Assembly (NCBI RefSeq): GCF_017431965.1
Contig: NZ_JAFRKB010000025.1
Location: 1-64,000 of the forward strand
Reading direction: 5' to 3'
Length of the DNA: 64,000 nucleotides
Origin: Methanobrevibacter sp.
Lineage (GTDB): Archaea; Methanobacteriota; Methanobacteria; Methanobacteriales; Methanobacteriaceae
The position numbers were made by a program, and so were the translations under genes. Under the pieces are notes generated by a model. It saw only the letters and a program-made list of their open reading frames with translations, made no database searches and was not told the DNA's origin. Shown in pieces: positions 1 through 64,000 of the stretch. How positions within the stretch are numbered: position 1 is the stretch's first letter; each line of letters starts with the position of its first letter.

Positions 1-172
1 ATACAGAAATATCTGAACTAGCAGCATAACTATAGACAGATACATCTGATGTATCATCTACTAAGCTAGTAGCATACGAATCTGTAACACTTATCTCACT
101 TGCACAAACAGCACTAACAGAAAACAAAACTGAAAGCACTAAACACAAAGTGAGTAATAATTGTTTGTTCAA
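1..172 (-). CDS. Secreted protein, N-terminal part only (adhesin-like)
   Basis: The gene runs off the left edge; only its first 57 codons are visible. It starts with TTG at 172, supported by a strong GGAGGT ribosome binding site at 186-181, eight bases upstream. The protein opens with a classic signal peptide: MNKQ, a run of Leu and Val, then SAVCASE, where cleavage is likely near residue 25. The mature part is rich in Ser, Thr, Asp and Val, as in exported adhesin-like proteins of Methanobrevibacter. A possible TATA box (CTTTATATAA, 263-254) lies about 85 bases upstream. Function cannot be told from this fragment. The signal peptide is secure; the adhesin label is inference. Confidence 0.7.
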   Translation of the reverse strand, partial: MNKQLLLTLCLVLSVLFSVSAVCASEISVTDSYATSLVDDTSDVSVYSYAASSDISV

Positions 173-595
173 AATAATTTACCTCCATCACTATTTATTT
201 AAACAAAACAATGAGCATCAAATCTCATTTCAAGAGTATTTATTATAAATATCTTATATAAAGCTTTTTATTTCCTAAATCAAATTAAATGAGTTTAATT
301 TTTAAAAATAAGTCTAAAAATTTATGAAAATTTGAAATTAAACAAAATTATACTTAAATTAACCTATAAAAAGATGAAAACATATGAAACATTATTTCAA
401 CAAATTTGAATATATAAAAATCTAAATAGTGGTTGAAAAGTATATTATATAAAATAACATATAATTAGAACCCCTATAATTAAAAAACATTAATTTAAGT
501 CAATTTAGAATAAAAAAGAACACATTTAATAATATAAATAGAAAAATAAGTACAAAAAATAAAAAAAATAAAAAATGTAAAATATTGAAATTATT
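173..595. other. AT-rich intergenic region, no gene seen
   Basis: Extremely AT-rich spacer between two leftward genes. It holds the likely promoter of the secreted protein (TATA-like 254-263) and the T-rich terminator of the thermosome gene (553-575). I find no ORF with a ribosome binding site, no RNA fold and no repeat of note. Confidence 0.6.
553..575 (-). terminator. Oligo-T terminator of thermosome gene
   Basis: On the minus strand, about 20 bases after the thermosome stop, there is a long T-rich tract (runs of T6, T8 and T6 broken by single A). U-tracts are the known intrinsic termination signal in archaea. No hairpin is needed or seen. Confidence 0.6.
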
Positions 596-2242
596 CTACA
601 TCATTGGAGGCATTCCACCCATACCACCTGGCGGCATTGGAGGCATACCACTATCATCATTTCCAGATTCATCAGGTCCGGTTGAAGACAATGCATTTCT
701 TGCTGCAATCATGTCATCAATACGTAAAATCATTTCAGAAGCTTCACCAGCAGATTGAAGTGCTTGAATCTTTACCCTTAAAGGTTCAATAACACCATCT
801 TCTTTCATATCCACTACTTCACCACTGAATACATTTATTCCAATGAAAGGAGAATCTTCATGAGCAGCTTTTAAATCAGCAATTAGATTTATGGTATCCA
901 AACCTGCATTTTCAATTAAGGTTCTTGGAATAACTTCTAAAGCTTCAGCATATTTTAAAATAGCTAATTGTTCCCTACCACTTACAGATTCGCCATAATC
1001 TCTTAATCCTTTTATTAAATCAATTTCGCAAGCTCCTCCACCAATGAGAACTTTACCTTCTTCAATAGTAGCTGCAACTACTCCTAAAGCATCATCCAAT
1101 GCCCTTGAGATTTGTTCAGTCACATAACGGGTACTGCCTCTTAATACAATAGAGGAAGCTTTCGGATTTTCACATTCATCAACGAAAGTTAATTCATGAT
1201 CAAAGAGTTTGTCTAAATATACGCGTCCAGCAAAACCTAATTTGTCTTCTGTTAAATCTTCAATATCAGTGACTAGTTTAGCGCCAGTTGCTTTGGAAAT
1301 TCTTTCAATGTCAGATTTTTTAACTCTCTTATAAGCCATGATTCCGGCCTTTTTCAAGTAGTGCTCTGCCATATCATCAATACCCTTTTGACAGAATAGT
1401 ACATTAGCTCCGGAGTCCAATACTTTATTTACCAAATCTTTAATCATTTGTTCTTCTTGAGCCAAGAATGCTTCAAATTGGTCAGGACTAGTTATATCAA
1501 TTTTGGCATCAGTATTAATATCTTTTAATTCAATAGGATATTTTACAATTGCAATTTTAGCATCTTTAACTTCTTTAGGCATGTTTTTAGATAAAGGAGC
1601 TTTATCAATTACAATACCTTCAGACAAAAATGAATCTTCTACAGAATCTCCGGAAACTCTTTGAATATTAATATTATCAATTTCAGATTTTCCATCTTCT
1701 TTAATTCTTAAAGCAGCATCTACAACTAACTCAGCCAAATGTTCTTTTGCATAATCTGAACCTTTACCACTCATTGCAGTAACAGCCACTTTTTTAAGGG
1801 TTTCTTTATCATCTGCATCGATAGCAATTTCATTTAAAATTTCGATTGCTTTTGCAGTTGCATTTCTAAAACCTTTTACAACAATAGATGTTGCAATGCC
1901 TTCGTCTAATAATTCTTCAGCTTTACTTAATAATTCACCTGCAATAACAACAACAGAAGTAGTTCCATCTCCAACAATATCTTCTTGTTTTTTAGCAGTT
2001 TCAACAAGCATTCTAGCTGCAGGTTGATTAATTTCCATCTCTCTCATGATAGTTGCGCCATCATTAGTGATAGTAACATCACCTAATGAATTAACTAACA
2101 TTTTATCCATTCCTTTAGGACCTAAAGTAGTTCTTACAATATTTGACAATACTTTAGCTGCTGTGATATTCATTCTTAAAGCATCTCTTTTTGAATATCT
2201 TTCAGTCCCTTCAGGAAGAATGAATATTGGTTGATTTGCCAT
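596..2242 (-). CDS. thsA: Thermosome subunit (group II chaperonin)
   Basis: ATP-driven protein-folding chamber of the archaeal cytoplasm, related to eukaryotic CCT. At 548 residues it has the family length. Visible signatures are the nucleotide-binding [10 protein letters not shown] (40-49), NDGATI (60-65) and GDGTTSVVV (91-99), and the flexible Gly-Met-Pro tail ending [10 protein letters not shown] that is typical of group II chaperonins. The ATG at 2242 follows GGTGAT at a good distance. It is monocistronic, with an AT-rich upstream region shared with the divergent TPR gene and a T-tract terminator downstream. Whether it is the alpha or beta subunit cannot be decided here. Confidence 0.97.
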
Positions 2243-2362
2243 TTCATAATCACCTTAAAATTTTTTGAATAAAATAATATAAAACTAAGTTTTTATACAT
2301 ATATAACATAGGTTTGAGGTTATATAAAAAGATTACCCATTAAACTAACTTTAGGTGTGTTA

Positions 2363-3379
2363 ATGTACGAAGAGATAATTAAAGAAATTAAATCAAATTT
2401 GGGTGAAAACAACGAATTAAACAGAAGATATTTGACAGCCCAGCTTGATGTATACCGTGATCACCCATATAATATAGAGATTACTAGAGAAATCTCTCGA
2501 ATGATATGGGATTGTCTTTCACAAGACGAAAAAGAAGAGTTCAGGGAAATAACTGAAAAAGAAAATCATTTGATGGATATCTTAAATGAGATATCACCAG
2601 ACATTGAAAGCGGCAAATATGAAACCGCTTTAGAAAAACTTGATAGCTTCATTGAAAATTACCCTCCGATGTTTGAAGATGATACAGTAAGCGAATATCA
2701 TTACTTTACCAACACACTTGAAGAAATATTATTTAACGAGTATATTGGAGCTGAAAAAAGTATAAGATATATACCTGACAATCAGCCTTTGCTTGATTTA
2801 TATTATATTTATGGGTTTTTGCTTTTAGAATATAATCAATTAGATAAATCTGAAAAATACCTAAAAAAAGCTTTAAGGATTAATCCTGTGTCTGCAAGAA
2901 TAATATTGGAACTGAGCGAAATTTATAAAATTCATACCTACACTTTAAATAAGCTTTTTATTTTTACTTCAGATGCTTTAAAATATGCATATTACCCTAA
3001 TGATATAGCTAGATGTTATAGGAATTTAGGCTATTATTATATTGAAGAAAATCAAATGGAAACCGCATTAGCATTATTTAAATACAGTATGAACTATGAA
3101 ATGAGTCCTCTTGCTTATGTAGAAATTAACTACATCCAATCTAAAAATCCCGATTTGAAATTAACTTCCAGGGAATGTGAAGAAATAATTAAAAACAAAA
3201 ACATACAACTTGGCGTTAATCCTTTCGTTTTAGAGACTTTAGAGAAATTAGGCAGTGAATATGAAAAAAATTTACTTTACAATCAAGCGGGTTATTACTA
3301 CAAATTATTATATGAAATAACAAAAGATGAAAAGATAATTGAAAAAATCAATTTTTTAAAAGAAAAAATAAACTATTAA
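2363..3379 (+). CDS. Tetratricopeptide-repeat protein
   Basis: 338-residue soluble protein made mostly of paired helices. A TPR-like stretch is clear around residues 145-190 (YYIYGFLLLEYNQLDKSEKY, then KKALRINP) and again near 215-240 and 300-325 (YYKLLYEITKD). TPR arrays bind partner proteins; the partner is unknown. I prefer ATG 2363 to the in-frame GTG 2357, because AGGTG at 2353-2357 is a well-placed ribosome binding site for the ATG and overlaps the GTG. A TATA-like TTATATAAAA at 2324-2333 gives a short leader. It is followed 37 bases later by a small zinc-ribbon gene. Confidence 0.75.
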   Translation: MYEEIIKEIKSNLGENNELNRRYLTAQLDVYRDHPYNIEITREISRMIWDCLSQDEKEEFREITEKENHLMDILNEISPDIESGKYETALEKLDSFIENYPPMFEDDTVSEYHYFTNTLEEILFNEYIGAEKSIRYIPDNQPLLDLYYIYGFLLLEYNQLDKSEKYLKKALRINPVSARIILELSEIYKIHTYTLNKLFIFTSDALKYAYYPNDIARCYRNLGYYYIEENQMETALALFKYSMNYEMSPLAYVEINYIQSKNPDLKLTSRECEEIIKNKNIQLGVNPFVLETLEKLGSEYEKNLLYNQAGYYYKLLYEITKDEKIIEKINFLKEKINY

Positions 3380-3416
3380 TAATATATATAATATATAATA
3401 TAACAGGTGATTTAAA

Positions 3417-3572
3417 ATGTGTTCTAGTGGAGGGCCAATGGCCGATATTGATTTGAAAAAATTAAAAACAAAAAAATACCATTGTAAAGACTGTGGAAAT
3501 TCCTTTAAAGGTCTTGGAAAAAAAGTAGTTTGTCCTTCTTGCCAAAGTGACAACGTTGAACTTGCAGAGTAA
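3417..3572 (+). CDS. Small zinc-ribbon protein, 51 aa
   Basis: Short gene with a clean start: ATG 3417 preceded by AGGTGA at 3406-3410. The 51-residue product has a Lys-rich stretch followed by YHCKDCGNSF, a short loop and VVCPSCQS, giving two CxxC pairs about 20 residues apart, a standard one-zinc ribbon. The last residues are acidic. Such mini-ribbons are common in methanogens and usually serve as nucleic-acid or protein adaptors; no specific role can be assigned. A T-rich tract at 3583-3598 follows the stop and may terminate transcription. Confidence 0.8.
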   Translation: MCSSGGPMADIDLKKLKTKKYHCKDCGNSFKGLGKKVVCPSCQSDNVELAE

Positions 3573-3609
3573 AAAATTTACTCTATTTTTTATTTTTTAA
3601 CTGATTTAT

Positions 3610-4062
3610 ATGAACATTGATTTTAAAAATGATGAAATTCTATTTCTTGAAGGTGAAACTGGGATGGTTGGAGTAGTTAAAGTAGCTTATGAAAACAAAA
3701 TGTTATTTATTGCTACTCAGGACAATGAGGAAATAGTCCAATTTTTAGAATCTGATGACATAATTGCTGTTTCTAACTTTAAAAAAGACAAAAGAGCCAT
3801 AAGATCACAGGCATATCTGAGCAGGGAAGAATCTTCCCCCCTTGTGATTTTAAATAAAGACCATCCATCAACTAAAAGACTGGAAACCGTTTTATCAATT
3901 GGTGAAAAAGTAAACTTGAATTGTAACATTACTCCCGGAACACATCCCGAACAAGACGTATTGTGTTCCTGTGATAGCTTATCTGGACTTGAAATAGTAA
4001 AAACCAAAACAGGAGTAAGGTTAAACAAAAGATTTGATGATTACACTATTGAAAAATTTTAG
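3610..4062 (+). CDS. Conserved hypothetical protein, 150 aa
   Basis: Not recognised. A mostly beta-rich soluble protein with no signal peptide or membrane segment. Three cysteines are seen (NLNCNIT near residue 103, then VLCSCD near 118-120), too few for a full zinc site. It contains a potential phosphate-rich turn (GEKVNLNCNITPGTHPEQD). It ends nine bases before the DUF116 gene, so the two are probably co-transcribed and may act together. Initiation is at ATG 3610; the upstream bases show no strong ribosome binding site. Confidence 0.6.
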   Translation: MNIDFKNDEILFLEGETGMVGVVKVAYENKMLFIATQDNEEIVQFLESDDIIAVSNFKKDKRAIRSQAYLSREESSPLVILNKDHPSTKRLETVLSIGEKVNLNCNITPGTHPEQDVLCSCDSLSGLEIVKTKTGVRLNKRFDDYTIEKF

Positions 4063-4070
4063 GGCGAACG

Positions 4071-4709
4071 ATGTTTATTGATTCCTTTTATATGTTTTTA
4101 GGCCAATTGGTAGTTTTTTTAGCCATTTTAATTGTAATATTGTTTATTGTAGTTCTTATTTTAGGATTGTTAATAGCTAGAAAAAACAAAATTAAATTTC
4201 CTAGATTTGTTTTATTTGTAGTAGACCTATTATATTCCCCATTTAAAACAATTGCTCACGTATTGAAATTAGATGAACACCTGATAGATGATATTGCCAT
4301 AAAAGTCAGGGATGAAATCAATAAGGAAAAATTTAAGGAAATCCCTGCCGAAAAAACATTGATATTTTTACCTCATTGTTTAAGGCACAAGGATTGTCCA
4401 GCAACACTTCAAAAAGAAGGACTGAACTGTACGGAATGCGGATTATGTTCCATTGGAGTTATTAAAAAGAAATCAGAACCCCTTGGCTACAAATTATATA
4501 TCGTTCCGGGATCAAGTTTTGTTAAAAAAATAGTTATGGAAAATAAGTTTAAGGCAGTGATTGGCGTTGCCTGTCATGAAGACCTAAATCAAATGATGAT
4601 GCTGCTTTCCGATTTTTGCCCACAAGGCGTTCTTCTTGAAAAAACAGGTTGCTTTGAAACAAAAGTGAATGTTAAGAAAGTTTTTGAAAAAATTGATTCC
4701 AAAAACTAA
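4071..4709 (+). CDS. DUF116 family membrane protein
   Basis: 212 residues. One or two hydrophobic segments span roughly residues 5-40, followed by a cytoplasmic domain that matches the DUF116 pattern: CLRHKDCPATL, then CTECGLCSIGVI, a GYKLYIVPGSSFV strand, GVACHEDLN and KTGCFETKV. The eight or so cysteines suggest a metal or Fe-S site. The function of the family is unknown; it is found in methanogens and some anaerobic bacteria. The ATG at 4071 follows GGGCGAACG, eight bases after the upstream gene. Its stop overlaps by four bases the convergent small gene that ends at 4706. Confidence 0.8.
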   Translation: MFIDSFYMFLGQLVVFLAILIVILFIVVLILGLLIARKNKIKFPRFVLFVVDLLYSPFKTIAHVLKLDEHLIDDIAIKVRDEINKEKFKEIPAEKTLIFLPHCLRHKDCPATLQKEGLNCTECGLCSIGVIKKKSEPLGYKLYIVPGSSFVKKIVMENKFKAVIGVACHEDLNQMMMLLSDFCPQGVLLEKTGCFETKVNVKKVFEKIDSKN

Positions 4710-4912
4710 TCGTCATAATATCTCATGAAATCATCTGATTCGGGAGTTTGGCAAAACTCATTTATAAAATCTTTTAAATCATTGATGAATTCTTCTTTTC
4801 TTTTATCAAAATCCTTAATCTGAGAATAATCTTTTTTTACTGAAATTGTCATTATTATGTCATCAGTTTCAAGAGTCAATTCTGGATATAACTCATCTAA
4901 AAAATCATCCAT
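4706..4912 (-). CDS. Small acidic hypothetical protein, 68 aa
   Basis: Not recognised. I choose ATG 4912, one base after the hmgA stop (4914-4916), because AGAGGA at the end of hmgA is a well-placed ribosome binding site for it. The longer readings from 4948 or 4927 would start inside hmgA. The product (MDDFLDELYPEL, later DFDKRKEEFINDLKDFINEF) is strongly acidic with one predicted amphipathic helix, and ends FMRYYDD. The tight coupling suggests translation with HMG-CoA reductase and perhaps a small accessory role, but nothing in it says what. Confidence 0.6.
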   Translation of the reverse strand: MDDFLDELYPELTLETDDIIMTISVKKDYSQIKDFDKRKEEFINDLKDFINEFCQTPESDDFMRYYDD

Positions 4913-4913
4913 A

Positions 4914-6116
4914 TTATCCTCTTCCATGTTGCTGATGAGCCCTTGCAAGGTGTCCTGCAGCTATAGCTCCAACAAGAGACAATTCCCCTGCCAGCACAGT
5001 ACTTGCAACGATTTCAGCAAATTCACGAGCCTTACCTGAACCAGCAACTCCCAAGATTTCTAATCCTTCATGAGCAGCTTCCAAACTAGTTCCTCCACCA
5101 ACGGTAGCTACTGGCAAATCCGGCAAGTTAACTGAGAAATATAAATCTCCATTTCTGTTTTCAGCTGTAGTTATCCCTAAAGATCCTTCAACAACATGAG
5201 CGGCATCCTGGCCTGTTGCTAAAAATATGGCCGCAACCATATTTGCATAATGTGCATTGAACGCCATGCTTCCGCTTGCAGCCGAACCTATTAGGTTTTT
5301 AGCAGTGTTTACTTCAACGATCATATCTGTTGTGGTTTTAAGTTTTTTTGCAACAATTTCCTTTGGAATTAAAATGTCTGCTATAACGCTTTTTCCTCTT
5401 CCTTCAACAATATTTATAGCAGCTGGTTTTTTATCAACACAGACATTGCCGCTTAACGCCAAATGGGTTGCTGTGGTATCCTGCGCCAATTTGTCTAATA
5501 TCTTTTCGGAAGCTATTGTTACCATATTCATTCCCATACTGTCACCGGTTGAGAAAACAAAACGCGGATAAACATAACTTCCAACGATTAAAATAGGGTC
5601 AATTTTAATTAGTTTACCATGAGAAGTTGTACTTTCAGCTATTTCTTTTAACTCAGCGAAATTATCGACAAACCATTGTTTTATTTTTAAAGCATCCGCA
5701 ACACCTTCACATCTAATGGCAGGTGCACGTGTCATGATATCCGAAATAACTCTTGCATTCGCACCGCCTGATGCAGTAATAGTTGATGCTCCCCTGTTAA
5801 TTGATGCAACAAGTGCTCCCTCAGAAGTTGCAAGCGGAACAAAAACTTCTCTTTGACAGTACTCTCCATTAATCTTTAAAGGACCTGCAATTCCCATTGG
5901 AAGCTGTAAAACTCCAATTGAGTTTTCAATATTCCTTGCTGACGCCCTTTCCATATCAAGAGTATAATTGGAAATGTTCTCTAAGTTTATTCCATATTTC
6001 TGCTCTAAAAATTCTCTTCTAATATCAGTTGCCTGTTTGGCACTAACCTGCTTGTCAACCTGATAAAGTTTAATTTCACCATTTAATAATTTATCAATAA
6101 TTTCTTGATTTGACAT
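4914..6116 (-). CDS. hmgA: 3-hydroxy-3-methylglutaryl-CoA reductase
   Basis: Makes mevalonate from HMG-CoA with NADPH, the committed step to the isoprenoid chains of archaeal lipids. The 400-residue length and motifs are those of the class I enzyme: ENSIGVLQLPMGIAGPL in the N-terminal part, the GDSMGMNMV motif, and TVGGGTSLEAA followed by the C-terminal HLARAHQQHGR, where the catalytic His sits. It starts one base inside the sucD stop (TAATG), so the two are translationally coupled, and a 68-residue gene follows immediately. Confidence 0.96.
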   Translation of the reverse strand: MSNQEIIDKLLNGEIKLYQVDKQVSAKQATDIRREFLEQKYGINLENISNYTLDMERASARNIENSIGVLQLPMGIAGPLKINGEYCQREVFVPLATSEGALVASINRGASTITASGGANARVISDIMTRAPAIRCEGVADALKIKQWFVDNFAELKEIAESTTSHGKLIKIDPILIVGSYVYPRFVFSTGDSMGMNMVTIASEKILDKLAQDTTATHLALSGNVCVDKKPAAINIVEGRGKSVIADILIPKEIVAKKLKTTTDMIVEVNTAKNLIGSAASGSMAFNAHYANMVAAIFLATGQDAAHVVEGSLGITTAENRNGDLYFSVNLPDLPVATVGGGTSLEAAHEGLEILGVAGSGKAREFAEIVASTVLAGELSLVGAIAAGHLARAHQQHGRG

Positions 6117-6979
6117 TACATAACCTTTTTAAGCAATTCTACAATTTCAGATGGTTTTTTAGCTACTTCCACACCTGCTTCATTTAAAGCCTTGGTTTTA
6201 CTTGCAACAGTACCGGAACTACCTTGGATAATAGCTCCAGCATGCCCCATTCTTTTACCAGGAGGTGCGGTTCTTCCTGCAATGTAAGAAACAACAGGTT
6301 TTGACATGTCTTCGGCAATGTATTTACCTGCCCTTTCTTCTGCAGTTCCTCCGATTTCACCAATCAATACTACAGCATCGGTTTGGTCATCTTTTTCAAA
6401 TCTTTTTAAAATATCAACATAATTATCACCGGTAACAGGGTCTCCACCAATACCTACGGCAGTACTTTGACCGATGCCAGCATTAGTAAGTTCGCTTGCA
6501 ATTTCATAAGTTAAAGTACCGCTTCTTGAAATAACGCCCACATTACCTTCTGAAAAGATATGGGTCGGCATAATACCTAATTTACCAATTCCCGGAGAAA
6601 TAATTCCAGGAGTATTTGGACCGATTATGGTTGTTCCCATCTGTTTAGCATATGCCATTATCTTCATACTGTCATGTACCGGGATATGTTCAGAAATAAT
6701 AACGACTAAATCTAAATGTCTTATTGCTTCAAATGCCGCATCTTTTGCAAATTTTGCAGGAACAAAAATTATTGAAGAATTAATGTCAACTTCATCTTTT
6801 GCTTCTTCAATAGAATTGAAAATCGGAACCTGGTCTAAGAATTTTTGACCTCCTTTGCCGGGAGTAATTCCTGCAACAATATTAGTATTATACTTCAACA
6901 TTTGTTCTGTATGAAATGAACCTTGTTTTCCAGTAATTCCCTGAACTAAACATTTTGTATCTTCGTTTAATAATATCAT
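6116..6979 (-). CDS. sucD: Succinate-CoA ligase, alpha subunit
   Basis: ADP/GDP-forming succinyl-CoA synthetase alpha subunit; in methanogens it serves the incomplete reductive TCA cycle toward 2-oxoglutarate. The protein has a Rossmann CoA-binding start ([15 protein letters not shown], about 13-27), the second domain [13 protein letters not shown], and the phosphohistidine loop [10 protein letters not shown] with His at 246. The length of 287 is normal. The beta subunit (sucC) is not in the window. It sits nine bases after the upstream unknown gene and overlaps hmgA by one base. Confidence 0.95.
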
Positions 6980-6988
6980 AATTTACCC

Positions 6989-7714
6989 CTATCTCAAAAT
7001 TCTTGTTTTATTTTCAAAAGGAACAGCCAAATCGATTACATTTCCATTCATAAATGCGGTAGCTGAAAATATTACACTACCTGGCAATACATTACATGTT
7101 GTTCCTCTTTTAACTAAATAAGTATTCTTATTTCCAAGTGCAGCTCCAATCATTGCACCAGCAATTACGCCCACAGATTCGATTTGTTCAACTGTTGCAA
7201 CAACAACCGGATCATCAGTTTCAGGTGAAACATAACCGACACCAGGTATTTTCTTTATTTTTGGCTCGATATAATCAGATACATCAGTCAAATTTTCCAT
7301 ACCTTTAGCAGCATCAATCGCGGAATTTGCAACATTGGCTACAAATGGCTCTCCTCCGTATGTATCAAAACCTAAAACAATTGCATCAGGATACCTATCT
7401 GGCCTAATGTTAGCTTCAGCATATGAAATTCCTTCCCCCGCTTCTTCAGGAGTTTGGGAAATTCCTGATAAATCTCCAAAATTTTCTGCACTCATTTTTA
7501 AAATATCAACAATGCCTTCATTTATAGGCTCAAGCAATTCATCTTCTACAAATGCACTAATAACAACGTCATCCCCTGTGACATTTGTCAGTGCAACATC
7601 TCTTGCACCTAATTCTTTAACTCTATAAAGGTTATTTTCGATACTTTCTACTAGCTTAGTACTGCAAGATACATCATTTTTTGAAATATCTGCACCTATA
7701 GCTGTAATTTTCAA
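6989..7714 (-). CDS. Conserved hypothetical protein upstream of sucD, 241 aa
   Basis: Not recognised with confidence. It starts with TTG at 7714, well supported by AGGTG five bases upstream. There is no membrane segment. The fold looks alpha/beta: MKITAIGADISKND at the start, a Gly-rich middle (FDTYGGEPFVANVAN) and a conserved-looking hydrophobic Gly/Ala segment (VGVIAGAMIGAALGN, about 180-194) followed by YLVKRGTTCNVLPGS. The Gly-rich segment could be a nucleotide- or cofactor-binding turn rather than a membrane helix. It is first in an apparent four-gene operon with sucD, hmgA and the 68-residue gene. Confidence 0.6.
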   Translation of the reverse strand: MKITAIGADISKNDVSCSTKLVESIENNLYRVKELGARDVALTNVTGDDVVISAFVEDELLEPINEGIVDILKMSAENFGDLSGISQTPEEAGEGISYAEANIRPDRYPDAIVLGFDTYGGEPFVANVANSAIDAAKGMENLTDVSDYIEPKIKKIPGVGYVSPETDDPVVVATVEQIESVGVIAGAMIGAALGNKNTYLVKRGTTCNVLPGSVIFSATAFMNGNVIDLAVPFENKTRILR

Positions 7715-7856
7715 ATTAACACCTTTTATAATTGATTAATTAAATAAATAAAATATAAATATTTTATTGGTATATATTTTGTATTTTGATTTATATAAAT
7801 ATTAGGAGTTTTTTCTAAGAAAATTTAATAAATAACAATTCTCATAATAATTAATA

Positions 7857-8531
7857 ATGTATTCACAAACTAAGATTGCAATTCCCATTTTTCAAAAAAA
7901 TTGCAAAAGCGTTATTGAAGTAGCTCAAGATTGTATCAATAAAGGGGCCGATGTATTAGAGTTTAGAATTGATGCACTGAAAAATCCTGACATTGATGAA
8001 ATAAAAAATACGATTGAAGAAATTGATTTTCCAATGATAGCTACCAATAGAATAGACACTGAAGGAGGATCCTTTAAAGGTTCAGAAGAAGAAAGGATTA
8101 ATATTTTATATGAATGTGCACCTTTAGTCGAATATGTGGATATTGAACTTCAAAGTAATGATGAGTATATTAAAAAAATCCATGATACCGGCGTAAAAAC
8201 TATTGTTTCCTATCATGACTTTGAAAAAACTCCAGGATTAGATGAAATTACCTACATTGTCGAAAAAGAGCTGGAGCTTGGAGACATTGCAAAAGTTGCA
8301 TTTATGCCTCAGGATTTAGAAGATACATTAACCATACTTGCAGTTCTTTCACATTGTAAAGATACAATAGCCATCTCGATGGGAGATTTGGGAAGTTATA
8401 CCCGAGTTATGGCATCGAAATTTGACTCTCCGATTACCTTTGCCGCCGGAACAGACGTGACAGCACCTGGTCAGATTGATATTGAAACAATGAAAGCCCT
8501 GCTAAATATGGATTTAAATATAATGGATTAG
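7857..8531 (+). CDS. aroD: 3-dehydroquinate dehydratase, type I
   Basis: Third step of the shikimate pathway, dehydrating 3-dehydroquinate through a Schiff base. The 224-residue TIM barrel shows the type I motifs: ADVLEFRIDAL near the start, IVSYHDFEKTPG with the catalytic His, and DIAKVAFMPQ with the Schiff-base Lys, then GSYTRVMASKFDSPITFA near the end. A TATA-like element (TTTATATAAAT, about 7791-7801) lies upstream; no clear ribosome binding site is seen at ATG 7857. aroA lies elsewhere in this window at 35-36 kb, so the shikimate genes are scattered. Confidence 0.95.
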   Translation: MYSQTKIAIPIFQKNCKSVIEVAQDCINKGADVLEFRIDALKNPDIDEIKNTIEEIDFPMIATNRIDTEGGSFKGSEEERINILYECAPLVEYVDIELQSNDEYIKKIHDTGVKTIVSYHDFEKTPGLDEITYIVEKELELGDIAKVAFMPQDLEDTLTILAVLSHCKDTIAISMGDLGSYTRVMASKFDSPITFAAGTDVTAPGQIDIETMKALLNMDLNIMD

Positions 8532-8539
8532 TGATTTGA

Positions 8540-9145
8540 ATGGCTAAAAAGATTATTTTAGCTGTAATTATTATTTTTATATTGTCTGCTTTTTGTATAA
8601 ATTTCACGGTGAACAATTCTGTGAACTTGTTTATTGACGGTGAAAATGTTTCCGTGCAAACAATAACATTGAATCCAACCGTGAATACTGAAAATTTAAA
8701 TAGGGATATCTGCGAATATACCGTAAATATAATGAATGATACCAATTCCAACATTACAACTTTAAAAAATGGAATCGAAGAAATCTGTAGCAAATATGGT
8801 TTGAAAAACCCTAAAATAAATATTGATTCAAGCATTGGAAAAGACCAAATACCAGTCATTGTTTTTGTTGAAGGAAAGTCCATGCTCCCAACTCTGCAGG
8901 ATGGGCAAAGCGTGCTTATAAATAAATCAAAAAATATTCATGTTGGAGATATTGTTGTAGCCAATTCCGATGAATATGACGGAATTATCAAAAGAGTTGG
9001 AGATATTAAAGGCAATGAAATTTATTTGATAAGCGATAACAAAAACGTTAGCTACACATATAAAAATGGAATATTATACGAAACAAAAGGCGTGACTACT
9101 TGGGTTGACCTTTCTGATATTAATGGTGTGGCAATTTCTTACTAA
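8540..9145 (+). CDS. Membrane-anchored S26/S24-like peptidase with Ser-Lys dyad
   Basis: 201 residues. A single N-terminal membrane helix (about 4-23) is followed by an extracytoplasmic region of about 80 residues and then a LexA/signal-peptidase-like domain: VEGKSMLPTLQDGQ, with the presumed nucleophile Ser114, a VGDIVVAN strand, and GIIKRVGDI with Lys151 as presumed general base. Ordinary archaeal signal peptidases use Ser-His, so this is the bacterial-type dyad and is probably not the housekeeping enzyme. It starts nine bases after aroD. Substrate unknown; it could process exported proteins or itself. Confidence 0.75.
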   Translation: MAKKIILAVIIIFILSAFCINFTVNNSVNLFIDGENVSVQTITLNPTVNTENLNRDICEYTVNIMNDTNSNITTLKNGIEEICSKYGLKNPKINIDSSIGKDQIPVIVFVEGKSMLPTLQDGQSVLINKSKNIHVGDIVVANSDEYDGIIKRVGDIKGNEIYLISDNKNVSYTYKNGILYETKGVTTWVDLSDINGVAISY

Positions 9146-9155
9146 AATATATTTA

Positions 9156-9184
9156 AGGAAATAATGCATAGAGCATTATCTCCT
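9156..9184. terminator. Hairpin between convergent genes
   Basis: Two 12-base arms (AGGAAATAATGC at 9156-9167 and GCATTATCTCCT at 9173-9184) pair with one mismatch around a five-base loop. It lies between the stop of the peptidase gene (+) and the end of glnK (-), as expected of a two-way terminator, though long T-tracts are absent. Confidence 0.5.
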
Positions 9185-9211
9185 ACATCATATGTTGAAA
9201 ATAATGGCAAT

Positions 9212-9550
9212 CTACAAAGCATCAACCCCTTCTTCACCGGTTCTGATTCTTATAACATTATCTATCGGATGAATAAATATTTTTCCATCCCCGATGTTTC
9301 CGGTGTGAGCGCCTTTTTTGATTGCTTCAACAATATCGTCAACACTTTCATCTTTTACAACAATTTCAATACGTGTTTTTGGAATTAAATCAATACAGTA
9401 GCTTGATCCTCTGTAAGATTCTTTAATTCCCCTTTGGTTTCCTCTTCCTTTTACCTCAGATACATTCATCCCTTCGCATCCGACAGCTATAAGGGCATTT
9501 TTAACATCCGTATATTTCTCTTGTCTGATTATCGCAACAACACTTTTCAT
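9212..9550 (-). CDS. glnK: Nitrogen regulatory protein P-II (GlnK)
   Basis: Trimeric sensor of 2-oxoglutarate and ATP/ADP that blocks the ammonium channel. I place the start at ATG 9550 (MKSVVAII), giving the usual 112 residues and putting the T-loop tyrosine at exactly position 51; GTG 9559 lies inside the AGGTGA ribosome binding site. The T-loop is residues 37-55 (GNQRG, YRGSSY) and the B-loop TGNIGDGKIF is 83-92. It starts nine bases after amtB ends and shares its NrpR-type promoter. Methanogens may lack the uridylyltransferase, so Tyr51 need not be modified. Confidence 0.96.
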   Translation of the reverse strand: MKSVVAIIRQEKYTDVKNALIAVGCEGMNVSEVKGRGNQRGIKESYRGSSYCIDLIPKTRIEIVVKDESVDDIVEAIKKGAHTGNIGDGKIFIHPIDNVIRIRTGEEGVDAL

Positions 9551-9559
9551 AAATTTCAC

Positions 9560-10774
9560 CTAGTTAAAATTATATGCTGATTCTTCATGAAGGTTTGTGT
9601 CAAGTCCGCCGATTTCTTCATAATCTTCAACTCTAATACCATTCATAGATTTGTCTAATATTTTAGCTAATATAAAGCTTATTGTAAATGAGTATGCTAA
9701 AGTAGCAACAACACTTATAATCTGAATTACGACCTGATTAAGGTTACCTGCAACCAATCCTGCAACACCTCCTACGGCAGGCACTGCAAAGATTCCAGTT
9801 GCGATTGCTCCCCATACACCGGACATACCATGAATACCCCATACATCCAAAGCATCATCATATCCGAGTTTTGGTTTTAAGTAGTAAATTGCAAAGTATG
9901 AAACAAATGGAGCAACAGCACCAATGACAATTGCACCTAAAACATCGACGAAACCTGCAGCCGGAGTAATAGCTACAAGTCCTGCTACTGCACCGGATAT
10001 AGCGCCTAAAATTGTTGGTTTTCCAACTACATAAGTATCTAATGAAGTCCATACGATTAAACCTACAGCTGCAGAAACATTTGATACTATGATTGCGTTT
10101 GCTGCAAGACCATCTGCTGCAAGGCCTGATCCTCCATTGAATCCCATCCATCCAAACCAGAGTAAAGCTGCTCCTAACACAGCATATCCAAGATTATGTG
10201 GAATTAATGAAGCGTCTTTTCTTTTACCTAACACTAATGCGACAGCCAATGCAGCTGCTCCTGAGTTCATATGAACTACTGCTCCTCCTGCGAAGTCAAG
10301 AGCACCCATTTGCATTAACCATCCTCCGCCCCATACCCAGTGAGCAACCGGGATATAGACTAGACAAGCCCATGCAACAACAAAAATTATCCATGCTCTT
10401 GTTTTCATTCTTCCAACTAATGCTCCGGAAATAAGGGCAACTGTCAAACCGGCAAAAGCACATTGAAACATTACAAACAATAATGTTGGAATTGTTCCAT
10501 TTAAATCGCTTAAGCCGATGCCCTGTAAGAAGAAATTAGTTGGAGATCCAATAATACCGCTGATATCACTACCAAATGCAAATTGATATCCGAAACTTAC
10601 CCATATTACACTTACTATAGAAAATGCAATGAAACTTAAGAAAATTGTATTTAAAACATTTTTACGTTTACTTAATCCTCCATAAAAAAATGCTACAGCA
10701 GGAATACTCATTAATAAAACTAAAAGACTACAAATAAGAATCCATGCTGTGTCACCTGCACTAAAAACGACCAT
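9560..10774 (-). CDS. amtB: Ammonium transporter Amt
   Basis: 404-residue channel of about 11 membrane helices that admits ammonia when nitrogen is scarce. It shows the two pore histidines in [10 protein letters not shown] (about residue 168) and WGIHGMSG (about 313), the phenylalanine gate region ([10 protein letters not shown]), and the usual cytoplasmic tail after the last helix ([16 protein letters not shown]) where GlnK docks. It is first in an amtB-glnK operon. Upstream lie a TATA element (10886-10896) and two abutting GGAA-N6-TTCC-type operators (10834-10861), implying repression under nitrogen sufficiency. Confidence 0.97.
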
Positions 10775-10833
10775 TTTATCTTATCTCATAAATTTGAATT
10801 AATAAATTATAATTTCATATCTTCAACAATGTC

Positions 10834-10861
10834 GGAAGATATATGCCGGAAGTATTATTCC
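10834..10861 (-). promoter_or_regulatory. Two abutting NrpR-type operators of amtB-glnK
   Basis: GGAA-GTATTA-TTCC at 10848-10861 is an exact match to GGAA-N6-TTCC, the operator known for the archaeal nitrogen repressor NrpR in methanogens. Immediately next to it, with no gap, GGAA-GATATA-TGCC at 10834-10847 is a one-base variant. The pair lies about 25 bases downstream of the TATA box, over the expected transcription start. That amtB-glnK is controlled here by NrpR is inference; no nrpR gene is in the window. Confidence 0.8.
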
Positions 10862-10885
10862 GATATATAGTAATTAATCATCATA

Positions 10886-10896
10886 GTATATAAATG
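10886..10896 (-). promoter_or_regulatory. TATA box of amtB
   Basis: On the minus strand CATTTATATAC is a good archaeal box A. It places the start of transcription near 10860-10865, at the operator pair, and gives a leader of about 90 bases. The rest of the 338-base spacer 10775-11112 is AT-rich; I see no gene in it, only room for the promoter of the rightward small gene. Confidence 0.6.
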
Positions 10897-11112
10897 TTAT
10901 GGAAAATCCTATAAAGAAAAGTCAAAAATCAAATTGAATGAACAAAATTATTAAAAAATTAAATAAATATATAAACTATTCAAAAAAATTTTAGAAAATA
11001 AAAAAATAAAGCTTTTTAACAAGTATTAAATATTACATAGAAAAATAAATAATAATAATATAGTTTAACAAATTAATAACTGATAAATCGAATAAAGAAA
11101 AAGAGTGTTATT

Positions 11113-11373
11113 ATGAAAGACTCAATAAAAGCTAATTTAATAATATTTTTTATAATTGCGATTATTGCTTTTGGTATTAGTACTGCATTTGCAGGATTGA
11201 CCATCCAGGAAGACACTGAGTCATATAAATTAATTCCAATTGAAAACAATTCATTTGAGCCAAATCAGATTGAAGAGGTGCCAACATATGTTGAACCTGT
11301 CAATACTACAAATACAACAAATAACACTATTAATTATAATAATGATACTAACCCTAATTCAACAAACATTTGA
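11113..11373 (+). CDS. Small membrane-anchored Asn/Thr-rich protein, 86 aa
   Basis: Not recognised. One hydrophobic segment (residues about 8-28: NLIIFFIIAIIAFGISTAFAG) could be a signal peptide ending near AFA-G or a membrane anchor. The outside part is short, acidic, and ends in a tail of Asn, Thr and Tyr with many NxT sites, so it may be glycosylated. ATG 11113 follows AGAGTG. It ends just before the HD-domain gene, whose ribosome binding site overlaps its stop, so the two are likely co-transcribed. Confidence 0.6.
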   Translation: MKDSIKANLIIFFIIAIIAFGISTAFAGLTIQEDTESYKLIPIENNSFEPNQIEEVPTYVEPVNTTNTTNNTINYNNDTNPNSTNI

Positions 11374-11384
11374 GGTATTGTAAA

Positions 11385-12611
11385 ATGACCGAAAAGAAAA
11401 AATTTATCCGAGACAGTGTATACGGAGACATAAGCTTAAGTTCCTTTGAAATGCAAATCATGAATATGCCTCAGTTTCAACGTTTAAGGAGAATAAAACA
11501 GCTGGGATTAATCAGTTTAATTTATCCTGGGGCCAACCATACAAGGTTTGAACATTCAGTTGGAACCATGAATTTAGGATCAAAATTAGCAACTGAATTA
11601 GAATTGAATGATGATGAAATTGAGTTAATCAGAGCTTCCGCCCTTCTGCATGATGTTGGACACGGCCCGTTTTCCCATGTTTCAGAAGGCGTATTGTCAC
11701 TACCTCACGAAGAGCTAACAAAACATGTAATTACCAAAACATCAATGCGAGATTTGCTTGAGGAAAAATTTGATGTTAATGAAATCGTCGACATCGTTAA
11801 TGGTAAAGGATATCTTGGCCCTATTGTATCTGGAGAACTTGATGTTGACCGTATGGACTACCTTTTAAGGGATTCACATAATACAGGGGTGGCCTATGGA
11901 ATTATTGATTATGAAAGAATCATATCTAATTTAAAATTAGAGGACGGTTTAATACTAAACATCAAAGGGGTTCAAGCTGCTGAAGGAGCATTGGTGTCAA
12001 GATATTTTATGTATCCTAGCGTTTATCAACACCACACAACCCGTATTGTAAATTCAATGTTTAGAAGAAGTCTTAAAAAAATAATCGATGCAGGAGTCAT
12101 CGATGAAAAAGACATATACAAATATGATGATACAGACATCGTTTCAATATTCAGAAACTCTGATGATAAATACGTTAATGAAATAATGTCTAGACTGGAC
12201 AATAGGAACCTTCTCAAGAGAGTGAAAACCATTAGACTTGACAATTTCAAAGTTCCTGAAAAAATGTACAAAATCAAGCCAGAAGAATTAAGGAAAGCTG
12301 AATCAGAAATAGCTGAAGATTATAAAATAGATAAGGATTATGTATTTATCAACATTGCCGAATATCCTCGTTTTGATGAGATGAAAACACAAGTTGATTT
12401 GGATGGGAAATTATATCCATTAACTGAAATATCAAATATTATTTCTGCATTGAGCAAAGCTAGATTCAATATACCTGACATTAGCGTTTATGTTCCTGAA
12501 GAGGAAAAGCCGAAATTTGACAAATTCAAATTAGAGCAATACCTGGATTTGCCTGAAATTGATAAAGAAAAATTCCACGGTATTCATTATGACCAAATTA
12601 AACTATTTTAG
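11385..12611 (+). CDS. HD superfamily phosphohydrolase (dGTPase-like)
   Basis: 408 residues. The N-terminal HD domain carries the metal-binding series RFEHSVG (His57), LLHDVGHGPFSH (His89-Asp90, His93, His98) and, further on, GELDVDRMDYLLRDS, as in the SpoT/dNTPase-like group and YdhJ-like proteins. Likely a nucleotide phosphohydrolase; the substrate cannot be read off. I start at ATG 11385 (MTEKKKF), after GAGGT at 11372-11376; the in-frame TTG at 11370 overlaps that site. It begins a rightward row with ubiX, cbiT, a membrane protein and mobA. Confidence 0.88.
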   Translation: MTEKKKFIRDSVYGDISLSSFEMQIMNMPQFQRLRRIKQLGLISLIYPGANHTRFEHSVGTMNLGSKLATELELNDDEIELIRASALLHDVGHGPFSHVSEGVLSLPHEELTKHVITKTSMRDLLEEKFDVNEIVDIVNGKGYLGPIVSGELDVDRMDYLLRDSHNTGVAYGIIDYERIISNLKLEDGLILNIKGVQAAEGALVSRYFMYPSVYQHHTTRIVNSMFRRSLKKIIDAGVIDEKDIYKYDDTDIVSIFRNSDDKYVNEIMSRLDNRNLLKRVKTIRLDNFKVPEKMYKIKPEELRKAESEIAEDYKIDKDYVFINIAEYPRFDEMKTQVDLDGKLYPLTEISNIISALSKARFNIPDISVYVPEEEKPKFDKFKLEQYLDLPEIDKEKFHGIHYDQIKLF

Positions 12612-12619
12612 GAGATAAT

Positions 12620-13168
12620 ATGATAGTCGTTGCAATTACCGGCGCAAGTGGAGTAATTTATGGAATAAGGTTACTTGAAGTTTTAAAAGAACTGAAAATC
12701 GAAAATAGTTTAGTAATTAGTGATGCCGCAAAAACAGTTATCGAATCTGAAACCGATTATGCCATAGAGGAAATCATAAAAATATCCGATAGCTATTATG
12801 AATTCAATGACTTGACAGCTTCAATCAACAGCGGATCATTTAAAGCAGATGCTCTGGCAATCGTTCCATGTTCAATGAAAACTTTATCATCAATAGCCAA
12901 TGGATATGGAGATAATACAATTACAAGAGTTGCCGATGTAAGTTTAAAGGAGAGAAGGCCAACAGTAATTGTTCCGCGTGAAACTCCACTCAGAACTATT
13001 CATTTAAAAAATATGCTGACATTATCACAGGAAGGCGCTATAATTTTACCTGCAATGCCGGGATTTTATTCAACACATGACAGCGTTGATGACCAAATCA
13101 ACTTTATTGTTGGAAAGATTCTAGATGCCTTGAAAATTGAAAATAATTTATTTAAAAGGTGGGAATAA
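12620..13168 (+). CDS. ubiX: Flavin prenyltransferase UbiX
   Basis: Attaches a dimethylallyl group to FMN to make the prenylated cofactor of UbiD-type decarboxylases. Of normal length (182), it has the flavin site ITGASGVIYGIRLLE at 7-21, the CSMKTLSSIANG segment, and the phosphate-binding VIVPRETPLRTIHLKNM. GGAGAT precedes the ATG. In methanogens the partner UbiD-like enzyme has an unclear physiological substrate; none is in the window. It abuts cbiT directly. Confidence 0.95.
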   Translation: MIVVAITGASGVIYGIRLLEVLKELKIENSLVISDAAKTVIESETDYAIEEIIKISDSYYEFNDLTASINSGSFKADALAIVPCSMKTLSSIANGYGDNTITRVADVSLKERRPTVIVPRETPLRTIHLKNMLTLSQEGAIILPAMPGFYSTHDSVDDQINFIVGKILDALKIENNLFKRWE

Positions 13169-13732
13169 ATGTTAGAAGATATGGATTTTATCAAATCTTG
13201 TGATGTTCCAGGCCCAACAAAAGAAGCCATACGGGCAATAATATTATATAAATCCGAAGTTTCACAAACTGACAAGGTTGTTGACTGCGGATGTGGAACC
13301 GGAGGAATTACTTGTGAATTTGCTCAAAGAGCAGGTGAGGTAATTTCAATTGACACCAACCCTGAAGCGATTGAAATAACCGGGAAAAATCTTAAAAAAT
13401 TTGGACTTGGAGATAATGTCACTTTAATTAATGACAACGGAGCCAATGCTCTAAAAGATATTGAAAACATTGATATTGCCATTGTGGGAGGTAGTGGCAG
13501 AGAACTTGAAAATATCTTGGAAATCATTAATTCAAAGCTAAACTCGAATGGCAGAATTATTATCACCGCTATTTTAGTTGACACAAAAATTGAAGCTGTT
13601 AATAAGCTTAAAGAACTCAATTATAATCCGAAAATCATGGAAGTGAACATTTCAAATGGAAGAGTCCTTGATCGAGGGGTCATGATGATAAGTGAAAACC
13701 CAATAGCGATAATAACTGCTAAAAAAAGATAA
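13169..13732 (+). CDS. cbiT: Cobalt-precorrin-6B C15-methyltransferase (decarboxylating)
   Basis: SAM-dependent methyltransferase of anaerobic cobalamin synthesis, which methanogens need for methyl-transfer corrinoids. 187 residues, the small-subunit size. SAM motif I is VVDCGCGTGGITCEFA, followed by ISIDTNPEAIEI, and motif post-I is DIAIVGGSG. The N-terminal DVPGPTKEAIRAI is characteristic of CbiT. It starts right after the ubiX stop, with GGTGGG as ribosome binding site. Other cob/cbi genes are not in the window. Confidence 0.93.
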   Translation: MLEDMDFIKSCDVPGPTKEAIRAIILYKSEVSQTDKVVDCGCGTGGITCEFAQRAGEVISIDTNPEAIEITGKNLKKFGLGDNVTLINDNGANALKDIENIDIAIVGGSGRELENILEIINSKLNSNGRIIITAILVDTKIEAVNKLKELNYNPKIMEVNISNGRVLDRGVMMISENPIAIITAKKR

Positions 13733-13753
13733 TGAAATTTTGGAGATTAAAAA

Positions 13754-14512
13754 ATGGATTCACATAAAAGATGGAAAATAAAATTTTCCATAATAATGGT
13801 TATCCTAATAATTATAATATATGGCTCAAACTATCTTGTATTAGGAGATCCTGAGCATATCATATCATATATTTGGACACATTTAGGATTTATCCCAGTT
13901 GATATTTTAGTAGTTGCCTTTTTACTAGATGAAATCATTGAGAAAAAAGAAAAGGAAGCAATGCTTGAAAAATTGGATATGCTGATGAGCACATTCTTTT
14001 CTGAAGTTGGAAATGAACTGATCAGCCAGCTTAGTGCTGCAAACAAATACAAAGCCAGTACTGAAAATCTAAAATCAATCAAAAATTGGGAAGATAAAGA
14101 CTACAAAAACAAGTTGGATGAACTTAAAAATACTACAATTGATTTTCAAGCAGATATTGCACTTGAAAATAGAGAGGAATTTTTAGAAAATTTAAGAAAT
14201 CTATTGGTAAGCAAAAGAGAATTTATCATTAACTTAATAAACAATCCAAATTTACTTGAAAAGGAAGAGTTTACAGGATTAATTAATGCTATTCTTCACT
14301 TGGATGAAGAACTAGAGCACAGAAAGGATTTAAGTTTGGTAACTGATGCTGATTTCGCACATTTAAATGGAGATATGCACAGAGTGTATAATAAACTAGT
14401 TTATGAATGGGTTTATTATTTAAGATACCTCAATAAGCATTACCCGTATATGATTGCATTGATTATACGTACCAACCCATTTGATGATGATGCTGAAGTG
14501 TATGTAAAATAG
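13754..14512 (+). CDS. Membrane protein with helical cytoplasmic domain, unknown
   Basis: 252 residues, not recognised. Two membrane helices (about 10-30 and 43-60, joined by DPEHIISYIWTHLG) are followed by a long charged coiled-coil-like region (EIIEKKEKEAMLEKLDMLM) and an all-helical domain to the end (YEWVYYLRYLNKHYPYM near the C-terminus). The layout of two helices plus a cytoplasmic helical domain resembles membrane-tethered sensors or scaffolds, but there is no known signature. It lies between cbiT and mobA with short gaps and is probably in that transcript. Confidence 0.65.
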   Translation: MDSHKRWKIKFSIIMVILIIIIYGSNYLVLGDPEHIISYIWTHLGFIPVDILVVAFLLDEIIEKKEKEAMLEKLDMLMSTFFSEVGNELISQLSAANKYKASTENLKSIKNWEDKDYKNKLDELKNTTIDFQADIALENREEFLENLRNLLVSKREFIINLINNPNLLEKEEFTGLINAILHLDEELEHRKDLSLVTDADFAHLNGDMHRVYNKLVYEWVYYLRYLNKHYPYMIALIIRTNPFDDDAEVYVK

Positions 14513-14530
14513 ATTCCAGGGAGATTTAAT

Positions 14531-15160
14531 ATGAGTAATGAAAATAAAAAAAATGAAAATATTAAATCTTGCATTATCTTATGTGGAGGGCAGAGCAGAA
14601 GAATGGGTCAGGATAAGGGATCAATGATTATCCAAGACAAACCTATGATTAAACACATACTCTCCACTTTAAACAATGAAATAAATGAAGCTATTATTGT
14701 TTTAAATGATAAAAAAAGAATTGCCAAATATATGCAATTCATCGACCCCAATGATTACACCTACAAAATAAATTTTGTTGAAGATGAGATAAAAAATAAA
14801 GGACCCCTTCCAGGATTAATGACCGGCCTTGAAAATATCACCGGCCAGTACTCATTGGTGCTGCCTTGCGATAGCCCTTATGTTACAAAAAATTATATCA
14901 ACACTATTTTTAATGAAATAAATGAGGATTACCAGGCTATTGTTCCATATCATGACAGTGAAAACAAGCTTAAAACTTCAGAACCGCTACATTCAATTTA
15001 CAGTAAAAGCATAGTTCCCGAAATTGAAGATTTGATTTCAAAAGATACCCTTCACATTAAGGGACTGATAAAAAAAATAGAAACAAAATTTGTTTTAATT
15101 GATAATAAAAAAATATTAAAAAAAGAATTTAGAAATCTAAATCGTCCATCAGACATTTAG
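14531..15160 (+). CDS. mobA: Molybdenum cofactor guanylyltransferase MobA
   Basis: Transfers GMP to molybdopterin for the Mo/W-bis-MGD of formate dehydrogenase and formylmethanofuran dehydrogenase. 209 residues. The nucleotide-binding motif is LCGGQSRRMGQDKGSM (about 17-32) and the metal site LPCDSPYV (about 113-120). GGGAG precedes the ATG. Its stop overlaps that of rrp42 on the other strand by four bases. Confidence 0.93.
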   Translation: MSNENKKNENIKSCIILCGGQSRRMGQDKGSMIIQDKPMIKHILSTLNNEINEAIIVLNDKKRIAKYMQFIDPNDYTYKINFVEDEIKNKGPLPGLMTGLENITGQYSLVLPCDSPYVTKNYINTIFNEINEDYQAIVPYHDSENKLKTSEPLHSIYSKSIVPEIEDLISKDTLHIKGLIKKIETKFVLIDNKKILKKEFRNLNRPSDI

Positions 15161-15942
15161 AGATGTTCTATTAATTCTTTTGTTTTTGAAACTGCCATAT
15201 TGACAGCATAAAGAATTTCATCTTTAGTTAATGGTTGAGAACCGCCTTTTTGCATAGAACAGATTCTGCCATCTTTGGTAACACCAACATTTAAACGAGC
15301 GCTAGCTACTCTTTCTTCATCTAATGTTGGATCTAAAACCATTTTATCGCCAATTTTAACGAAAGTGCATAAAGCTAGTTCGTTGTTGATTGGTAAATCA
15401 AAGGTTTCATCTTCACTAAGGACTACTTCATCATCAACTATGGATGCAACAGGCAATTTAGTAGATTTGAGTGCAGCCATAACTGCTAATTCACAAGCAT
15501 CGAAAAGGTTTCCGCAGTTATCAATTATGTGCAAATCAATAAAGAGCATCCAAACGTGTTTTCCTTCTTCAACACACAATTTGTCCAATTCGACTAATTC
15601 ACTTTCACGAATACCTCTGTCAACTACACGTGCAAGTTCAATTGAATCATCGCTAGGTGGTCCTGGTTCAAAAGTAGGATCAGCCATTGGCAACATTTCA
15701 CAATTAGTCATTAAAACTCCTAATTCTGGAGTATCTGGAAATGGGCTTCCAAGTTGTGGTTTAATACCTACAATGACTTGAGTTCCACCAATTTTTACAC
15801 GAGCAGAACCTTCAGCTTTTGAAATAACATTAGTTTCAATAGAGATATCCCTATATTCGTTTAATTCCCTGCCATCTTCTCTTTTTTCATTTCTGACAAG
15901 GTTGGTAATACTTTGTCTTGTAATTTCTGGTACTATATCCAT
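15157..15942 (-). CDS. rrp42: Exosome subunit Rrp42
   Basis: Non-catalytic RNase PH-fold partner of Rrp41 in the hexameric ring of the archaeal exosome (3' to 5' RNA decay and tailing). 261 residues from ATG 15942 (MDIVPEITRQ); GGTGG lies five bases before it, while the in-frame GTG 15951 overlaps that site. RVKIGGTQVIVGIKPQ and LPMADPTFEPGPP are typical. It is last in the superoperon, 12 bases after rrp41. Confidence 0.96.
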   Translation of the reverse strand: MDIVPEITRQSITNLVRNEKREDGRELNEYRDISIETNVISKAEGSARVKIGGTQVIVGIKPQLGSPFPDTPELGVLMTNCEMLPMADPTFEPGPPSDDSIELARVVDRGIRESELVELDKLCVEEGKHVWMLFIDLHIIDNCGNLFDACELAVMAALKSTKLPVASIVDDEVVLSEDETFDLPINNELALCTFVKIGDKMVLDPTLDEERVASARLNVGVTKDGRICSMQKGGSQPLTKDEILYAVNMAVSKTKELIEHL

Positions 15943-15954
15943 ATTATCCACCCA

Positions 15955-16647
15955 CTATTCTGTAGAATATTTTTTCATTAAAGCTTCTTTTTGGAGCTTG
16001 CTTACTTCAAGACATCCTTCCATAGCTAAATCAATTGCTTTTGCAAATTCTTCTTCAGTTAAATTACCATCACTTTGTAATAAGGTAATTTCACCAGTTC
16101 TTGGCATCATAGCTATTGGAACATCAGCTTGACCTTCTTTATCTTCATATTCAGATAAATCCAATACAACTTCATCATTTACTTTACCAGCAGCACAACC
16201 TACAACAATATCTTTCATAGGCACTCCTGCATCAACTAAAGCAACGGAAGCTGCTGTAATTCCTGCACAACGGGTTCCACCTTCAGCTTCGATTACTTCT
16301 ATATAAATATCAATCATTGAACGAGGATAATTTTCTAACATTAATGCTGGCCTTAATGCATCAGCAGTAATTTTAGAAATTTCTGATGACCTTCTATCTG
16401 GTCCTGGTCTTTTCCTATCATCTACTGAGAATGGTGCCATATTATATCTAACTCTAATTACACCTGTATTAGGTTCAAGCAATCTTCTAATATATGATTC
16501 TCTTGGCCCATAAACAGCAACTAAAATTTTATTTCCTCCAACTTCCAAATAAGCGGAACCGTCTGCACGTTCAAGAACTCCCGCTTCAATTTTAATAGGA
16601 CGTAATTCATTAAACTTCCTACCATCTTGTCTTATCATTTCTGACAT
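15955..16647 (-). CDS. rrp41: Exosome subunit Rrp41 (catalytic)
   Basis: Phosphate-dependent exoribonuclease subunit. 230 residues. It has the RNA- and phosphate-binding RNase PH features: [30 protein letters not shown] (71-90), and [14 protein letters not shown], plus the catalytic aspartate in [10 protein letters not shown] (Asp175). ATG 16647 follows GAGGT at seven bases. It lies between rrp4 and rrp42, as in most archaea. Confidence 0.97.
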
Positions 16648-16686
16648 TATATCAACCTCATTTAATATTCGAAGAACTAATAACCA

Positions 16687-17598
16687 TCATTTATTATTCA
16701 AAATAAAAGAATTATTTGAGTTATCACCATATGATAAAGGGTTATCCTTTTTGGTTTTTCTTTTCAATTCTTCAATAACTTCAGCTATATTAGGCTTTTC
16801 TTCTTTTTCATTTTTATTTTCTTCAGCTTCTCTTTCTTCTTGTTCTAATTCTTCTTTAAAATTTTGAAGTTTAGGTTTTTCTAAAACAAATTCTTCTTCC
16901 TCTTCAGGAACTTCCTCAGGTGGTATTTCACCATCAATAGCTAAATATAATTTGTTTTTGATTTTATTAGTTAAACCAGAAGTATGAGCTTCAGCTTCAA
17001 TTAAATGAATAACATCTTTGGTAAGTTGTTCCATGTCTTCGTCACCTTTTACCCAGACAAGACCATTTTGACCAACAACAATTTTACAGTTGGTTTTGTC
17101 CTTAATCATGTTGATCATAGAACCTTTTTTACCAATCAATCTTGGAACTTTAGTAGGAGCAATATCTACAATTATTCCTCCTTTAAATTTACCCATTCCT
17201 CTTCCTTTCAAACCGAGTTTTGCCTTTTTGATTTCATCAACATCGACAACTCTTAAAAATAGCACATCCCCTACATCATATACTTTGTTGAGTTCCTTTT
17301 TCTCACGACCAAACACTTCAAAAGCGGGTAAAATTCCGGAATAAGGTGAATTAATATCTACATCCCACATTGAGAATCGCACATCATTAATTTTACCTAT
17401 TACGACGTCTCCTTTTTTAGGAACATATTTACTTTTAAGAGGAATAACTCTAATTTTTTTATTCCTTAAAGAAACAAGTCCCATTAAAGAAGAACAAACT
17501 TTACCATTCTCTTTAAAGGTACCTCTTCCTGAATAGTATTCATCATCAGCTAATACCTGTCCAGGAATAACCAAATCTTTATTTTCCACATATATCAT
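16687..17598 (-). CDS. rrp4: Exosome RNA-binding cap subunit Rrp4
   Basis: Cap protein with an N-terminal domain, an S1 domain (about 60-125) and a KH domain with the GxxG loop in [13 protein letters not shown] (about 154-166). It feeds RNA into the Rrp41-Rrp42 ring. At 303 residues it is longer than usual (about 230-250), because of a C-terminal tail of about 75 residues rich in Glu and Lys that ends in a Ser/Asn-rich stretch. The tail is probably disordered and may contact partners. Confidence 0.95.
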
Positions 17599-17619
17599 AA
17601 TAATCCCATAAGATTAATT

Positions 17620-18321
17620 TTATTTAATTGTCTTAGTTTCTGCTTCTCCACCTGAAATTTCAGCCATTTTTGCAGCAAAAGAATTTTGAAGACCACCAGG
17701 CATTTCAACAATACCAATCCAAGAGCCATCCTGTTGCCATTCCTCATTTATTATCTCTCCAAATCCATGAATAACAGAATAAGCACTTCCAGCAGCAGAC
17801 CCAGGAAGCCTTACTGCTACTTTGGCTTTTTCAAATCTGATTGGAATAAGTGGCTTGATGGCTTTTAGGGCTGATTGCACTTGCTGGTCAACGGATGTGA
17901 ATGGATCAAATTTAACTTTTGCCTCATCACATGCATTTTCAATTCTTTGAACCGGATGAGGTAAACCATTTTGAGGATTAACTGCTTCTTTAGCTATTTT
18001 ATTAATAACTAGTTTACGTTTATCCTCCTGCATCTTTCTTTTTTGGTCAGCGGTTAACTGAACAGTTCCCTTTTCAAGTATGATTTTAGAAACTTCAATA
18101 GGATCTGTAGTTTCGAAAATTTTATTCATAGCTTCATCAGAAGCCTTGTCTCCTTTTTTGGAGTCTTTAAAAATTTCTTCAACAGCTAAAAGATCTTCAA
18201 TAGCAACATCTTGGCCATCTGGATTTCTATATTCAGCTGCTAAATCAGGGTCAACTAAAATCTCAAAATGTTCACCGCAGTATTCATATTTAGCAATTAT
18301 AGCTTCATCAACATTTACCAT
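17620..18321 (-). CDS. sdo1: Ribosome maturation factor SBDS
   Basis: Orthologue of Shwachman-Bodian-Diamond syndrome protein; helps release aIF6 from the large ribosomal subunit. 233 residues in the usual three domains: FYSH-like N-terminus ([17 protein letters not shown], then [18 protein letters not shown]), a helical middle ([18 protein letters not shown]) and a C-terminal ferredoxin-like domain ([19 protein letters not shown]). Placed between psmA and rrp4, the standard archaeal order. Confidence 0.96.
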
Positions 18322-18352
18322 TGAAATATCCCCTAACTAACAGTTATAAAAT

Positions 18353-19144
18353 TTATTCTTCATCATCCTGCAAGTCTTCTTCAGACTCTTCAGTTTCTAC
18401 TTCTTCTTCAACTTCCTCTTCTTCAACTAGGATTTCATCAATGTATCCTTGTACTACATCTTGGGAAAGTTTTTCATATTTGCCAGTGTCTTTTTTGATA
18501 ACTGCAATTTCCACATTATTTGAAGTGGTATCATGGTCAGTAGCTTCATTAATGGCAGTAATCGCCAAAGCAATTGCACCTTCTAATGTGATATCATCAC
18601 TATATTGTTCTTCAAAGATGTCCATAGCTGCGGATCTACCAGAACCAATAGCAGTTGCTTTATATTGAATTAATGCTCCACTAGGATCGGTTTCAAATAA
18701 TTTGCATTTATCTTCATATACTCCACCAATGATTAATGCGGAACCGAAAGGCCTTACACCACCATTTTGGGTATACAGCTGTAACATATCACATAATTTT
18801 TTAGATAAACTTTCTACTCTGATAGGTTCACTATATGTGATTTTGTTAATTTGAGCTTCCACTCTTGCTCTTTCGACTAAAGCCCTTGCATCTGCCACAA
18901 GGCCTGAAGTAGCTGCTCCGATATGTTCATCTATTTTGAATATTTTTTCAATAGATGATGCTTCAACTAAACTAGAAGTAGTCCTTTTATCAACAGCTAA
19001 AACAATTCCTTCAGAACTTTTAACACCGATTGATGTAGTTCCTCTTTTTACAGCTTCTCTTGCATATTCTACTTGGAAAAGTCTTCCATCTGGGCTAAAT
19101 ACAGTAATAGCCCTGTCATATCCAGCATTTTGTAAAGGTTGCAT
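18353..19144 (-). CDS. psmA: 20S proteasome alpha subunit
   Basis: Forms the outer rings and gate of the archaeal proteasome. [31 protein letters not shown] is the conserved start with the gating YDR triplet and the proteasome A signature, followed by [11 protein letters not shown]; the N-terminus is not cleaved. 263 residues, with an extra acidic tail of about 30 residues (repeated Glu) after the normal end. The beta subunit is not in the window. It heads the SBDS-exosome part of the transcript; a spacer of 218 bases separates it from rnp2. Confidence 0.97.
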
Positions 19145-19362
19145 ATTAATACCTCTTATTTCTAAAATATTTTAATAAAAATTAACTTTTAAATTCAACA
19201 ACATAAAAAATAAAACCAATCTCCATGAATGGCAATTTTTACTTTTAATCACTACCAAGTAGTTTATTAAAATACTTTTTAACACATTTTTCCATAAATT
19301 CAATTGTTATATATAATATATATTATTTATAAAGTTTTCTATTTTAAACTAACAAAAAGTAA

Positions 19363-19719
19363 TTAAATATATTTTTGTGATGCCTTAATTGTTCCGGACA
19401 AACCGATAGTCGTTAATGAAATCCTCTCGGATTTGAATTTATTCACCAAAGCAAGAGAAGACCTCACCTCATCTTCATAACCCCTCTGACAGCGGATGAT
19501 TGCTTTGTAATTATAATATTCATCCAGTTTCCCTAATTCATAAAATCTCATTACCCATAAGTTAAAATTGGACGTATTAAGTTCTCCTTGAAATCTTACG
19601 CACGCATCCCAAACAATTGAAACCAAATCATCCTTTACAATTGGAGACATGCTCTTGATTTCAACAGTCAGATACCTATTGTTTTTCCTAAGTGTAGGCG
19701 GCAAAACCTTAAGAGCCAT
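19363..19719 (-). CDS. rnp2: RNase P protein component 2 (Pop5)
   Basis: Protein subunit of archaeal RNase P, pairing with Rpp30 to activate the catalytic RNA in tRNA 5' processing. 118 residues from ATG 19719 (MALKVLPPTLRKNNRYL); AGGAGG just upstream fits this ATG or the ATG three bases earlier. The region ends RISLTTIGLSGTIKASQKYI, typical of Pop5. It overlaps the end of rnp3 by 11 bases, so the two are coupled. Confidence 0.93.
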   Translation of the reverse strand: MALKVLPPTLRKNNRYLTVEIKSMSPIVKDDLVSIVWDACVRFQGELNTSNFNLWVMRFYELGKLDEYYNYKAIIRCQRGYEDEVRSSLALVNKFKSERISLTTIGLSGTIKASQKYI

Positions 19720-20419
19720 CATCAACCCTCCTAACACCTTTGAAAATCAGTTTATCCCGATTATTGTTAAATTTTATAATATTTGCAGATGATTCAAAAG
19801 ATTTTTCAATTTCTTCATCTGACAAACCTGCCTGTTTGAAAAATGCAATGAAATCATAAGGGGTTTTAATATCAAAAACAGACTCTGCTCTTGATGACAG
19901 AATCAATGGAAAATCATATTTTCTATATAATGTAAAGATATCATTAAAATTAGAGATTACCTTAGACCTATGAGACAGGTAAGTTCTTAAAACATCCTTA
20001 AAACATAATTCAATAGCCACATTATTTTTTACAGCCTCTTTAGCAAGCACATGATTAATACCTGCATCATAACGTCTTAAATATGGTCTTGATAATACAT
20101 CGATTTTGATGTTTTCCAAAGTAGCCCTATTGACTTTCAAATCGCCACCGATAACAGAAATGCATGAAGAATTATTTCTAAATTTATTTACAATGTTCCT
20201 TATTTCGTTTATGTTATTTGATTTAATTTCCAAAGTGTAATCAATATCTATATCACTAGCCAATTCGTTAATCAATTCATTTTTAAAATTTAAGGCATCC
20301 GAATAATCATTTTGATTATATGAAAAATTAATATGGGACCATCCATATTTTGAAGCTTCCCTAGCTAGAATAATATTATTTTCAAAACTACTGCCTTTAA
20401 TGTTTAAATCAAAAAACAT
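19709..20419 (-). CDS. rnp3: RNase P protein component 3 (Rpp30)
   Basis: TIM-barrel subunit of archaeal RNase P. 236 residues: MFFDLNIKGSSFENNIILAREASKYGWSHINFSYN at the start (shared with the family pattern of D-N-I plus Ala-rich helix), SCISVIGGDLKVNRAT, and IPLILSSRAESVFDIKTPYD-like text toward the end. It is the first gene of the leftward superoperon seen here; an AT-rich gap of 42 bases precedes it. Confidence 0.92.
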   Translation of the reverse strand: MFFDLNIKGSSFENNIILAREASKYGWSHINFSYNQNDYSDALNFKNELINELASDIDIDYTLEIKSNNINEIRNIVNKFRNNSSCISVIGGDLKVNRATLENIKIDVLSRPYLRRYDAGINHVLAKEAVKNNVAIELCFKDVLRTYLSHRSKVISNFNDIFTLYRKYDFPLILSSRAESVFDIKTPYDFIAFFKQAGLSDEEIEKSFESSANIIKFNNNRDKLIFKGVRRVDDGS

Positions 20420-20461
20420 ACTAGATAGTTTATTATTTAAAATATTAATAATTTTTCGAAA

Positions 20462-21058
20462 TTATTGGTACTTGTAAAAAGTTACTTCCCAACTTACGGT
20501 TTCATAGTAATCAATAGTAAATGTTTGCGAGGAAGATGAAGTATACTCAAAGGAATCTGATCTAGTTTCCACATCACTATGTGAACCCCAATCAACGCCA
20601 CCGCTTGCACTAGAGCCTGTTACATATAGATGATTTGTAGCATGATTTTTTATAGGATATGCTGATAATTCAACTCTTATCTGGCCTGGAGGAACATTGA
20701 TAGTTTTTGAACCGGAACCCGAACCTGAATAACTGCCAATTACTTGCCATGATTTTGAACTGGTTTCTTGAGTTGTTGCGGAAGAACTTTGAGAAGAGGA
20801 CACTTCCTGTGATTGACTTGAAGAAGCATTTTCTACATTAGCACTATTTCCTGAAGTAGAATGCATATTTAATGCAAAATATCCTATGGTAGCTACAAGA
20901 AGTGCAATAACAATTACCAGGGCTACAATAATATATTTCGAAGTATTGGACTTTTCTTCAACGGGATTTGAAGCGGCCTTTTGAACTAATGATTTTCCAC
21001 ATTTGGTACAAAATTTTGCATCATCCCTATTTTCACAACCACAACTTGGACATTTCAT
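20462..21058 (-). CDS. Zinc-ribbon protein with one membrane helix and outer beta domain
   Basis: 198 residues from ATG 21058 (MKCPSCGCEN). A cytoplasmic zinc ribbon (CPSCGCENRDDAKFCTKCG, about 3-21), a single membrane helix (about 43-66), a Ser/Gln-rich linker and a C-terminal beta-sandwich-like domain (VPPGQIRVELSAYPIKNH, then WEVTFYKYQ). This design of a zinc ribbon inside the cell and a domain outside is common among unknown methanogen membrane proteins. An earlier TTG (21070) has no better ribosome binding site. It is divergent from the winged-helix gene. Confidence 0.7.
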   Translation of the reverse strand: MKCPSCGCENRDDAKFCTKCGKSLVQKAASNPVEEKSNTSKYIIVALVIVIALLVATIGYFALNMHSTSGNSANVENASSSQSQEVSSSQSSSATTQETSSKSWQVIGSYSGSGSGSKTINVPPGQIRVELSAYPIKNHATNHLYVTGSSASGGVDWGSHSDVETRSDSFEYTSSSSQTFTIDYYETVSWEVTFYKYQ

Positions 21059-21201
21059 TTTTATCAACAAAAAAAACTTTTCTTAAATTAATTTTTAACA
21101 CAAGATATATATTAAACTAACCATTATACAATCAAGTTTATATAATGAAAAAAATTATCCATACCTACTTAAAAGGTGTTTAAAATAGTTATATCAAACT
21201 A

Positions 21202-21234
21202 ATAACATGTTATAAAAACTTTTATACATAAAAG
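21202..21234 (+). promoter_or_regulatory. Dyad elements over the promoter of the winged-helix gene
   Basis: A perfect 12-base palindrome ATAACATGTTAT (21202-21213) is followed by CTTTTAT-AC-ATAAAAG (21219-21234), seven-base arms that include the TATA box (TTTATACATA). The ATG lies 16 bases further on. The arrangement suits autoregulation by the winged-helix protein, which is inference; AT-rich dyads also occur by chance. Confidence 0.45.
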
Positions 21235-21249
21235 ACTATATACTTTATT

Positions 21250-21543
21250 ATGTCAAAAGAAAATGATGAACTATTGAAGTTAACTTCCTATGTTCAAATT
21301 TCTAAATACCGTGAAAAAACACTAAAATCAATTGGAGATGATGTAAAAATTCCTACTACTATCGCAAAAGACAGTGGCATTAGGACAAATCATATCTCAA
21401 AGGTTTTAAGTGAATTAAAAAGTAAAGAGATTGTTGAATGTATAAATGAAGAAGCTCGTAAAGGCAGATTATACAGACTAACCGATACCGGAAAAGAAGT
21501 TTTAGATACTATTAAAGAAAGAGAAGAGAAAACACAAGATTAG
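21250..21543 (+). CDS. Winged helix-turn-helix transcriptional regulator, 97 aa
   Basis: Small DNA-binding protein of the MarR/ArsR-like type. Helices about 8-20 (SYVQISKYREKTLKSI), a recognition region about 28-60 (IPTTIAKDSGIRTNHISKVLSELKSKEIVECI), and a wing ending in GRLYRLTDTGKEVLDTI. It has no sensor domain. The short or absent leader suggests near-leaderless translation. Neighbouring zinc-ribbon genes may be its targets, but only the dyads at its own promoter hint at this. Confidence 0.85.
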   Translation: MSKENDELLKLTSYVQISKYREKTLKSIGDDVKIPTTIAKDSGIRTNHISKVLSELKSKEIVECINEEARKGRLYRLTDTGKEVLDTIKEREEKTQD

Positions 21544-22517
21544 AATATCTCCACACCATTTTTAATATTTTCTAATTCTTTGCGGGCATCTTCTCTTGAA
21601 GCTATTTTTAAGATATCATATAATGATTTTAATAAAACACTATTTTTTATACCAAGTGAAAAACATTCATTTGTTTCAATGGTAATGGAGTCATTAGACG
21701 GAGCTTTTAAATCCTTTTTATATTGTAATTTAATATCTTCCCTTAAATCAGCATCGATGTACTTTTCCAAATAAACAATGATTTCATTAGCAAATGTATT
21801 TCCAAAAACAACCATATCGTTTATGGAATCCCTATCAAAACCCATCTCATTTACCAAGCTATTAAAAGACCCGTAATTCTGATATCCATAAGGGATAAAT
21901 CTTCCTTCAACAGTATGGGCGCAATATTCATTCATAATCTTAAACTCAGGAAATGTTAGATAAAACCAGACAAAGCTTTGTAAAGTTGTTGAAGTGTTAA
22001 CCTTAAAGATATTGCATAACAAATCTTCAATAATGCTAAACAATAAATAATGAGTCAATTCATGAATTATAGTTGCAATTTGAACCGAATCATCTAATCG
22101 ATCATCATAATATATGCAATTATCAATAAAAATATATCCTCTTTCATATCCCCTTGATTTAGGTTTACAGTCAGTGAAAATACTTGCCAGCCTCAAAATC
22201 CTATCCTTTGGAGTATTTCCATAAATATTGCTATATTTTGCTCTTGCAAAAATATTTGCTAAAATTCCATTATATTCTTCATCACTAAAATGGGCATTTT
22301 TTAATAGGTTATCATTATATTCCGTGAATAAAGTGTCAAAGTCATCAATTGTTATTGGATTAATCTGTTTTTTACATTTAACACAATAATCAGCAATGTC
22401 TGGATTAATCTCACCACAAAACGGACAGATGTGTTCTGTAATGAATTTATTGCCACAATGAGTGCAATAATTATTTTCCTTAAGGTTTAAAGTTCCACAG
22501 ACATCGCAATTTCTCAT
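21540..22517 (-). CDS. Zinc-ribbon protein with putative HExxH metallopeptidase domain
   Basis: 325 residues. Two N-terminal zinc ribbons (CDVCGTLNLKENNYCTHCG at 4-22; CPFCGEINPDIADYCVKC at 31-48) are followed by a domain with ATIIHELTHYLLFSII, an HExxH site near residue 150, and about 55 residues later MNEYCAHTVEGRF, whose Glu is a likely third metal ligand, as in gluzincin-type peptidases. No signal peptide: it should act in the cytoplasm. GAGGT sits before the ATG. It is the last gene of the group after the RecJ-like and multi-ribbon genes. The peptidase call rests on the motif alone. Confidence 0.7.
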   Translation of the reverse strand: MRNCDVCGTLNLKENNYCTHCGNKFITEHICPFCGEINPDIADYCVKCKKQINPITIDDFDTLFTEYNDNLLKNAHFSDEEYNGILANIFARAKYSNIYGNTPKDRILRLASIFTDCKPKSRGYERGYIFIDNCIYYDDRLDDSVQIATIIHELTHYLLFSIIEDLLCNIFKVNTSTTLQSFVWFYLTFPEFKIMNEYCAHTVEGRFIPYGYQNYGSFNSLVNEMGFDRDSINDMVVFGNTFANEIIVYLEKYIDADLREDIKLQYKKDLKAPSNDSITIETNECFSLGIKNSVLLKSLYDILKIASREDARKELENIKNGVEIF

Positions 22518-22521
22518 ATTA

Positions 22522-23415
22522 TTACCTCAAAATACTTTTGATATTTTTAACTGTACCATTTATTGATTTTTTACGAAGAATTGTTCTTTTTATATTTTTT
22601 CCGCAATTTGGGCAAAAATCAGAATTCCAATCAAGAATTTCACCACAGCTGCAAACGATTTTTGATTTTATAACTCTTACAGGATTTAAAGGTCTTTCGC
22701 ATATTTCACAAAACTTAGATCCCCTTTTATTTTTATGTCCGCAAACACAGATTAAGATTGAATTTTCCCTTTTTAAATTAGACCCGCATTCAGTACAATA
22801 GTCTGAAGTAATTTCATTTAAAGTGGAACAAGTGCACAGAAGTGAAATATCAGAAGATATTCCATAATTTTTTAATGGAAGACCACAATTTTTGCAGAAT
22901 AATGCAAATCTTTCATTTTCTTCACCACAAAAACAGAATACCGAATCTTCGAATTCCAAATTAAAATTACTGTAATTATCAAAATTATTTTTTGAATCAA
23001 CCCTCAATTGCTTTCCACACATCTCGCAGTATATATTTTCTTCAGAGTTTACTGTCCCGCATTCACACAATATATTTCCAATTGTAAATTGGGGTTTGGA
23101 CTTGTTTTTTAATATTCTGGCTAACCTGCTTTCTGAGCGTTTAGCTCCACACATATAACAATACTCATTATCAATTTCATTCAAATATCCGCAGGTGCAA
23201 ATTTCATATTTAAAGTCTTTTCTTTTGCTTAAGATGTATGGGGAAAAGTCTATATCAAAATTAAAAAAACCGATATTATGAATTGGAGGAGTCAAAATAT
23301 GTAAATCATCAGATGCCCTGCGACCTGTTTTCAATCCGCAATTTGAACAGAAAGGTTCATTCGGCAGTATCCTGCAACCACATTTACGACAATAATTCTC
23401 CAAAACCATACTCAT
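22522..23415 (-). CDS. Multi-zinc-ribbon protein
   Basis: About 297 residues built almost entirely of zinc ribbons: I count roughly ten CxxC-type knuckles, each like C-x-C-G-x-x-N-x15-C-x2-C-G (CRKCGCRIL..CSNCG; CTCGYLNE..CYMCG; CECGTVNS..CEMCGK; CFCGEENE..CKNCG; CTCSTLNE..CTECG; CVCGHKNK..CEICE; CSCGEILD..CPNCGK). The run of similar units implies internal duplication. No enzyme domain is seen; probably a scaffold for protein or nucleic acid. It starts right after the RecJ-like stop, and four bases separate it from the peptidase-like gene. Confidence 0.75.
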   Translation of the reverse strand: MSMVLENYCRKCGCRILPNEPFCSNCGLKTGRRASDDLHILTPPIHNIGFFNFDIDFSPYILSKRKDFKYEICTCGYLNEIDNEYCYMCGAKRSESRLARILKNKSKPQFTIGNILCECGTVNSEENIYCEMCGKQLRVDSKNNFDNYSNFNLEFEDSVFCFCGEENERFALFCKNCGLPLKNYGISSDISLLCTCSTLNEITSDYCTECGSNLKRENSILICVCGHKNKRGSKFCEICERPLNPVRVIKSKIVCSCGEILDWNSDFCPNCGKNIKRTILRKKSINGTVKNIKSILR

Positions 23416-23418
23416 CAA

Positions 23419-25680
23419 TTAGTTTTTAGACATTGCCTGAATTTCCTTAAGTAATTCAGATAAAACCTCTTCGCTTAACCCTTCAATATATTTGATTGAT
23501 CCTGCACATTCATGTCCTCCGCCATCAATACCTGCTGAAGGGACTTTTTGAGCAAGTACAGAAACTATGTCATTTACATTAAATCCATATTCTTCATTTA
23601 CTGCATCAGTTGCTCTAAATACTCCGAAATCAGGCCCATGACCTAATGTAACAATTGGCTTATCCTCTCCCAATTCCTTAATTATCCTATCATGGACAAA
23701 ACCACAGGTCTTGCCCGGAGCAGGGAATGTGAATTTATGTGCGTATTTTTCAACATCAATAACATTGAAGTAAATTCCATTTTCAAATTGGGTTTTTTGA
23801 ATATTAGGCATCGCTGCTTTAAGTTGTGTATCGACCCTTTTTAGATATTCCTTATATAAAGCATCGATCATTTTGTCATGCTTGTCCAAATTATCAACAG
23901 CTAAAATTGTGTCCATTATTCCTCTACCATTCATAAATCTTAAAAAGTAAGCTTCAAAATCAACACATTCTGCAATTTGTGCCAAATGTTCTTTAGTAAA
24001 TCCTTTTTGAGCCGCCAATTCTAAGTATTGATAAACTTCACCTGACTCAGCATGGTCACCTAACGCCGCAACAGCCGGAAGATGCATTATCAAATCCTTT
24101 ACAGCAGGATTAATGATGTGTGCAACTTCACAGGCCAGAGCACCGGCGGTCAATTGTGAATCTCCACCAACCAAATAAGGGTTAACATGAGTATCCACAT
24201 ATTCATCTACAGCAACTGTCGCTCCAACAATTTCACCATCTCTTATCTCTGTAGTTAATAATTCACCTGGGGAGTGGTGGTCTATTACAACAACTTCAAT
24301 ATCATAGATTTTTGCTTGCATTAAAGCTACAATGTCCTCTTCGGTGGATCCATTATCCAATAAGACGATTAAAGGCAATTTTTGACCATGCCTTTCCTGG
24401 TCTTCTAATGCAAATGATAAATCTTTAACAACATCTTCCAATTCATAAAATGGAGCCTTGCTTGGAGACCTTTTGAAATAATAATATTGGGCATCATTAC
24501 TTGGATTTGCATATTCAATTAATGGAATTAATGCCTTTTCCATTGCAACGCCTGCACAGATACCATCTGCATCATTATGATGCCTAAGCAGAATTGTTCT
24601 TCCATCAAGAATAGCCCTTCTGATTTTATGAGCTGCTTCCCTCATCTTAGGTTTAAGTCTGTTTAATACATCACTCTTGACTAAGAAATCGACATCATTA
24701 GGCTCGGCTCTTTTGTCTAATGCCTCATCGATTAAATCATGTAATTTTGCTGATTGTTCAGGACTTAACTTAATGATTGACTGTGACTCAATTTGAGTTT
24801 TTCCGCCATGCTCATTGACATCACCTACAACTTGAATAGCATCCCCGACTTCAATCTCTGGATAAGCCCTTTCACCGGCCTTATCAAATGCAGCAACCCA
24901 TGTAACGCCACTTTCATCATTAATGGTGAAAATTGTAGGTCCTGAAGTCTGTTGAATCTGTTGAACCTCTCCATCAATACGGACCATCTTTCCCATTTTT
25001 TCTTCCAATTTTCCGATTAATGTTCTTGGGAAAGATTTTGTTAGTCGAACAAGTTTATATTTGCTTACATAAGCCGGAGCCAAATCAATTTTTCCTTCTC
25101 TTGATTTAATAGCTGTGATGAATACGATGATTTCCTCACCGACCTTATATTCGGAAACATCACCTCTCATTAATCCCCAAACGTTATTATTTAAAGATAC
25201 AAAAGCACCATAATGTTCAATTCTAGTAATTTTTCCTCTGTATAATTTATCCTGATCCAAATCACCCATTTTACATAGGGAATCTAAAACATAAACCTTC
25301 CTTACTTCATTTTCCCGAGCCACATATTCGTCATGCTTCATTTTTTCAACCTTTCTTTTTTCTTTACACTCTTCACATACATCATATTTTTCATCAAGCA
25401 ATGTTCCGCAGTCGCGGCAGACATTTACCTGACCGGTTCCCTTACAATGCGGACAATCATCATAAACTTCCACTTGGCCTTTTCCATTGCATGCTTCACA
25501 GGGGATATCTTGGTCTGAACCTAAGTCAAATTTAGCTTTTGCTTTACTATTAACTCCTTTGAAATGATTTCCAACATCAAAAGCATCATCTTCATAGCCT
25601 GTTCCCCCACAGGCATCGCATTCTCTATAATCCACAACAACTGAACCTAAACCGTTACATTTCGGACATTTAGTTTTCAC
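23419..25680 (-). CDS. Archaeal RecJ-like DHH protein with DnaJ-type zinc fingers
   Basis: 753 residues in four parts. Residues 5-105 hold DnaJ-like CxxCxGxG repeats (CPKCNGLG, CDACGGTG, CEACNGKG, CPHCKGTG) and a ribbon (CRDCG..CEECK). About 143-205 is an S1 domain, about 225-305 an OB fold, and 360-753 a DHH phosphoesterase: LRHHNDADG (365-373), VIDHHSPGE (465-473) and a C-terminal GGGHECAG substrate loop. This is the archaea-specific RecJ-like family (COG1107), probably a nuclease or nanoRNase acting on single strands. It starts with GTG at 25680, six bases after GAGGT. Confidence 0.9.
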   Translation of the reverse strand: MKTKCPKCNGLGSVVVDYRECDACGGTGYEDDAFDVGNHFKGVNSKAKAKFDLGSDQDIPCEACNGKGQVEVYDDCPHCKGTGQVNVCRDCGTLLDEKYDVCEECKEKRKVEKMKHDEYVARENEVRKVYVLDSLCKMGDLDQDKLYRGKITRIEHYGAFVSLNNNVWGLMRGDVSEYKVGEEIIVFITAIKSREGKIDLAPAYVSKYKLVRLTKSFPRTLIGKLEEKMGKMVRIDGEVQQIQQTSGPTIFTINDESGVTWVAAFDKAGERAYPEIEVGDAIQVVGDVNEHGGKTQIESQSIIKLSPEQSAKLHDLIDEALDKRAEPNDVDFLVKSDVLNRLKPKMREAAHKIRRAILDGRTILLRHHNDADGICAGVAMEKALIPLIEYANPSNDAQYYYFKRSPSKAPFYELEDVVKDLSFALEDQERHGQKLPLIVLLDNGSTEEDIVALMQAKIYDIEVVVIDHHSPGELLTTEIRDGEIVGATVAVDEYVDTHVNPYLVGGDSQLTAGALACEVAHIINPAVKDLIMHLPAVAALGDHAESGEVYQYLELAAQKGFTKEHLAQIAECVDFEAYFLRFMNGRGIMDTILAVDNLDKHDKMIDALYKEYLKRVDTQLKAAMPNIQKTQFENGIYFNVIDVEKYAHKFTFPAPGKTCGFVHDRIIKELGEDKPIVTLGHGPDFGVFRATDAVNEEYGFNVNDIVSVLAQKVPSAGIDGGGHECAGSIKYIEGLSEEVLSELLKEIQAMSKN

Positions 25681-25693
25681 TTTATAACCTCAA

Positions 25694-26209
25694 TTAAATA
25701 ATAAAATTTTGTTTAAATAAATCCGGATTATCGCTTAACAATGCATCTCTTGCATCCCGATAAAGAATAGCTTGATCCATATAGCTATTAGCCTCATTAC
25801 CATAACTTGTGCCAGTATAATTATAATGTGTTTTGAAAGAATTAATTGCTTCTTTCAAGTTATCAACAGCCAATAATTTCAGTTCCAATTCTGAAATCGC
25901 ATCATCAATATACTCCTTATGAACACTATTAACATCAGAAGTGAAGTTGTCTCTTATAATATACAACTTAGATAGACTTTCATTATAATTATTTCCGGCT
26001 GAAATAGCCTTGTTCATTGATTCTCCATAATTTTTATCATTAACTAAATTAACAGCTTCATTATAATCATTGTCCCCATTAACAATGCCGTCACTGATTT
26101 CAGGCATTAATTTATTCATATTATCAATGGAACTATCAATAAAGACAATGGCTATTGAAATAAGAACTAAAATGAAAATAAAAATTATTACTTTAGTATA
26201 GCTTGACAC
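25694..26209 (-). CDS. Single-pass membrane protein, unknown, 171 aa
   Basis: Not recognised. One N-terminal membrane helix (VIIFIFILVLISIAIVFI, about 7-25) carries an all-helical outer region rich in Asn, Asp and Tyr (NDYNEAVNLVNDKNYGESM and a similar second segment), perhaps a four-helix bundle. The start at GTG 26209 has a TATA-like stretch directly upstream and no ribosome binding site, so the mRNA could be leaderless; no better start is seen. Confidence 0.55.
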   Translation of the reverse strand: MSSYTKVIIFIFILVLISIAIVFIDSSIDNMNKLMPEISDGIVNGDNDYNEAVNLVNDKNYGESMNKAISAGNNYNESLSKLYIIRDNFTSDVNSVHKEYIDDAISELELKLLAVDNLKEAINSFKTHYNYTGTSYGNEANSYMDQAILYRDARDALLSDNPDLFKQNFII

Positions 26210-26256
26210 GATATAAAATATATAAAATAAGTTATTTAAAATTTTTTATATTAATG

Positions 26257-26296
26257 AAAAAATAAAAAAAGAAGTTTAAAATTGAATTTTAAACTT
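26257..26296 (-). terminator. Hairpin plus T-tract at the end of desulfoferrodoxin
   Basis: On the minus strand two perfect 11-base arms (AAGTTTAAAAT and ATTTTAAACTT; 26286-26296 and 26272-26282) with a three-base loop overlap the stop codon, followed at once by a T7-A-T6-like tract. Confidence 0.7.
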
Positions 26297-26660
26297 ATTC
26301 ACTGGACCAAAGGCCATGTAAATTACAGAATGCACATGCTTTTACATCATCAGTTGATGAAACAGTGAAAGTTGCTTCTGCAACATCACCCGGTTTGAAG
26401 CATTTTGCAAATTGTTCATCACCAGCTTCTACAATTAAGAATTGGATGTAATGGTCATCATCCATTGGGTGAGCAGCTTCACCGACTTTAACGGTCACTT
26501 TGTCACCATCAATTTCTACAACCGGTTTGTGTTTAGGAGATTTTTCTCCTTCAGTTTGTACTGGAATTTCAAGCATATGGTCATTGCAGGTATTTTCATC
26601 ACCGATTGCTAAAACTTGAATGATACTTCCACATTCTTCACATTTTAATATTTTTGCCAT
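26295..26660 (-). CDS. dfx: Desulfoferrodoxin (superoxide reductase)
   Basis: Reduces superoxide to peroxide in anaerobes without making oxygen. 121 residues from ATG 26660 (MAKILKCEECG), after GGAGATG. The iron centre II ligands are all present: KHKPV, HPMDDDHYIQ, and CAFCNLHGLW near the end. The small N-terminal desulforedoxin site is incomplete: Cys7, Cys10 and Cys25 are seen, but the usual second Cys of the CC pair is Asn26. It may bind centre I iron poorly. It is the last gene after the nifS-scaffold pair and has its own short promoter region. Confidence 0.92.
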   Translation of the reverse strand: MAKILKCEECGSIIQVLAIGDENTCNDHMLEIPVQTEGEKSPKHKPVVEIDGDKVTVKVGEAAHPMDDDHYIQFLIVEAGDEQFAKCFKPGDVAEATFTVSSTDDVKACAFCNLHGLWSSE

Positions 26661-26715
26661 ATAAAACATCTCCGTATTTAATTAAAGAGTATTTTATATC
26701 TTAAAGTATTTATTA

Positions 26716-27090
26716 TTATTGATTATTTTCATAATAATTCTCAATTGCTGCCTGAAGCCCATCTGCCGCTAGATTTGAACAATGCATTTTAATTGGAGGA
26801 AGACCATCCAATTCATCTGCAACATCATTTCTAGATATTTTTAAAGCTTCATCCAATGTTTTTCCAACAGCAATTTCAGTAATCATACTGCTTGTTGCAA
26901 TTGCTGCTCCGCAACCGAATGTTTGGAAAGATATGTCTTCAATGACTTCATCATCATTGACTTTAATGTAAATTGTCATTAAATCTCCACAGGTCGGGTT
27001 TCCTACAGTTCCGACACCGTTGGCATCTTCCATTTTTCTACAGTTTCTTGGGTTAGCAAAATGATCCATAACTTTTTCTGAATAATCCAT
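26716..27090 (-). CDS. nifU: Fe-S cluster scaffold, IscU/NifU type
   Basis: 124 residues from ATG 27090 (MDYSEKVMDHFANPRN); GTG 27099 lies in the end of nifS. The three cluster cysteines and the conserved Asp are in place: NPTCGD (Cys34, Asp36), FGCGAAIA (Cys60) and KMHCSNLAAD (Cys104). It lacks the extra C-terminal domain of full NifU, so it is an IscU-like scaffold. It receives sulfur from the NifS encoded just upstream and co-transcribed. Confidence 0.95.
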   Translation of the reverse strand: MDYSEKVMDHFANPRNCRKMEDANGVGTVGNPTCGDLMTIYIKVNDDEVIEDISFQTFGCGAAIATSSMITEIAVGKTLDEALKISRNDVADELDGLPPIKMHCSNLAADGLQAAIENYYENNQ

Positions 27091-27092
27091 AA

Positions 27093-28301
27093 TTAACACA
27101 TCCTACAGTCATCACCATGTTTTTTACACATTACTCCATCATAATCCAGTTCCTGATTCCAAAGAGGTGACATCTCCCTTAATCTGGAAACGGATTCTGC
27201 AATAACATTAACAAATTCATCTACATCAAAATTTTCGCTTTCAGGAGCTAATGATATTCTTAAAGATCCATGAACATCCACTGGGTCAAGACCTAAAGCA
27301 GTCAATACTGGGGAAGCTTCCAAAGTATTGGAAGAGCATGCTGAACCAGTAGAAGCCTGATAACCTTTAGCATCCAATAGAAGAATTAATGATTCACCTT
27401 CAATAGCTTTAAATCTGAAGTTGACAAGGTTAGGTAATCTATTTTCTTTATCCCCATTTAAATATGCCTCAGGAATAGTAGTAACCACCTTATCAATGAT
27501 TTCATCCCTAATTGAAGATAATTTTTCATAATGCTCATCCAATTGTTGGCTAGCTAACTCGCAAGCTTTTCCAAATCCAACAATTCCCGGAACATTCTCA
27601 GTTCCTGACCTGATGCCTCTTTCCTGACCTCCCCCATGGATAAGAGGAACAACTCTAGTTCCTTTTTTGATATATAATGCACCAACACCTTTTGGACCAT
27701 TGATTTTATGTGAGGATAAGGATAGCAAATCGACATTTAATTTCTCAACATCCACTTCAATCTTACCAAAACTCTGCACAGCGTCTGTGTGGAACTTAAT
27801 TCCTTTTTCACGGGCAATTTCACCAATTTCTTCAATAGGTTGAATTGTACCAAGTTCGTTATTTGCATGCATTACAGTTATTAAAATGGTTTCAGGAGTT
27901 ATCGCTTCTTTTAAATCTTCAATACTGATAATACCATTCTCATTTACTGGCAAGTAGGTAACTTTGAAATCAAGAGATTCTAAAAATCCCAAAGTGTTTT
28001 TTACAGCAGGGTGCTCAATATTGGTTGTAATGATATGTTTACCTTTTTTAGCCAATTTAAAGGCTATTCCTTTGATGGCCAAATTATCAGATTCTGATCC
28101 CCCGCTTGTGAATATGATTTCTTCAGGTTTTGCATTAATTGCATCAGCCACCCTTTGGCGAGCCTGATCTAATGCTTTTTTAGATTCACGACCAATTTTA
28201 TAAAGAGTTGAAGGGTTTCCAAACTCTTCAGTAAAATATGGTTTCATTTCTTCAAAAACTTCTTTGCTAACTTGTGTAGTTGCTGAGTTATCCAAATACA
28301 T
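27093..28301 (-). CDS. nifS: Cysteine desulfurase NifS/IscS
   Basis: PLP enzyme that takes sulfur from cysteine for Fe-S clusters. 402 residues from ATG 28301 (MYLDNSATTQV) with GGAGAT upstream; the TTG at 28322 gives a longer, unlikely start. The PLP lysine is in SLSSHKINGPKG, the catalytic Cys in GSACSSNTLEASPV. The protein ends in a Cys-rich tail (MCKKHGDDCRMC) not needed for catalysis. It is followed by the scaffold gene, overlapping ribosome binding sites. Confidence 0.95.
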   Translation of the reverse strand: MYLDNSATTQVSKEVFEEMKPYFTEEFGNPSTLYKIGRESKKALDQARQRVADAINAKPEEIIFTSGGSESDNLAIKGIAFKLAKKGKHIITTNIEHPAVKNTLGFLESLDFKVTYLPVNENGIISIEDLKEAITPETILITVMHANNELGTIQPIEEIGEIAREKGIKFHTDAVQSFGKIEVDVEKLNVDLLSLSSHKINGPKGVGALYIKKGTRVVPLIHGGGQERGIRSGTENVPGIVGFGKACELASQQLDEHYEKLSSIRDEIIDKVVTTIPEAYLNGDKENRLPNLVNFRFKAIEGESLILLLDAKGYQASTGSACSSNTLEASPVLTALGLDPVDVHGSLRISLAPESENFDVDEFVNVIAESVSRLREMSPLWNQELDYDGVMCKKHGDDCRMC

Positions 28302-28362
28302 CCTTAATCTCCAAATTTTCAATTTTTAATTAATTTTAAAGCACCCTCAAATATTTTAAGTG

Positions 28363-28391
28363 ATTAGATAGTTATTTAAATACTATCTAAT
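28363..28391 (-). repeat. Inverted repeat spanning the metY stop
   Basis: ATTAGATAGT (28363-28372) and ACTATCTAAT (28382-28391) are perfect 10-base arms around a nine-base loop that contains the metY stop codon. No T-tract follows, and nifS begins about 60 bases on, so it could be a weak terminator, an attenuator or an mRNA end stabiliser. Confidence 0.45.
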
Positions 28392-29671
28392 GCTTGACTT
28401 AAGTCTTCTATTAAATCATCCACATCCTCTAAACCTATTGAAAGTCTTATGAAGTCCGGTGTTACACCAGTAGCTTCCTGTTCTTCAGGAGTCAATTGCT
28501 GATGTGTTGTACTTGCTGGGTGAATTGCAAGGCTTTTTGCATCACCAATATTTGCAAGAATTGAGAATAACTCTAATTTTTCAATTACTTTTCTTCCGGC
28601 TTCCTCTCCACCTTCAACACCGAAACCTAAAATACCTGCGAAGTTATCTTTCAAGTATTTTTTGTTGACTTCATAGGTAGGGTGAGATTCCAAACCAGGA
28701 TAGTTTACCCATTTAACTTTAGGATGGGATTCTAAAAATTTAGCTACTTTTAAAGCATTTTCAGAATGTCTTTTTACACGCACATCTAAACTTTCAAGCC
28801 CTTGTAAGAAAATGAAACTGTGAACAGGTGCTTGGGTTGCTCCCAAATCTCTTAAAAGTCTTGCTCTAGCCCTTACAGTAAATGCAATGTTTCCTAACTC
28901 AGGAACATCTCCGAATGCATCCCAAAATACCAGTCCGTGATAGCTTGGATCAGGATTAGTGAAGTTTGCAAACTTACCATTACCCCAGTTGAATTTACCT
29001 GAATCTACAATGTATCCTCCAACTGCAGTTCCATGACCTCCAACATATTTAGTTGCGGATGCCGCAATTACATCAGCTCCATGCTCCAATGGCCTGACTA
29101 ATCCAACACCTACAGTATTGTCCACAATCAATGGAATATCATGAGAATGTGCAATTTCTGCAAGTGCCTCAAAATCTGGGACATCCAATTTCGGGTTTCC
29201 AATTGATTCAACATAAATTGCTTTGGTTTTTTCATCGATTGCATCTTCAAAAGCCTGTAAATCTTGAGAGTTGACAAACTTAACATCACGTGCCAAGTCC
29301 TTGAAAGTATAATTGAATAACTGATATGTTCCACCATAGAGGTTATCTGCAGAAACGATATTGTCTCCAGGTTCAGTTACATTCAAGATTGCATATGAAA
29401 TTGCTGCAAGACCACTTGATGTTGAAAGACCGGAGTTACCACCTTCTATAGCAGCAATTCTTGCTTCAAATACATCACTAGTTGGGTTTGTAAGTCTGGA
29501 ATAAATTTGTCCAAACTCTTGAAGGGCGAATCTCCTTGCAGCTTCATCTGAATCTTTAAATACATATGAAGTAGTTTGATAAATCGGAACCGCCTGAGCC
29601 CCTGTCGCGGGGTCTGGTTGTTGTCCTGCACGTACACCTAATGTTGCTAATCCATAATTTTTATTTGCCAT
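28376..29671 (-). CDS. metY: O-acetylhomoserine sulfhydrylase family (MetY)
   Basis: PLP-dependent enzyme of the Cys/Met metabolism family; forms homocysteine from O-acetylhomoserine and sulfide. 431 residues, the longer MetY size rather than the about 390 of MetB/MetC. Signatures: the start [24 protein letters not shown] lysine in [17 protein letters not shown], and [13 protein letters not shown] near the end. The sulfur motif shared with cysK and cysE lies in its promoter (29726-29829). It is followed by nifS. It could also act on O-acetylserine-like substrates; homoserine acetylation genes are not in the window. Confidence 0.93.
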
Positions 29672-29725
29672 TAATAATCACCTTAATAATTTAATTTGAT
29701 CAATAATATATCACGCGTTATATTA

Positions 29726-29829
29726 TTATATAACAATAGTTATTTTTTATATATAAATGTTTCGCATACCTAAAAAACATTAGCAAAGTAAAAAATAAAA
29801 CAATGTTATACAAATATAACATCTGTTAT
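29726..29829 (-). promoter_or_regulatory. metY promoter with sulfur-regulon dyads
   Basis: TTATATAACAATAGTTATT (29726-29744) is identical, over 19 bases on opposite strands, to the cysK site. It lies between the TATA box (minus-strand CATTTATATATA, about 29747-29760) and the expected start of transcription. A second dyad, ATAACA-TC-TGTTAT (29816-29829), with TGTTATA at 29804-29810, sits about 70 bases upstream. The position argues for repression by a dimeric protein. Confidence 0.6.
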
Positions 29830-29867
29830 TTTTAGTATATAAAGGTTGTTATATTTTATCAAAAAAA

Positions 29868-30620
29868 TTATTTTTCTTCTAATTTTTTATTCAAATTAGC
29901 TATTTCTTCTTTTAATTCCTTTAGCTCTTTTTGAGTTGCATCTAATTTTTCGTTAATCGATTTGAGTTCCTCACTACCTTCATTTAATAATTTTTTATTG
30001 AAATATGATGCCATGGATCCTGTGACTGCACTGAATATTAACACACCACCAATAAGAAGAATTAAACTGATTACCTTTCCAATCATTGAATTCGGCAAAA
30101 CATCGCCATAGCCTACCGTTGTTAATGTAGATAAAACAAACCATAAAGAGTCAAAAAGACTATTCATGCTTGGGTCAAACAAATACAAACCAAGAGTGAA
30201 TGAAATGATAATAATTAAAAAGATACCAAAAATTTCATCCAAATAGGTATCTTTTAGAAATACGTTTATGACTTCAAATAATTGTACAAACAAAATCAGG
30301 ATTCTGATGAACTTTAAAACTTTCAGCACGGATAGTACACCTGCATATGGTAGAAATGGAAACAGCAACAAATCAAATGGCATTCCTGCAATAAATTCCG
30401 TGAAATTAGATTTGAAGAACTTTTTTTTATTTTTGGCTTTAGAGAATCTAAAGAAGAATTCAATAAGCAATACCGCACATAAGCATGTATCAAAAATAAT
30501 TAAATTATAATATGATTTAGTAGATAAAGTAATAACTAATGAACTAGTTAAAAAGATTAAGTCAAGTAATATCCATATGGATAAGGCAAATTCATAATAG
30601 TTATTCCATTTTTCATTCAT
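29868..30620 (-). CDS. Voltage-gated-like potassium channel
   Basis: 250 residues. Several membrane helices precede the pore with the selectivity filter TLTTVGYGDVLP (about 165-176) and a last helix (LILLIGGVLIFSAVTG). The Arg-containing helix LKFIRILILFVQLF resembles an S4 segment, so this looks like a small 6TM-type channel. It ends in a 45-residue coiled coil (SINEKLDATQKELKELKEEI) that probably tetramerises it. The start is ATG 30620. It stands alone between the metY and cysS transcripts. Confidence 0.88.
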   Translation of the reverse strand: MNEKWNNYYEFALSIWILLDLIFLTSSLVITLSTKSYYNLIIFDTCLCAVLLIEFFFRFSKAKNKKKFFKSNFTEFIAGMPFDLLLFPFLPYAGVLSVLKVLKFIRILILFVQLFEVINVFLKDTYLDEIFGIFLIIIISFTLGLYLFDPSMNSLFDSLWFVLSTLTTVGYGDVLPNSMIGKVISLILLIGGVLIFSAVTGSMASYFNKKLLNEGSEELKSINEKLDATQKELKELKEEIANLNKKLEEK

Positions 30621-30660
30621 CAATTAATATTTAGAAAATTACTGATTAAATAATTATTGA

Positions 30661-30700
30661 TAAAAATTATAAAAAAATAGTGGAAGGAGAAAAATCTCCT
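30661..30700 (-). terminator. Hairpin plus T-tract at the cysS stop
   Basis: AGGAGA-AAAA-TCTCCT (30685-30700) overlaps the cysS stop; on the minus strand the T-rich run TTTTTTTATAATTTTTA follows about eight bases later. A likely intrinsic terminator for cysS. Confidence 0.65.
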
Positions 30701-32048
30701 AGTCATTAATCTCATAACCTAAAGATTGTAAATCATTTCTAATCTTATCTGATAAATCATATTGCTTGTTAGCTCTTAGCTCAGATCTCACTTCAGAAAT
30801 TACATCAAGCAAATCGTCTGAAGCCGCACTGACCTCCTCAGTTTCAAAGCTAACGCCGAATATATGGCTTGCATCATCCAAAAATGCCTTGATAGCTACT
30901 TTATCTTCAACACTTAAGTTATCCAATTCATTTTTGGAATCATTGATTAATCCAAAAATAGCTGCAATAGCTTTTGGAGTGTTAAAGTCATCATCCATAC
31001 TGTTAAAGAATTCGGCTGACCATTTATCCAACACATCATAATCAGAATTAAACTCTTCTGTAACCTCAACATCCAAAAGTTCATAGTATTTTCTGATTCT
31101 CTCTAAGCTTCTTTCAGATTGATGAAGTGAATCCTTTGAAAAGTCAATCGGACTTCTGTAGTGAGTAGATAACACAAAGAATCTGAAGGTTTCAGCTTCA
31201 TAGTCTTTTAACAAATCACGAATAGTAATGAAGTTATTTAGTGATTTTGACATTTTTTCTCCATTTACATTTAAAAATCCTGTGTGTAACCAGAATTTAA
31301 CCATTGGAGCTTTGCCTGAAACCGCTTCCATTTGTGTGATTTCCGCTTCGTGGTGAGGGAAAATCAAATCCAGGCCTCCACCATGAGCATCATATTGAGG
31401 TCCAAAGTAGTATTCAGTAATGGCAGTATCTTCAATATGCCATCCAGGTCTTCCATCACCCCATGGGGATGGCCAGGTAGGCTCATCAACTCCAACACGT
31501 TTTTTCCAGAGTGCAAAGTCCTGTGGATTTTTCTTTGTGGTTTCGGCAATGTCTCTGTGAGACTCCAACTCTTCAATATTCCTATTGGATAACTTACCAA
31601 ATTCAGGGAATTTATCTATTTCAAAGTAAACCCCGTCTTCAGTTTCATAAGCGTAACCCTTATCAATTAATCTTTGAATTTGGTCCAATATTTCATCAAC
31701 GTGATCAGTTGCTCTTGCAAATAAATTGACACCATTGACATTTAATTTATTCATGTCTTCAATGTATCTTTTTTCGAACTTGCGGGCCAATTCATTAGCA
31801 GGAATTCCGCTTTCTTTTGACCTGTTAATAATCTTATCATCAATATCAGTAATGTTTTGAATATAAAATACTGCATATCCTTTATATTCCAAATATCTTT
31901 TAATTGTATCAAAAGATATGTAAGTCCTTCCATGACCTATGTGAGCATCGTCGTAAACAGTAGGGCCACAAACAAACAAGTTAACTCTGTTTTTATTTAT
32001 TGTTTCAAAAGTCTGTTTACTACGAGTTAATGTTGAATAAACATCCAT
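30699..32048 (-). CDS. cysS: Cysteinyl-tRNA synthetase
   Basis: Class Ia synthetase, 449 residues. Zinc site starts LFVCGPTVYD; HIGH-like HIGHGRTY follows (about 36-43); KMSKSLNNF is the second signature (about 265-273). GGAGAT precedes the ATG. It lies 42 bases downstream of tRNA-Cys on the same strand, so both may be on one transcript. Its presence means the direct route to Cys-tRNA operates; the SepRS/SepCysS route need not be used. Confidence 0.97.
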   Translation of the reverse strand: MDVYSTLTRSKQTFETINKNRVNLFVCGPTVYDDAHIGHGRTYISFDTIKRYLEYKGYAVFYIQNITDIDDKIINRSKESGIPANELARKFEKRYIEDMNKLNVNGVNLFARATDHVDEILDQIQRLIDKGYAYETEDGVYFEIDKFPEFGKLSNRNIEELESHRDIAETTKKNPQDFALWKKRVGVDEPTWPSPWGDGRPGWHIEDTAITEYYFGPQYDAHGGGLDLIFPHHEAEITQMEAVSGKAPMVKFWLHTGFLNVNGEKMSKSLNNFITIRDLLKDYEAETFRFFVLSTHYRSPIDFSKDSLHQSERSLERIRKYYELLDVEVTEEFNSDYDVLDKWSAEFFNSMDDDFNTPKAIAAIFGLINDSKNELDNLSVEDKVAIKAFLDDASHIFGVSFETEEVSAASDDLLDVISEVRSELRANKQYDLSDKIRNDLQSLGYEIND

Positions 32049-32090
32049 AAAAATATCTCCGCAAAAAAAATAATTTATTAATTAAAAGAA

Positions 32091-32162
32091 AGGCAAGTGA
32101 GGGACTTGAACCCCCGTATTATGGTCTGCAGCCACACACCTAAGCCACTCGGTAAACTTGCC
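32091..32162 (-). tRNA. tRNA-Cys (GCA)
   Basis: 72-base cloverleaf: acceptor arms GGCAAGT and ACTTGCC pair perfectly; anticodon arm TGTGG-CTGCAGA-CCATA gives anticodon GCA; T-arm GGGGG-TTCAAGT-CCCTC (one G-U). The discriminator base is T (U73), as expected for tRNA-Cys. CCA is not encoded. There is no intron. A TATA-like TTATTATAC lies just upstream. It is directly upstream of cysS. Confidence 0.97.
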
Positions 32163-32231
32163 ACTAAAATTAAAGTATAATAAAATATTGGTTATTAATA
32201 GTTTAAATACTTTACTATAAAATCCAATATT

Positions 32232-32612
32232 TTAGCAATTATTTGTTTCAGAACCTAAACAAGATTGGCAGTCTTCCCCAAGTTCGGACTTATCAATGTT
32301 GAGTTGTTCTAAAACATCTGCAGTTTCTACATGCCTACATATAGCACAAGTTCTTCCAATCAATTGAGCTTTTGTAGCTGTTCCATCCGCCAACTCTTGA
32401 GCAAAATCCTTAACCATTTTTCTGACATTCTCATCAAGTTTAATACCGCTACCCCTTTTATCAGTTATATACTGAGATACAGCAGGTTGTGTGATGTCCA
32501 TAAGTTCAGAAACATCTTTTTGTCTCATACCCAAATTTAAAAGTTCTTTGGCTAATTCTGACCTAATAGCCGGTATTACATACCATACAACTACTTCACA
32601 AGGTGGTTTCAT
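32232..32612 (-). CDS. HTH regulator with C-terminal Cys4 motif
   Basis: 126 residues. An XRE/Cro-like helix-turn-helix occupies about 27-55 (MRQKDVSELMDITQPAVSQYIT). The C-terminal half carries two cysteine pairs, CAIC (89, 92) and CQSC (115, 118), able to bind zinc or an Fe-S cluster, plus Cys5 and a final Cys126. This layout matches the archaeal COG2522 regulators. It lies between cysE and tRNA-Cys/cysS with a ribosome binding site AAGGGA, and follows cysE by 10 bases, so it is in the cys transcript. It is the natural candidate for a sulfur- or Fe-S-responsive regulator of the block; that is inference. Confidence 0.82.
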   Translation of the reverse strand: MKPPCEVVVWYVIPAIRSELAKELLNLGMRQKDVSELMDITQPAVSQYITDKRGSGIKLDENVRKMVKDFAQELADGTATKAQLIGRTCAICRHVETADVLEQLNIDKSELGEDCQSCLGSETNNC

Positions 32613-32622
32613 AAAATCCCTT

Positions 32623-33330
32623 CTATTTTTTAAACAAATCCTCTAAATCTTCTTGTTCGTCCCGAATATCATCTGCTAAACAAATTTCATGTTTATCGAA
32701 TAATATTCTAAAGCGTTCATCATTTTCCTTGAGGTGTTGTTCAAGAGTTCTGATTGCATCAGCAACAGGGTCTGGGAGTTTATCATGGTCAAGGTCAACT
32801 TCTTTGTGAGGAACACCTTTACGTTTTACGATACGTCCCGGAACCCCAACACAAGTTGAATCTGGAGGAACATCCTTAAGCACAACAGCACCAGTACCAA
32901 TTTTGGAATACTCACCTATTGTAATATTTCCCATTACTTTAGCGCCTGCACCAACAATAACTCCACGTTCAAGAGTTGGATGTCTTTTGGTTTTTTCTGT
33001 ACTGGTTCCTCCAAGGATAACACCTTGATATAACAATACATCATCACCAACAATTGCTGTTTCACCAACAACAACACCCATTCCATGATCAATGAAAACT
33101 CGTTTACCAAATGTTGCACCGGGATGAATTTCAATTCCTGTAATAAATCTTGCTATATTAGAATTTATACGAGCCAATAGCTTTAAAGAATGATTCCATA
33201 GCCAATGACTGACCCTATGGAATAACAAAGCATAAAATCCTGGATAACATAGAAAAATCTCTAATGTAGATCTTGCTGCAGGATCTTTTTCTTTAATAGC
33301 TTTAATTTCATCCCTTAAATTATCGAACAT
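32623..33330 (-). CDS. cysE: Serine O-acetyltransferase
   Basis: Makes O-acetylserine from serine and acetyl-CoA. 235 residues of the short type: a helical N-terminus ([26 protein letters not shown]), then the left-handed beta-helix with [28 protein letters not shown] and [22 protein letters not shown]. It is followed by the HTH gene and preceded by cysK (60 bases). GAGGT precedes ATG 33330. The bacterial look of cysE and cysK suggests transfer, as most methanogens make cysteine otherwise. Confidence 0.96.
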
Positions 33331-33360
33331 TAGTAAACCTCAAAGATTGATATACTAAAA

Positions 33361-33389
33361 TTATATAACATATGGTATATATAGTTATT
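33361..33389 (-). promoter_or_regulatory. cysE promoter motif, two halves 10 bases apart
   Basis: TTATATAACA (33361-33370) and ATAGTTATT (33381-33389) are exactly the two halves of the 19-base cysK/metY site, separated here by 10 extra bases, one helical turn. The spacer carries a TATA-like element on the minus strand (CTATATATACC). An alternative dyad TATAACA-TA-TGGTATA at 33364-33379 has one mismatch. A separate promoter for cysE-regulator is therefore likely. Confidence 0.5.
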
Positions 33390-33390
33390 C

Positions 33391-34338
33391 TTATTCAAAT
33401 AACCAATCTACAGAGAGATATCTTTCACCATTATCTGGTAAGATGGCTATTATTCTTTTACCTTTATTTTCTTCTTTTTTAGCTAAATCTAAAGCAGCCC
33501 AAGTTGCGGCTCCAGAGGAAATACCTGAAAATATACCTTCTTTTTTAGCTAAAGCAAGTAAAGTGTTTCCAGCATCCTCATTTGCAACCGGAATAATTTC
33601 ATCAATCACATCAGCGTCATAGATGGAAGGAACAAAGCCTGCTCCAATACCTTGGATTTTGTGAGGTCCCTTTTCACCTTTGCCCAATGTTTGTGAGTCT
33701 TTTGGCTCAACGGCAACAATTTTTACATCAGGAACTTCCTTTTTAAGAACTTTACCTATTCCGGTAATTGTTCCTCCGGTACCTACACCGCCAATTACAA
33801 TATCAACTTTTCCTTCAGTATCTCTTAAAATTTCCTGAGCAGTAGTTTCAGCATGAATTTTTACATTAGCAGGATTGTCAAATTGACCTAAAATAATTGA
33901 GTCAGGAGTTTCATCTTGTAATTCATTAGCTTTTGCGATTGCTCCACCCATTCCATCAGCTCCAGGAGTTAAAACAAGTTCAGCTCCAAGAACGCTTAAG
34001 AATTTTCTTCTTTCAATGGACATTGTGTCAGGCATTGTTAAAATTAATTTATAACCTTTAGCTGCCGCCGCAAATGCAAGTCCAATACCAGTGTTTCCAC
34101 TTGTAGGTTCGATGATAGTTGAACCTGTTTTGAGTAAACCTTTTTCCTCTGCATCTTCAATCATTGCAACTGCAACACGGTCCTTGACACTACCTGTCGG
34201 GTTGAATGATTCTATTTTTACATCAACTTCCGCTTCTAAATCTTTTGTTAAATTGTTTAGTCTTACGATTGGAGTGTTTCCAATAGCATCAGTTATGCTA
34301 TCTAAAACTCCTCTTTTTAATTTTGGAATATTTGCCAT
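33391..34338 (-). CDS. cysK: O-acetylserine sulfhydrylase (cysteine synthase)
   Basis: PLP enzyme making cysteine from O-acetylserine and sulfide. 315 residues. The PLP lysine is in NPTGSVKDRVAV (about 46-57), the phosphate loop in GGVGTGGTITG, and SGNTG appears in IEPTSGNTGIGL. GAGSA-like end is IFSGISSGAA. AGGAG precedes the ATG by nine bases. It is upstream of cysE in the same direction. Two dyads cover its promoter (34402-34439). Bacterial-type CysK. Confidence 0.97.
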   Translation of the reverse strand: MANIPKLKRGVLDSITDAIGNTPIVRLNNLTKDLEAEVDVKIESFNPTGSVKDRVAVAMIEDAEEKGLLKTGSTIIEPTSGNTGIGLAFAAAAKGYKLILTMPDTMSIERRKFLSVLGAELVLTPGADGMGGAIAKANELQDETPDSIILGQFDNPANVKIHAETTAQEILRDTEGKVDIVIGGVGTGGTITGIGKVLKKEVPDVKIVAVEPKDSQTLGKGEKGPHKIQGIGAGFVPSIYDADVIDEIIPVANEDAGNTLLALAKKEGIFSGISSGAATWAALDLAKKEENKGKRIIAILPDNGERYLSVDWLFE

Positions 34339-34401
34339 AATTTATTTCTCCTATATATTAATTGTTTTTAAAGGCATATTTAAAGGGTTATCTTTAGTTA
34401 A

Positions 34402-34439
34402 TATAACATTTGTTATAATAACTATTGTTATATAACAAT
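34402..34439 (-). promoter_or_regulatory. cysK promoter with two sulfur-regulon dyads
   Basis: TATAACA-TT-TGTTATA (34402-34417) and ATTGTTAT-ATAACAAT (34424-34439) are perfect dyads. The 19 bases 34417-34435 equal the metY site in reverse orientation. The TATA box (minus-strand CATTTATAAAC, about 34446-34456) lies just upstream, so the inner dyad falls between box and start site. Confidence 0.65.
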
Positions 34440-34489
34440 GTTTTAGTTTATAAATGTTTTGGAAAAACTAAATTTTTAATGTGAAAAAA

Positions 34490-35119
34490 TTAAATATTTT
34501 CATCAAAATAATCACAAATTTCAGTACAGGGACAAATTTCACACTTAGGCCCTATTGGTTTGCAAATATTTTGACCAAACTGAACCATCAAATCATTTAA
34601 TTTTACCCACAAATCTTTTGGAGCTATTTTTGAAAGTTCAACTTCAGTTTCTTCAGGCTCTTTAGTATCAACCAGACCTAAACGATTGGAAATTCTGTGA
34701 ACATGAGTATCAACCGGAATTGCAGGCAGGTCAAACGCAAATACCAAAACACAATTTGCGGTTTTACGGCCAACGCCCGGAAGTTTAACGAGTTCATCCA
34801 AGGTATCCGGAACTTCCCCACCATACTCATCAATTAGAATCTGTGAAACTTCCTGAATTCTTGCAGCTTTAACATTATAAAAGCCGGCAGGTTTAATTAG
34901 TTCCTTTACATCATCAATCGGAGCATCAACAACTTCATAAATGTCTTTATATTTAGAAAATAGGTTTTCAGTAGCCTGATCAGTATTTTCATCCCTTGTT
35001 CTTTGGGACAAAATTGTTCTAACCAGCACCCGATAAGGGTCTTGGTCTAAAAATGTTCTTATCTCAAAAGTATTATCCAGTTGATTGACAAGTTCAATCA
35101 CTCTTTCTTCTTTATTCAT
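34490..35119 (-). CDS. nth: Endonuclease III (DNA glycosylase/AP lyase)
   Basis: Removes oxidised pyrimidines. 209 residues. Helix-hairpin-helix [14 protein letters not shown] with the catalytic Lys, then [15 protein letters not shown] with the catalytic Asp, and the C-terminal 4Fe-4S motif C-x6-C-x2-C-x5-C in [15 protein letters not shown]. It overlaps the aroA stop by one base (TAATG), so it is coupled to aroA. Confidence 0.95.
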
Positions 35120-36435
35120 TATACCAACTCCAATTCAAATCCAAGTTCTGCCATTGATTCAATGAAATTTGGAAAAGACACGTCAAATACTTCTCCATTT
35201 GTAATTGTGATGTCATGTTTTAAACCAATTAGTGAAAATGCCATGGCCAATCGGTGATCTCCATGGGAATCTACAACACCTGATGTTACGCCGCCAGTTA
35301 TGCTCATTCCATCTTCTCTTTCAACCAATTTACATCCTAACTTTTCGAGTTCTCTGCAAGTAGTATCAATTCTATCGGTTTCCTTAACTCTTGCATGAGC
35401 AACACCTGTAATGTTTGTAGTTCCTTCAGCAATCGCTGCAAGCACTGCCACGGTAATCAATAAATCCGGAGCATTAGACAAATCAACATCAATAGCTTTA
35501 AGCTGACCATTGGAACCTATTTCGACATAATCTTCGCCACGGATAATTTTGGCACCCATTTGTTGTAGAATATCCAAAATTGCCTTATCCCCTTGCTTAG
35601 AATTTCTGAATAGATTTTTTATTTTAGCTTTTCCACCATTGATGGCTATTAACGCAAGCAAATAAGATGCGGATGAGTAATCTCCTTCAACAGTATAATC
35701 ACATGAAATATACTCCTGTTTCATAACTTTAAACTCATCAATTCTGCAGCTTTGATGTTGCTTATCACAATTATCATGCTTTAAATAATATCCTTTTAAC
35801 GTTTTAACACCAAATTTTCTCATTATATCCAATGTCATGTTGACATATGGCCTTGATTTAAATTCAGGCAATACGTACAATGTAACACCATGTTTAGATA
35901 ATGGTGAAGATATTAAAATTGATGAAATGAATTGTGAGCTAACATTACCATAAATGTTAGTTTCACCACCAAGATAACCCGGTTTAATCAATATTGGTGC
36001 TTTTTCATTGTCATTTAAGGATTCTGTTGTAACCCCTAAAGAATGTAATGCAGCCATCAACAATCCCATAGGCCTTGTTTTTAACGATTCATCACCGGTT
36101 AAAATAACCTCATTATCGCTTATGGCCGAAACTGATGTCATTAACCTTAAGGTAGTTCCAGAATTGGCAAGATCAATTGGAGCATTTTGAGAATTATGCA
36201 ATTTTCCTCCAGTACCAACAACCTCCAAATATTCATCAGTTTTATTTATTTGCGCTCCCAAAGCCTTACAAACCCTTATTGAAGCCAAAGTATCTTCAGA
36301 GTATAACATGTCATATAGCTTTGAAGTGCCCTTAGCTAAAGAAGCCAAAATTATTGCTCTGTGAGAATAACTTTTGGAAGGCGGCGCTTTAACAACTCCA
36401 CCTATTTCTGAAATATTTTTAACCTTAAGAATCAT
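35119..36435 (-). CDS. aroA: 3-phosphoshikimate 1-carboxyvinyltransferase (EPSP synthase)
   Basis: Sixth step of the shikimate pathway. 438 residues. Motifs: [17 protein letters not shown] (about 18-34), [12 protein letters not shown] (about 89-100, substrate binding), and VKETDRIDT, then [12 protein letters not shown] near the end. The start ATG 36435 follows AGTGAT. It is followed by nth in the same transcript. Confidence 0.96.
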
Positions 36436-36479
36436 TTTATCACTATTATTTTTAACTAAAATTAATAATATATTTAACT

Positions 36480-37043
36480 ATGAAAGAAATTGAAAAGATG
36501 AAGGCCGGACTTGAATACTGCTACGATGATGAAGAAATATCCTTAATGAAATTAAAGGCAATCGAAAATGCCAATATATTCAATTCACTTGATGAAGACG
36601 ATTTAGAAAAACAACATGAAGTTTTAACCGATATATTGGGTTCTGTGGGTGAAAAGGTTTGGATTGCCAAACGGTTCTGTTTTGATAACGGTAAAAACAT
36701 TTTCATTGGGAATAATTTTACTGGAAACTTTAATTTAACTATTCTGGATATTAAAGAAGTCTATATTGGGGACAATGTAATGATTGGCCCAAATACTTTA
36801 ATAACAACCGTTGGCCATCCTTTAAGCCCAAAAGGACGTCGCGACCATTTAGCTCAAGCAAGCGAAATACACATTGGCGATGATGTCTGGTTAGGGGGAA
36901 ATGTGACAGTTCTTCCTGGAGTTACAATTGGAAATAATGTTGTAATCGGTGCAGGGGCAGTTGTAAACAAGGATATCCCGGATAATTCTCTTGCAGTCGG
37001 AGTTCCAGCAAAAGTAATTAAAGAAATAGAAAATGATATTTAA
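36480..37043 (+). CDS. Maltose/galactoside-type O-acetyltransferase
   Basis: 187 residues, the size of Maa/LacA. An N-terminal helical cap (MKEIEKMKAGLEYCYDDEEI) precedes a left-handed beta-helix of hexapeptide repeats (IGDNVMIGPNTLITTVGHPL, then IGDDVWLGGNVTVLPGVTIG and VVIGAGAVVNKDIPDNSLAVGVPAKV). The catalytic His is probably in TVGHPL. The acceptor sugar is unknown. There is no ribosome binding site at ATG 36480; the TATA-like stretch is close, so translation may be leaderless. Confidence 0.9.
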   Translation: MKEIEKMKAGLEYCYDDEEISLMKLKAIENANIFNSLDEDDLEKQHEVLTDILGSVGEKVWIAKRFCFDNGKNIFIGNNFTGNFNLTILDIKEVYIGDNVMIGPNTLITTVGHPLSPKGRRDHLAQASEIHIGDDVWLGGNVTVLPGVTIGNNVVIGAGAVVNKDIPDNSLAVGVPAKVIKEIENDI

Positions 37044-37051
37044 TAATTTAT

Positions 37052-37091
37052 AAAAAAAAGAAATTTAGAGAAGTAATTATCTAATTACTTC
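37052..37091 (-). terminator. Hairpin plus T-tract at the valS stop
   Basis: GAAGTAATTA and TAATTACTTC (37070-37079 and 37082-37091) are perfect 10-base arms that include the valS stop; on the minus strand TTTCTTTTTTTTAT follows. It faces the convergent acetyltransferase end at 37043. Confidence 0.65.
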
Positions 37092-39791
37092 CACAATCAT
37101 GTCTAAGTTTTCAGATTGTAGGATATCCACTTTTTTACCGGATGCTCCGACAATCTCTTTTTTGATGTTCAACATGTCTTCAGGAACTACAATTTCACCA
37201 ATTGTCAATTCATGGTTTTCTTCTAAAACCGCACCGATTTCATCAATATCAGTTGATTTTAGATAACCGATGATTTTGCCTGCATCCCCTTTGAACTTAG
37301 GTCCGATTTGAGACATGTCCGGTTCAACTTCGATGATTTTCTCATGAACTTCAGGTTTTCCGGAACTGATTGCCAAATCATTGATTTTTAATGTTCCTTT
37401 AATGTCATCGTCAAAATCATTGAATACTTCAACAAGAGAATCATCAGAAGTGTACACATTCACTTCAGCAAGCTCCGCATTTAATGGGATTTTGGAGGCG
37501 GACTTGAATCTTCTGACCTCATCAATCAGCTCGACGGTAGTTTCACCCTTGTTTTCCATCTCTTCACTTATCAATTCATCATAAACTTCAGGCCATAAGG
37601 TGTTGTGAATTGATTCATCACCAAAGTATTGGTAAACCTCTTCTGTAAAGAATGGGGCAATTGGAGCCAATAATTTTAGTGAAGTTTCAACTACAGTTCT
37701 TAAAGTGTATTTTGCAGCTCTTCTTGACTCGTCACTTACATCAGTGTATAGCCTGTATTTTACGGCTTCAATGTATTCATCACAGAAATCATGCCAGAAG
37801 AACCTTTCAATGGATGTTATGGTTTCTGCAAAGTTATAATCTGCAAATGCTTCATCAACAGTTTTATTCAAATTATTCAATTTGGATAAAATCCATAAAT
37901 CAAGAGGTCCTAAATTATCCTTAACATCTTCATATGAAACTTCTTCATCAAAGATTTGCATGCTAATGAATCTGAATGCATTCCAGAATTTTCTGAGGAA
38001 CCTGTATCCATGTTTAATATCCTTCCAGTCAAATATTACATCAGAGCCAGGAACACTGTTGGCAGCCCATGTTCTCAAGGAGTCAGCGCCGTACTGTTCA
38101 ATGACCTCTTCGGGCCCTACTACGAATTCTGGCCTTGATTTACTCATTTTGTTTCCGTCTTCACCGAATACCATACCGTTGATTACAATATCGTCGAATG
38201 GTTTTTGACCGGTTAAAGCCAAACATCTTAAAGTAGTGTAAAACGCCCATGTACGGATGATGTCATGTCCTTGCGGACGGATGTTTGATGGGAAATGGTT
38301 TACATAATCTTCATCAGGCCATCCTGCAATGGATAATGGTGAGATTGAGGAATCCATCCATGTATCCAAAACGTCTTCTTCCGGAATAAACTCTTCACAT
38401 CCGCATTCACATGCATGTTTTGGAGTGTCCACAGTTGGATCAATAGGCAAGTCTTCTGCATCAGGCAAAATAACTTTTCCACAGTCCTTACAATACCATA
38501 CCGGAATTGGTGTTGCAAATATTCTTTGTCTTGAAATACACCAGTCCCATTCCATGGAATCTGCCCAGTTCACCATACGGGATTTCATATGCTCAGGCAC
38601 CCATTTCATTTCATCTGCTGCAGTTTTGGTTTTTTCTATTAAATCCCTTACAGCCACAAACCATTGTTTTTTAACAAGAATTTCAATAGGGGTTTTGCAT
38701 CTCCAGCATTGACCTACATTTTGGTCAACTTGTTCCTGCTTTAACAAGTAGCCTTCGCTATCCAAATCCTCAATTGTTTGTTTTTTACAGCTTTGCAAGT
38801 CCATTCCTTCATATCTTCCGGCAGCACTGGTTAATGTACCTGTTTCATCGATTGCATTAATGATTTCCAGGTCATATTTTTGTACCCAGCTTACGTCAGT
38901 CTTATCCCCAAATGTACAAATCATTACTGCACCAGTACCGAATTCAGGGTCTACTTCTTCATCGGCAATAATTTTTACTTTTTGGTGAGATAAAGGCACT
39001 TCCACATATTTGCCTAAAAGGTGAGTGTACCTTTCGTCTTCCGGATGTATTACAACCGCTACACATGCAGACATTAATTCCGGACGGGTGGTTGCAATTA
39101 AAATACCTTCATCCTTAGGGTCAGCCTGTTTACCGGATTCTTGTGATGAAGCAATGTCTGCATATGAATCTTCAACTGCAGGCGGGAAATTAACATAATT
39201 TAAAAATGTGGTATTGTCTGAATATTCAACTTCTGCAAATGCAATAGCTGTCTGACAACGAGGACACCAGTTTACTGGGTGAATCCCTTGATAGATTAAC
39301 CCGTCTTCATACATTTTTAAAAAGGAATATTGAGTTCTTTTCATGTATTCGGGATTCATAGTTACAAACTCACGTGTCCAATCCTGTGAATAACCCATTG
39401 CCTTCATGTCTGCTTTCATGCTTGCAATGTTTTTAGTGGTCAAATCAATACAATATTGTCTAAATTGAGCTCTTGAAACATCATTTTTATTGATGTTGTG
39501 AGTTTCTTCAACTTTTACTTCAGTTGGAAGACCATGGCAGTCCCATCCCTGAGGGAATAAAACGTCAAATCCCTTTTGTCTCCTATATCTTGCATTCATA
39601 TCAATATAAACCCAATTCAGGACATGTCCTAAGTGAATTGCTCCTGTTGGGTATGGTGGGGGAGTGTCAATAACATATCTAGGACGAGAACCATCACCAA
39701 TGTATTTGTAGATGTTTTCATCTTCCCATTTCTTCTCCCATTCTTTTTCTTTTTTGAAATCATAGTCTTTAGGAATCTCTTCGTTTGACAT
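37077..39791 (-). CDS. valS: Valyl-tRNA synthetase
   Basis: Class Ia synthetase, 904 residues. HIGH-type [15 protein letters not shown] (about 45-59), KMSKSRPE as second signature, zinc-ribbon segments [10 protein letters not shown] and CKDCGKVIL, and the editing domain with IIATTRPEL-like text ([13 protein letters not shown]). The anticodon-binding and C-terminal parts follow. AGGAG precedes the ATG. It is a single-gene transcript with a clear terminator. Confidence 0.97.
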
Positions 39792-39954
39792 ATATTTTCT
39801 CCTAAAATAATTAAGTAAAAATAATATTATTAAATATGTATTTTATTATTTAAAAATATTAACTTAATCAAATCAAATAATAGATAATTATATTATATAC
39901 AAAAATTAATAAATAATAATATTATAAATTAAAAAAATAAAAGGACTGTTTAAA

Positions 39955-40311
39955 ATGCACTTATTATGGTTTTATGTTGCTATTGTATTGGCTATCAGCG
40001 ATGTATTGCACACAACACTTATGTGGAAAGTTTTAAATAATTTTTACGTCGTTTTAGGAGGGCTAATTCAGCAAACCACAAAAACAACCTGGCAGACCTG
40101 GTTGGCACATGAAATAATGGAAGCCGGATTTCATCTTGTAGTCATATCAATAGTGTTCTTAAATCCAATTATCGGAATTCTAGCGGCCCTTATTCATTTT
40201 GTAATCGATATAACCCATACCGTACTCATACGAAATATGGGAGAACTAGAACATAGAGCGCTTCACTTTGTTGTTGAATCTCTATTCTTCATTATAATAT
40301 TTGGATTTTAA
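39955..40311 (+). CDS. Small His-rich membrane protein, 118 aa
   Basis: Not recognised. Three or four membrane helices. Polar residues recur inside or beside them: SDVLHTTLMW, WLAHEIMEAGFHL, LIHFVIDITHTV, GELEHRALHFVVE. That gives about seven His and four Glu/Asp in helical spacing (HE-x2-E-x3-H; H-x3-D-x2-H; EH-x3-H-x3-E), reminiscent of metal- or haem-binding membrane proteins. It lies upstream of pheT in the same direction (23-base gap). Confidence 0.65.
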   Translation: MHLLWFYVAIVLAISDVLHTTLMWKVLNNFYVVLGGLIQQTTKTTWQTWLAHEIMEAGFHLVVISIVFLNPIIGILAALIHFVIDITHTVLIRNMGELEHRALHFVVESLFFIIIFGF

Positions 40312-40334
40312 AAATAGTTTATTGGAGTTATTAA

Positions 40335-41993
40335 ATGCCAGTTATTACATTTAAGTATCAAGATTTAAAAGATTTAGGAATAGATATGGAAAAAGACGAA
40401 TTAATAGACACTTTACCTATGATGTCCAGTGATATTGAAGACTTTGATGACGAAGAAATTAAAGTTGAATTCTTCCCAAACCGTCCGGACAACTTATCTG
40501 TTGAAGGCGTAGCCAGATCTTTTAAAGGATTTATTGGTCAAGAGACTGGTCTTCCTGATTATAAAGTTGAAGATTCCGGAGAATATGTTGAAGTGGACGC
40601 TGATGTCGCTAAAATCAGACCTTACATAGGATTTGCTAAAATCGATGATGTAGATTTTACCGGAGACAAACTCAAGTACATCATGGATTTCCAGGAAAAC
40701 CTTCACTGGGTAATCGGAAGAGACAGGAAAAAGGTAGCTATAGGTATTCACAATGCAGATGTTGTTAAAGCTCCATTTAAATACATTGCAACCGAAAAAG
40801 ATGCGAATGCCTTTGTTGCACTTGAAAAAGATACTCCAATGACTCCACATGAAATCCTGACCGAACATGACAAAGGTAAAGCCTATGCTCATTTGATTGA
40901 AGAGTTTGACAAATATCCTTTAATCCTTGATTGTGAAGACAATGTTCTTTCAATGCCGCCAATCATCAACGGCGAGTTAACCAAAATCAAGGAGGACACC
41001 AAAAACATTATCGTTGATGTGACTGGAACTGATGAAAGGGCAGTCAATCAGGCATTGAATATCATATGCTCATCCTTTGCAGAAGTTGGCGGTCAAATCA
41101 AAAGCATGGAAGTAAGATATGCGGATAAAACAATAGTAAGTCCTGACTTAACTCCTCAAGAGCAAAGTGTTCACGTCGATACTGCAAATGAATTGATTGG
41201 TGGAACAGACCTTACTGCAGAAGATATTAAAGAATTGCTTCTAAAAGCACGTTTTGACGCTGAAATCATCAATGACAATGAAGTCAAAGCAATTATTCCA
41301 TCTTACAGAGTTGACATTCTACACGAAGTTGATGTCGTTGAAAATATTGCAGTGCAATACCACATCAACTCAGTTGAAGCAAAATTGCCGGACATAAATA
41401 CTGTAGCTTATGAAAACAACTGGTTTAAGGCAGAAAGTACTATCCGTGAAGTGATGGTCGGCATGGGTTTTCAAGAGGTAATGAGCCTAATGCTTACAAA
41501 TGAAGAGGCGCATTATGAAAAGATGAACCAACCTGAAGAAGACCATGTCCAGGTTGCAAGACCTATAACAATCGACAGAACAATGATTAGAACCAGTTTG
41601 ATTAACAGTTTAATGGAATTTTTAGAAGACAACAAGCATGAAGACTTGCCTCAAAAGATATTTGAAATCGGGGACATCCTATACATAGATGATGAAAAGG
41701 AAAATAAAACAAGGTCATCTAAAAAATTAGCCGCTTTGATTTGCCATTCAACAGCAAACTTTACTGAAATCAAATCTGTTGTAACAAGTGTCTTAGGCAA
41801 TTTAGGCTACACTATGGAAATTTCCGACAGTGAAAACAAGACATTCATTGAAGGAAGAGTTGCTGATGTTGTCGGTGAGGCTCAAAAGGGTACAATTAAA
41901 GGATTCTTCGGTGAAGTATCACCTGAAGTCATAACTAATTTCACTTTAGAGTATCCTGTTATTGCATTTGAAATTGAATTTATCAACAAATAG
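40335..41993 (+). CDS. pheT: Phenylalanyl-tRNA synthetase, beta subunit
   Basis: 552-residue archaeal-type beta subunit. [19 protein letters not shown] is in the N-terminal B1-like part, a B3/B4 core with [13 protein letters not shown] follows, and B5 with [20 protein letters not shown]; the C-terminal part is the inactive catalytic-like fold ([12 protein letters not shown], then [22 protein letters not shown]). GGAG precedes the ATG. pheS is not in the window. Confidence 0.96.
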
Positions 41994-42001
41994 ATTCTTT
42001 T

Positions 42002-42142
42002 TCAATACCACAATTTTCTCATCTGTATTTCAATTTGAGTGTAATTGTCCACTGCAGGTGGAGAACCATAATTATTAAAAACAAATATAAGAATTAATAA
42101 TAGAATTATTATTCCTATTAAAATTATTGTCCATCTTTGCAA
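42002..42142 (-). CDS. Small single-pass membrane protein, 46 aa
   Basis: A short gene starting with TTG 42142, immediately after the yjbQ stop; GGTGAA at the yjbQ end is five bases upstream. The product is MQRW followed by a long hydrophobic helix (TIILIGIIILLLILIFVF) and a polar tail (NNYGSPPAVDNYTQIEIQM, then RKLWY), presumably outside or facing the wall. It is too short for common gene callers and its start is not ATG. It should be co-expressed with yjbQ. Confidence 0.55.
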   Translation of the reverse strand: MQRWTIILIGIIILLLILIFVFNNYGSPPAVDNYTQIEIQMRKLWY

Positions 42143-42547
42143 TTATTCACCAACCATTGTCAAAGTTATTGTTCTTTGATGTCTTGGCCCATCTAATTCT
42201 ATGAAAAAAATGGATTGCCAAGTGCCCAAATCAAGTTTTGAATTTTTTATTGGCAGACATTCACTTGAAGAAAGTAAAAATGATTTCAGATGTGACTTTG
42301 CATTATCGTCAATTCTGTCATGCTGATAGCTGAATTTATCTGAAACCAAATCATTAAGAATTAACTCCAAATCACTCAATAAACCAGACTCATTTTCATT
42401 TACGACAATTGCTGAAGTTGAATGTCTTGAAAAAATGGAGATTATCCCTTCATCAATATCAATTAGCTCATTAATTTTAGAGGTTATATCAATGATTTCA
42501 AAGTTTTTATTAGTATCAATTTTAAAAGAATAAGATTTGACTGTCAT
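42143..42547 (-). CDS. yjbQ: YjbQ/UPF0047 family protein
   Basis: About 134 residues from ATG 42547 (MTVKSYSFKID); an ATG three codons earlier is also possible, and neither has a strong ribosome binding site. The family signature is visible: GIISIFSRHSTSAIVVNENESGL and the C-terminal LGTWQSIFFIELDGPRHQRTI. Members show thiamine-phosphate synthase-like activity when assayed, but the true role is uncertain. Downstream lies the 46-residue membrane gene. Confidence 0.9.
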   Translation of the reverse strand: MTVKSYSFKIDTNKNFEIIDITSKINELIDIDEGIISIFSRHSTSAIVVNENESGLLSDLELILNDLVSDKFSYQHDRIDDNAKSHLKSFLLSSSECLPIKNSKLDLGTWQSIFFIELDGPRHQRTITLTMVGE

Positions 42548-42601
42548 TGATACCATATTTGTTAAAACATGTATAAATAAAAAAAAAGAAAAAGAGAAAT
42601 T

Positions 42602-44350
42602 TTAATCGAATTTAATTCTACGTTTATACCCAAAAATCAGACAACCCAATAGAGCAACTATACTCAAAACGACAAGTCCTGAAGTATCAGTAACCTTATT
42701 GGACTTTTTGGATTCAGGTATTACTTCATAGGATTTTCCTTCTTCAGATACTTCACCACTGTTTGAATCTCCTGCATTCACATTTCCATTTGTCTGAGCA
42801 TCTTCACCCATATCGGATGAATCCTGATAACTTCCAGATGCATTTGTTCCAAATGCATTTGAATTATCATTTGTGGAAAAGTGTGCGCTATCGGAAGTTC
42901 CATTTACAGGGTTTGAATTGCCTTTACTTTGAGATACATCATCAGTTGAATTGATTTGAATTTCCGGATTGGTAGATCCTGATGCACCGTTTTCTCCTTC
43001 AGTTGTGTCAGTTGTTTGGGAATCCTGGTTATCATCTTTTTCTCCGGCAGCAGTTTTATAGGCATACTTAACTGGAGTTCCACCGACCATCACCTCAACC
43101 TCATATTCAGTATCCGGATCCAAATTAGCATCTATAATAGCTTTACCATTAACGAATTTTGCGGTATATTGATTTCCATTAACTGATACTTTTGTATCGA
43201 AAGTTCCAAATTCTTTAACTTCATTGCCATTAGTATCATACATTTGAAGGCCGATACCATTTTTAACAGATATTGTTCCCATCTTCATGATTCCGGCAAA
43301 AAGCATTGGACATACGAAAGTATTTTCATCATCAGTTGAATCAAACCAGTTATCTCCTAATTTAAATTCAGGAAGCTCCGGATTATTTTTAGCCTGATAA
43401 CCCTCATTATGAGCTAGAACGTTATATTGTACTTCCAATCTAGAAGGACTATTCTTTTTTGAAGTTTTAAAGTCCGGACCGAACAATAATCCGTTTCCAC
43501 TTTCAAAAGCGCCCAATTCATAACTGGTGTCAATTCTGTTATATGTGAATGAATTTGCATTGATAACATCATAAGTTGATTGGGAATCAATGTAGATGCC
43601 GTTTGGATTTTCATAAGCTGAATTATGTTTGATCATATTCCCTGTGGAAACATCAAACAAGGAAATTCCATTAAAGGCATTGTGATGAACTGTGTTATTT
43701 GTTATATTACAATAATATATGTTGGAAGTTTCAATTCCAGACCTTACATTATATGACGCAGTATTATTTGAAATTAAAGAATTTTTAACATTTTGAAGTT
43801 GAATTCCATTAATCTCCGCATTTGAAACGTTATTTCCTAAAACATTAACTGCATTTGAATTTTTAACTAAAACACAATTTTTTCCACCGGCAATAACATT
43901 ATCTTCTATTGTGGTATTATCTGATGAATCAACAACAATGCCGTAATCACAACCAGAAGAGATAATTGTAATTCCTGACAATACACTTCCACTGCTTTTT
44001 GGAGTAAAGTAAAATCCGAATGTGCTAGTTATCCCTAAATTTTTTGCTTTATCAGAAAGTTGATTGGATGCATGGACAACAGAATTCTTTTTTGAAACGA
44101 TATTCAGCGTTTTATCAACAACCAAAGATATATCCTGATAATCCTTACTTGTAAACTCAAAGGTATCTCCATCCATTGCATTATCAAACATATACTGGAT
44201 ATCATCATTTGACAAATCGGAAGTGATTTGATAAACAGTATTGTCCGAAGCAATTGTGCTGTCCTCATGCACAGCATCTGTTGCACTTACTGCGGACATT
44301 AGGAATAAACTAATTAAACATGTGAATAAAACAGCTATTTTTTTATTCAT
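42602..44350 (-). CDS. Adhesin-like beta-helix surface protein with C-terminal anchor
   Basis: 582 residues from ATG 44350 (MNKKIAVLFTCLI); an upstream GTG lies within the likely ribosome binding site. Signal peptide to about residue 26 (SAVSATDA). Residues about 75-330 form a right-handed parallel beta-helix of Asn-rich turns (DNVIAGGKNC, NNTASYNVRSGIE, NNTVHHNAFNGI). A short beta domain and a long Ser/Asn/Asp/Thr linker follow, then a C-terminal membrane helix with basic end (GLVVLSIVALLGCLIFGYKRR). Such proteins are exported and anchored in the membrane under the pseudomurein wall. Typical of host-associated Methanobrevibacter. Confidence 0.9.
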   Translation of the reverse strand: MNKKIAVLFTCLISLFLMSAVSATDAVHEDSTIASDNTVYQITSDLSNDDIQYMFDNAMDGDTFEFTSKDYQDISLVVDKTLNIVSKKNSVVHASNQLSDKAKNLGITSTFGFYFTPKSSGSVLSGITIISSGCDYGIVVDSSDNTTIEDNVIAGGKNCVLVKNSNAVNVLGNNVSNAEINGIQLQNVKNSLISNNTASYNVRSGIETSNIYYCNITNNTVHHNAFNGISLFDVSTGNMIKHNSAYENPNGIYIDSQSTYDVINANSFTYNRIDTSYELGAFESGNGLLFGPDFKTSKKNSPSRLEVQYNVLAHNEGYQAKNNPELPEFKLGDNWFDSTDDENTFVCPMLFAGIMKMGTISVKNGIGLQMYDTNGNEVKEFGTFDTKVSVNGNQYTAKFVNGKAIIDANLDPDTEYEVEVMVGGTPVKYAYKTAAGEKDDNQDSQTTDTTEGENGASGSTNPEIQINSTDDVSQSKGNSNPVNGTSDSAHFSTNDNSNAFGTNASGSYQDSSDMGEDAQTNGNVNAGDSNSGEVSEEGKSYEVIPESKKSNKVTDTSGLVVLSIVALLGCLIFGYKRRIKFD

Positions 44351-44362
44351 ATTATTTACCAC

Positions 44363-44741
44363 GACTATACTTTATTAATTTAGTTCAATACAATTACAAA
44401 TTGATTGTACCATCAAATATGAAAATTTTTATTATCGATAAAAAAATCGACAACAATTAAGAGTTAATTACCTTTAAAAAAGTAACGATATGACCAAATA
44501 TATTCATATTGATTATAAGTTTATATTTAGTGATAGTTTATATATAAAGTTTATTACTATTTTGAAAAAATAACAATGCAAATTACTTTATATTCCATTA
44601 TAATATTAATAACAATGTTATATCAAGAAATTAAAACATTTTAATTTAAATAGAATAAAAAATACAATATAAACTATATTGCTTATCGATTATTTTTTAC
44701 ATTTTAACAAAGCAATGAAAAATGAATAAAGAGGGAAAAAA
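44363..44741. other. Intergenic promoter region between divergent adhesin-like genes
   Basis: AT-rich spacer of about 380 bases between two divergent surface-protein genes. For the rightward gene, TATA-like stretches occur at about 44537-44549 (TTTATATATAAAG) and 44662-44672; either gives a leader over 50 bases. A small dyad TCGAT-AAAAAA-ATCGA lies near 44437-44452. I see no gene or RNA. Confidence 0.5.
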
Positions 44742-47700
44742 ATGAATAAAAAGGGCTTAATAATGGCTATATTACTACTATTTATTGTAATTTTAAGTGT
44801 AAGCTCAGTATCTGCAGAAGATACAGCATATGCCAATTCATTACAAGAAGCTGATGATATAGCAACAATAAGTGAAACCAACGAAAGTACATCCTCTTCA
44901 GAACAAACCGTTCCTATTGGCTCAGATAGTGATGCTATCCAATCAATAATCAATGGTTTAAGCGATGGAGATACATTAACTTTCGAAACAGGAGAATATA
45001 AAGACATTTGTATTTATGTCAACAAAAGCATTACAATAAACGGAAACGGTGCGACATTAATAGGATATGACAATCCTTCCAAAAACAACACCCCTTCAAT
45101 TATCTGGAATCCTACTTCAAGCGGTGGATATGCAATAGGTAACCTCGCAACATTATATGTTGTGAATGCAAATAATGTCGTTATCCACGGATTGACTGTT
45201 GTTGGAGGAGAAAACAGCTCAGCCACATACTCCAACGCATTGGTTTATGCGACAAAATCCAACAGTTTAATCTTTGAAAACAATACCCTTGACGGATCAT
45301 CCTGGGGATTATACCTACAATATTGTAATGATGGAATTATTTCAGAAAATACCATTCAAAATCAGGCCGTTACCGGCTTGCTGAATTTTGGTTCAGCTAG
45401 AACCATTATTGAAAAAAATACATTTATTAATGCTGCAAACCATGGTATTGATGTAAGACACGGAACCGGACCTAACGTTCAAGTTATCAACAATACAGTA
45501 ATCGGTTCCAAAGAAGGTATCTACTTAATGCACTCAAAAGGACACAGCGCATACAATAACACATTAATCAACTGTACAATCAGTTCCATAAGCTGTTACG
45601 GTTCATCCAATATTGATATCAGAGACAACAAAATGCAAAAATCAAGAATAGGAGTATTATTAGGTGGAGGATACACAAACATTACTATCGGAGAAAACCA
45701 ATTCAGCTTAGATAACCTACCATTCCCACCTACATTCGTATACTATGTCGCTGAAGCAAAAAGCGACTATCAAAATGCGGAAGATATAATGGGTACTTTC
45801 AGTGACAGTACCTCAAACAGTCCTAATTATATAGCATACACCGAAATTGAAGCACCTGCAGACATTTCTATCGACTACAACACAATAATGAAAAAAACAG
45901 GAACTCAATTTACCGTTCCTGAAGAGTATACCAATGATCAAATCCAAACTATGCTTGAAGCAATGGAAGATGGAGACAGCATTATCTTTTATAAAAATGC
46001 AGTTTATACCAATATTTCAATTTATACCGATAAAAACATTAAAATATTCGGTAATAATGCAACATTAATAGGATTTGACAATATTGACTTAAATAATGTA
46101 CCAGAAAAAGTCAGAGCATCCACAACAAGTGGAGGTTATGCAATTGCATACCGTTCAGTATTATACGTCATTAACACTACTGGAGCTGTTGTTACCGGAT
46201 TAAACATCCAAGCTCAATATCCTGGATATGACACCACAAAAGTAGGCGCAAACACTGACGAATATAAGACATCTGGAATTTATGCATCCGAGAATAAAAA
46301 TTTAGTAATCACCGGATGTGACGTTACTGGTGCATCCTGGGGTATTTTCGGACAATACTCTTCAAATAGCATTATTAGCAGAAACAATGTCCATGACATA
46401 TATACAACCGGTATTATGAACTTCGGTTCTCCTAATGCAATTATTGTAGAAAATAACATTACCGATGCCGTAAACCACGGTATTGACACCAGACACGGAA
46501 CCGGACCAAATGTTACAATTGCATTTAACACCATTTCCGGTGCAAAAGAAGGTATCTACTTAATGCACTCAAAAGGACACACTGTCTACAACAACACTGT
46601 TTTAAATTCAAAAATAAGTGGAATTACAGCTTACGGATCTGGAAATGAAAAAATATTTAACAACTCAATTTCCGGAAGCAGAATCGGTATATTGATGGGC
46701 GGAGGATACTACAACGTAACCGTTGGTGAAAATTCATACAATTTAAACTTCTTACCATTCCCACCTACATTTGTAACATACCTCGCTAGAGCAGAAAGTA
46801 TGTATCAAACAGCAGATGATGTAATGAGAACTTACTCTGATAAAGAACTTGTTACCATCGATGTTGACGATGTGGACACTTTACCTCATACCGGCCAACT
46901 TGACTTCACATTAATTGACCAAAATGGTAAAAAGCTAGAAAATACCGAAGTTACTGTAGATATTGATACTCTTAATTCCACCGTTGTCAAAACAGATGAC
47001 GAAGGTAGTGTAAGTATTCCTTTAGACTTAGATTTAGGCGAATACGTTGCAACAATTACTTATGCGGGCAGTGACAATTATGGAGAAACCAGTGCAACCG
47101 CATTTATCTCAGTTGTTGAAACAATCAAAACAAAAACCGAAATTACTGCTGAAGACATTGCTGTTGAATATAACAGTGCCGGCGAATTAATTGCTACATT
47201 AACCAACAAAGAAAATGGCGTAGCCATTAAAGGTGCTAACTTACGTTTCTATGTAAATGATGCAAAAACAACTGTAAAAACAGACAAAGAAGGTAAAGCA
47301 GCACTATCCCTCAACGGATTAACTCCAGACACATACAAAGCAACAATCGTATACGAAGGAAACAGCAAATATAAAGCAGCAACCACAACCGTACAAGTCA
47401 CTATAGAAAAAGCAACAACAGTTATTTCCGCTGAAGACATTATTGTTGAATATAACAGTGACGGCGAATTAGTTGCTACACTAACCAACAATGCAACCGG
47501 TAAAGCAATTACAAGTGCTAATGTACGTATTTACTTAAACGATGTAAAAACAACTGTAAAAACAGACAAAGAAGGTAAAGCAGCACTATTCCTCAACGGA
47601 TTAACTCCAGACACATACGAAGCAACAATCGTATACGAAGGAAACAGCAAATATGAAGCAACAACCACAACCGTACAAGTCACTATAACTAAAGCAACAA

Positions 47701-48233
47701 CAATTGCTTCAGGAATTTATGACACAGAAACCAATGAGATGGTTGTTACAGTAACTAACGCTGCAACAGGAGCAGCCATTAAAAGTGCTAATGTTGTATT
47801 TACTTTAAATGGTGTAAAAACTACTGTAAAAACAGACAAAGATGGTCAAGCTAGACTTTCACTCGGTGATGTGGATCCAAACAGCTTTACTGCCGCATTC
47901 TCATATGGTGGAAACAGCAAATATCTCAAATCAACTGGAAAAATAAGTGCAGTAGTAAATAAAACAACAACAATTATTTCCACTGTCTATGATAAAGAAA
48001 ACGATGAAGTAGTAAGTACTTTAACAAACGCTGCAACCGGCGCGGCCATTAAAGGCGCTACAGTCGTATTTAATGTAGATGGTGCAAAAGTTAGTTATAA
48101 AACAGACGCTTCAGGTCAAGTTAAATATTCAACTGCAGACTTAAGTCCGGATGTGCACTCTGTTGCTAGCTCCTATGGTGGAAACAGCAAATACGCTGGA
48201 TCAAATATAAGCATAAATATTGTTAAAATCTAA
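44742..48233 (+). CDS. Large adhesin-like protein: two beta-helices plus Ig-like repeats
   Basis: 1163 residues. A signal peptide (MNKKGLIMAILLL to SSVSAED, cleavage near 26) is followed by two homologous right-handed beta-helix blocks (about 55-330 and 400-690), sharing RHGTGPNV, KEGIYLMHSKGH and PFPPTFV-type text, and then about five Ig-like repeats (about 706-1163) with KTDKEGKA and YEGNSKY motifs. Unlike the divergent neighbour it has no C-terminal membrane helix and ends ISINIVKI, so attachment must be by other means. GAGGGA precedes the ATG. Presumed role: attachment to host, mucus or other cells. Confidence 0.9.
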   Translation: MNKKGLIMAILLLFIVILSVSSVSAEDTAYANSLQEADDIATISETNESTSSSEQTVPIGSDSDAIQSIINGLSDGDTLTFETGEYKDICIYVNKSITINGNGATLIGYDNPSKNNTPSIIWNPTSSGGYAIGNLATLYVVNANNVVIHGLTVVGGENSSATYSNALVYATKSNSLIFENNTLDGSSWGLYLQYCNDGIISENTIQNQAVTGLLNFGSARTIIEKNTFINAANHGIDVRHGTGPNVQVINNTVIGSKEGIYLMHSKGHSAYNNTLINCTISSISCYGSSNIDIRDNKMQKSRIGVLLGGGYTNITIGENQFSLDNLPFPPTFVYYVAEAKSDYQNAEDIMGTFSDSTSNSPNYIAYTEIEAPADISIDYNTIMKKTGTQFTVPEEYTNDQIQTMLEAMEDGDSIIFYKNAVYTNISIYTDKNIKIFGNNATLIGFDNIDLNNVPEKVRASTTSGGYAIAYRSVLYVINTTGAVVTGLNIQAQYPGYDTTKVGANTDEYKTSGIYASENKNLVITGCDVTGASWGIFGQYSSNSIISRNNVHDIYTTGIMNFGSPNAIIVENNITDAVNHGIDTRHGTGPNVTIAFNTISGAKEGIYLMHSKGHTVYNNTVLNSKISGITAYGSGNEKIFNNSISGSRIGILMGGGYYNVTVGENSYNLNFLPFPPTFVTYLARAESMYQTADDVMRTYSDKELVTIDVDDVDTLPHTGQLDFTLIDQNGKKLENTEVTVDIDTLNSTVVKTDDEGSVSIPLDLDLGEYVATITYAGSDNYGETSATAFISVVETIKTKTEITAEDIAVEYNSAGELIATLTNKENGVAIKGANLRFYVNDAKTTVKTDKEGKAALSLNGLTPDTYKATIVYEGNSKYKAATTTVQVTIEKATTVISAEDIIVEYNSDGELVATLTNNATGKAITSANVRIYLNDVKTTVKTDKEGKAALFLNGLTPDTYEATIVYEGNSKYEATTTTVQVTITKATTIASGIYDTETNEMVVTVTNAATGAAIKSANVVFTLNGVKTTVKTDKDGQARLSLGDVDPNSFTAAFSYGGNSKYLKSTGKISAVVNKTTTIISTVYDKENDEVVSTLTNAATGAAIKGATVVFNVDGAKVSYKTDASGQVKYSTADLSPDVHSVASSYGGNSKYAGSNISINIVKI
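46857..48230 (+). repeat. Ig-like tandem repeats within the adhesin gene
   Basis: Five repeats of 90-94 codons. The most conserved unit contains AAAACAGACAAAGAAGG; it recurs at 47259, 47541, 47811 and 48081 (offsets 282, 270, 270). The second and third units are almost identical over 150 bases, marking a recent duplication. Copy number could change by recombination. Confidence 0.8.
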
Positions 48234-48272
48234 AGGGGATTCATCTCTCCTTTAACTTTTTTTATTTTTTTT
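48232..48272 (+). terminator. Terminator of the large adhesin gene
   Basis: AAAGGGGA (48232-48239) and TCTCCTTT (48246-48253) form an eight-base stem with one mismatch and a six-base loop right after the stop, then CTTTTTTTATTTTTTTTG. A convincing hairpin plus T-tract. Confidence 0.75.
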
Positions 48273-48322
48273 GATATCCAATAATTAAAATTTTACAGGT
48301 TCTATTTTTAAAAAAAATAAGT

Positions 48323-48547
48323 TTAGTAAGCATTTTTTCTGCTTACTGCGGTATAAATAATGAATATACCGACTAAAATCAAAACTATTTGTGGAAATAT
48401 TGCAAAGAATATGGCTGGAATAACACCCAATTCTGCAAGTAACCACAATACGCCATAGATAACTATTAAAACACCGAATAAAATAGCTATCTTATAACCA
48501 ATATCTTTTAAGTCATAAAAAGGAAACATACCATTTGGAATAGGCAT
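48323..48547 (-). CDS. Small two-helix membrane protein, 74 aa
   Basis: Not firmly recognised. Two hydrophobic segments (IAILFGVLIVIYGVLWLL, then FFAIFPQIVLILVGIFIIY) around ELGVIPAI, a layout seen in LiaF/DUF5668-like membrane regions. GGTGAT precedes the ATG, which lies nine bases after the rpiA stop, so it is the last gene of the egsA-UPF0179-rpiA transcript. Confidence 0.6.
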   Translation of the reverse strand: MPIPNGMFPFYDLKDIGYKIAILFGVLIVIYGVLWLLAELGVIPAIFFAIFPQIVLILVGIFIIYTAVSRKNAY

Positions 48548-48555
48548 CCTATCAC

Positions 48556-49242
48556 CTACAATTCTTTAGTGCCATCTTCAGTTCCTACAATGACCCTATC
48601 AACCATCTGTGAAAATATTCCATTTTCAACTACGCCCGGAATTGAATTTAAATCAATTTCCAAATGTGCAGGGGATTCAATTTCATCAAATTTGGCATCA
48701 ATGACAAAGTTGCCGTTATCAGTGATGACCGGCCCGTCCTTTCTTTGAGCCATCCTTATTTCACACTCGGCACCCATATCCTCTAGTGCTTGAATGACCA
48801 CTCTTGATGCATCAGGCAAAACTTCAACAGGCACTGGGAATGTTCCGAGTGAATCAACACATTTTGATTCATCGACAATTACTATAAACTCTTTTGCGGC
48901 GTAATCGACAATTTTTTCTTTAGTGTGGGCAGCTCCTCCCCCTTTAATCAAATTGAACTGAGGGTCCACTTCATCTGCCCCATCAACAGACAGGTCAATG
49001 TCATGTTCTTCCAAAGTAGTGATTGGAATATTCCATTTTTTTGCAATCAATAATGACTGGAATGAAGTTGGAATACCTAAAACATTAATTCCCTCATCAC
49101 GGATTCTCATACCTACTTTTTCAATGAAATAATGAGTAGTAGAACCTGTACCAAGCCCTAAAACCATTCCATCTTTTACATATTCAGCGGCTTTATAACC
49201 TGCATTTTTTTTACTAGAATCATTGCTACTGGCATTTTTCAT
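48556..49242 (-). CDS. rpiA: Ribose-5-phosphate isomerase A
   Basis: Interconverts ribose 5-phosphate and ribulose 5-phosphate. 228 residues. [13 protein letters not shown] (phosphate loop, about 30-42), VDGADEVDP and [12 protein letters not shown] with the catalytic residues, and DESKCVD. It overlaps the UPF0179 stop by one base (TAATG). Confidence 0.96.
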
Positions 49243-49679
49243 TATATCACAAATCCTAAAGTAAGTTTATTAAGCTTATAACCTTTTTTACATTCCTCTT
49301 TATGTTTTCCATTATTCTCTAAAACAATGCATTTATCATTTTCCAAAAGCCCCTCAGGGAAGCAGAAATCATGAAAATCGCATTTTTCATCACAGTCTAA
49401 AGGAGTATATGTAAAAGTTGAACCTTCAAAAATACTTTTTGAATCGGTTAAAATATCAATTTTTGCCCTGTCAATTTCAACAGGAATAACTACTCCTCCT
49501 GAGTGGATTGGGCATTTCTGTTCGTTATCCTTAATATCAACAACGACATATTTCCTGTTTATTTCCAAGTTTCCAACACAAGATGATTTAAACCTGCAGC
49601 TTTCACAATCTTCAGCAGGACCTAAAAAAACGAATTCCTGACCTTTTTTAGCCAAATCCTTTCCTATTAATGTAATCAT
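49242..49679 (-). CDS. UPF0179 family protein
   Basis: 145 residues, rich in cysteines: [42 protein letters not shown] and a late CKKG. The pattern is that of the archaeal UPF0179 family, of unknown function; a metal or Fe-S site is likely. It is translated between egsA and rpiA with one-base overlaps at both ends, implying a fixed relation to one of them. Confidence 0.9.
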
Positions 49680-50722
49680 TAAATCACCTCTGTCCTATGG
49701 GCAAGCTCATATGCCGCCTCTTTTGAAATTCCATTATCTCCTAGAATTGTATATCTTTCAGGCCTGATTTCATGGGCCATCATCAGCGCTTCGATAATAT
49801 CCTCCTCGGCAATATTCAATTCCTTTGCAGTAGTTGGAGCTTGAACCGCTTTAAGTGCATTTCTAATAGCTTTCCAATCTCCTCCATGGAGATACATCAT
49901 CATTATTGTTCCAATACCGCATTGTTCACCATGCAAAGCTGACTTTTCAAGAATCTTATCCAATGCATGAGAGAATAAATGTTCAGATCCGCTGGCAGGT
50001 CTGGATGATCCTGCAATACTGATAGCCATCCCTCCACTGAACAAGGATTTCATGACTATGCGTGCACTAGGCTCGAGATTAGGTTTAATGTTGGCAATAT
50101 TATCAGTAATCAAATGAGCTGACATTATTGATAATGCCGCTGCTGACTCACTAAATGATTCATTTTTTAATCTGTGTGCTAATTCCCAATCCTTAATGGC
50201 TGTGAAATTGGCAATTAAATCTGCACAACCTGCAGCCAACAATCTGAATGGGGACTGTGCGAGAATTTCAGAATCCGCAATGACTGCAATCGGAGAGTGT
50301 GCATTAACTGATATGGAAGTATTAGGATTTTTTATTGATGCCATAGGAGATACAATACCGTCATGAGAAGCGGTAGTCGGCATGGATACAAAATATACGC
50401 CTTGATTAAATGAAGATAATTTAGCCACATCAATAACTTTCCCGCCACCAATACCTAAAACTGTAGTATCCGGTGTGATCAATTCTTCAACTTCAGAAAT
50501 TGACTCTTGTGATGCATTGTCAACTTTAATTACATCATATTCAATATTATCTCTTTCAAGGCTTTCTATTGCTGGAACTGCACCTACATCATATGTATGA
50601 GAACCAGTAACAATTAAAATCTTATTATCTAAATGTAAAGATTTGCAGATTTCACCAGTATCCTTAATAATGCCCGGATCAATGTAAACTTCACGCGGCA
50701 TTTGTATTTTCCTATTACTCAT
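49679..50722 (-). CDS. egsA: Glycerol-1-phosphate dehydrogenase
   Basis: Makes the sn-glycerol-1-phosphate backbone of archaeal lipids. 347 residues from ATG 50722 (MSNRKIQMPREVYIDPG) with GGAGAT upstream; the longer reading has no support. NAD-binding LGIGGGKVIDVAKLSS and the metal site HDGIV and later HGEQCGIG and HGGDW are visible. First gene of the egsA-UPF0179-rpiA group. Confidence 0.96.
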   Translation of the reverse strand: MSNRKIQMPREVYIDPGIIKDTGEICKSLHLDNKILIVTGSHTYDVGAVPAIESLERDNIEYDVIKVDNASQESISEVEELITPDTTVLGIGGGKVIDVAKLSSFNQGVYFVSMPTTASHDGIVSPMASIKNPNTSISVNAHSPIAVIADSEILAQSPFRLLAAGCADLIANFTAIKDWELAHRLKNESFSESAAALSIMSAHLITDNIANIKPNLEPSARIVMKSLFSGGMAISIAGSSRPASGSEHLFSHALDKILEKSALHGEQCGIGTIMMMYLHGGDWKAIRNALKAVQAPTTAKELNIAEEDIIEALMMAHEIRPERYTILGDNGISKEAAYELAHRTEVI

Positions 50723-50846
50723 AATATCTCCTAAAATTAAATTATACATTAATATATATGTTAGGGATAATTATAAATAACTTTCTTAAAAATTTTTATT
50801 AAAAAAAATAGATGATAATGAGAAATTATTCCCAATATCTAAAAAA

Positions 50847-51116
50847 CTATAAACCCATCGCTTCAAGCATGGATTGAACACCTAAAACAATTATTGCCAC
50901 ACCACCGAATATTTCAATATAATCCGCATACTTAATGGCAATTTTTGTTCCGAAATTACCAATCAATAACCATATAATAACTGCAATAATACTCAATCCG
51001 CCTAAAATATATGGGTCTACATGTGCAACGGCACCCTGTGAAGCTAAAATAAGGTTTTCAATGTTTCCAAAAATAATTAATCCTGTAAATGGAACATACG
51101 GTTTTAAATCAATCAT
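50847..51116 (-). CDS. Three-helix membrane protein, second of a tandem pair
   Basis: 89 residues from ATG 51116, two bases after the stop of its paralogue (GGAAGTG as ribosome binding site). Three helices: about 9-26 (GLIIFGNIENLILAS), 37-55 and 68-84. The motif FGNIENLILASQG in helix 1 is identical in both proteins and has the Glu-x2-Leu pattern of TerC/LysE-type transporters in which a domain is three helices. Lysines sit near the N-terminus and between helices 2 and 3, predicting the N-terminus inside. Not recognised by name. Confidence 0.6.
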   Translation of the reverse strand: MIDLKPYVPFTGLIIFGNIENLILASQGAVAHVDPYILGGLSIIAVIIWLLIGNFGTKIAIKYADYIEIFGGVAIIVLGVQSMLEAMGL

Positions 51117-51117
51117 C

Positions 51118-51405
51118 TTATTCACTTCCTTTAGTTGACCTAATATGTCTTACAGCATCACGAATAGCTATAATACCCAATATTACAATAGCAAGGCCGC
51201 CAATAAATGTGATGTAATTTGCATATTGTATAGCTATCTCTGTTGCAACGGTCCCAATAAATAGCCATATAATAACTGCAATAATACTCAATCCACCTAA
51301 AACTTTAGCATCCACACCTTGAACAACACCCTGTGAAGCTAAAATAAGGTTTTCAATGTTTCCAAAAATAATTAATCCTACAAAAGGTAAAAATTCTTCT
51401 AACAA
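51118..51405 (-). CDS. Three-helix membrane protein, first of a tandem pair
   Basis: 95 residues from TTG 51405, four bases after GGTGA. Paralogue of the next gene: FGNIENLILASQG and LGGLSIIAVIIWL are identical, and stretches of 52 and 30 bases are identical in DNA, so the duplication or a conversion is recent. Here the positive charges are at the C-terminus (RDAVRHIRSTKG) and between helices 1 and 2, which predicts the opposite topology to its partner. The pair may form one six-helix transporter. Confidence 0.6.
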   Translation of the reverse strand: MLEEFLPFVGLIIFGNIENLILASQGVVQGVDAKVLGGLSIIAVIIWLFIGTVATEIAIQYANYITFIGGLAIVILGIIAIRDAVRHIRSTKGSE

Positions 51406-51526
51406 GTTATCACCAATAATAAATTTAAATTTTTTAATATAAATAATATGCTAAAAAAGATATCGAATAGATTTAATACTGATTAAAAACAGATAATTTA
51501 ATATTATAAAAATTATTTTAGGTGAT

Positions 51527-52930
51527 ATGGTGGAAAATTTTGACGAATGGTTTCATGATATTTTAGAAGAAGCAAACATTACTGATTCAAGATATCCTAT
51601 TAAGGGAATGGCTATTTGGATGCCATACGGTTTTCAAATAAGAAAATACACAATGGAAATAATAAAAAAATTATTGGATAAGGACCATGAAGAAGTATTG
51701 TTTCCAATGCTTATTCCTGAAACTGAACTTGCAAAAGAAGGAATTCATGTAAAAGGGTTTGAAGATGAGGTATACTGGATTACAAAAGGCGGTCAGACTG
51801 AATTAAATGAACAGCTGGCATTACGACCAACAAGCGAAACCGCAATGTATCCTATGTATGCTTTATGGATTAGATCACACATCGACCTTCCAATAAAATA
51901 TTATCAGATAGTAAACACTTTCAGATATGAAACAAAACACACCAGACCCCTAATCCGTGTTCGTGAAATTACCACATTCAAGGAAGCTCATACTGCCCAT
52001 GCAACTAAAGAGGAATCTGATGAACAGATTCAGGATTTTATTGCTATTTATAAGGAATTCTTTGATGATTTGGGAATCCCTTATCTAATTTCAAAAAGGC
52101 CTGAATGGGACAAGTTCCCGGGTGCCGACTACACCATGGCTTTTGATGTAATCATGCCTAACGGCAAAACCCTGCAAGTTGGTACAATACACAATTTAGG
52201 CCAAACATTCGCAAAAACCTTTGACATTAAATTTGAAGACAAAGATGGTCAGCACAAATTTGTCTATCAAACCTGTGCAGGAGTATCAGACAGGGTTATC
52301 GCCTCTGTTATTTCCGTGCATGGAGAGGAGAAAGGATTACGCCTTCCACCTAAAGTATCCCCTAACCAAGTTACAATCATCCCAATTCTATTTAAAAAAG
52401 GAAAAGAGGAAGTTCTAGCCAAATGTGATGAAATTAAATCACAATTAGAGGCAAAAAGTTTGAGAGTTAACATTGACGATAGAGACATCAGACCAGGCAA
52501 GAAATTCTATGACTGGGAATTGAAAGGAACTCCAGTTAAACTCGAGCTTGGCCCAAGAGATTTGGAAAACAATATTACAATAGCTATGAGAAGAGATGAA
52601 GGAGAGAAAATAGAATTGTCCCTTGATGATGCACTTGCAGACAATGTTGTTGAACTATTAAACAAAACTGCAGAAAATCTCCGCGATTGCGCATGGGACT
52701 TCCAGAAAGAACATGTCAAATTCACAGAAAGCCTTGATGAAATTCCAGAACTTGTTGAAGCTGGAAATGTGGTTAAATTCCTATGGTGCGGAGACGAAGC
52801 AGTCGGAAAAGAGATTGAAGAAAAAACAGGTTATGATATCCTAGGTATTCAGGAAGAGGTATCCGAAGGAAAATGCATAGGCAGCGGAAGAGATGCCAAA
52901 TACATTGCCCTGATAGCTAAAACTTACTAA
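51527..52930 (+). CDS. proS: Prolyl-tRNA synthetase
   Basis: Class II synthetase of the archaeal/eukaryotic type, 467 residues. [13 protein letters not shown] (motif 1 region), [34 protein letters not shown] (motif 2), and the C-terminal zinc-domain-like [14 protein letters not shown] with a final ALIAKTY. GTG 51530 is an alternative start with better distance from GGTGAT. First of a proS-cofC-thiD row. Confidence 0.97.
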
Positions 52931-52939
52931 GTGATTTAA

Positions 52940-53614
52940 ATGGATGAAATATATGCAATAATTCCAGTTTCAAAGTTTAAAAATGCAAAAACTCGTCTAT
53001 CTCCATTCTTATCAGAAGAGGAAAGAGAAAAACTATTAAAAGTAATGCTTCAGGATGTAACCGACACTTTGAAAAAACATGTGGATAAAATTTTCATCAT
53101 AAGCAGAGATGAAGACGTATTGAGCTATGCGGAAAGCCTAAACTTGAATACCATTCTTGAAGATGACAATTCCAATTTGAATAAGGCATTGAAACAGGCC
53201 ATGAAATATTGCAAAGGAAAGGCAAAAAAAGTCATCATTGTTCCATCAGACATTCCTTTGATTGGAAAAACCAATTTGAAAATGCTTATTGATGCATCAA
53301 AAAGCCTGGATTTCATCATTGTGCCATCAAAAGGTGGCGGAACTAATTTGATAATAATGAAGCCCTTGGCAATTCATACCCGATTTGAAGGTTTCAGCTA
53401 TAAGGAGCATGTAAAAGCCGCTGAAAGGAAAAAATTAAATCCGCAGGTTCATGATTCATTTTTCATGGCATTGGATGTTAATACCGCTCAAGATTTGGGC
53501 GAAATAATGATACATGGTGAAAAAACCCATACCAGAAAATACTTAAAGGAACTTAAAGTTAACGTTGAACCTTTCAGAGGGTCTGAAAGACTGAAAGTTA
53601 CAAGAGCTGATTAA
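52940..53614 (+). CDS. cofC: 2-phospho-L-lactate guanylyltransferase
   Basis: Activates 2-phospholactate (or phosphoenolpyruvate) with GTP for coenzyme F420 side-chain synthesis. 224 residues: IIPVSKFKNAKTRLSPFL at the start, ILEDDNSNLNKALKQA, VPSDIPLIG, and PSKGGGTNLIIM, all typical of CofC. It ends directly against thiD and follows proS by nine bases. Confidence 0.95.
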   Translation: MDEIYAIIPVSKFKNAKTRLSPFLSEEEREKLLKVMLQDVTDTLKKHVDKIFIISRDEDVLSYAESLNLNTILEDDNSNLNKALKQAMKYCKGKAKKVIIVPSDIPLIGKTNLKMLIDASKSLDFIIVPSKGGGTNLIIMKPLAIHTRFEGFSYKEHVKAAERKKLNPQVHDSFFMALDVNTAQDLGEIMIHGEKTHTRKYLKELKVNVEPFRGSERLKVTRAD

Positions 53615-54349
53615 ATGATTGTCATGAGCATTGCAGGTGTTGACCCGTCAGCAGGTGCAGGCGTTTTAACCGATATAAAGACATTCCAGGCAATTGGCGT
53701 TTATGGAACCGGAATTGTTACTGCACTGACTGCCCAAAATCCTTATAAATTCTTTTCAACATTGCCTATTGATGAAGAATACATATCCGAGCAGATAGAT
53801 TCTGTTTTGGATGCCTATGAAGTGGAGTTTATAAAAACAGGAATGTTATATTCTCCTGAAATAATTAAACTAATTTCAAAAAAGATTAAGGAATATAATC
53901 TAAAAGCGGTTGTTGATCCAGTTATGGTGGCAACATCCGGTGGAGATTTGACAAAACATGATCTGGCTGAATCCTTAAATAAATATCTGCTCCCAAAAGC
54001 AATTTTAACAACACCAAATATTACAGAAGCTGAAAGATTAACTGATTTTGAAATTAAAACCGCTGAAGATGCAATCAAAGCATCCAAAAAAATTGTCTGC
54101 AACAATATCATTACCGGCGGACACCTAGATGGAATAAATACCATCAATATTGAGGGTAATGTTAAAATCAAAAAACAAGAATTGATAAAGACTGATAATT
54201 TACATGGAACCGGTTGCAATTTATCTGCAGCAATTGTAGCTTATCTTGCAAAGGGAAATACTTTAGAAGATTCTATCTTAAAATCACTTGATTATGTCTA
54301 TGAAAGCATAAAAAATGGAAATTATGGGACATTAATAGCTAAACTGTAA
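53615..54349 (+). CDS. thiD: Hydroxymethylpyrimidine (phosphate) kinase
   Basis: Phosphorylates HMP and HMP-P for thiamine. 244 residues: SIAGVDPSAGAGVLTDIKTF, TALTAQNPY, VVDPVMVATSG, and DNLHGTGCNLSAAIVAYLAKG with the catalytic base. ATG 53615 or ATG 53624 may be the true start. No ThiN domain is attached, unlike many archaeal ThiDN fusions. It ends base to base with the convergent ABC ATPase. Confidence 0.95.
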   Translation: MIVMSIAGVDPSAGAGVLTDIKTFQAIGVYGTGIVTALTAQNPYKFFSTLPIDEEYISEQIDSVLDAYEVEFIKTGMLYSPEIIKLISKKIKEYNLKAVVDPVMVATSGGDLTKHDLAESLNKYLLPKAILTTPNITEAERLTDFEIKTAEDAIKASKKIVCNNIITGGHLDGINTINIEGNVKIKKQELIKTDNLHGTGCNLSAAIVAYLAKGNTLEDSILKSLDYVYESIKNGNYGTLIAKL

Positions 54350-55102
54350 CTATTGGCCCATATCTAATTTGCTGACAATGGAATCCTGAAGAGCTATAAA
54401 TTCTTTTGATTCCCTTTTTCTTGGTCTTTCTATACCAACTTCAATAATTTCGGCAATTCTGCCAGGATTTCTATCAAGAATTACAATCTTATCAGCCAAA
54501 AAGACCGCTTCATCAACATCGTGAGTTACAAAAACAATCGTATTTTCAAATCTTTTCCAAACTCCAATCAGCTGTTCTTGAAGCTTGTGTCTATTTTGCA
54601 TATCCACTGCAGAAAACGGCTCATCCATGAGCAAAATTGGTGAATGGTTTAACAAGGATCTGATAATTGCAACCCTTTGCTTCATACCACCTGAAAGTTC
54701 ATGAGGATAGCTATCCTTAAACTCTATTAAACCAACACTTGTAAGATATCTCTCAGCGGCAGCAACATTTTCTTCCTTTGATCCTTGTTTTGTCATTTCC
54801 AAACCAAAAGTTACATTCTGCAAAACAGTTAACCAAGGGAATAGTGAATATTGTTGGAAAATCACTGCCCTGTCTCCTGATGGTTTTTTAACAACCTCAC
54901 CATTAGCAATTATTTCACCGGAGGTAGGATGTTCCAGGCCAGCTATTAAACGTAGAAGTGTTGTTTTACCGCAGCCGGATGGGCCTAAAAGACAAATCAG
55001 TTCCCCATCATTAATAGTTAAATTAATATCCTCCAAAACAGATAGCTTTTCTGTTTTTTTACTTACAAAGGATTTATTAATATTTTTAATTTCTATTGAC
55101 AT
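54350..55102 (-). CDS. ABC transporter ATP-binding protein (SsuB/TauB/ThiZ type)
   Basis: 250 residues. Walker A LGPSGCGKTT (39-48), signature LSGGMKQRVAI, Walker B ILLMDEPFSAVD, H-loop FVTHDVDEAV. The family imports nitrate, sulfonates, taurine or the thiamine precursor HMP. The permease is just upstream (nine bases). No binding protein is nearby, so the substrate is open; the abutting thiD makes an HMP role possible. Confidence 0.93.
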   Translation of the reverse strand: MSIEIKNINKSFVSKKTEKLSVLEDINLTINDGELICLLGPSGCGKTTLLRLIAGLEHPTSGEIIANGEVVKKPSGDRAVIFQQYSLFPWLTVLQNVTFGLEMTKQGSKEENVAAAERYLTSVGLIEFKDSYPHELSGGMKQRVAIIRSLLNHSPILLMDEPFSAVDMQNRHKLQEQLIGVWKRFENTIVFVTHDVDEAVFLADKIVILDRNPGRIAEIIEVGIERPRKRESKEFIALQDSIVSKLDMGQ

Positions 55103-55111
55103 TTAACACAC

Positions 55112-55861
55112 CTACCAAAATATCCTGTCTTGAGCTTTTGTAAATACAAAGTCAAAAGCAAGACCTATTAAACCTATTACAAGCATACCTACAACTGTGG
55201 TACCTGTATCAAAGAGGTTTGTTGCAGTTAAAATCATATAACCTAAACCGCTGCTTGAGCCGATCATCTCTGCTGAAATTGTACACATCAAAGCAATTCC
55301 AATACCTACTTTTAAACCGGAAACTATATATGGAAATGTAGACGGTACCACTACACGTTTTAAGACGTTCCAATCATTAGCGCCTAAAGTCTGGGCAGAT
55401 TCTACTAAAACCTTATCGGTTCTCTTCACACCATCAATAGTATATACCAAAATAGGGAACACGCATCCCATGAATATGATGAATACCGCAGGAACTGTTC
55501 CTATTCCAAACCATAAAATTGAAAATGGAATCCATGCAACCGGTGGAATCGGTCTTAAAACACTGATTACAAAAGTACATAAATCTTCCAGAGTCTTATA
55601 CCATCCAAGTAAAATTCCTAAAGGGATAGCGACTACAGACGCTAGAATCAAACCTGAAAATACTTTAAATAATGTATCTATTGTGTTTGTAAGAAGCTTT
55701 CCATTTTGAATTACCACCAATGCTGAGTTTACCACATCAACAGGACTTGGCAATATATATGAAGAAAATAACTCTATACCATCAGTTATAAAATACCAAA
55801 ATAAGATTATCAGAATTGGTAAAATTAATGGAATGAATTTATTCTTATAATTATCAAACAT
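55112..55861 (-). CDS. ABC transporter permease (SsuC/TauC/ThiX type)
   Basis: 249 residues, six membrane helices. The cytoplasmic coupling segment LVESAQTLGANDWNVLKRVVVPSTFPYIVSGLKVGIG has the EAA-like motif of binding-protein-dependent permeases. WIPFSILWFGIG and LGYMILTATNLFDTG are typical. It is first in a two-gene transcript with the ATPase; an AT-rich gap with T-tract (55914-55935) separates it from the P-type ATPase. Confidence 0.92.
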   Translation of the reverse strand: MFDNYKNKFIPLILPILIILFWYFITDGIELFSSYILPSPVDVVNSALVVIQNGKLLTNTIDTLFKVFSGLILASVVAIPLGILLGWYKTLEDLCTFVISVLRPIPPVAWIPFSILWFGIGTVPAVFIIFMGCVFPILVYTIDGVKRTDKVLVESAQTLGANDWNVLKRVVVPSTFPYIVSGLKVGIGIALMCTISAEMIGSSSGLGYMILTATNLFDTGTTVVGMLVIGLIGLAFDFVFTKAQDRIFW

Positions 55862-55943
55862 TTAATCACTTAATAAAAATTTTTATACATTAATAAATAG
55901 GTTATCATCATATAAAAACTTTAAAAAAAAAATAAAGTGAAGT

Positions 55944-58082
55944 TTAAGCTACCTCAATAGCTTCAACTTCTATAGCTTCAGTATAGTCTTCATCTTTTAG
56001 AACAGATTTAGTACTCATTGCACCAAATATCATTGTGGACAAATTATGAATCATTGAAGATGTTGATGGTGGAATAACACCTAAAACACCTAAAACAAGT
56101 AAAGACCCATTTACTGCAACGATATTTTGGTAATTGTTATTGATTTTATCCAACATTGCTTCACTTAATTTTCTAAGCGTTACAAGGTCATGCAAATCAT
56201 CTGATAGCAATGAAACGTCTGCTACTTCACGAGCAATATCCGATGAATGTTTCATAGAAACAGACACGTCTGCAGTAGCCAGAGCTGGTGAATCATTTAT
56301 TCCATCCCCGACCATAATTACAGTTCTGCCTTCTTCTTTCAGCTCTTCAATGATTCTAGATTTATCTTCAGGAAGAACCTGTGATTTATACTCACTGATA
56401 CCCAATGCTTTTGCACTTGATTTAGCACCGCTTTCACTGTCCCCCGTAAGCATTATGACATGTTCAATGCCTAACTGCTTAAGTTCTTCAATGACATACT
56501 TTGCCTCTTCACGCACAGGATCATCAATACATATTATTCCTTCAAGTTTTCCATCAATAGCCAAATAAACAACTGAGTGCTCTTTTTCTTCTTTTTTGAG
56601 TTTTTTCTCTTGTGTCTTGGTTATTTTAACTTTTTCGTCATCAAACAAGAAGTGTTTTGAACCAATCACTGCACGTTTATTCTCATACTCAGTTACAATA
56701 CCATGAGCTACAATATATTCAACTTCACTGTGGTCTTCTTCATGTTTGAGACCCTCTTCTTCAGCTTGTTTTACAATAGCTGTAGCAATGCTATGAGCAA
56801 AGTGTTCTTCAATGCAGGCCGCAATTCTCAAGATTTCATCACGTTTGTATCTTCTAGACATTGGAACAACCTTAACAACCTTTGGAGTCGCATTGGTTAA
56901 TGTTCCTGTCTTGTCGAATACGATTGTGTCAGCATTTGCATAATTTTCCAAGAATTTTCCGCCCTTAACCATCATCCTATTATCTGATGCTTCACGCATT
57001 GCAGAAATAATGGATAACGGAGTTGTGAGTTTGATTGCACATGAGAAATCAACCATCAATACGGACAATGCCTTTGAAGCATTTCCAGTGAAAAGATAAG
57101 TTAAAGCAGTTGCAAGGAAACTGTATGGAACAATTGAATCCGCCAGCTTTTCCGCCTTGCTTTGAGTTTCGGCTTTCAGCTCTTCGGAATTTTCAATTAA
57201 ATCTATAATCTTATTTAATCTTGTTTCCTTATTCATTGAATAAACTTCAACAACAATGTTTCCCTCTTCAATGACAGTACCTGCATGAACTGTTTTTCCT
57301 GGTTTTTTATGAACGGCCAACGGCTCACCTGTCATTGAGGCTTCATTAACCATTCCTTCACCATCAATCACCTTTCCATCAACAGGAATTATATCTCCCA
57401 TATGGACTTTGATTTTATCTCCCTTATCTATTTCAATAGCAGGACATTGCCTTTCCTCACCATCATCTCCCACTACCCATACAGAATCAATGTTCAAAGC
57501 CAAACTGTCTTTTAAGGTGCTTTTTGCTTTCTGTACTGTGTAGTCTTCAAGAGCATCTGAAATTGACAGTAAAAACATCATTGAGCCTGCAGGAGCATAT
57601 TGCTTTTGCATCAATGCACCGGCAACAGCCACACCATCAAGAAGTGCAACATCGATGGTGAAACTGGTCAAGCTATCCAAACCAGCCCAAATATATTTTA
57701 AAGAGCGATAAATAGCCAGAAAATTTTTAACAGGTATCGGCAAGAACATTCTTCCCAAAAATCTATTCACAACCATACCCATTAGCTTATAATAAAAATC
57801 ATCAGTAATTTCTTTTGAAACTTGGGTTTGTGTAGGTTCTGCCTCAAAGAGGTCATCCAACGTGATTTTATTTAAAATATCAAATATTTTCTGTTTGTTT
57901 TCTTCGCCTTCTTCATAATATATCAAAATACTGCCATTTTTATGAGAAGTGAGAACTTCCTGGATAAAATCTTGGTCTAAAAGTAATGAAGCAATCCCAT
58001 AGCCTTCTTTTTTTGTGAAAGCCCATTGACCGGAACGGAGTCTTAAACGATTCCCCCTATCATACATTACTTGATACTTCAT
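55944..58082 (-). CDS. P1B-type ATPase with SCAIK metal motif
   Basis: 712 residues. Phosphorylation site DKTGTLT (390-396), TGEP (251-254), GDGINDSPAL near 610 and paired cytoplasmic helices identify a heavy-metal transporter. In helix 6 the usual CPC is replaced by SCAIKL (347-352). The N-terminal about 75 residues look like a heavy-metal-associated domain that has lost its CxxC. The metal is therefore not predictable from the usual rule; a manganese- or iron-type exporter is as likely as copper. The DUF6110-like gene precedes it by 21 bases. Confidence 0.92.
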   Translation of the reverse strand: MKYQVMYDRGNRLRLRSGQWAFTKKEGYGIASLLLDQDFIQEVLTSHKNGSILIYYEEGEENKQKIFDILNKITLDDLFEAEPTQTQVSKEITDDFYYKLMGMVVNRFLGRMFLPIPVKNFLAIYRSLKYIWAGLDSLTSFTIDVALLDGVAVAGALMQKQYAPAGSMMFLLSISDALEDYTVQKAKSTLKDSLALNIDSVWVVGDDGEERQCPAIEIDKGDKIKVHMGDIIPVDGKVIDGEGMVNEASMTGEPLAVHKKPGKTVHAGTVIEEGNIVVEVYSMNKETRLNKIIDLIENSEELKAETQSKAEKLADSIVPYSFLATALTYLFTGNASKALSVLMVDFSCAIKLTTPLSIISAMREASDNRMMVKGGKFLENYANADTIVFDKTGTLTNATPKVVKVVPMSRRYKRDEILRIAACIEEHFAHSIATAIVKQAEEEGLKHEEDHSEVEYIVAHGIVTEYENKRAVIGSKHFLFDDEKVKITKTQEKKLKKEEKEHSVVYLAIDGKLEGIICIDDPVREEAKYVIEELKQLGIEHVIMLTGDSESGAKSSAKALGISEYKSQVLPEDKSRIIEELKEEGRTVIMVGDGINDSPALATADVSVSMKHSSDIAREVADVSLLSDDLHDLVTLRKLSEAMLDKINNNYQNIVAVNGSLLVLGVLGVIPPSTSSMIHNLSTMIFGAMSTKSVLKDEDYTEAIEVEAIEVA

Positions 58083-58103
58083 TTTTTAACCTTAAACATT
58101 AAT

Positions 58104-58373
58104 TTATTCCTCTTCTGCTTCAACATAGATTTCTTTTTTATCTTCTTCATGAGCATCTACGACAATATCTTCAGCATTTTCTTTTATGTCTTGGAAACAT
58201 TCTTCAGCATCTTTTCTAATTGACATTACAGTAGCCATACCTTGTGTTGCTGCATCTTTTACAGCTTTTGATTCCAATACTTTTTTACCCACTACTGCAG
58301 TTGCAATTCCTGCAGCAAAAAGCAATGCATGTTTATGTTCAACACATTTATCAAAAAACTCTTTATTTACCAT
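58104..58373 (-). CDS. DUF6110-like small membrane protein, 89 aa
   Basis: 89 residues with one hydrophobic segment (ALLFAAGIATAVVGKKVL, about 16-33) and a long acidic helix ending EEDKKEIYVEAEEE; it starts with VNKEFFDKCVEHKH. It resembles DUF6110, small proteins found beside P-type ATPases of gut anaerobes; I am only moderately sure of that name. The acidic tail and the CVEHKH cluster could handle metal for the ATPase that follows. Confidence 0.65.
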   Translation of the reverse strand: MVNKEFFDKCVEHKHALLFAAGIATAVVGKKVLESKAVKDAATQGMATVMSIRKDAEECFQDIKENAEDIVVDAHEEDKKEIYVEAEEE

Positions 58374-58491
58374 TTTTCAACTCTCCTAAATTTTTAAAAA
58401 TAAATGCTCAGCTATTTAATATTTAGGCATACCTAATATTTAAGTTTTAAGCAAACCTAAATTTTATAGCAATCATTAAATAATATAAGAA

Positions 58492-59445
58492 ATGAAATAT
58501 TGTTTAAAACAAATAACAGGTGTAAACTTGAATGCCGATAAAAAATTTTTCTCAAAAATAGGATTTAACTATTTCACAATGGGTTTAACTGCAATATTAT
58601 TTCAAATACTCATTATAAACATCATATACTTTATAAACAGTGATTTGATTAACAATATTAATTTTTTATCCATTTTATCATCATTTTGCAATTATATCCT
58701 ACCTCTACCAATTTTTATTTATCTAATGAGAAAACTGGATTCACAAAAAATTAAAAAAGAAAGATTAGGAATTAAGAAATTCATAATTTACCTATCAATT
58801 AGCTTCACACTTATTTTGTTTGGAAACCTGATTGGGGTTTTTATAACCTCCCTGATATTACTTGTTACCAATAATACTATTGTAAATCCTGTGGAAAATT
58901 TAATTAATTCAACAGATATCTTATTGAATGTAGTTCTGATTAGTTTTATCGGTCCGATTTTTGAAGAGTTATTCTTTAGAAAATTATTAATTGACAGAAC
59001 AATAAAATATGGTGCAAAAGCCTCAATAATCACTTCCGCAATATTGTTTGCATTTTTCCATGGAAACCTAAGTCAATTCTTTTATACATTTCTTCTGGGA
59101 GGATTTTTGGCATATGTTTATATAAAAACAGGCAGAATCATTTATCCCATTATCATTCACATGGTTCTTAATCTAATGGGGTCTGTTGTTAGCTTATTAT
59201 CTGATGGTAGCTTAACAGCAATAATGAATAGCGCATTCACTATCACGGAGGTAATTACTGTCTTAATATATACCATTTTAATATTGACATTATTGCTTAT
59301 CGGAACATTTAATTTACTTCACTATAAAAAAGATGAACTGCTTAAGGAGAAAATGCAAATTCCACTAAAAACAATTTTCCTAAATTATGGAATGGTCTGT
59401 TTTATTTTATTCTTCACATTCCTAATCATTAATCAGATAGTCTAA
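58492..59445 (+). CDS. CPBP intramembrane metalloprotease
   Basis: 317 residues, about eight membrane helices. The CPBP (Abi/CAAX protease-like) motifs are all present: FEELFFRKLLI (about 163-173), FAFFHGNLSQF with metal His, and IIHMVLNLMGS with the last metal His. Substrate unknown; members cleave prenylated proteins or serve bacteriocin self-immunity. No ribosome binding site at ATG 58492; possibly leaderless. It stands alone. Confidence 0.9.
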   Translation: MKYCLKQITGVNLNADKKFFSKIGFNYFTMGLTAILFQILIINIIYFINSDLINNINFLSILSSFCNYILPLPIFIYLMRKLDSQKIKKERLGIKKFIIYLSISFTLILFGNLIGVFITSLILLVTNNTIVNPVENLINSTDILLNVVLISFIGPIFEELFFRKLLIDRTIKYGAKASIITSAILFAFFHGNLSQFFYTFLLGGFLAYVYIKTGRIIYPIIIHMVLNLMGSVVSLLSDGSLTAIMNSAFTITEVITVLIYTILILTLLLIGTFNLLHYKKDELLKEKMQIPLKTIFLNYGMVCFILFFTFLIINQIV

Positions 59446-59450
59446 TAACA

Positions 59451-59507
59451 GAAAAAAAAGAATTCTTAAAAAATAGTTGAGAGAAGAGTTTAAGCCTTAT
59501 CTTCTCT
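59451..59507 (-). terminator. Hairpin plus T-tracts at the CMD gene end
   Basis: AGAGAAGA (59480-59487) and TCTTCTCT (59500-59507) are perfect arms around a 12-base loop that holds the stop codon of the CMD gene; on the minus strand T-runs follow at 59468-59474 and 59451-59460. Confidence 0.6.
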
Positions 59508-59840
59508 TTCTTCTTCAATAGCTTCAGTAACACTATTTAATATTTGAAGTGATTTGGAAAATGCAGGCATACCTGAAGTTAATAAGACAACTCTCAAAAC
59601 ATCAACAATTTCCTCTTTAGTAATGCCCAATACTTCAATTGCACTTCTCATTTGCTTTTTGGTAGCTCTTGGATCTGCACGAGAAGCGGTAATGCCAATA
59701 GCTATTAATTTTTGAGTTTTATAATCCAAGATTTTGCCATCCCATACTGTTTCATTAATGTTGGATACTAACTCATACAAATCAGGATGTTCATCTTTTA
59801 ATTCCCGTATACCTTTACCGTAATATACATCACCTTTCAT
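59490..59840 (-). CDS. Carboxymuconolactone decarboxylase family protein
   Basis: 116 residues from ATG 59840 (MKGDVYYGKGIRELK) with GGAAGAG upstream; the TTG at 59855 lies in the site. The CMD fold is seen in NETVWDGKILDYKTQKLIAIGITASRADPRATKKQM. The CxxC of AhpD-type peroxidase enzymes is absent, so it is not a redox AhpD. Role unknown. Confidence 0.88.
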   Translation of the reverse strand: MKGDVYYGKGIRELKDEHPDLYELVSNINETVWDGKILDYKTQKLIAIGITASRADPRATKKQMRSAIEVLGITKEEIVDVLRVVLLTSGMPAFSKSLQILNSVTEAIEEEREDKA

Positions 59841-60000
59841 ACTCTTCCTCTCCAAATAATTTTATTAGTTAATTATTATTTTTAATTTCAAATTATATAT
59901 AATTAGGCTATTTAAAAAACTACCTTTTATTCATAATTTTAATGTTTCTTGATTATCATCTTTAAAAATTAATTAAACCTGAATTCATGAAAAAATATTG

Positions 60001-60026
60001 AAAAGTGAATAATTTAAATTATTCAC
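60001..60026 (-). terminator. Palindrome after the tannase-like gene
   Basis: A perfect 22-base palindrome at 60005-60026 (arms GTGAATAATTT and AAATTATTCAC) lies six bases after the stop on the minus strand, followed by TTTTC and a further T6 run. Probably the terminator. Confidence 0.6.
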
Positions 60027-60031
60027 CCATT

Positions 60032-61831
60032 TTAGTTTAAACAGTCATTAACCCAATTGATGAAATTGCTGGTGGAATCACCAGTTCTTTCAGCTTGAGT
60101 GTGTCCTTGACCCCAAACTGTTGAAAACTCAACATTATCATTGCCGACTTTATTTAAAACAGCCAAATATAAGTTTACATCGACACACTGGGAAATGTCT
60201 CCCTGTTCAATACCAGTGTTTATTCTCCAGTGATTAGCCACATCTGAGCTTCCTGCACCATCATAATAGTCACATAGGTAATACATTGGATTGTACATGT
60301 TCACACGTGTTTCCATGCTGGTATTTAAGCTATCTGTTGCGGCCAAGTCATTTTTATATTCCTCAGCATAACTGCTTGAGTAATCACCATATTTGGAGTA
60401 TTTTTCACTGTTGTTGTTGAGCAAATCGCTTAGTGTCTTGTCGAAATGTGATGAACTGTTTGCATCAAGACCGAACAATCCGTTTTCAGCTTGAGAACGA
60501 TTCAAATCATCGAAAGCAGGTACTGATTTAGATGGATTTTTGCAATGTTTGACGAATGCTTCCAGACTGGTAATTTTGGCGGTATTTGTATTTGCATCAT
60601 ATTCAATCCAGGTATCGTTTCCATTTAATGAATCAATGTATTCTTTAGCGGTTTGATAAGTTGCTGAGGAGCCTGAATCACTGCTTTCGGTTGGCATTTC
60701 ACCTCCCATATCTCCTGATGGCACCTCACCCGATGGTGCATCTCCACTTGGCATTTCTCCGCTAGGTGTTCCTCCAGACGGCATGGTCCCCATAGCATTG
60801 GAGCTTGGAGTGTATGGGAATGTTGTATCATTCAGGAAATTGTTCAATGACTCTTCAGTGACGCTTAACATGTAATCATAGTAGCTGCCGGATGTGTAAA
60901 CCCCATTGTCACTTTCCTCAAGTGTCAATGTTTTGCCGTTTGGATCTTTTAGGCCTAATGCGTTAATGTAGGCGGCATATTCTGCTGCCAAATCATTACT
61001 TAAGGCACCTGTGAATGAGTTTGAATTTCTCACATATTGTCCCATATTCCATTCATATGCGCTATCTGCAGTATCTAAATTTGTTATTGGACACCAGCAC
61101 ATCGCACCAGCAATAGCATTTGATAAAACTTTTCCATCTTTGTCAACCATTGCAGCACCAATGTTTTCTAAATATGGATTATATAATTCGCTGTTTCCTG
61201 AAGCGCCCATTATTGCAGATTGTGCTCCTCCTCCACTATGGCCAAAAGTAAATATTTTCTCAATGTTTCCGGGTAAAACATCTCCGTTAAATCTGTAGTA
61301 AGTCACTGCAGATTTCAAGTCAACTACACCATCAGGTGCTTCTGCATTGTCTCTTCCCATACAACCAGCATTTAAATAGATAAAACCAGCATCAGTGTAA
61401 TTTTTGACTTCACCTGCATTGTAACTAGTTGGTGCTTTGCATGCAGAATAACCTGGAGTATTTACTGGCATTACTATAGGTGCGGAATTAGAGGTATAAT
61501 TTCCAACTTTAGCATTTTCATTTATTTTACAACTGTAAGTTCCATTGGAATTTTTACTGCCTTCAAAGTATTTTCCAGGAACGTAGATCCCACAAGATTC
61601 ATATGAAGTATCTTTAGGATTCATACAGTATACAAGTCCAATTTGATAATATATGTCATTTGTTTCGTCATATTGCCAATTATTCATGTCAACTGAAAGA
61701 TTATTTGTTAATGCGCTTGCATTATATGATGGTCCTTCGCCTGTTGGAGTCGAGTTACCTGTTAGGAAAAATACTCCCACAATAGATATTAGAATTATTA
61801 TGGCAATTATAATTAAATGTAACTTTTTCAT
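60032..61831 (-). CDS. Secreted tannase-like alpha/beta hydrolase
   Basis: 599 residues. An N-terminal membrane segment (about 4-23) acts as a signal or anchor. The catalytic domain has the nucleophile elbow FGHSGGGAQ (Ser199), the cysteine-flanked text NAGCMGRDNAEAPDG, AGAMCWCPITNLDTA, and a late GQGHTQAERTG with the catalytic His. This is the pattern of the bacterial subtype A tannase/feruloyl-esterase group, which cleaves ester bonds of plant phenolics. Near residues 345-395 sits a low-complexity insert of Pro-Ser-Gly-x-x units. AGGTGAT precedes the ATG. It could be acquired from gut Firmicutes; substrate unproven. Confidence 0.8.
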   Translation of the reverse strand: MKKLHLIIIAIIILISIVGVFFLTGNSTPTGEGPSYNASALTNNLSVDMNNWQYDETNDIYYQIGLVYCMNPKDTSYESCGIYVPGKYFEGSKNSNGTYSCKINENAKVGNYTSNSAPIVMPVNTPGYSACKAPTSYNAGEVKNYTDAGFIYLNAGCMGRDNAEAPDGVVDLKSAVTYYRFNGDVLPGNIEKIFTFGHSGGGAQSAIMGASGNSELYNPYLENIGAAMVDKDGKVLSNAIAGAMCWCPITNLDTADSAYEWNMGQYVRNSNSFTGALSNDLAAEYAAYINALGLKDPNGKTLTLEESDNGVYTSGSYYDYMLSVTEESLNNFLNDTTFPYTPSSNAMGTMPSGGTPSGEMPSGDAPSGEVPSGDMGGEMPTESSDSGSSATYQTAKEYIDSLNGNDTWIEYDANTNTAKITSLEAFVKHCKNPSKSVPAFDDLNRSQAENGLFGLDANSSSHFDKTLSDLLNNNSEKYSKYGDYSSSYAEEYKNDLAATDSLNTSMETRVNMYNPMYYLCDYYDGAGSSDVANHWRINTGIEQGDISQCVDVNLYLAVLNKVGNDNVEFSTVWGQGHTQAERTGDSTSNFINWVNDCLN

Positions 61832-62352
61832 AACATCACCTATTAATTTTATATTAATAACTCGGAAGTGATATTTAAAATTTTTTATATTATACTGTCA
61901 GTTTTGCAAAATTGGAATGGGAAACAGACTTTGATTATGAAACATTAAATAACAATTTAATTAATAGTTTGGAATAATTTGCAAAAATTATATTTGCATT
62001 TTGTACTTGAAATAGATAAGTATCTGAACTTTTTTATAAGTTTTATACGAATGAAAATCTTTAATTATTATAATTTCAAAAAAAGTAGTGTAGAGAGACC
62101 ATAAGTATGACAACTATCACATGCCCTTTCATAAAATAACCTCAATTAATTTAATTAATACTATTTTTCATTTTTAAATTATATATAAATAGCTATTTTT
62201 AATTGATTCAACATCATTCAAGGATTTTTTTTATATTGCTTTAGTTCACTTCATAATTTATTTTTTGAAAAATGAAATTAATGTCAACTATGGTTAAATC
62301 AGTAAAACATATCCCCCATATCAATATTAGAAAGATTAAAAAAGCCGAATTA
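61832..62352. other. Intergenic region, AT-rich, with one tiny candidate ORF
   Basis: 521 bases between two leftward genes. I see no full gene. Two weak items are described separately: an 18-codon ORF with good start signals (62076-62132, minus) and a 27-codon open stretch at 61894-61977 (plus) that has no start and may be chance. A TATA-like CTATTTATATATAA (about 62181-62194, minus) lies upstream of the tiny ORF. Confidence 0.5.
62076..62132 (-). CDS. Candidate 18-aa hydrophobic peptide or gene remnant
   Basis: ATG 62132 follows GAGGTT (62143-62138) by five bases, and a TATA-like element lies about 50 bases upstream. The product MKGHVIVVILMVSLHYFF is hydrophobic. It could be a real micropeptide or the stump of a flavodoxin-like protein, whose first strand often reads MKxxVIVV. 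No other support. Confidence 0.25.
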   Translation of the reverse strand: MKGHVIVVILMVSLHYFF

Positions 62353-62859
62353 CTAACTACTATATTCTATACTTTCACCTAAAGCTTTTGCTTCAGCCTC
62401 TTTACCAGTCCCTAAAACTTCCCCCAAACTGGTCCAACCCATATGGGAAAAGACATTGTACCAGAAAACGGCTCCATCAAAATAAGGAGCTCCGGCAGTC
62501 ATCAGTAAAACCGATTCCTTTTTAAATTCACTTTCTGGCAGACTATTAAACATTGCATATAACCTGTCTGCTGCGGTTTTGAGCTGGCCTGAAATATGTG
62601 CAAAATATGACGGTGAAGCGAATACCACGACATCAGCCAATTTAAATGCTTCATAAATCTCATACATGTCATCTTTCTGAACGCATGGCAAACCCTTGTT
62701 TTTGCATACAAGACATCCTTTACATCCCTTGATATTCATTTCATGCAAATAGAATTCTTTTATTTCATTGTCTTTGGCACCCTCTTTAAATGCATTTATT
62801 AATGATGCAGTGTTGCCATTTTTTCTTCCGGCTCCGTTTAAGATTATAATCTTTTTCAT
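62353..62859 (-). CDS. NADPH-dependent FMN reductase / iron-sulfur flavoprotein-like
   Basis: 168 residues of flavodoxin fold. ILNGAGRKNGNTASLINAF is the FMN-phosphate loop; MNIKGCKGCLVCKNKGLPCVQKDDM carries a cluster of four cysteines (CxxCxxC plus one) like Fe-S flavoproteins; ADVVVFASPSYFAHISGQLK follows. Probably an oxidoreductase of quinone, flavin or thiol metabolism in an anaerobe. It stands alone; a T-rich region lies downstream. Confidence 0.88.
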   Translation of the reverse strand: MKKIIILNGAGRKNGNTASLINAFKEGAKDNEIKEFYLHEMNIKGCKGCLVCKNKGLPCVQKDDMYEIYEAFKLADVVVFASPSYFAHISGQLKTAADRLYAMFNSLPESEFKKESVLLMTAGAPYFDGAVFWYNVFSHMGWTSLGEVLGTGKEAEAKALGESIEYSS

Positions 62860-63027
62860 GATAATATTTTAGACAACAAAATTAATAAATCATTTAGGCC
62901 ATCATGTAAATAAAAATCTGTTCATTCACTATTCCACAAACAATTGCAACCTTTATTTTCCACAAAATTAATTGTAAAATGACAAGAAGCAGTAACTATA
63001 CAAAGATACTTGCAAACGGCAGATATC

Positions 63028-63046
63028 ATCCAAATTTGATTTGGAT
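63028..63046 (-). terminator. Hairpin at the ECF ATPase stop
   Basis: ATCCAAAT-TTG-ATTTGGAT (63028-63046), perfect eight-base arms touching the stop codon of the leftward ATPase gene. No long T-run follows, so it is a weak terminator candidate. Confidence 0.4.
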
Positions 63047-64000
63047 TAATGTTTTAAGAAGAAATTTCTTAATTTTTCTTCATTTTGTTTATAACTGTCG
63101 ATAATTTTTCCATTTTCCATAAGTAAAACATGAGAACATGCTTCCATTATCAGTTCAAAATCATGAGTTATGATAAATGAAGTGATGCCTAACTTTTGAA
63201 GATAAACTAAATTTTCACTAACTTTAAGCATGTTTTTCAAATCAAGCCCACTGGTCGGTTCATCAAAAATCAATATCTCTTTACCTGAAGCAATGGCTGA
63301 TGCAATGGCAACTCTCTGTTTTTCACCGCCTGATAATGCCATCGGGTGAGCATCTTTTAGATGAATCAAATTTAAGTTTGTCAATATTTCCTCAGCACGG
63401 CTTATATTTTCCTCATCCATACTTAACAGTACTTCATCAAGTACGCTTTCTGTGAATAACTGATGATTCACATCCTGCATCACCATATAAGTCTTTTTAA
63501 GAAGATCTTTTCTTTTTAAACGAACATCATCCAAAATAACTTCGCCTTTACAAGATCTTTTAAGACCGCATAAACAATTTGCAAAAGTGGATTTTCCAGC
63601 ACCATTCTTTCCAATAACTGCAATTATCTCATTTTTTGGGATTTTAATCCCATCAATATTTAATGCTTGCTTTTTACCATATCTGAAATTAAAATTCCTA
63701 AATTCAATAAGTTCTGAATTATCTGAATAATACTCTTTATGATTTGCAGTTAAATTTTCTAAATTCAATTGCCTTAACCCATAATTCCTATGATTGATTT
63801 TTTTAAACTCTTCAATAGACCATTCATTAGTAATTTGCCCATTTTCAAGAAATATAACCCTATCCACAACATTACTTAAAAAGAACAGTTTATGTTCAGC
63901 TATAACAACGGTTTTACCGGATTCCTTCCATTTTTTGATAATGTCTTCCAAATCCCAACTGGATTTTGAATCTAAATTTGATGAAGGCTCATCCAAAACA
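63046..64000 (-). CDS. ECF-type transporter double ATPase, C-terminal part
   Basis: The gene is cut by the right edge; the visible 318 codons are open through to 64000. They begin with the end of a first ABC domain (Walker B LDEPSSNLD, H-loop VIAEHKLF) and contain a full second one: Walker A GKNGAGKSTF, Q-loop MVMQDVNHQLF, signature LSGGEKQRVAIA, Walker B ILIFDEPTSGLD, H-loop IITHDFEL. Two ATPases fused in one chain is a form used by energy-coupling-factor vitamin or cobalt importers. The membrane and substrate-binding parts must be outside the window. Confidence 0.9.
   Translation of the reverse strand, partial: VLDEPSSNLDSKSSWDLEDIIKKWKESGKTVVIAEHKLFFLSNVVDRVIFLENGQITNEWSIEEFKKINHRNYGLRQLNLENLTANHKEYYSDNSELIEFRNFNFRYGKKQALNIDGIKIPKNEIIAVIGKNGAGKSTFANCLCGLKRSCKGEVILDDVRLKRKDLLKKTYMVMQDVNHQLFTESVLDEVLLSMDEENISRAEEILTNLNLIHLKDAHPMALSGGEKQRVAIASAIASGKEILIFDEPTSGLDLKNMLKVSENLVYLQKLGITSFIITHDFELIMEACSHVLLMENGKIIDSYKQNEEKLRNFFLKH

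Follow-up and report, generated by a model that had tools for sequence, protein, structure and literature searches.

Adjacent three-helix membrane proteins with opposite predicted topology in gut methanogens: a candidate two-gene carrier of the MntP type

Arguments on how inverted-repeat transporters arose mostly start from the finished, fused proteins. A locus in the stretch of Methanobrevibacter DNA analysed here (64,000 nucleotides, hereafter the window) raises the question of whether two small neighbouring genes, A and B, encode the halves of such a carrier as separate proteins inserted in opposite directions. A first-pass annotation had described them as adjacent three-helix paralogues sharing identical peptides, and had seen in them the arrangement expected for an antiparallel two-gene transporter before fusion, as in EmrE-like pairs and TerC/LysE-type carriers.

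Two adjacent genes and their predicted topology

Both open reading frames were confirmed at coordinates that agree with those of the first-pass annotation (Table 1), as were the peptides FGNIENLILASQG and LGGLSIIAVIIWL, which are identical in A and B, and each of the two chains has three hydrophobic segments. The TTG start of A is preceded by GGTGATAA, and upstream of its ATG gene B has a second possible start, a GTG at 51125, from which the frame is open. The junctions were tight or overlapping in all 78 pairs measured, and translational coupling of A and B is likely. No Rfam element was found near the pair, and the closest named relatives of the window DNA are Methanobrevibacter.

Table 1. 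Features of the A/B locus (positions in the window)
Feature	Position	Strand	Description
Gene A (upstream)	51118..51405	minus	95 aa, 3 TM, predicted N-out/C-in; TTG start, TAA stop
Gene B (downstream)	50847..51116	minus	89 aa from ATG, 3 TM, predicted N-in/C-out
Junction A/B	51114..51120	minus	TAA-G-ATG; one base between A stop and B start
GNIEN motif of A	51349..51363	minus	Midway along TM1; helix break predicted here; its Glu corresponds to the Asp of MntP
GNIEN motif of B	51054..51068	minus	B counterpart of the A motif
Ribosome-binding-like GGTGATAAC	51406..51414	minus	5' of A; several relatives have a similar one at this place
Inserted cassette (A+B pair), approximate	50790..51456		Stretch missing between ProS and EgsA in relatives

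The opposite topology proposed for the two proteins was supported by the distribution of their charges. A bias score, defined as the K and R residues of the TM1-2 loop and C-tail minus those of the N-tail and TM2-3 loop, was +5 for A and -3 for B of the window; A has an acidic N-tail, K in the TM1-2 loop and a C-tail rich in K/R, and B has K in its N-tail and TM2-3 loop (GTKIAIKY) and an uncharged C-end. Among the fetched loci there were 84 distinct pairs, one of them truncated and left out, and the bias was opposite in all the 83 that were scored, as expected of adjacent paralogues that are antiparallel halves, with the C-in gene always upstream; these pairs are mutually related and do not count as 83 independent tests. 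In upstream genes the TM1-2 loop and C-tail together carried a mean of 4.1 K+R versus 0.1; in downstream genes it was the N-tail and TM2-3 loop, with a mean of 3.3 versus 0.1. Because of this bias, the positive-inside rule predicts that A is N-out/C-in and that B is N-in/C-out.

A and B belong to a family of gut methanogens that has no Pfam or NCBIfam name; comparison with Pfam, NCBIfam and the PDB sequences assigned no family to them. The profile and alignment built from 45 halves (A1, in which the row of the window's B starts one residue after its ATG) include rows down to 47-60% identity to A of the window; 18 of the 98 columns are invariant, and the Glu of GNIENL is present in 45/45 sequences. 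The conserved polar set amounts to one Glu plus Asn/Gln per half and resembles a cation site. In a search with the profile, 104 of 151 phylum genomes, representing 4 of 20 genera, proved to contain the family, the named loci being from Methanobrevibacter, Methanosphaera or unclassified Methanobacteriaceae, and no homologue was found in 72,556 plasmids and 50,697 phages.

The paired arrangement claimed for the window extends to the whole family, in which pairing is, at the level of sequence, obligate: copy number was even (2, 4 or 6) in 99 of the 104 genomes, that of the window carrying a second A-B pair on its contig C38. In two of the odd-copy genomes (G053 and G072) one copy lies at a contig end, in G071 the fifth copy is a spurious match within a 2267-aa frame, and in G106 the order is A-B-B in tandem; among the even-copy genomes, the six copies counted in G078 include two fragments of one broken copy. 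The sole lone homologue found, in G058, is a B with a short in-frame internal deletion, so that neither a pair of equal topology nor a lone homologue devoid of bias, either of which would have spoken against the proposal, was seen. In the A-B-B array (L211, G106:C10, 1206-2248) B is tandemly duplicated beside the pair. In the lone B (L212, G058:C54, 1446-1739) the deletion lies before TM3, and the gene is possibly decaying after loss of its partner.

Age of the duplication, conversion and a natural fusion

The exact repeats between the two genes had been attributed to recent duplication or conversion, and of these two causes only the second agrees with our results. The repeats themselves are real: at a register of 295 nt, 180 of 248 bases match between A and B, and the longest identical runs, given before as 52 and 30 bases, were measured as 53 nt (51032-51084) and 30 nt (50970-50999). 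In a tree of 161 halves, built from few columns, A and B form the two sides of one branch (support 99/96, 100% of bootstrap trees), and the A/B split is, as read from this tree, one old duplication common to the Methanobrevibacter and Methanosphaera rows. Where A and B have identical residues, the fraction of shared codons is 0.501 within a genome versus 0.468 across genomes, and the within-pair codon identity was reached by none of 1000 re-pairings. The excess lies mostly in the GNIEN block, where 17/17 such codons are identical in the window. Codon sharing within genomes, taken together with the old split, therefore points to conversion and not to recent duplication as the source of the identical stretches. 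Both genes are under purifying selection, with dN of 0.04-0.08 and dS of 0.9-1.9 against three relatives, dS being near saturation; this and the re-pairing result speak against a product of chance. Because conversion acts here on a pair of proteins inserted in opposite directions, it also makes it possible to test which few residues determine topology.

The search for a fused six-helix homologue, which had been suggested as a check, was successful. In a rabbit-gut Methanobrevibacter metagenome-assembled genome (contig CANQZY010000001.1, 192 kb), locus L088 is a single in-frame gene of 196 aa from ATG that contains both halves with no stop between them; the linker is hydrophilic and about 28 residues long, and the K/R biases of the halves are +7 and -3. 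This fused two-domain homologue of antiparallel halves comes from one metagenome-assembled genome, the copy in G096 being the same contig and no second case. The gene families that flank it are those around the separate pair in five relatives (L091, L106, L107, L111 and L113), and the pair was therefore fused in place, or the reverse occurred. With three helices per half, the two halves of the fusion would be oppositely oriented if the helix count is right. In this family of gut methanogens, separate pairs and a related fused gene thus occupy one and the same place in the chromosome; it is small enough for topology mapping and co-expression, and the natural fusion makes it a good case for studying the evolution of mirror-symmetric transporters.

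These data also bear on the reading that A and B are independent homodimers, adjacent merely through tandem duplication. Antiparallel homodimers of dual topology are known, the UPF0016 singletons being an example (PMC4067407), but in the present family the bias is strong and fixed in each gene of the 83 pairs, with no dual topology, lone genes are essentially absent and the fusion L088 exists, all of which make this reading very improbable.

Kinship to MntP and comparison with known carriers

Profile comparisons with HHalign support a relationship between B and the C-terminal half of MntP (MntX, PF02659, DUF204/UPF0059), an Mn2+ exporter. The B profile scored 35.5 against the C-half of 30 archaeal MntP proteins and 36.9 against that of a set of 8 archaeal and 8 bacterial ones (probability 87-90%), and in the same two tests the halves of MntP scored 37.9 and 59.7 against each other. 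Scores of the B profile were 13.4 or 11.2 for the MntP N-half and 12.9 for reversed MntP; LysE, with 21.4, was the next best of 26 control families, and the best of 25 families of neighbouring genes reached 20.6. The match is local, covering 39-57 columns, mainly TM3 and the preceding loop, and it rests on B, the A profile being not above background (MntP N-half 22.5, C-half 20.6, LysE 20.5, unrelated control 20.1). When the family profile was used for a loose search of 12 genomes without the family, it matched nothing but two MntP genes, at E 0.036 and 0.13. In a forced full-length alignment, the I-E of GNIEN falls over the I-D of the MntP motif SIDAFAVG, so that GNIENL differs from MntP by the conservative change of Asp to Glu and by ENLILA in place of DAFAVG. 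Archaeal MntP carries its K/R in loops 1-2, 3-4 and 5-6 (28/30, even loops over odd), which is the charge order expected if A corresponds to the first half and B to the second. We therefore regard A and B as quite probably kin to MntP.

Membership in MntP proper is another matter. The PF02659 HMM matched none of the 45 members in Pfam at E<=0.1, short of the family cut-off, there was no sequence match to MntP in Pfam, NCBIfam or the PDB, the kinship showing up in profile-profile comparison only, and at the position of the invariant Asp of TM1 and TM4 (DAFA/DAFAVG) 45/45 sequences carry Glu. Because the defining HMM and motif do not match, A and B are not filed as MntP here. Most carriers of the pair, the genome of the window included, also have an ordinary MntP, and the pair is therefore no replacement of MntP and adds a function. 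On both contigs of G125 with an A-B pair (L213 and L214) an MntP gene lies about 1-1.6 kb away from it; the MntP frame of L214 is broken, its end running into an adhesin-like frame, and it looks truncated or rearranged.

Structure prediction was consistent with a six-helix arrangement. AlphaFold2 gave six helices for the natural fusion (16 rows; mean pLDDT 80.1, pTM 0.74), and for a pair of type 1 translated across its stop codon (9 rows) the values were 76.6 and 0.70; a single-half alignment was set aside, since MAFFT had stacked both halves on the first. In both models the first helix of each half (TM1 and TM4) is broken at GN-IEN, and the MntX paper proposes extended segments with the invariant Asp in the same two helices of MntP (PMC3182930). 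Foldseek found no match in the PDB at E<=0.001, and together with VIA-align it yielded weak MFS-half- and ZIP-like matches, not above unrelated helical-bundle models; the lack of MntP among these matches is uninformative.

Taken together, A and B resemble MntP in their 3+3 helices of inverted topology (predicted for A/B), in the acidic residue found midway along both TM1 and TM4, in the order of charges and in the similarity of its C-half to B; they differ from it in being two genes, in having Glu for Asp and no DAFAVG, in being missed by the MntP HMM and in coexisting, in most genomes, with a true MntP. Where MntP has all its helices in one chain, there are two chains in the 84 distinct pairs and one chain in the single fusion, the inversion being predicted. 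The MntX paper postulates an ancestral three-TM repeat dimerising in inverted orientation, for which no example is given there (PMC3182930).

The relatives named in the first-pass annotation fared less well. Repeated three-TM units are also found in TerC/Alx and LysE, members of the LysE superfamily that export metals or amino acids, yet their profile scores lie at background (TerC 9-14, LysE 20-21) and MntP lies above it. TerC scored 9.2 with B and 13.8 with A, against 14.3 and 11.5 for reversed TerC. Both TerC and LysE had also been considered as the closest kin on a D-N/E-N motif seen by eye, and both were rejected on these scores. An EmrE-like pair is contradicted by the three hydrophobic segments per chain, since SMR proteins of the EmrE type have four helices, and by the lack of any SMR match in Pfam. 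MarC was absent from all 151 genomes of the phylum, and Pfam DUF7010, which matches A at E 0.0014 and 6/45 members below the cut-off over TM2-3 only, was set aside as low-level membrane similarity. A parallel sugar transporter of the SemiSWEET kind would fit the size and number of helices, and 8/45 members weakly match NCBIfam SemiSWEET_2 (best E 0.008; cut-off 80 bits); this reading is hardly credible, since profile-profile scores are at background (10-12; 12.1 for B), no PDB sequence matched at E<=10 and the opposite charge bias argues against a parallel pair.

Pairs and fusions of opposite-topology halves are already known. The cyanobacterial UPF0016/GDT1 pairs are, like A and B, adjacent three-TM paralogues with an opposite charge bias sorted by gene order and with fused forms, and yeast was complemented only when two such partners were expressed together (PMC4067407). 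A/B differs from them in being archaeal and in that no lone dual-topology form was found, and the motif E-x-G-D-(K/R)-(S/T), by which alone UPF0016 was compared, is absent from alignment A1. DUF606, likened here by description, likewise forms pairs and fusions of opposite-topology homologues, with five helices per half in contrast to A/B (PMC3962082 and PMC4067407; five helices, PMC4067407). These two are the only families with pairs and fusions named in that 2014 paper (PMC4067407), and to them A/B would add an archaeal variant. No paper on the A/B family or on a split MntP was found in the literature searched, most subscription journals lying outside its coverage.

Genomic context and possible function

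The pairs fall into two paralogue groups, type 1, to which that of the window belongs, and type 2. Type-2 pairs lie in surface-glycan operons, with the order rfbA-rfbC-rfbB-A-B-TagB/F-GT2-GT2 in 14 of 80 loci and GT1-pair-TOD1/MUCI70-GT2 in another 6 of 80, the fusion L088 being among the latter. Pfam was run on the TagB/F-like gene (a glycerophosphotransferase) and on the GT and TOD1-like neighbours; the other three are taken to be rfbA, rfbC and rfbB from their sequences. The second pair of the window's genome (L035, C38:22000-27500) is of this type, the end of its B adjoining the TagB/F gene. Gene order in the rfbA-rfbC-rfbB/TagB-F/GT2 operon is strongly conserved across the 14 loci (L093 and L099, for example). 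Type-1 pairs have no fixed neighbours; among the genes around them, those of ABC2 type (cluster 3) and adhesin-like ones (cluster 2) turn up repeatedly.

This context lends itself to two further readings. The substrate of an antiparallel heterodimer could be, instead of a metal, some building block of surface polymers, such as a lipid-linked sugar or a sugar alcohol phosphate, as one paralogue group sits in surface-glycan operons (14/80 and 6/80 loci) and the LysE superfamily includes lipid exporters (PMC4608589); we think this unlikely, since pairs of type 1, to which that of the window belongs, lack a fixed glycan context, a large substrate would hardly fit between halves of only about 90 aa and one Glu plus Asn/Gln per half resembles a cation site. 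Somewhat less likely still is that A and B transport nothing and instead help, as a scaffold in the membrane or as an assembly factor, the enzymes encoded nearby or surface proteins; the tightness of the type-2 operon with TagB/F-like and glycosyltransferase genes and the roaming of type-1 copies speak for it, and the acidic residue strictly conserved inside the broken TM1 of both halves, as well as the MntP-like profile, against it.

The reading that we prefer, and hold to be moderately probable, is that A and B make up an antiparallel two-gene carrier of MntP type. A, inserted N-out/C-in, and B, inserted in reverse, would join as an antiparallel heterodimer and so match the six helices of the Mn2+ exporter MntP, A as counterpart of its N-half and B of its C-half, and coupled translation would keep the halves at a 1:1 ratio. 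The break of the first helix of each half at GN-IEN would bring two Glu and their flanking Asn to mid-membrane about a pseudo-twofold axis, and we infer that the glutamates face each other there. The ligand of this putative site would be a cation, and the kinship with MntP makes a divalent metal such as Mn2+ the likeliest one; an alternating-access cycle would export it. The sequences themselves show the pairing, the charge bias, the conservation and the natural fusion, and profile and model lend support to the kinship with MntP and to the helix break; we infer the heterodimer, the binding site, transport as such, its substrate and its direction.

By analogy, the type-2 pair may supply or balance metal for metal-dependent glycosyltransferases, a role proposed for TMEM165 in the Golgi; TMEM165, a UPF0016 protein of the LysE superfamily, is tied to Mn2+ homeostasis and glycosylation disorders (PMC7380456). 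A fuller history is doubtful at present, in which gut methanogens turned an MntP-type half, by duplication or re-splitting, into an obligate heterodimer that was homogenised by conversion and fused once in place, one paralogue being recruited to glycan operons where it may supply or balance glycosyltransferase metal; A/B would then join DUF606 and UPF0016 as a further such family. Since MntP occurs widely and the pair in a restricted lineage, a re-split or re-duplicated half is as likely as the pair before fusion that had been suggested.

The position of the window's pair indicates that type-1 pairs move. It lies between a gene taken to be proS and an Fe-ADH_2 family gene, presumably that of glycerol-1-phosphate dehydrogenase, EgsA. 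In 24 of 29 same-genus loci the pair is missing from this site and the two flanking genes are adjacent; none of the 29 has the pair there, the other 5 having no ProS in the stretch examined. In the alignment the intergenic region of the window is longer by a cleanly bounded insert of about 0.67 kb, and similarity to related pairs ends at the gene ends. The empty site in relatives and the clean insertion therefore suggest that type-1 pairs relocate; no mobile element was found. Near the edges of the cassette, AT-rich arms (50792-50813 and 51423-51444) are 82% complementary, perhaps by chance. Elsewhere in the window, 48323-48547 encodes a small membrane protein of 74 aa with a sub-threshold LiaF-TM match, and 44742-48233 a large secreted protein with tandem repeats that is adhesin-like by eye, of a class that also recurs beside type-1 pairs in other genomes.

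What the first reader, a model, noticed from the sequence alone, without database searches (positions are those of the whole stretch)
60032..61831. Tannase-like secreted hydrolase in a methanogen
The Ser-His hydrolase has the cysteine-framed motifs of bacterial subtype A tannases and an export signal. Methanogens are not known to use plant phenolics, but rumen or gut species could release methoxylated or phenolic esters, or neutralise tannins that inhibit them. A Pro-Ser-Gly-x-x insert (about 345-395), rare in archaeal proteins but common in secreted proteins of Firmicutes, supports transfer.
Basis: partly seen in the sequence, partly recalled or inferred. Interest (0 to 1): 0.6.

Follow-up and report, generated by a model that had tools for sequence, protein, structure and literature searches.

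The report
Borrowed tannase in a gut methanogen
A methane-making gut archaeon carries an exported enzyme, acquired from bacteria, that very probably cuts gallic-acid esters of plant tannins; such an enzyme was already reported in a related rumen methanogen in 2016, so this is a further branch of a known kind rather than a new discovery.

Summary
The ORF at 60032-61831 (-) is real: 599 aa, with an N-terminal membrane segment, on a bona fide archaeal contig. It scores 851 bits against NCBI's curated subtype A tannase model (cut-off 550), is 53% identical to the Staphylococcus lugdunensis homologue and folds like solved bacterial tannases. It keeps Ser199/Gln543/His577 and the gallate-binding Lys435/Glu449/Asp545; Gln in place of the catalytic Asp is the published hallmark of subtype A. 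The 'CS-D-HC' pattern is a fungal trait, absent here and not expected. The Pro-Ser-Gly insert is a disordered linker shared by most of the family, bacteria included. Trees put all Methanobacteriaceae tannases in one clade beside Bacillota (transfer supported). The window gene lies in a cysteine-rich lineage that has moved between methanogen genera, in an accessory slot beside conserved genes. Tannase in Methanobrevibacter, with the same transfer and tolerance hypothesis, was published in 2016 for M. millerae SM9 (59% identical protein). Methanol salvage is unlikely as a general role: 25 of 29 carriers, this genome included, lack mtaB. Verdict: a sound call, largely anticipated in print; the new part is the lineage structure and spread. 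Enzyme activity remains untested.

The parts
60032..61831 (-). Subtype A tannase gene (599 aa, stop included in coordinates)
   Evidence: ORF; NF041555 851 bits
61766..61822 (-). N-terminal membrane helix, residues 4-22 (export signal or anchor; no lipobox)
   Evidence: sequence; helix in model; lipobox scan
61235..61237 (-). Catalytic Ser199 in G-H-S-G-G
   Evidence: 99% conserved, invariant in the 54-row set
60203..60205 (-). Gln543, at the position of the catalytic Asp of subtype B
   Evidence: invariant; role from PMC8958541 (Gln577 of CbTan1)
60101..60103 (-). Catalytic His577
   Evidence: 99% conserved; invariant in the 54-row set
60527..60529 (-). Lys435, predicted gallate-binding residue
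   Evidence: 97% conserved; aligned to the residues named in PMC8958541
60485..60487 (-). Glu449, predicted gallate-binding residue
   Evidence: 99% conserved
60197..60199 (-). Asp545, predicted gallate-binding residue, possibly doubling as the triad acid
   Evidence: 98% conserved
60668..60799 (-). Disordered Pro-Ser-Gly-rich linker, residues 345-388
   Evidence: pLDDT under 50; present in most of the family
59490..59855 (-). Flank: carboxymuconolactone-decarboxylase-family gene, conserved across the genus (a neighbour, not part of the enzyme)

Best explanation
The gene encodes an exported subtype A tannase (tannin acyl hydrolase). Outside the membrane, Ser199, activated by His577, attacks the galloyl ester carbonyl; Gln543 (with Asp545 perhaps helping) stands where other alpha/beta-hydrolases have the acid. 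Lys435, Glu449 and Asp545 hold the three hydroxyls of the galloyl ring. Gallic acid and a sugar or alcohol are released. The most likely benefit is local detoxification of hydrolysable tannins, which inhibit methanogens, not feeding. The gene entered Methanobacteriaceae from a Bacillota donor, split into several lineages, and the window's lineage has since moved between methanogen genera. Shown by computation: family, residues, fold, phylogeny, genomic setting. Inferred: activity, substrate, export and benefit.
For: NF041555 851 bits against a cut-off of 550, covering residues 42-595. All six active-site and gallate residues kept. Model pLDDT 88, pTM 0.87; the 14 best PDB matches are all bacterial tannases (E 1e-28 to 1e-31), the next is 2.6e-7. 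53% identity to the S. lugdunensis protein L074, a species whose TanA is a characterised tannase (listed in PMC8958541). Tree: one Methanobacteriaceae clade, sister to Erysipelotrichaceae, within bacteria; all archaea as one clade rejected, p-AU 5e-5. Crossing of genera: g1 rows of the lineage as one clade rejected, p-AU 8e-7. Archaeal contig: thermosome, archaeal pheT; the flanking block recurs in other Methanobrevibacter that lack the gene, mostly 80-97% identical. Published precedent PMC4987999. Against feeding: 25 of 29 tannase-bearing genomes lack mtaB.
Against: No archaeal tannase has been shown to be active in the papers found. Some methanogen paralogues have changed pocket residues (L030 E449Q and D545N; L024 D545H; L025 and L031 K435R; L045 H198L and K435R), so the substrate may have drifted in parts of the clade. 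Tolerance is inferred only from diet and known inhibition by tannins. Export by the N-terminal helix is predicted, not shown.
Confidence: 0.78

Rival explanations
1. It is a tannase-family esterase whose main substrate in methanogens is another phenolic ester (e.g. protocatechuates, galloyl-catechins or plant cell-wall esters), with tannin hydrolysis incidental.
For: Esterase pockets drift easily; a few methanogen paralogues have altered gallate-binding residues. Subtype A TanALp also cleaves protocatechuates (PMC8958541).
Against: The window protein keeps all three gallate-binding residues; characterised C. butyricum tannases, including subtype A CbTan1, did not act on methyl ferulate (PMC8958541).
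Confidence: 0.15
2. It serves nutrition: methanol freed from methyl esters, or the released phenolics or sugars, feed the methanogen.
For: Some tannases hydrolyse methyl gallate (PMC8958541); both tannase-bearing genomes of g12 (the genus that holds the Methanosphaera hit) carry mtaB.
Against: mtaB is absent from the window's genome and from 25 of 29 tannase-bearing genomes; it is present in 4 of 29 carriers against 27 of 110 non-carriers, so there is no positive association.
Confidence: 0.05
3. The contig or gene is bacterial contamination in a metagenome bin.
For: The genome is 8.34% contaminated, and its two other tannase copies (C14, C41) are 99.95-100% identical to a contig of another species.
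Against: The window contig has archaeal core genes on it and conserved Methanobrevibacter flanks directly beside the gene. The finished genome G039, whose length equals M. millerae SM9, has a homologue.
Confidence: 0.01

Closest known systems
Predicted tannase sm9_1028 of Methanobrevibacter millerae SM9 (Kelly et al. 2016, PMC4987999); here L004 of G039, a 2,543,538-base single contig, the published SM9 length
   Same: Same family, same active-site residues, N-terminal export signal, methanogen host, same transfer hypothesis
   Different: 58.7% identical; belongs to another methanogen lineage, without Cys80, Cys131 and Cys549
Subtype A tannases TanALp (L. plantarum), TanA (S. lugdunensis), CbTan1 (C. 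butyricum)
   Same: About 600 aa, Ser-Gln-His, Lys/Glu/Asp gallate site, insert-rich, exported
   Different: Bacterial; window protein about 50-55% identical to members from these genera; it has no lipobox, which about half of the bacterial members show
Subtype B tannases with solved structures (4J0C/4J0H, 6YQ4, 7Q6Y)
   Same: Same fold and gallate-binding residues
   Different: Shorter, catalytic Asp present; window scores 228.7 bits against a cut-off of 300 for subtype B
Fungal tannases / feruloyl esterases (PF07519, CS-D-HC motif)
   Same: Alpha/beta-hydrolases acting on galloyl or phenolic esters
   Different: No PF07519 match, no CS-D-HC, only a distant fold match to MHETase (E about 1e-5; that MHETase belongs with PF07519 is own knowledge)

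Membership tests
Bacterial subtype A tannase | Scores above the curated NF041555 cut-off over nearly full length | tested here: met
   851 against 550 bits, residues 42-595
Bacterial subtype A tannase | Gln in place of the catalytic Asp, with Ser in GxSxG and His | tested here: met
   S199, Q543, H577; criterion from PMC8958541
Bacterial subtype A tannase | Gallate-binding Lys, Glu, Asp | tested here: met
   K435, E449, D545
Bacterial subtype A tannase | About 600 residues with signal peptide | tested here: met
   599 aa; hydrophobic helix 4-22. Cleavage not tested
Bacterial subtype A tannase | Releases gallic acid from galloyl esters | not testable with these tools
   needs an enzyme assay
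Bacterial subtype B tannase | Catalytic Asp and NF041556 cut-off of 300 bits | tested here: not met
   Gln543; 228.7 bits
Fungal-type tannase/feruloyl esterase (PF07519) | PF07519 match and CS-D-HC motif | tested here: not met
   No match in the Pfam scan nor in the own genome (whose controls were silent too); His198 before Ser, Thr578 after His

The most novel reading that the evidence does not exclude
A cysteine-rich tannase lineage (Cys80, Cys131, Cys549) arose inside gut Methanobacteriaceae after one acquisition from Bacillota and now circulates among Methanobrevibacter-type genera and Methanosphaera as a mobile tannin-tolerance trait, making some methanogens resistant to tannin-based methane mitigation.
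Probability: 0.35. Interest if true: 0.5.

Novelty: new member of a known kind. Interest (0 to 1): 0.25.

Why it matters
Tannins are fed to ruminants to lower methane. If part of the methanogen community carries exported tannases, and the gene moves between genera, tannin additives (above all hydrolysable ones) could select for resistant methanogens. The idea was in print for one species in 2016. What is added here is that about a fifth of the Methanobacteriaceae genomes held (29 of 139) carry one, in three of 17 genera, with transfer between genera, so the hypothesis can be tested on matched carriers and non-carriers.

Tried and rejected
PF07519 (fungal tannase) search of the own genome: nothing, and its controls were silent too. 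CS-D-HC pattern: absent, and not expected in this family. Disulfide pairing could not be read because no model coordinates are exposed. Methanol salvage: tested through mtaB and not supported. A conserved operon partner: none found; only one close relative (G071) shares the downstream flank, elsewhere the gene sits in other surroundings. Contamination: rejected for the window copy, likely for C14 and C41. The volcano rabbit paper (PMC8378336) reports bacterial, not archaeal, tannases.

Full report
Observation. The ORF at 60032-61831 on the minus strand is intact: ATG start, 599 codons. It begins MKKLHLIIIAIIILISIVGVFFLTG, a positively charged start and a hydrophobic helix (residues 4-22 in the model). 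It has GHSGGG at 197-202, GQGHT at 574-578 and a Pro-Ser-Gly-rich stretch at about 343-390. The contig is archaeal: a thermosome subunit, archaeal-type PheT and proS family I lie on it.

What family. NCBIfam's curated 'subtype A tannase' equivalog NF041555 matches with 851 bits (cut-off 550, E 5.8e-256, residues 42-595). The subtype B model gives 228.7 bits against a cut-off of 300. Pfam shows only BD-FAE, a wider alpha/beta-hydrolase group. By sequence, the only solved relatives with significant scores are bacterial tannases (one of them is deposited as an alpha/beta hydrolase). The AlphaFold model (pLDDT 88.4, pTM 0.87) finds the F. nucleatum, C. butyricum and L. plantarum tannases first (E 1e-28 to 1e-31, TM-score by target 0.75-0.81). 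The next kind of protein is at 2.6e-7.

Active site. The subtype criteria are taken from the C. butyricum tannase paper (PMC8958541): subtype A has about 600 residues, a signal peptide and no acid in the triad; CbTan1 has Ser216, His611 and Gln577, with Asp579, Lys469 and Glu483 at the galloyl ring. The window protein has Ser199, His577, Gln543 and Asp545, Lys435, Glu449 in the corresponding positions, conserved in 97-100% of 95 family members. The same paper says it is unknown whether that Asp serves both binding and catalysis. Of the eleven cysteines only Cys247 is family-wide. Cys80 and Cys131 occur only in the lineage of the window gene; Cys520 is found in most methanogen rows and in few bacteria. 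Whether they pair was not tested.

Insert. Most members have a low-complexity linker at this place, of the PSG, PEG, PDG or PAG kind, including Lactobacillaceae, Staphylococcus, Paenibacillus and Chloroflexota; a few have almost none (L029, L030, L064). Paenibacillus pinistramenti L046 reads GGEMPSGEAPSGDLPSGDAPSGDMPSGEAPSGG, the window protein MPSGGTPSGEMPSGDAPSGEVPSGD. The model gives it pLDDT under 50. It is a flexible linker that came with the gene, not an archaeal novelty.

Phylogeny. A quick tree of 95 rows and a careful one of 65 rows (IQ-TREE, LG+C20) agree. All Methanobacteriaceae tannases form one clade (33 rows, 100/99), with an Erysipelotrichaceae protein as sister (99/95), inside bacterial diversity. 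One Methanomicrobiales protein (L056) lies elsewhere, beside Clostridium; forcing all archaea together is rejected (p-AU 5e-5), so there were at least two transfers into archaea if the L056 bin is clean. Within the methanogens, some lineages are confined to one genus: the SM9 type in g1, a second in g9, a divergent one in g12. The window gene lies in a further lineage of 18 rows (100/100) that holds 15 g1, 2 g9 and 1 g12 proteins. Two g9 genomes (G018, G033) and one g12 genome (G116) carry both a genus-confined copy and one of this lineage. Keeping its g1 rows together is rejected (p-AU 8e-7), and so is one clade for all g9 rows (p-AU 4e-106): the lineage has moved between genera. These groups were tested after the tree was seen, so the p-values lean low. 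The bacterial rows were found by peptide patterns of the window protein, so bacterial sampling is biased towards its near relatives and the exact donor is open. Genus names: g9 contains the MAG labelled M. olleyae SIG14, g12 the Methanosphaera MAG RGIG2546, g1 M. millerae SM9 (matching contig lengths and proteins; SM9 by its published length).

Distribution and setting. 29 of 139 Methanobacteriaceae genomes carry a copy, in 3 of 17 genera; a look across the phylum added none. Sample names of the methanogen loci include goat, roe deer and rumen material. Downstream of the gene is a conserved block (carboxymuconolactone decarboxylase family, CPBP protease, DUF6110, P-type ATPase); genomes without tannase have the same block with other genes at this place. 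This is an accessory slot, and it shows the window copy is not a bacterial contaminant. The two further tannase copies in the assembly, C14 and C41, are near-identical to each other and to a contig of another species (99.95-100%), so they probably are cross-bin contamination of this 8%-contaminated assembly.

How it works and what for. The enzyme would cleave galloyl esters outside the cell by the standard serine-esterase route; activity is inferred. Bacterial homologues act on gallotannins and galloyl glucose, not on methyl ferulate (PMC8958541). Methanogens have no known use for gallate (own knowledge). Methanol capture is disfavoured, since mtaB is missing here and in 25 of 29 carriers. Tannins inhibit Methanobrevibacter (references in PMC4987999), so tolerance is the most likely benefit.

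Known or new. Kelly et al. 2016 (PMC4987999) reported a tannase in M. millerae SM9 and ZA-10, 50% identical to TanALp, with signal peptide, conserved residues, and the hypothesis of transfer and tannin tolerance; a 2023 review repeats it (PMC10658910). The library searched holds only that review and one feeding study with both words 'tannase' and 'Methanosphaera', and I found nothing on the cross-genus lineage; absence in this library is not absence in print.

Noticed in passing
G000 contigs C14 and C41 (L116, L117): Two contigs of the window's assembly are copies of each other (99.95%) and of G048:C19, another species' contig: likely cross-bin contamination, so gene counts from this genome need care.
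   Followed up: partly
L030, L024, L025, L031, L045: Some methanogen tannase paralogues have changed gallate-pocket residues (L030: E449Q, D545N; L024: D545H; L025, L031, L045: K435R), suggesting drifted or failing copies beside intact ones.
   Followed up: no
L011 (G033:C4:56171-57853): The tannase frame of G033 has a TAG inside the stretch matched by the profile, near its N-terminus: perhaps a decaying copy or a shorter start.
   Followed up: no
L056 (uncultured Methanomicrobiales, lake sediment bin): A tannase in a sediment methanogen bin groups with Clostridium, apart from the gut methanogen clade: an independent transfer, or a binning error.
   Followed up: partly
window 59861-62300 and the same place in G043, G048, G049, G083, G057: Just upstream of the carboxymuconolactone-decarboxylase-family gene the content differs in every genome compared: a variable insertion spot beside conserved genes.
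   Followed up: partly
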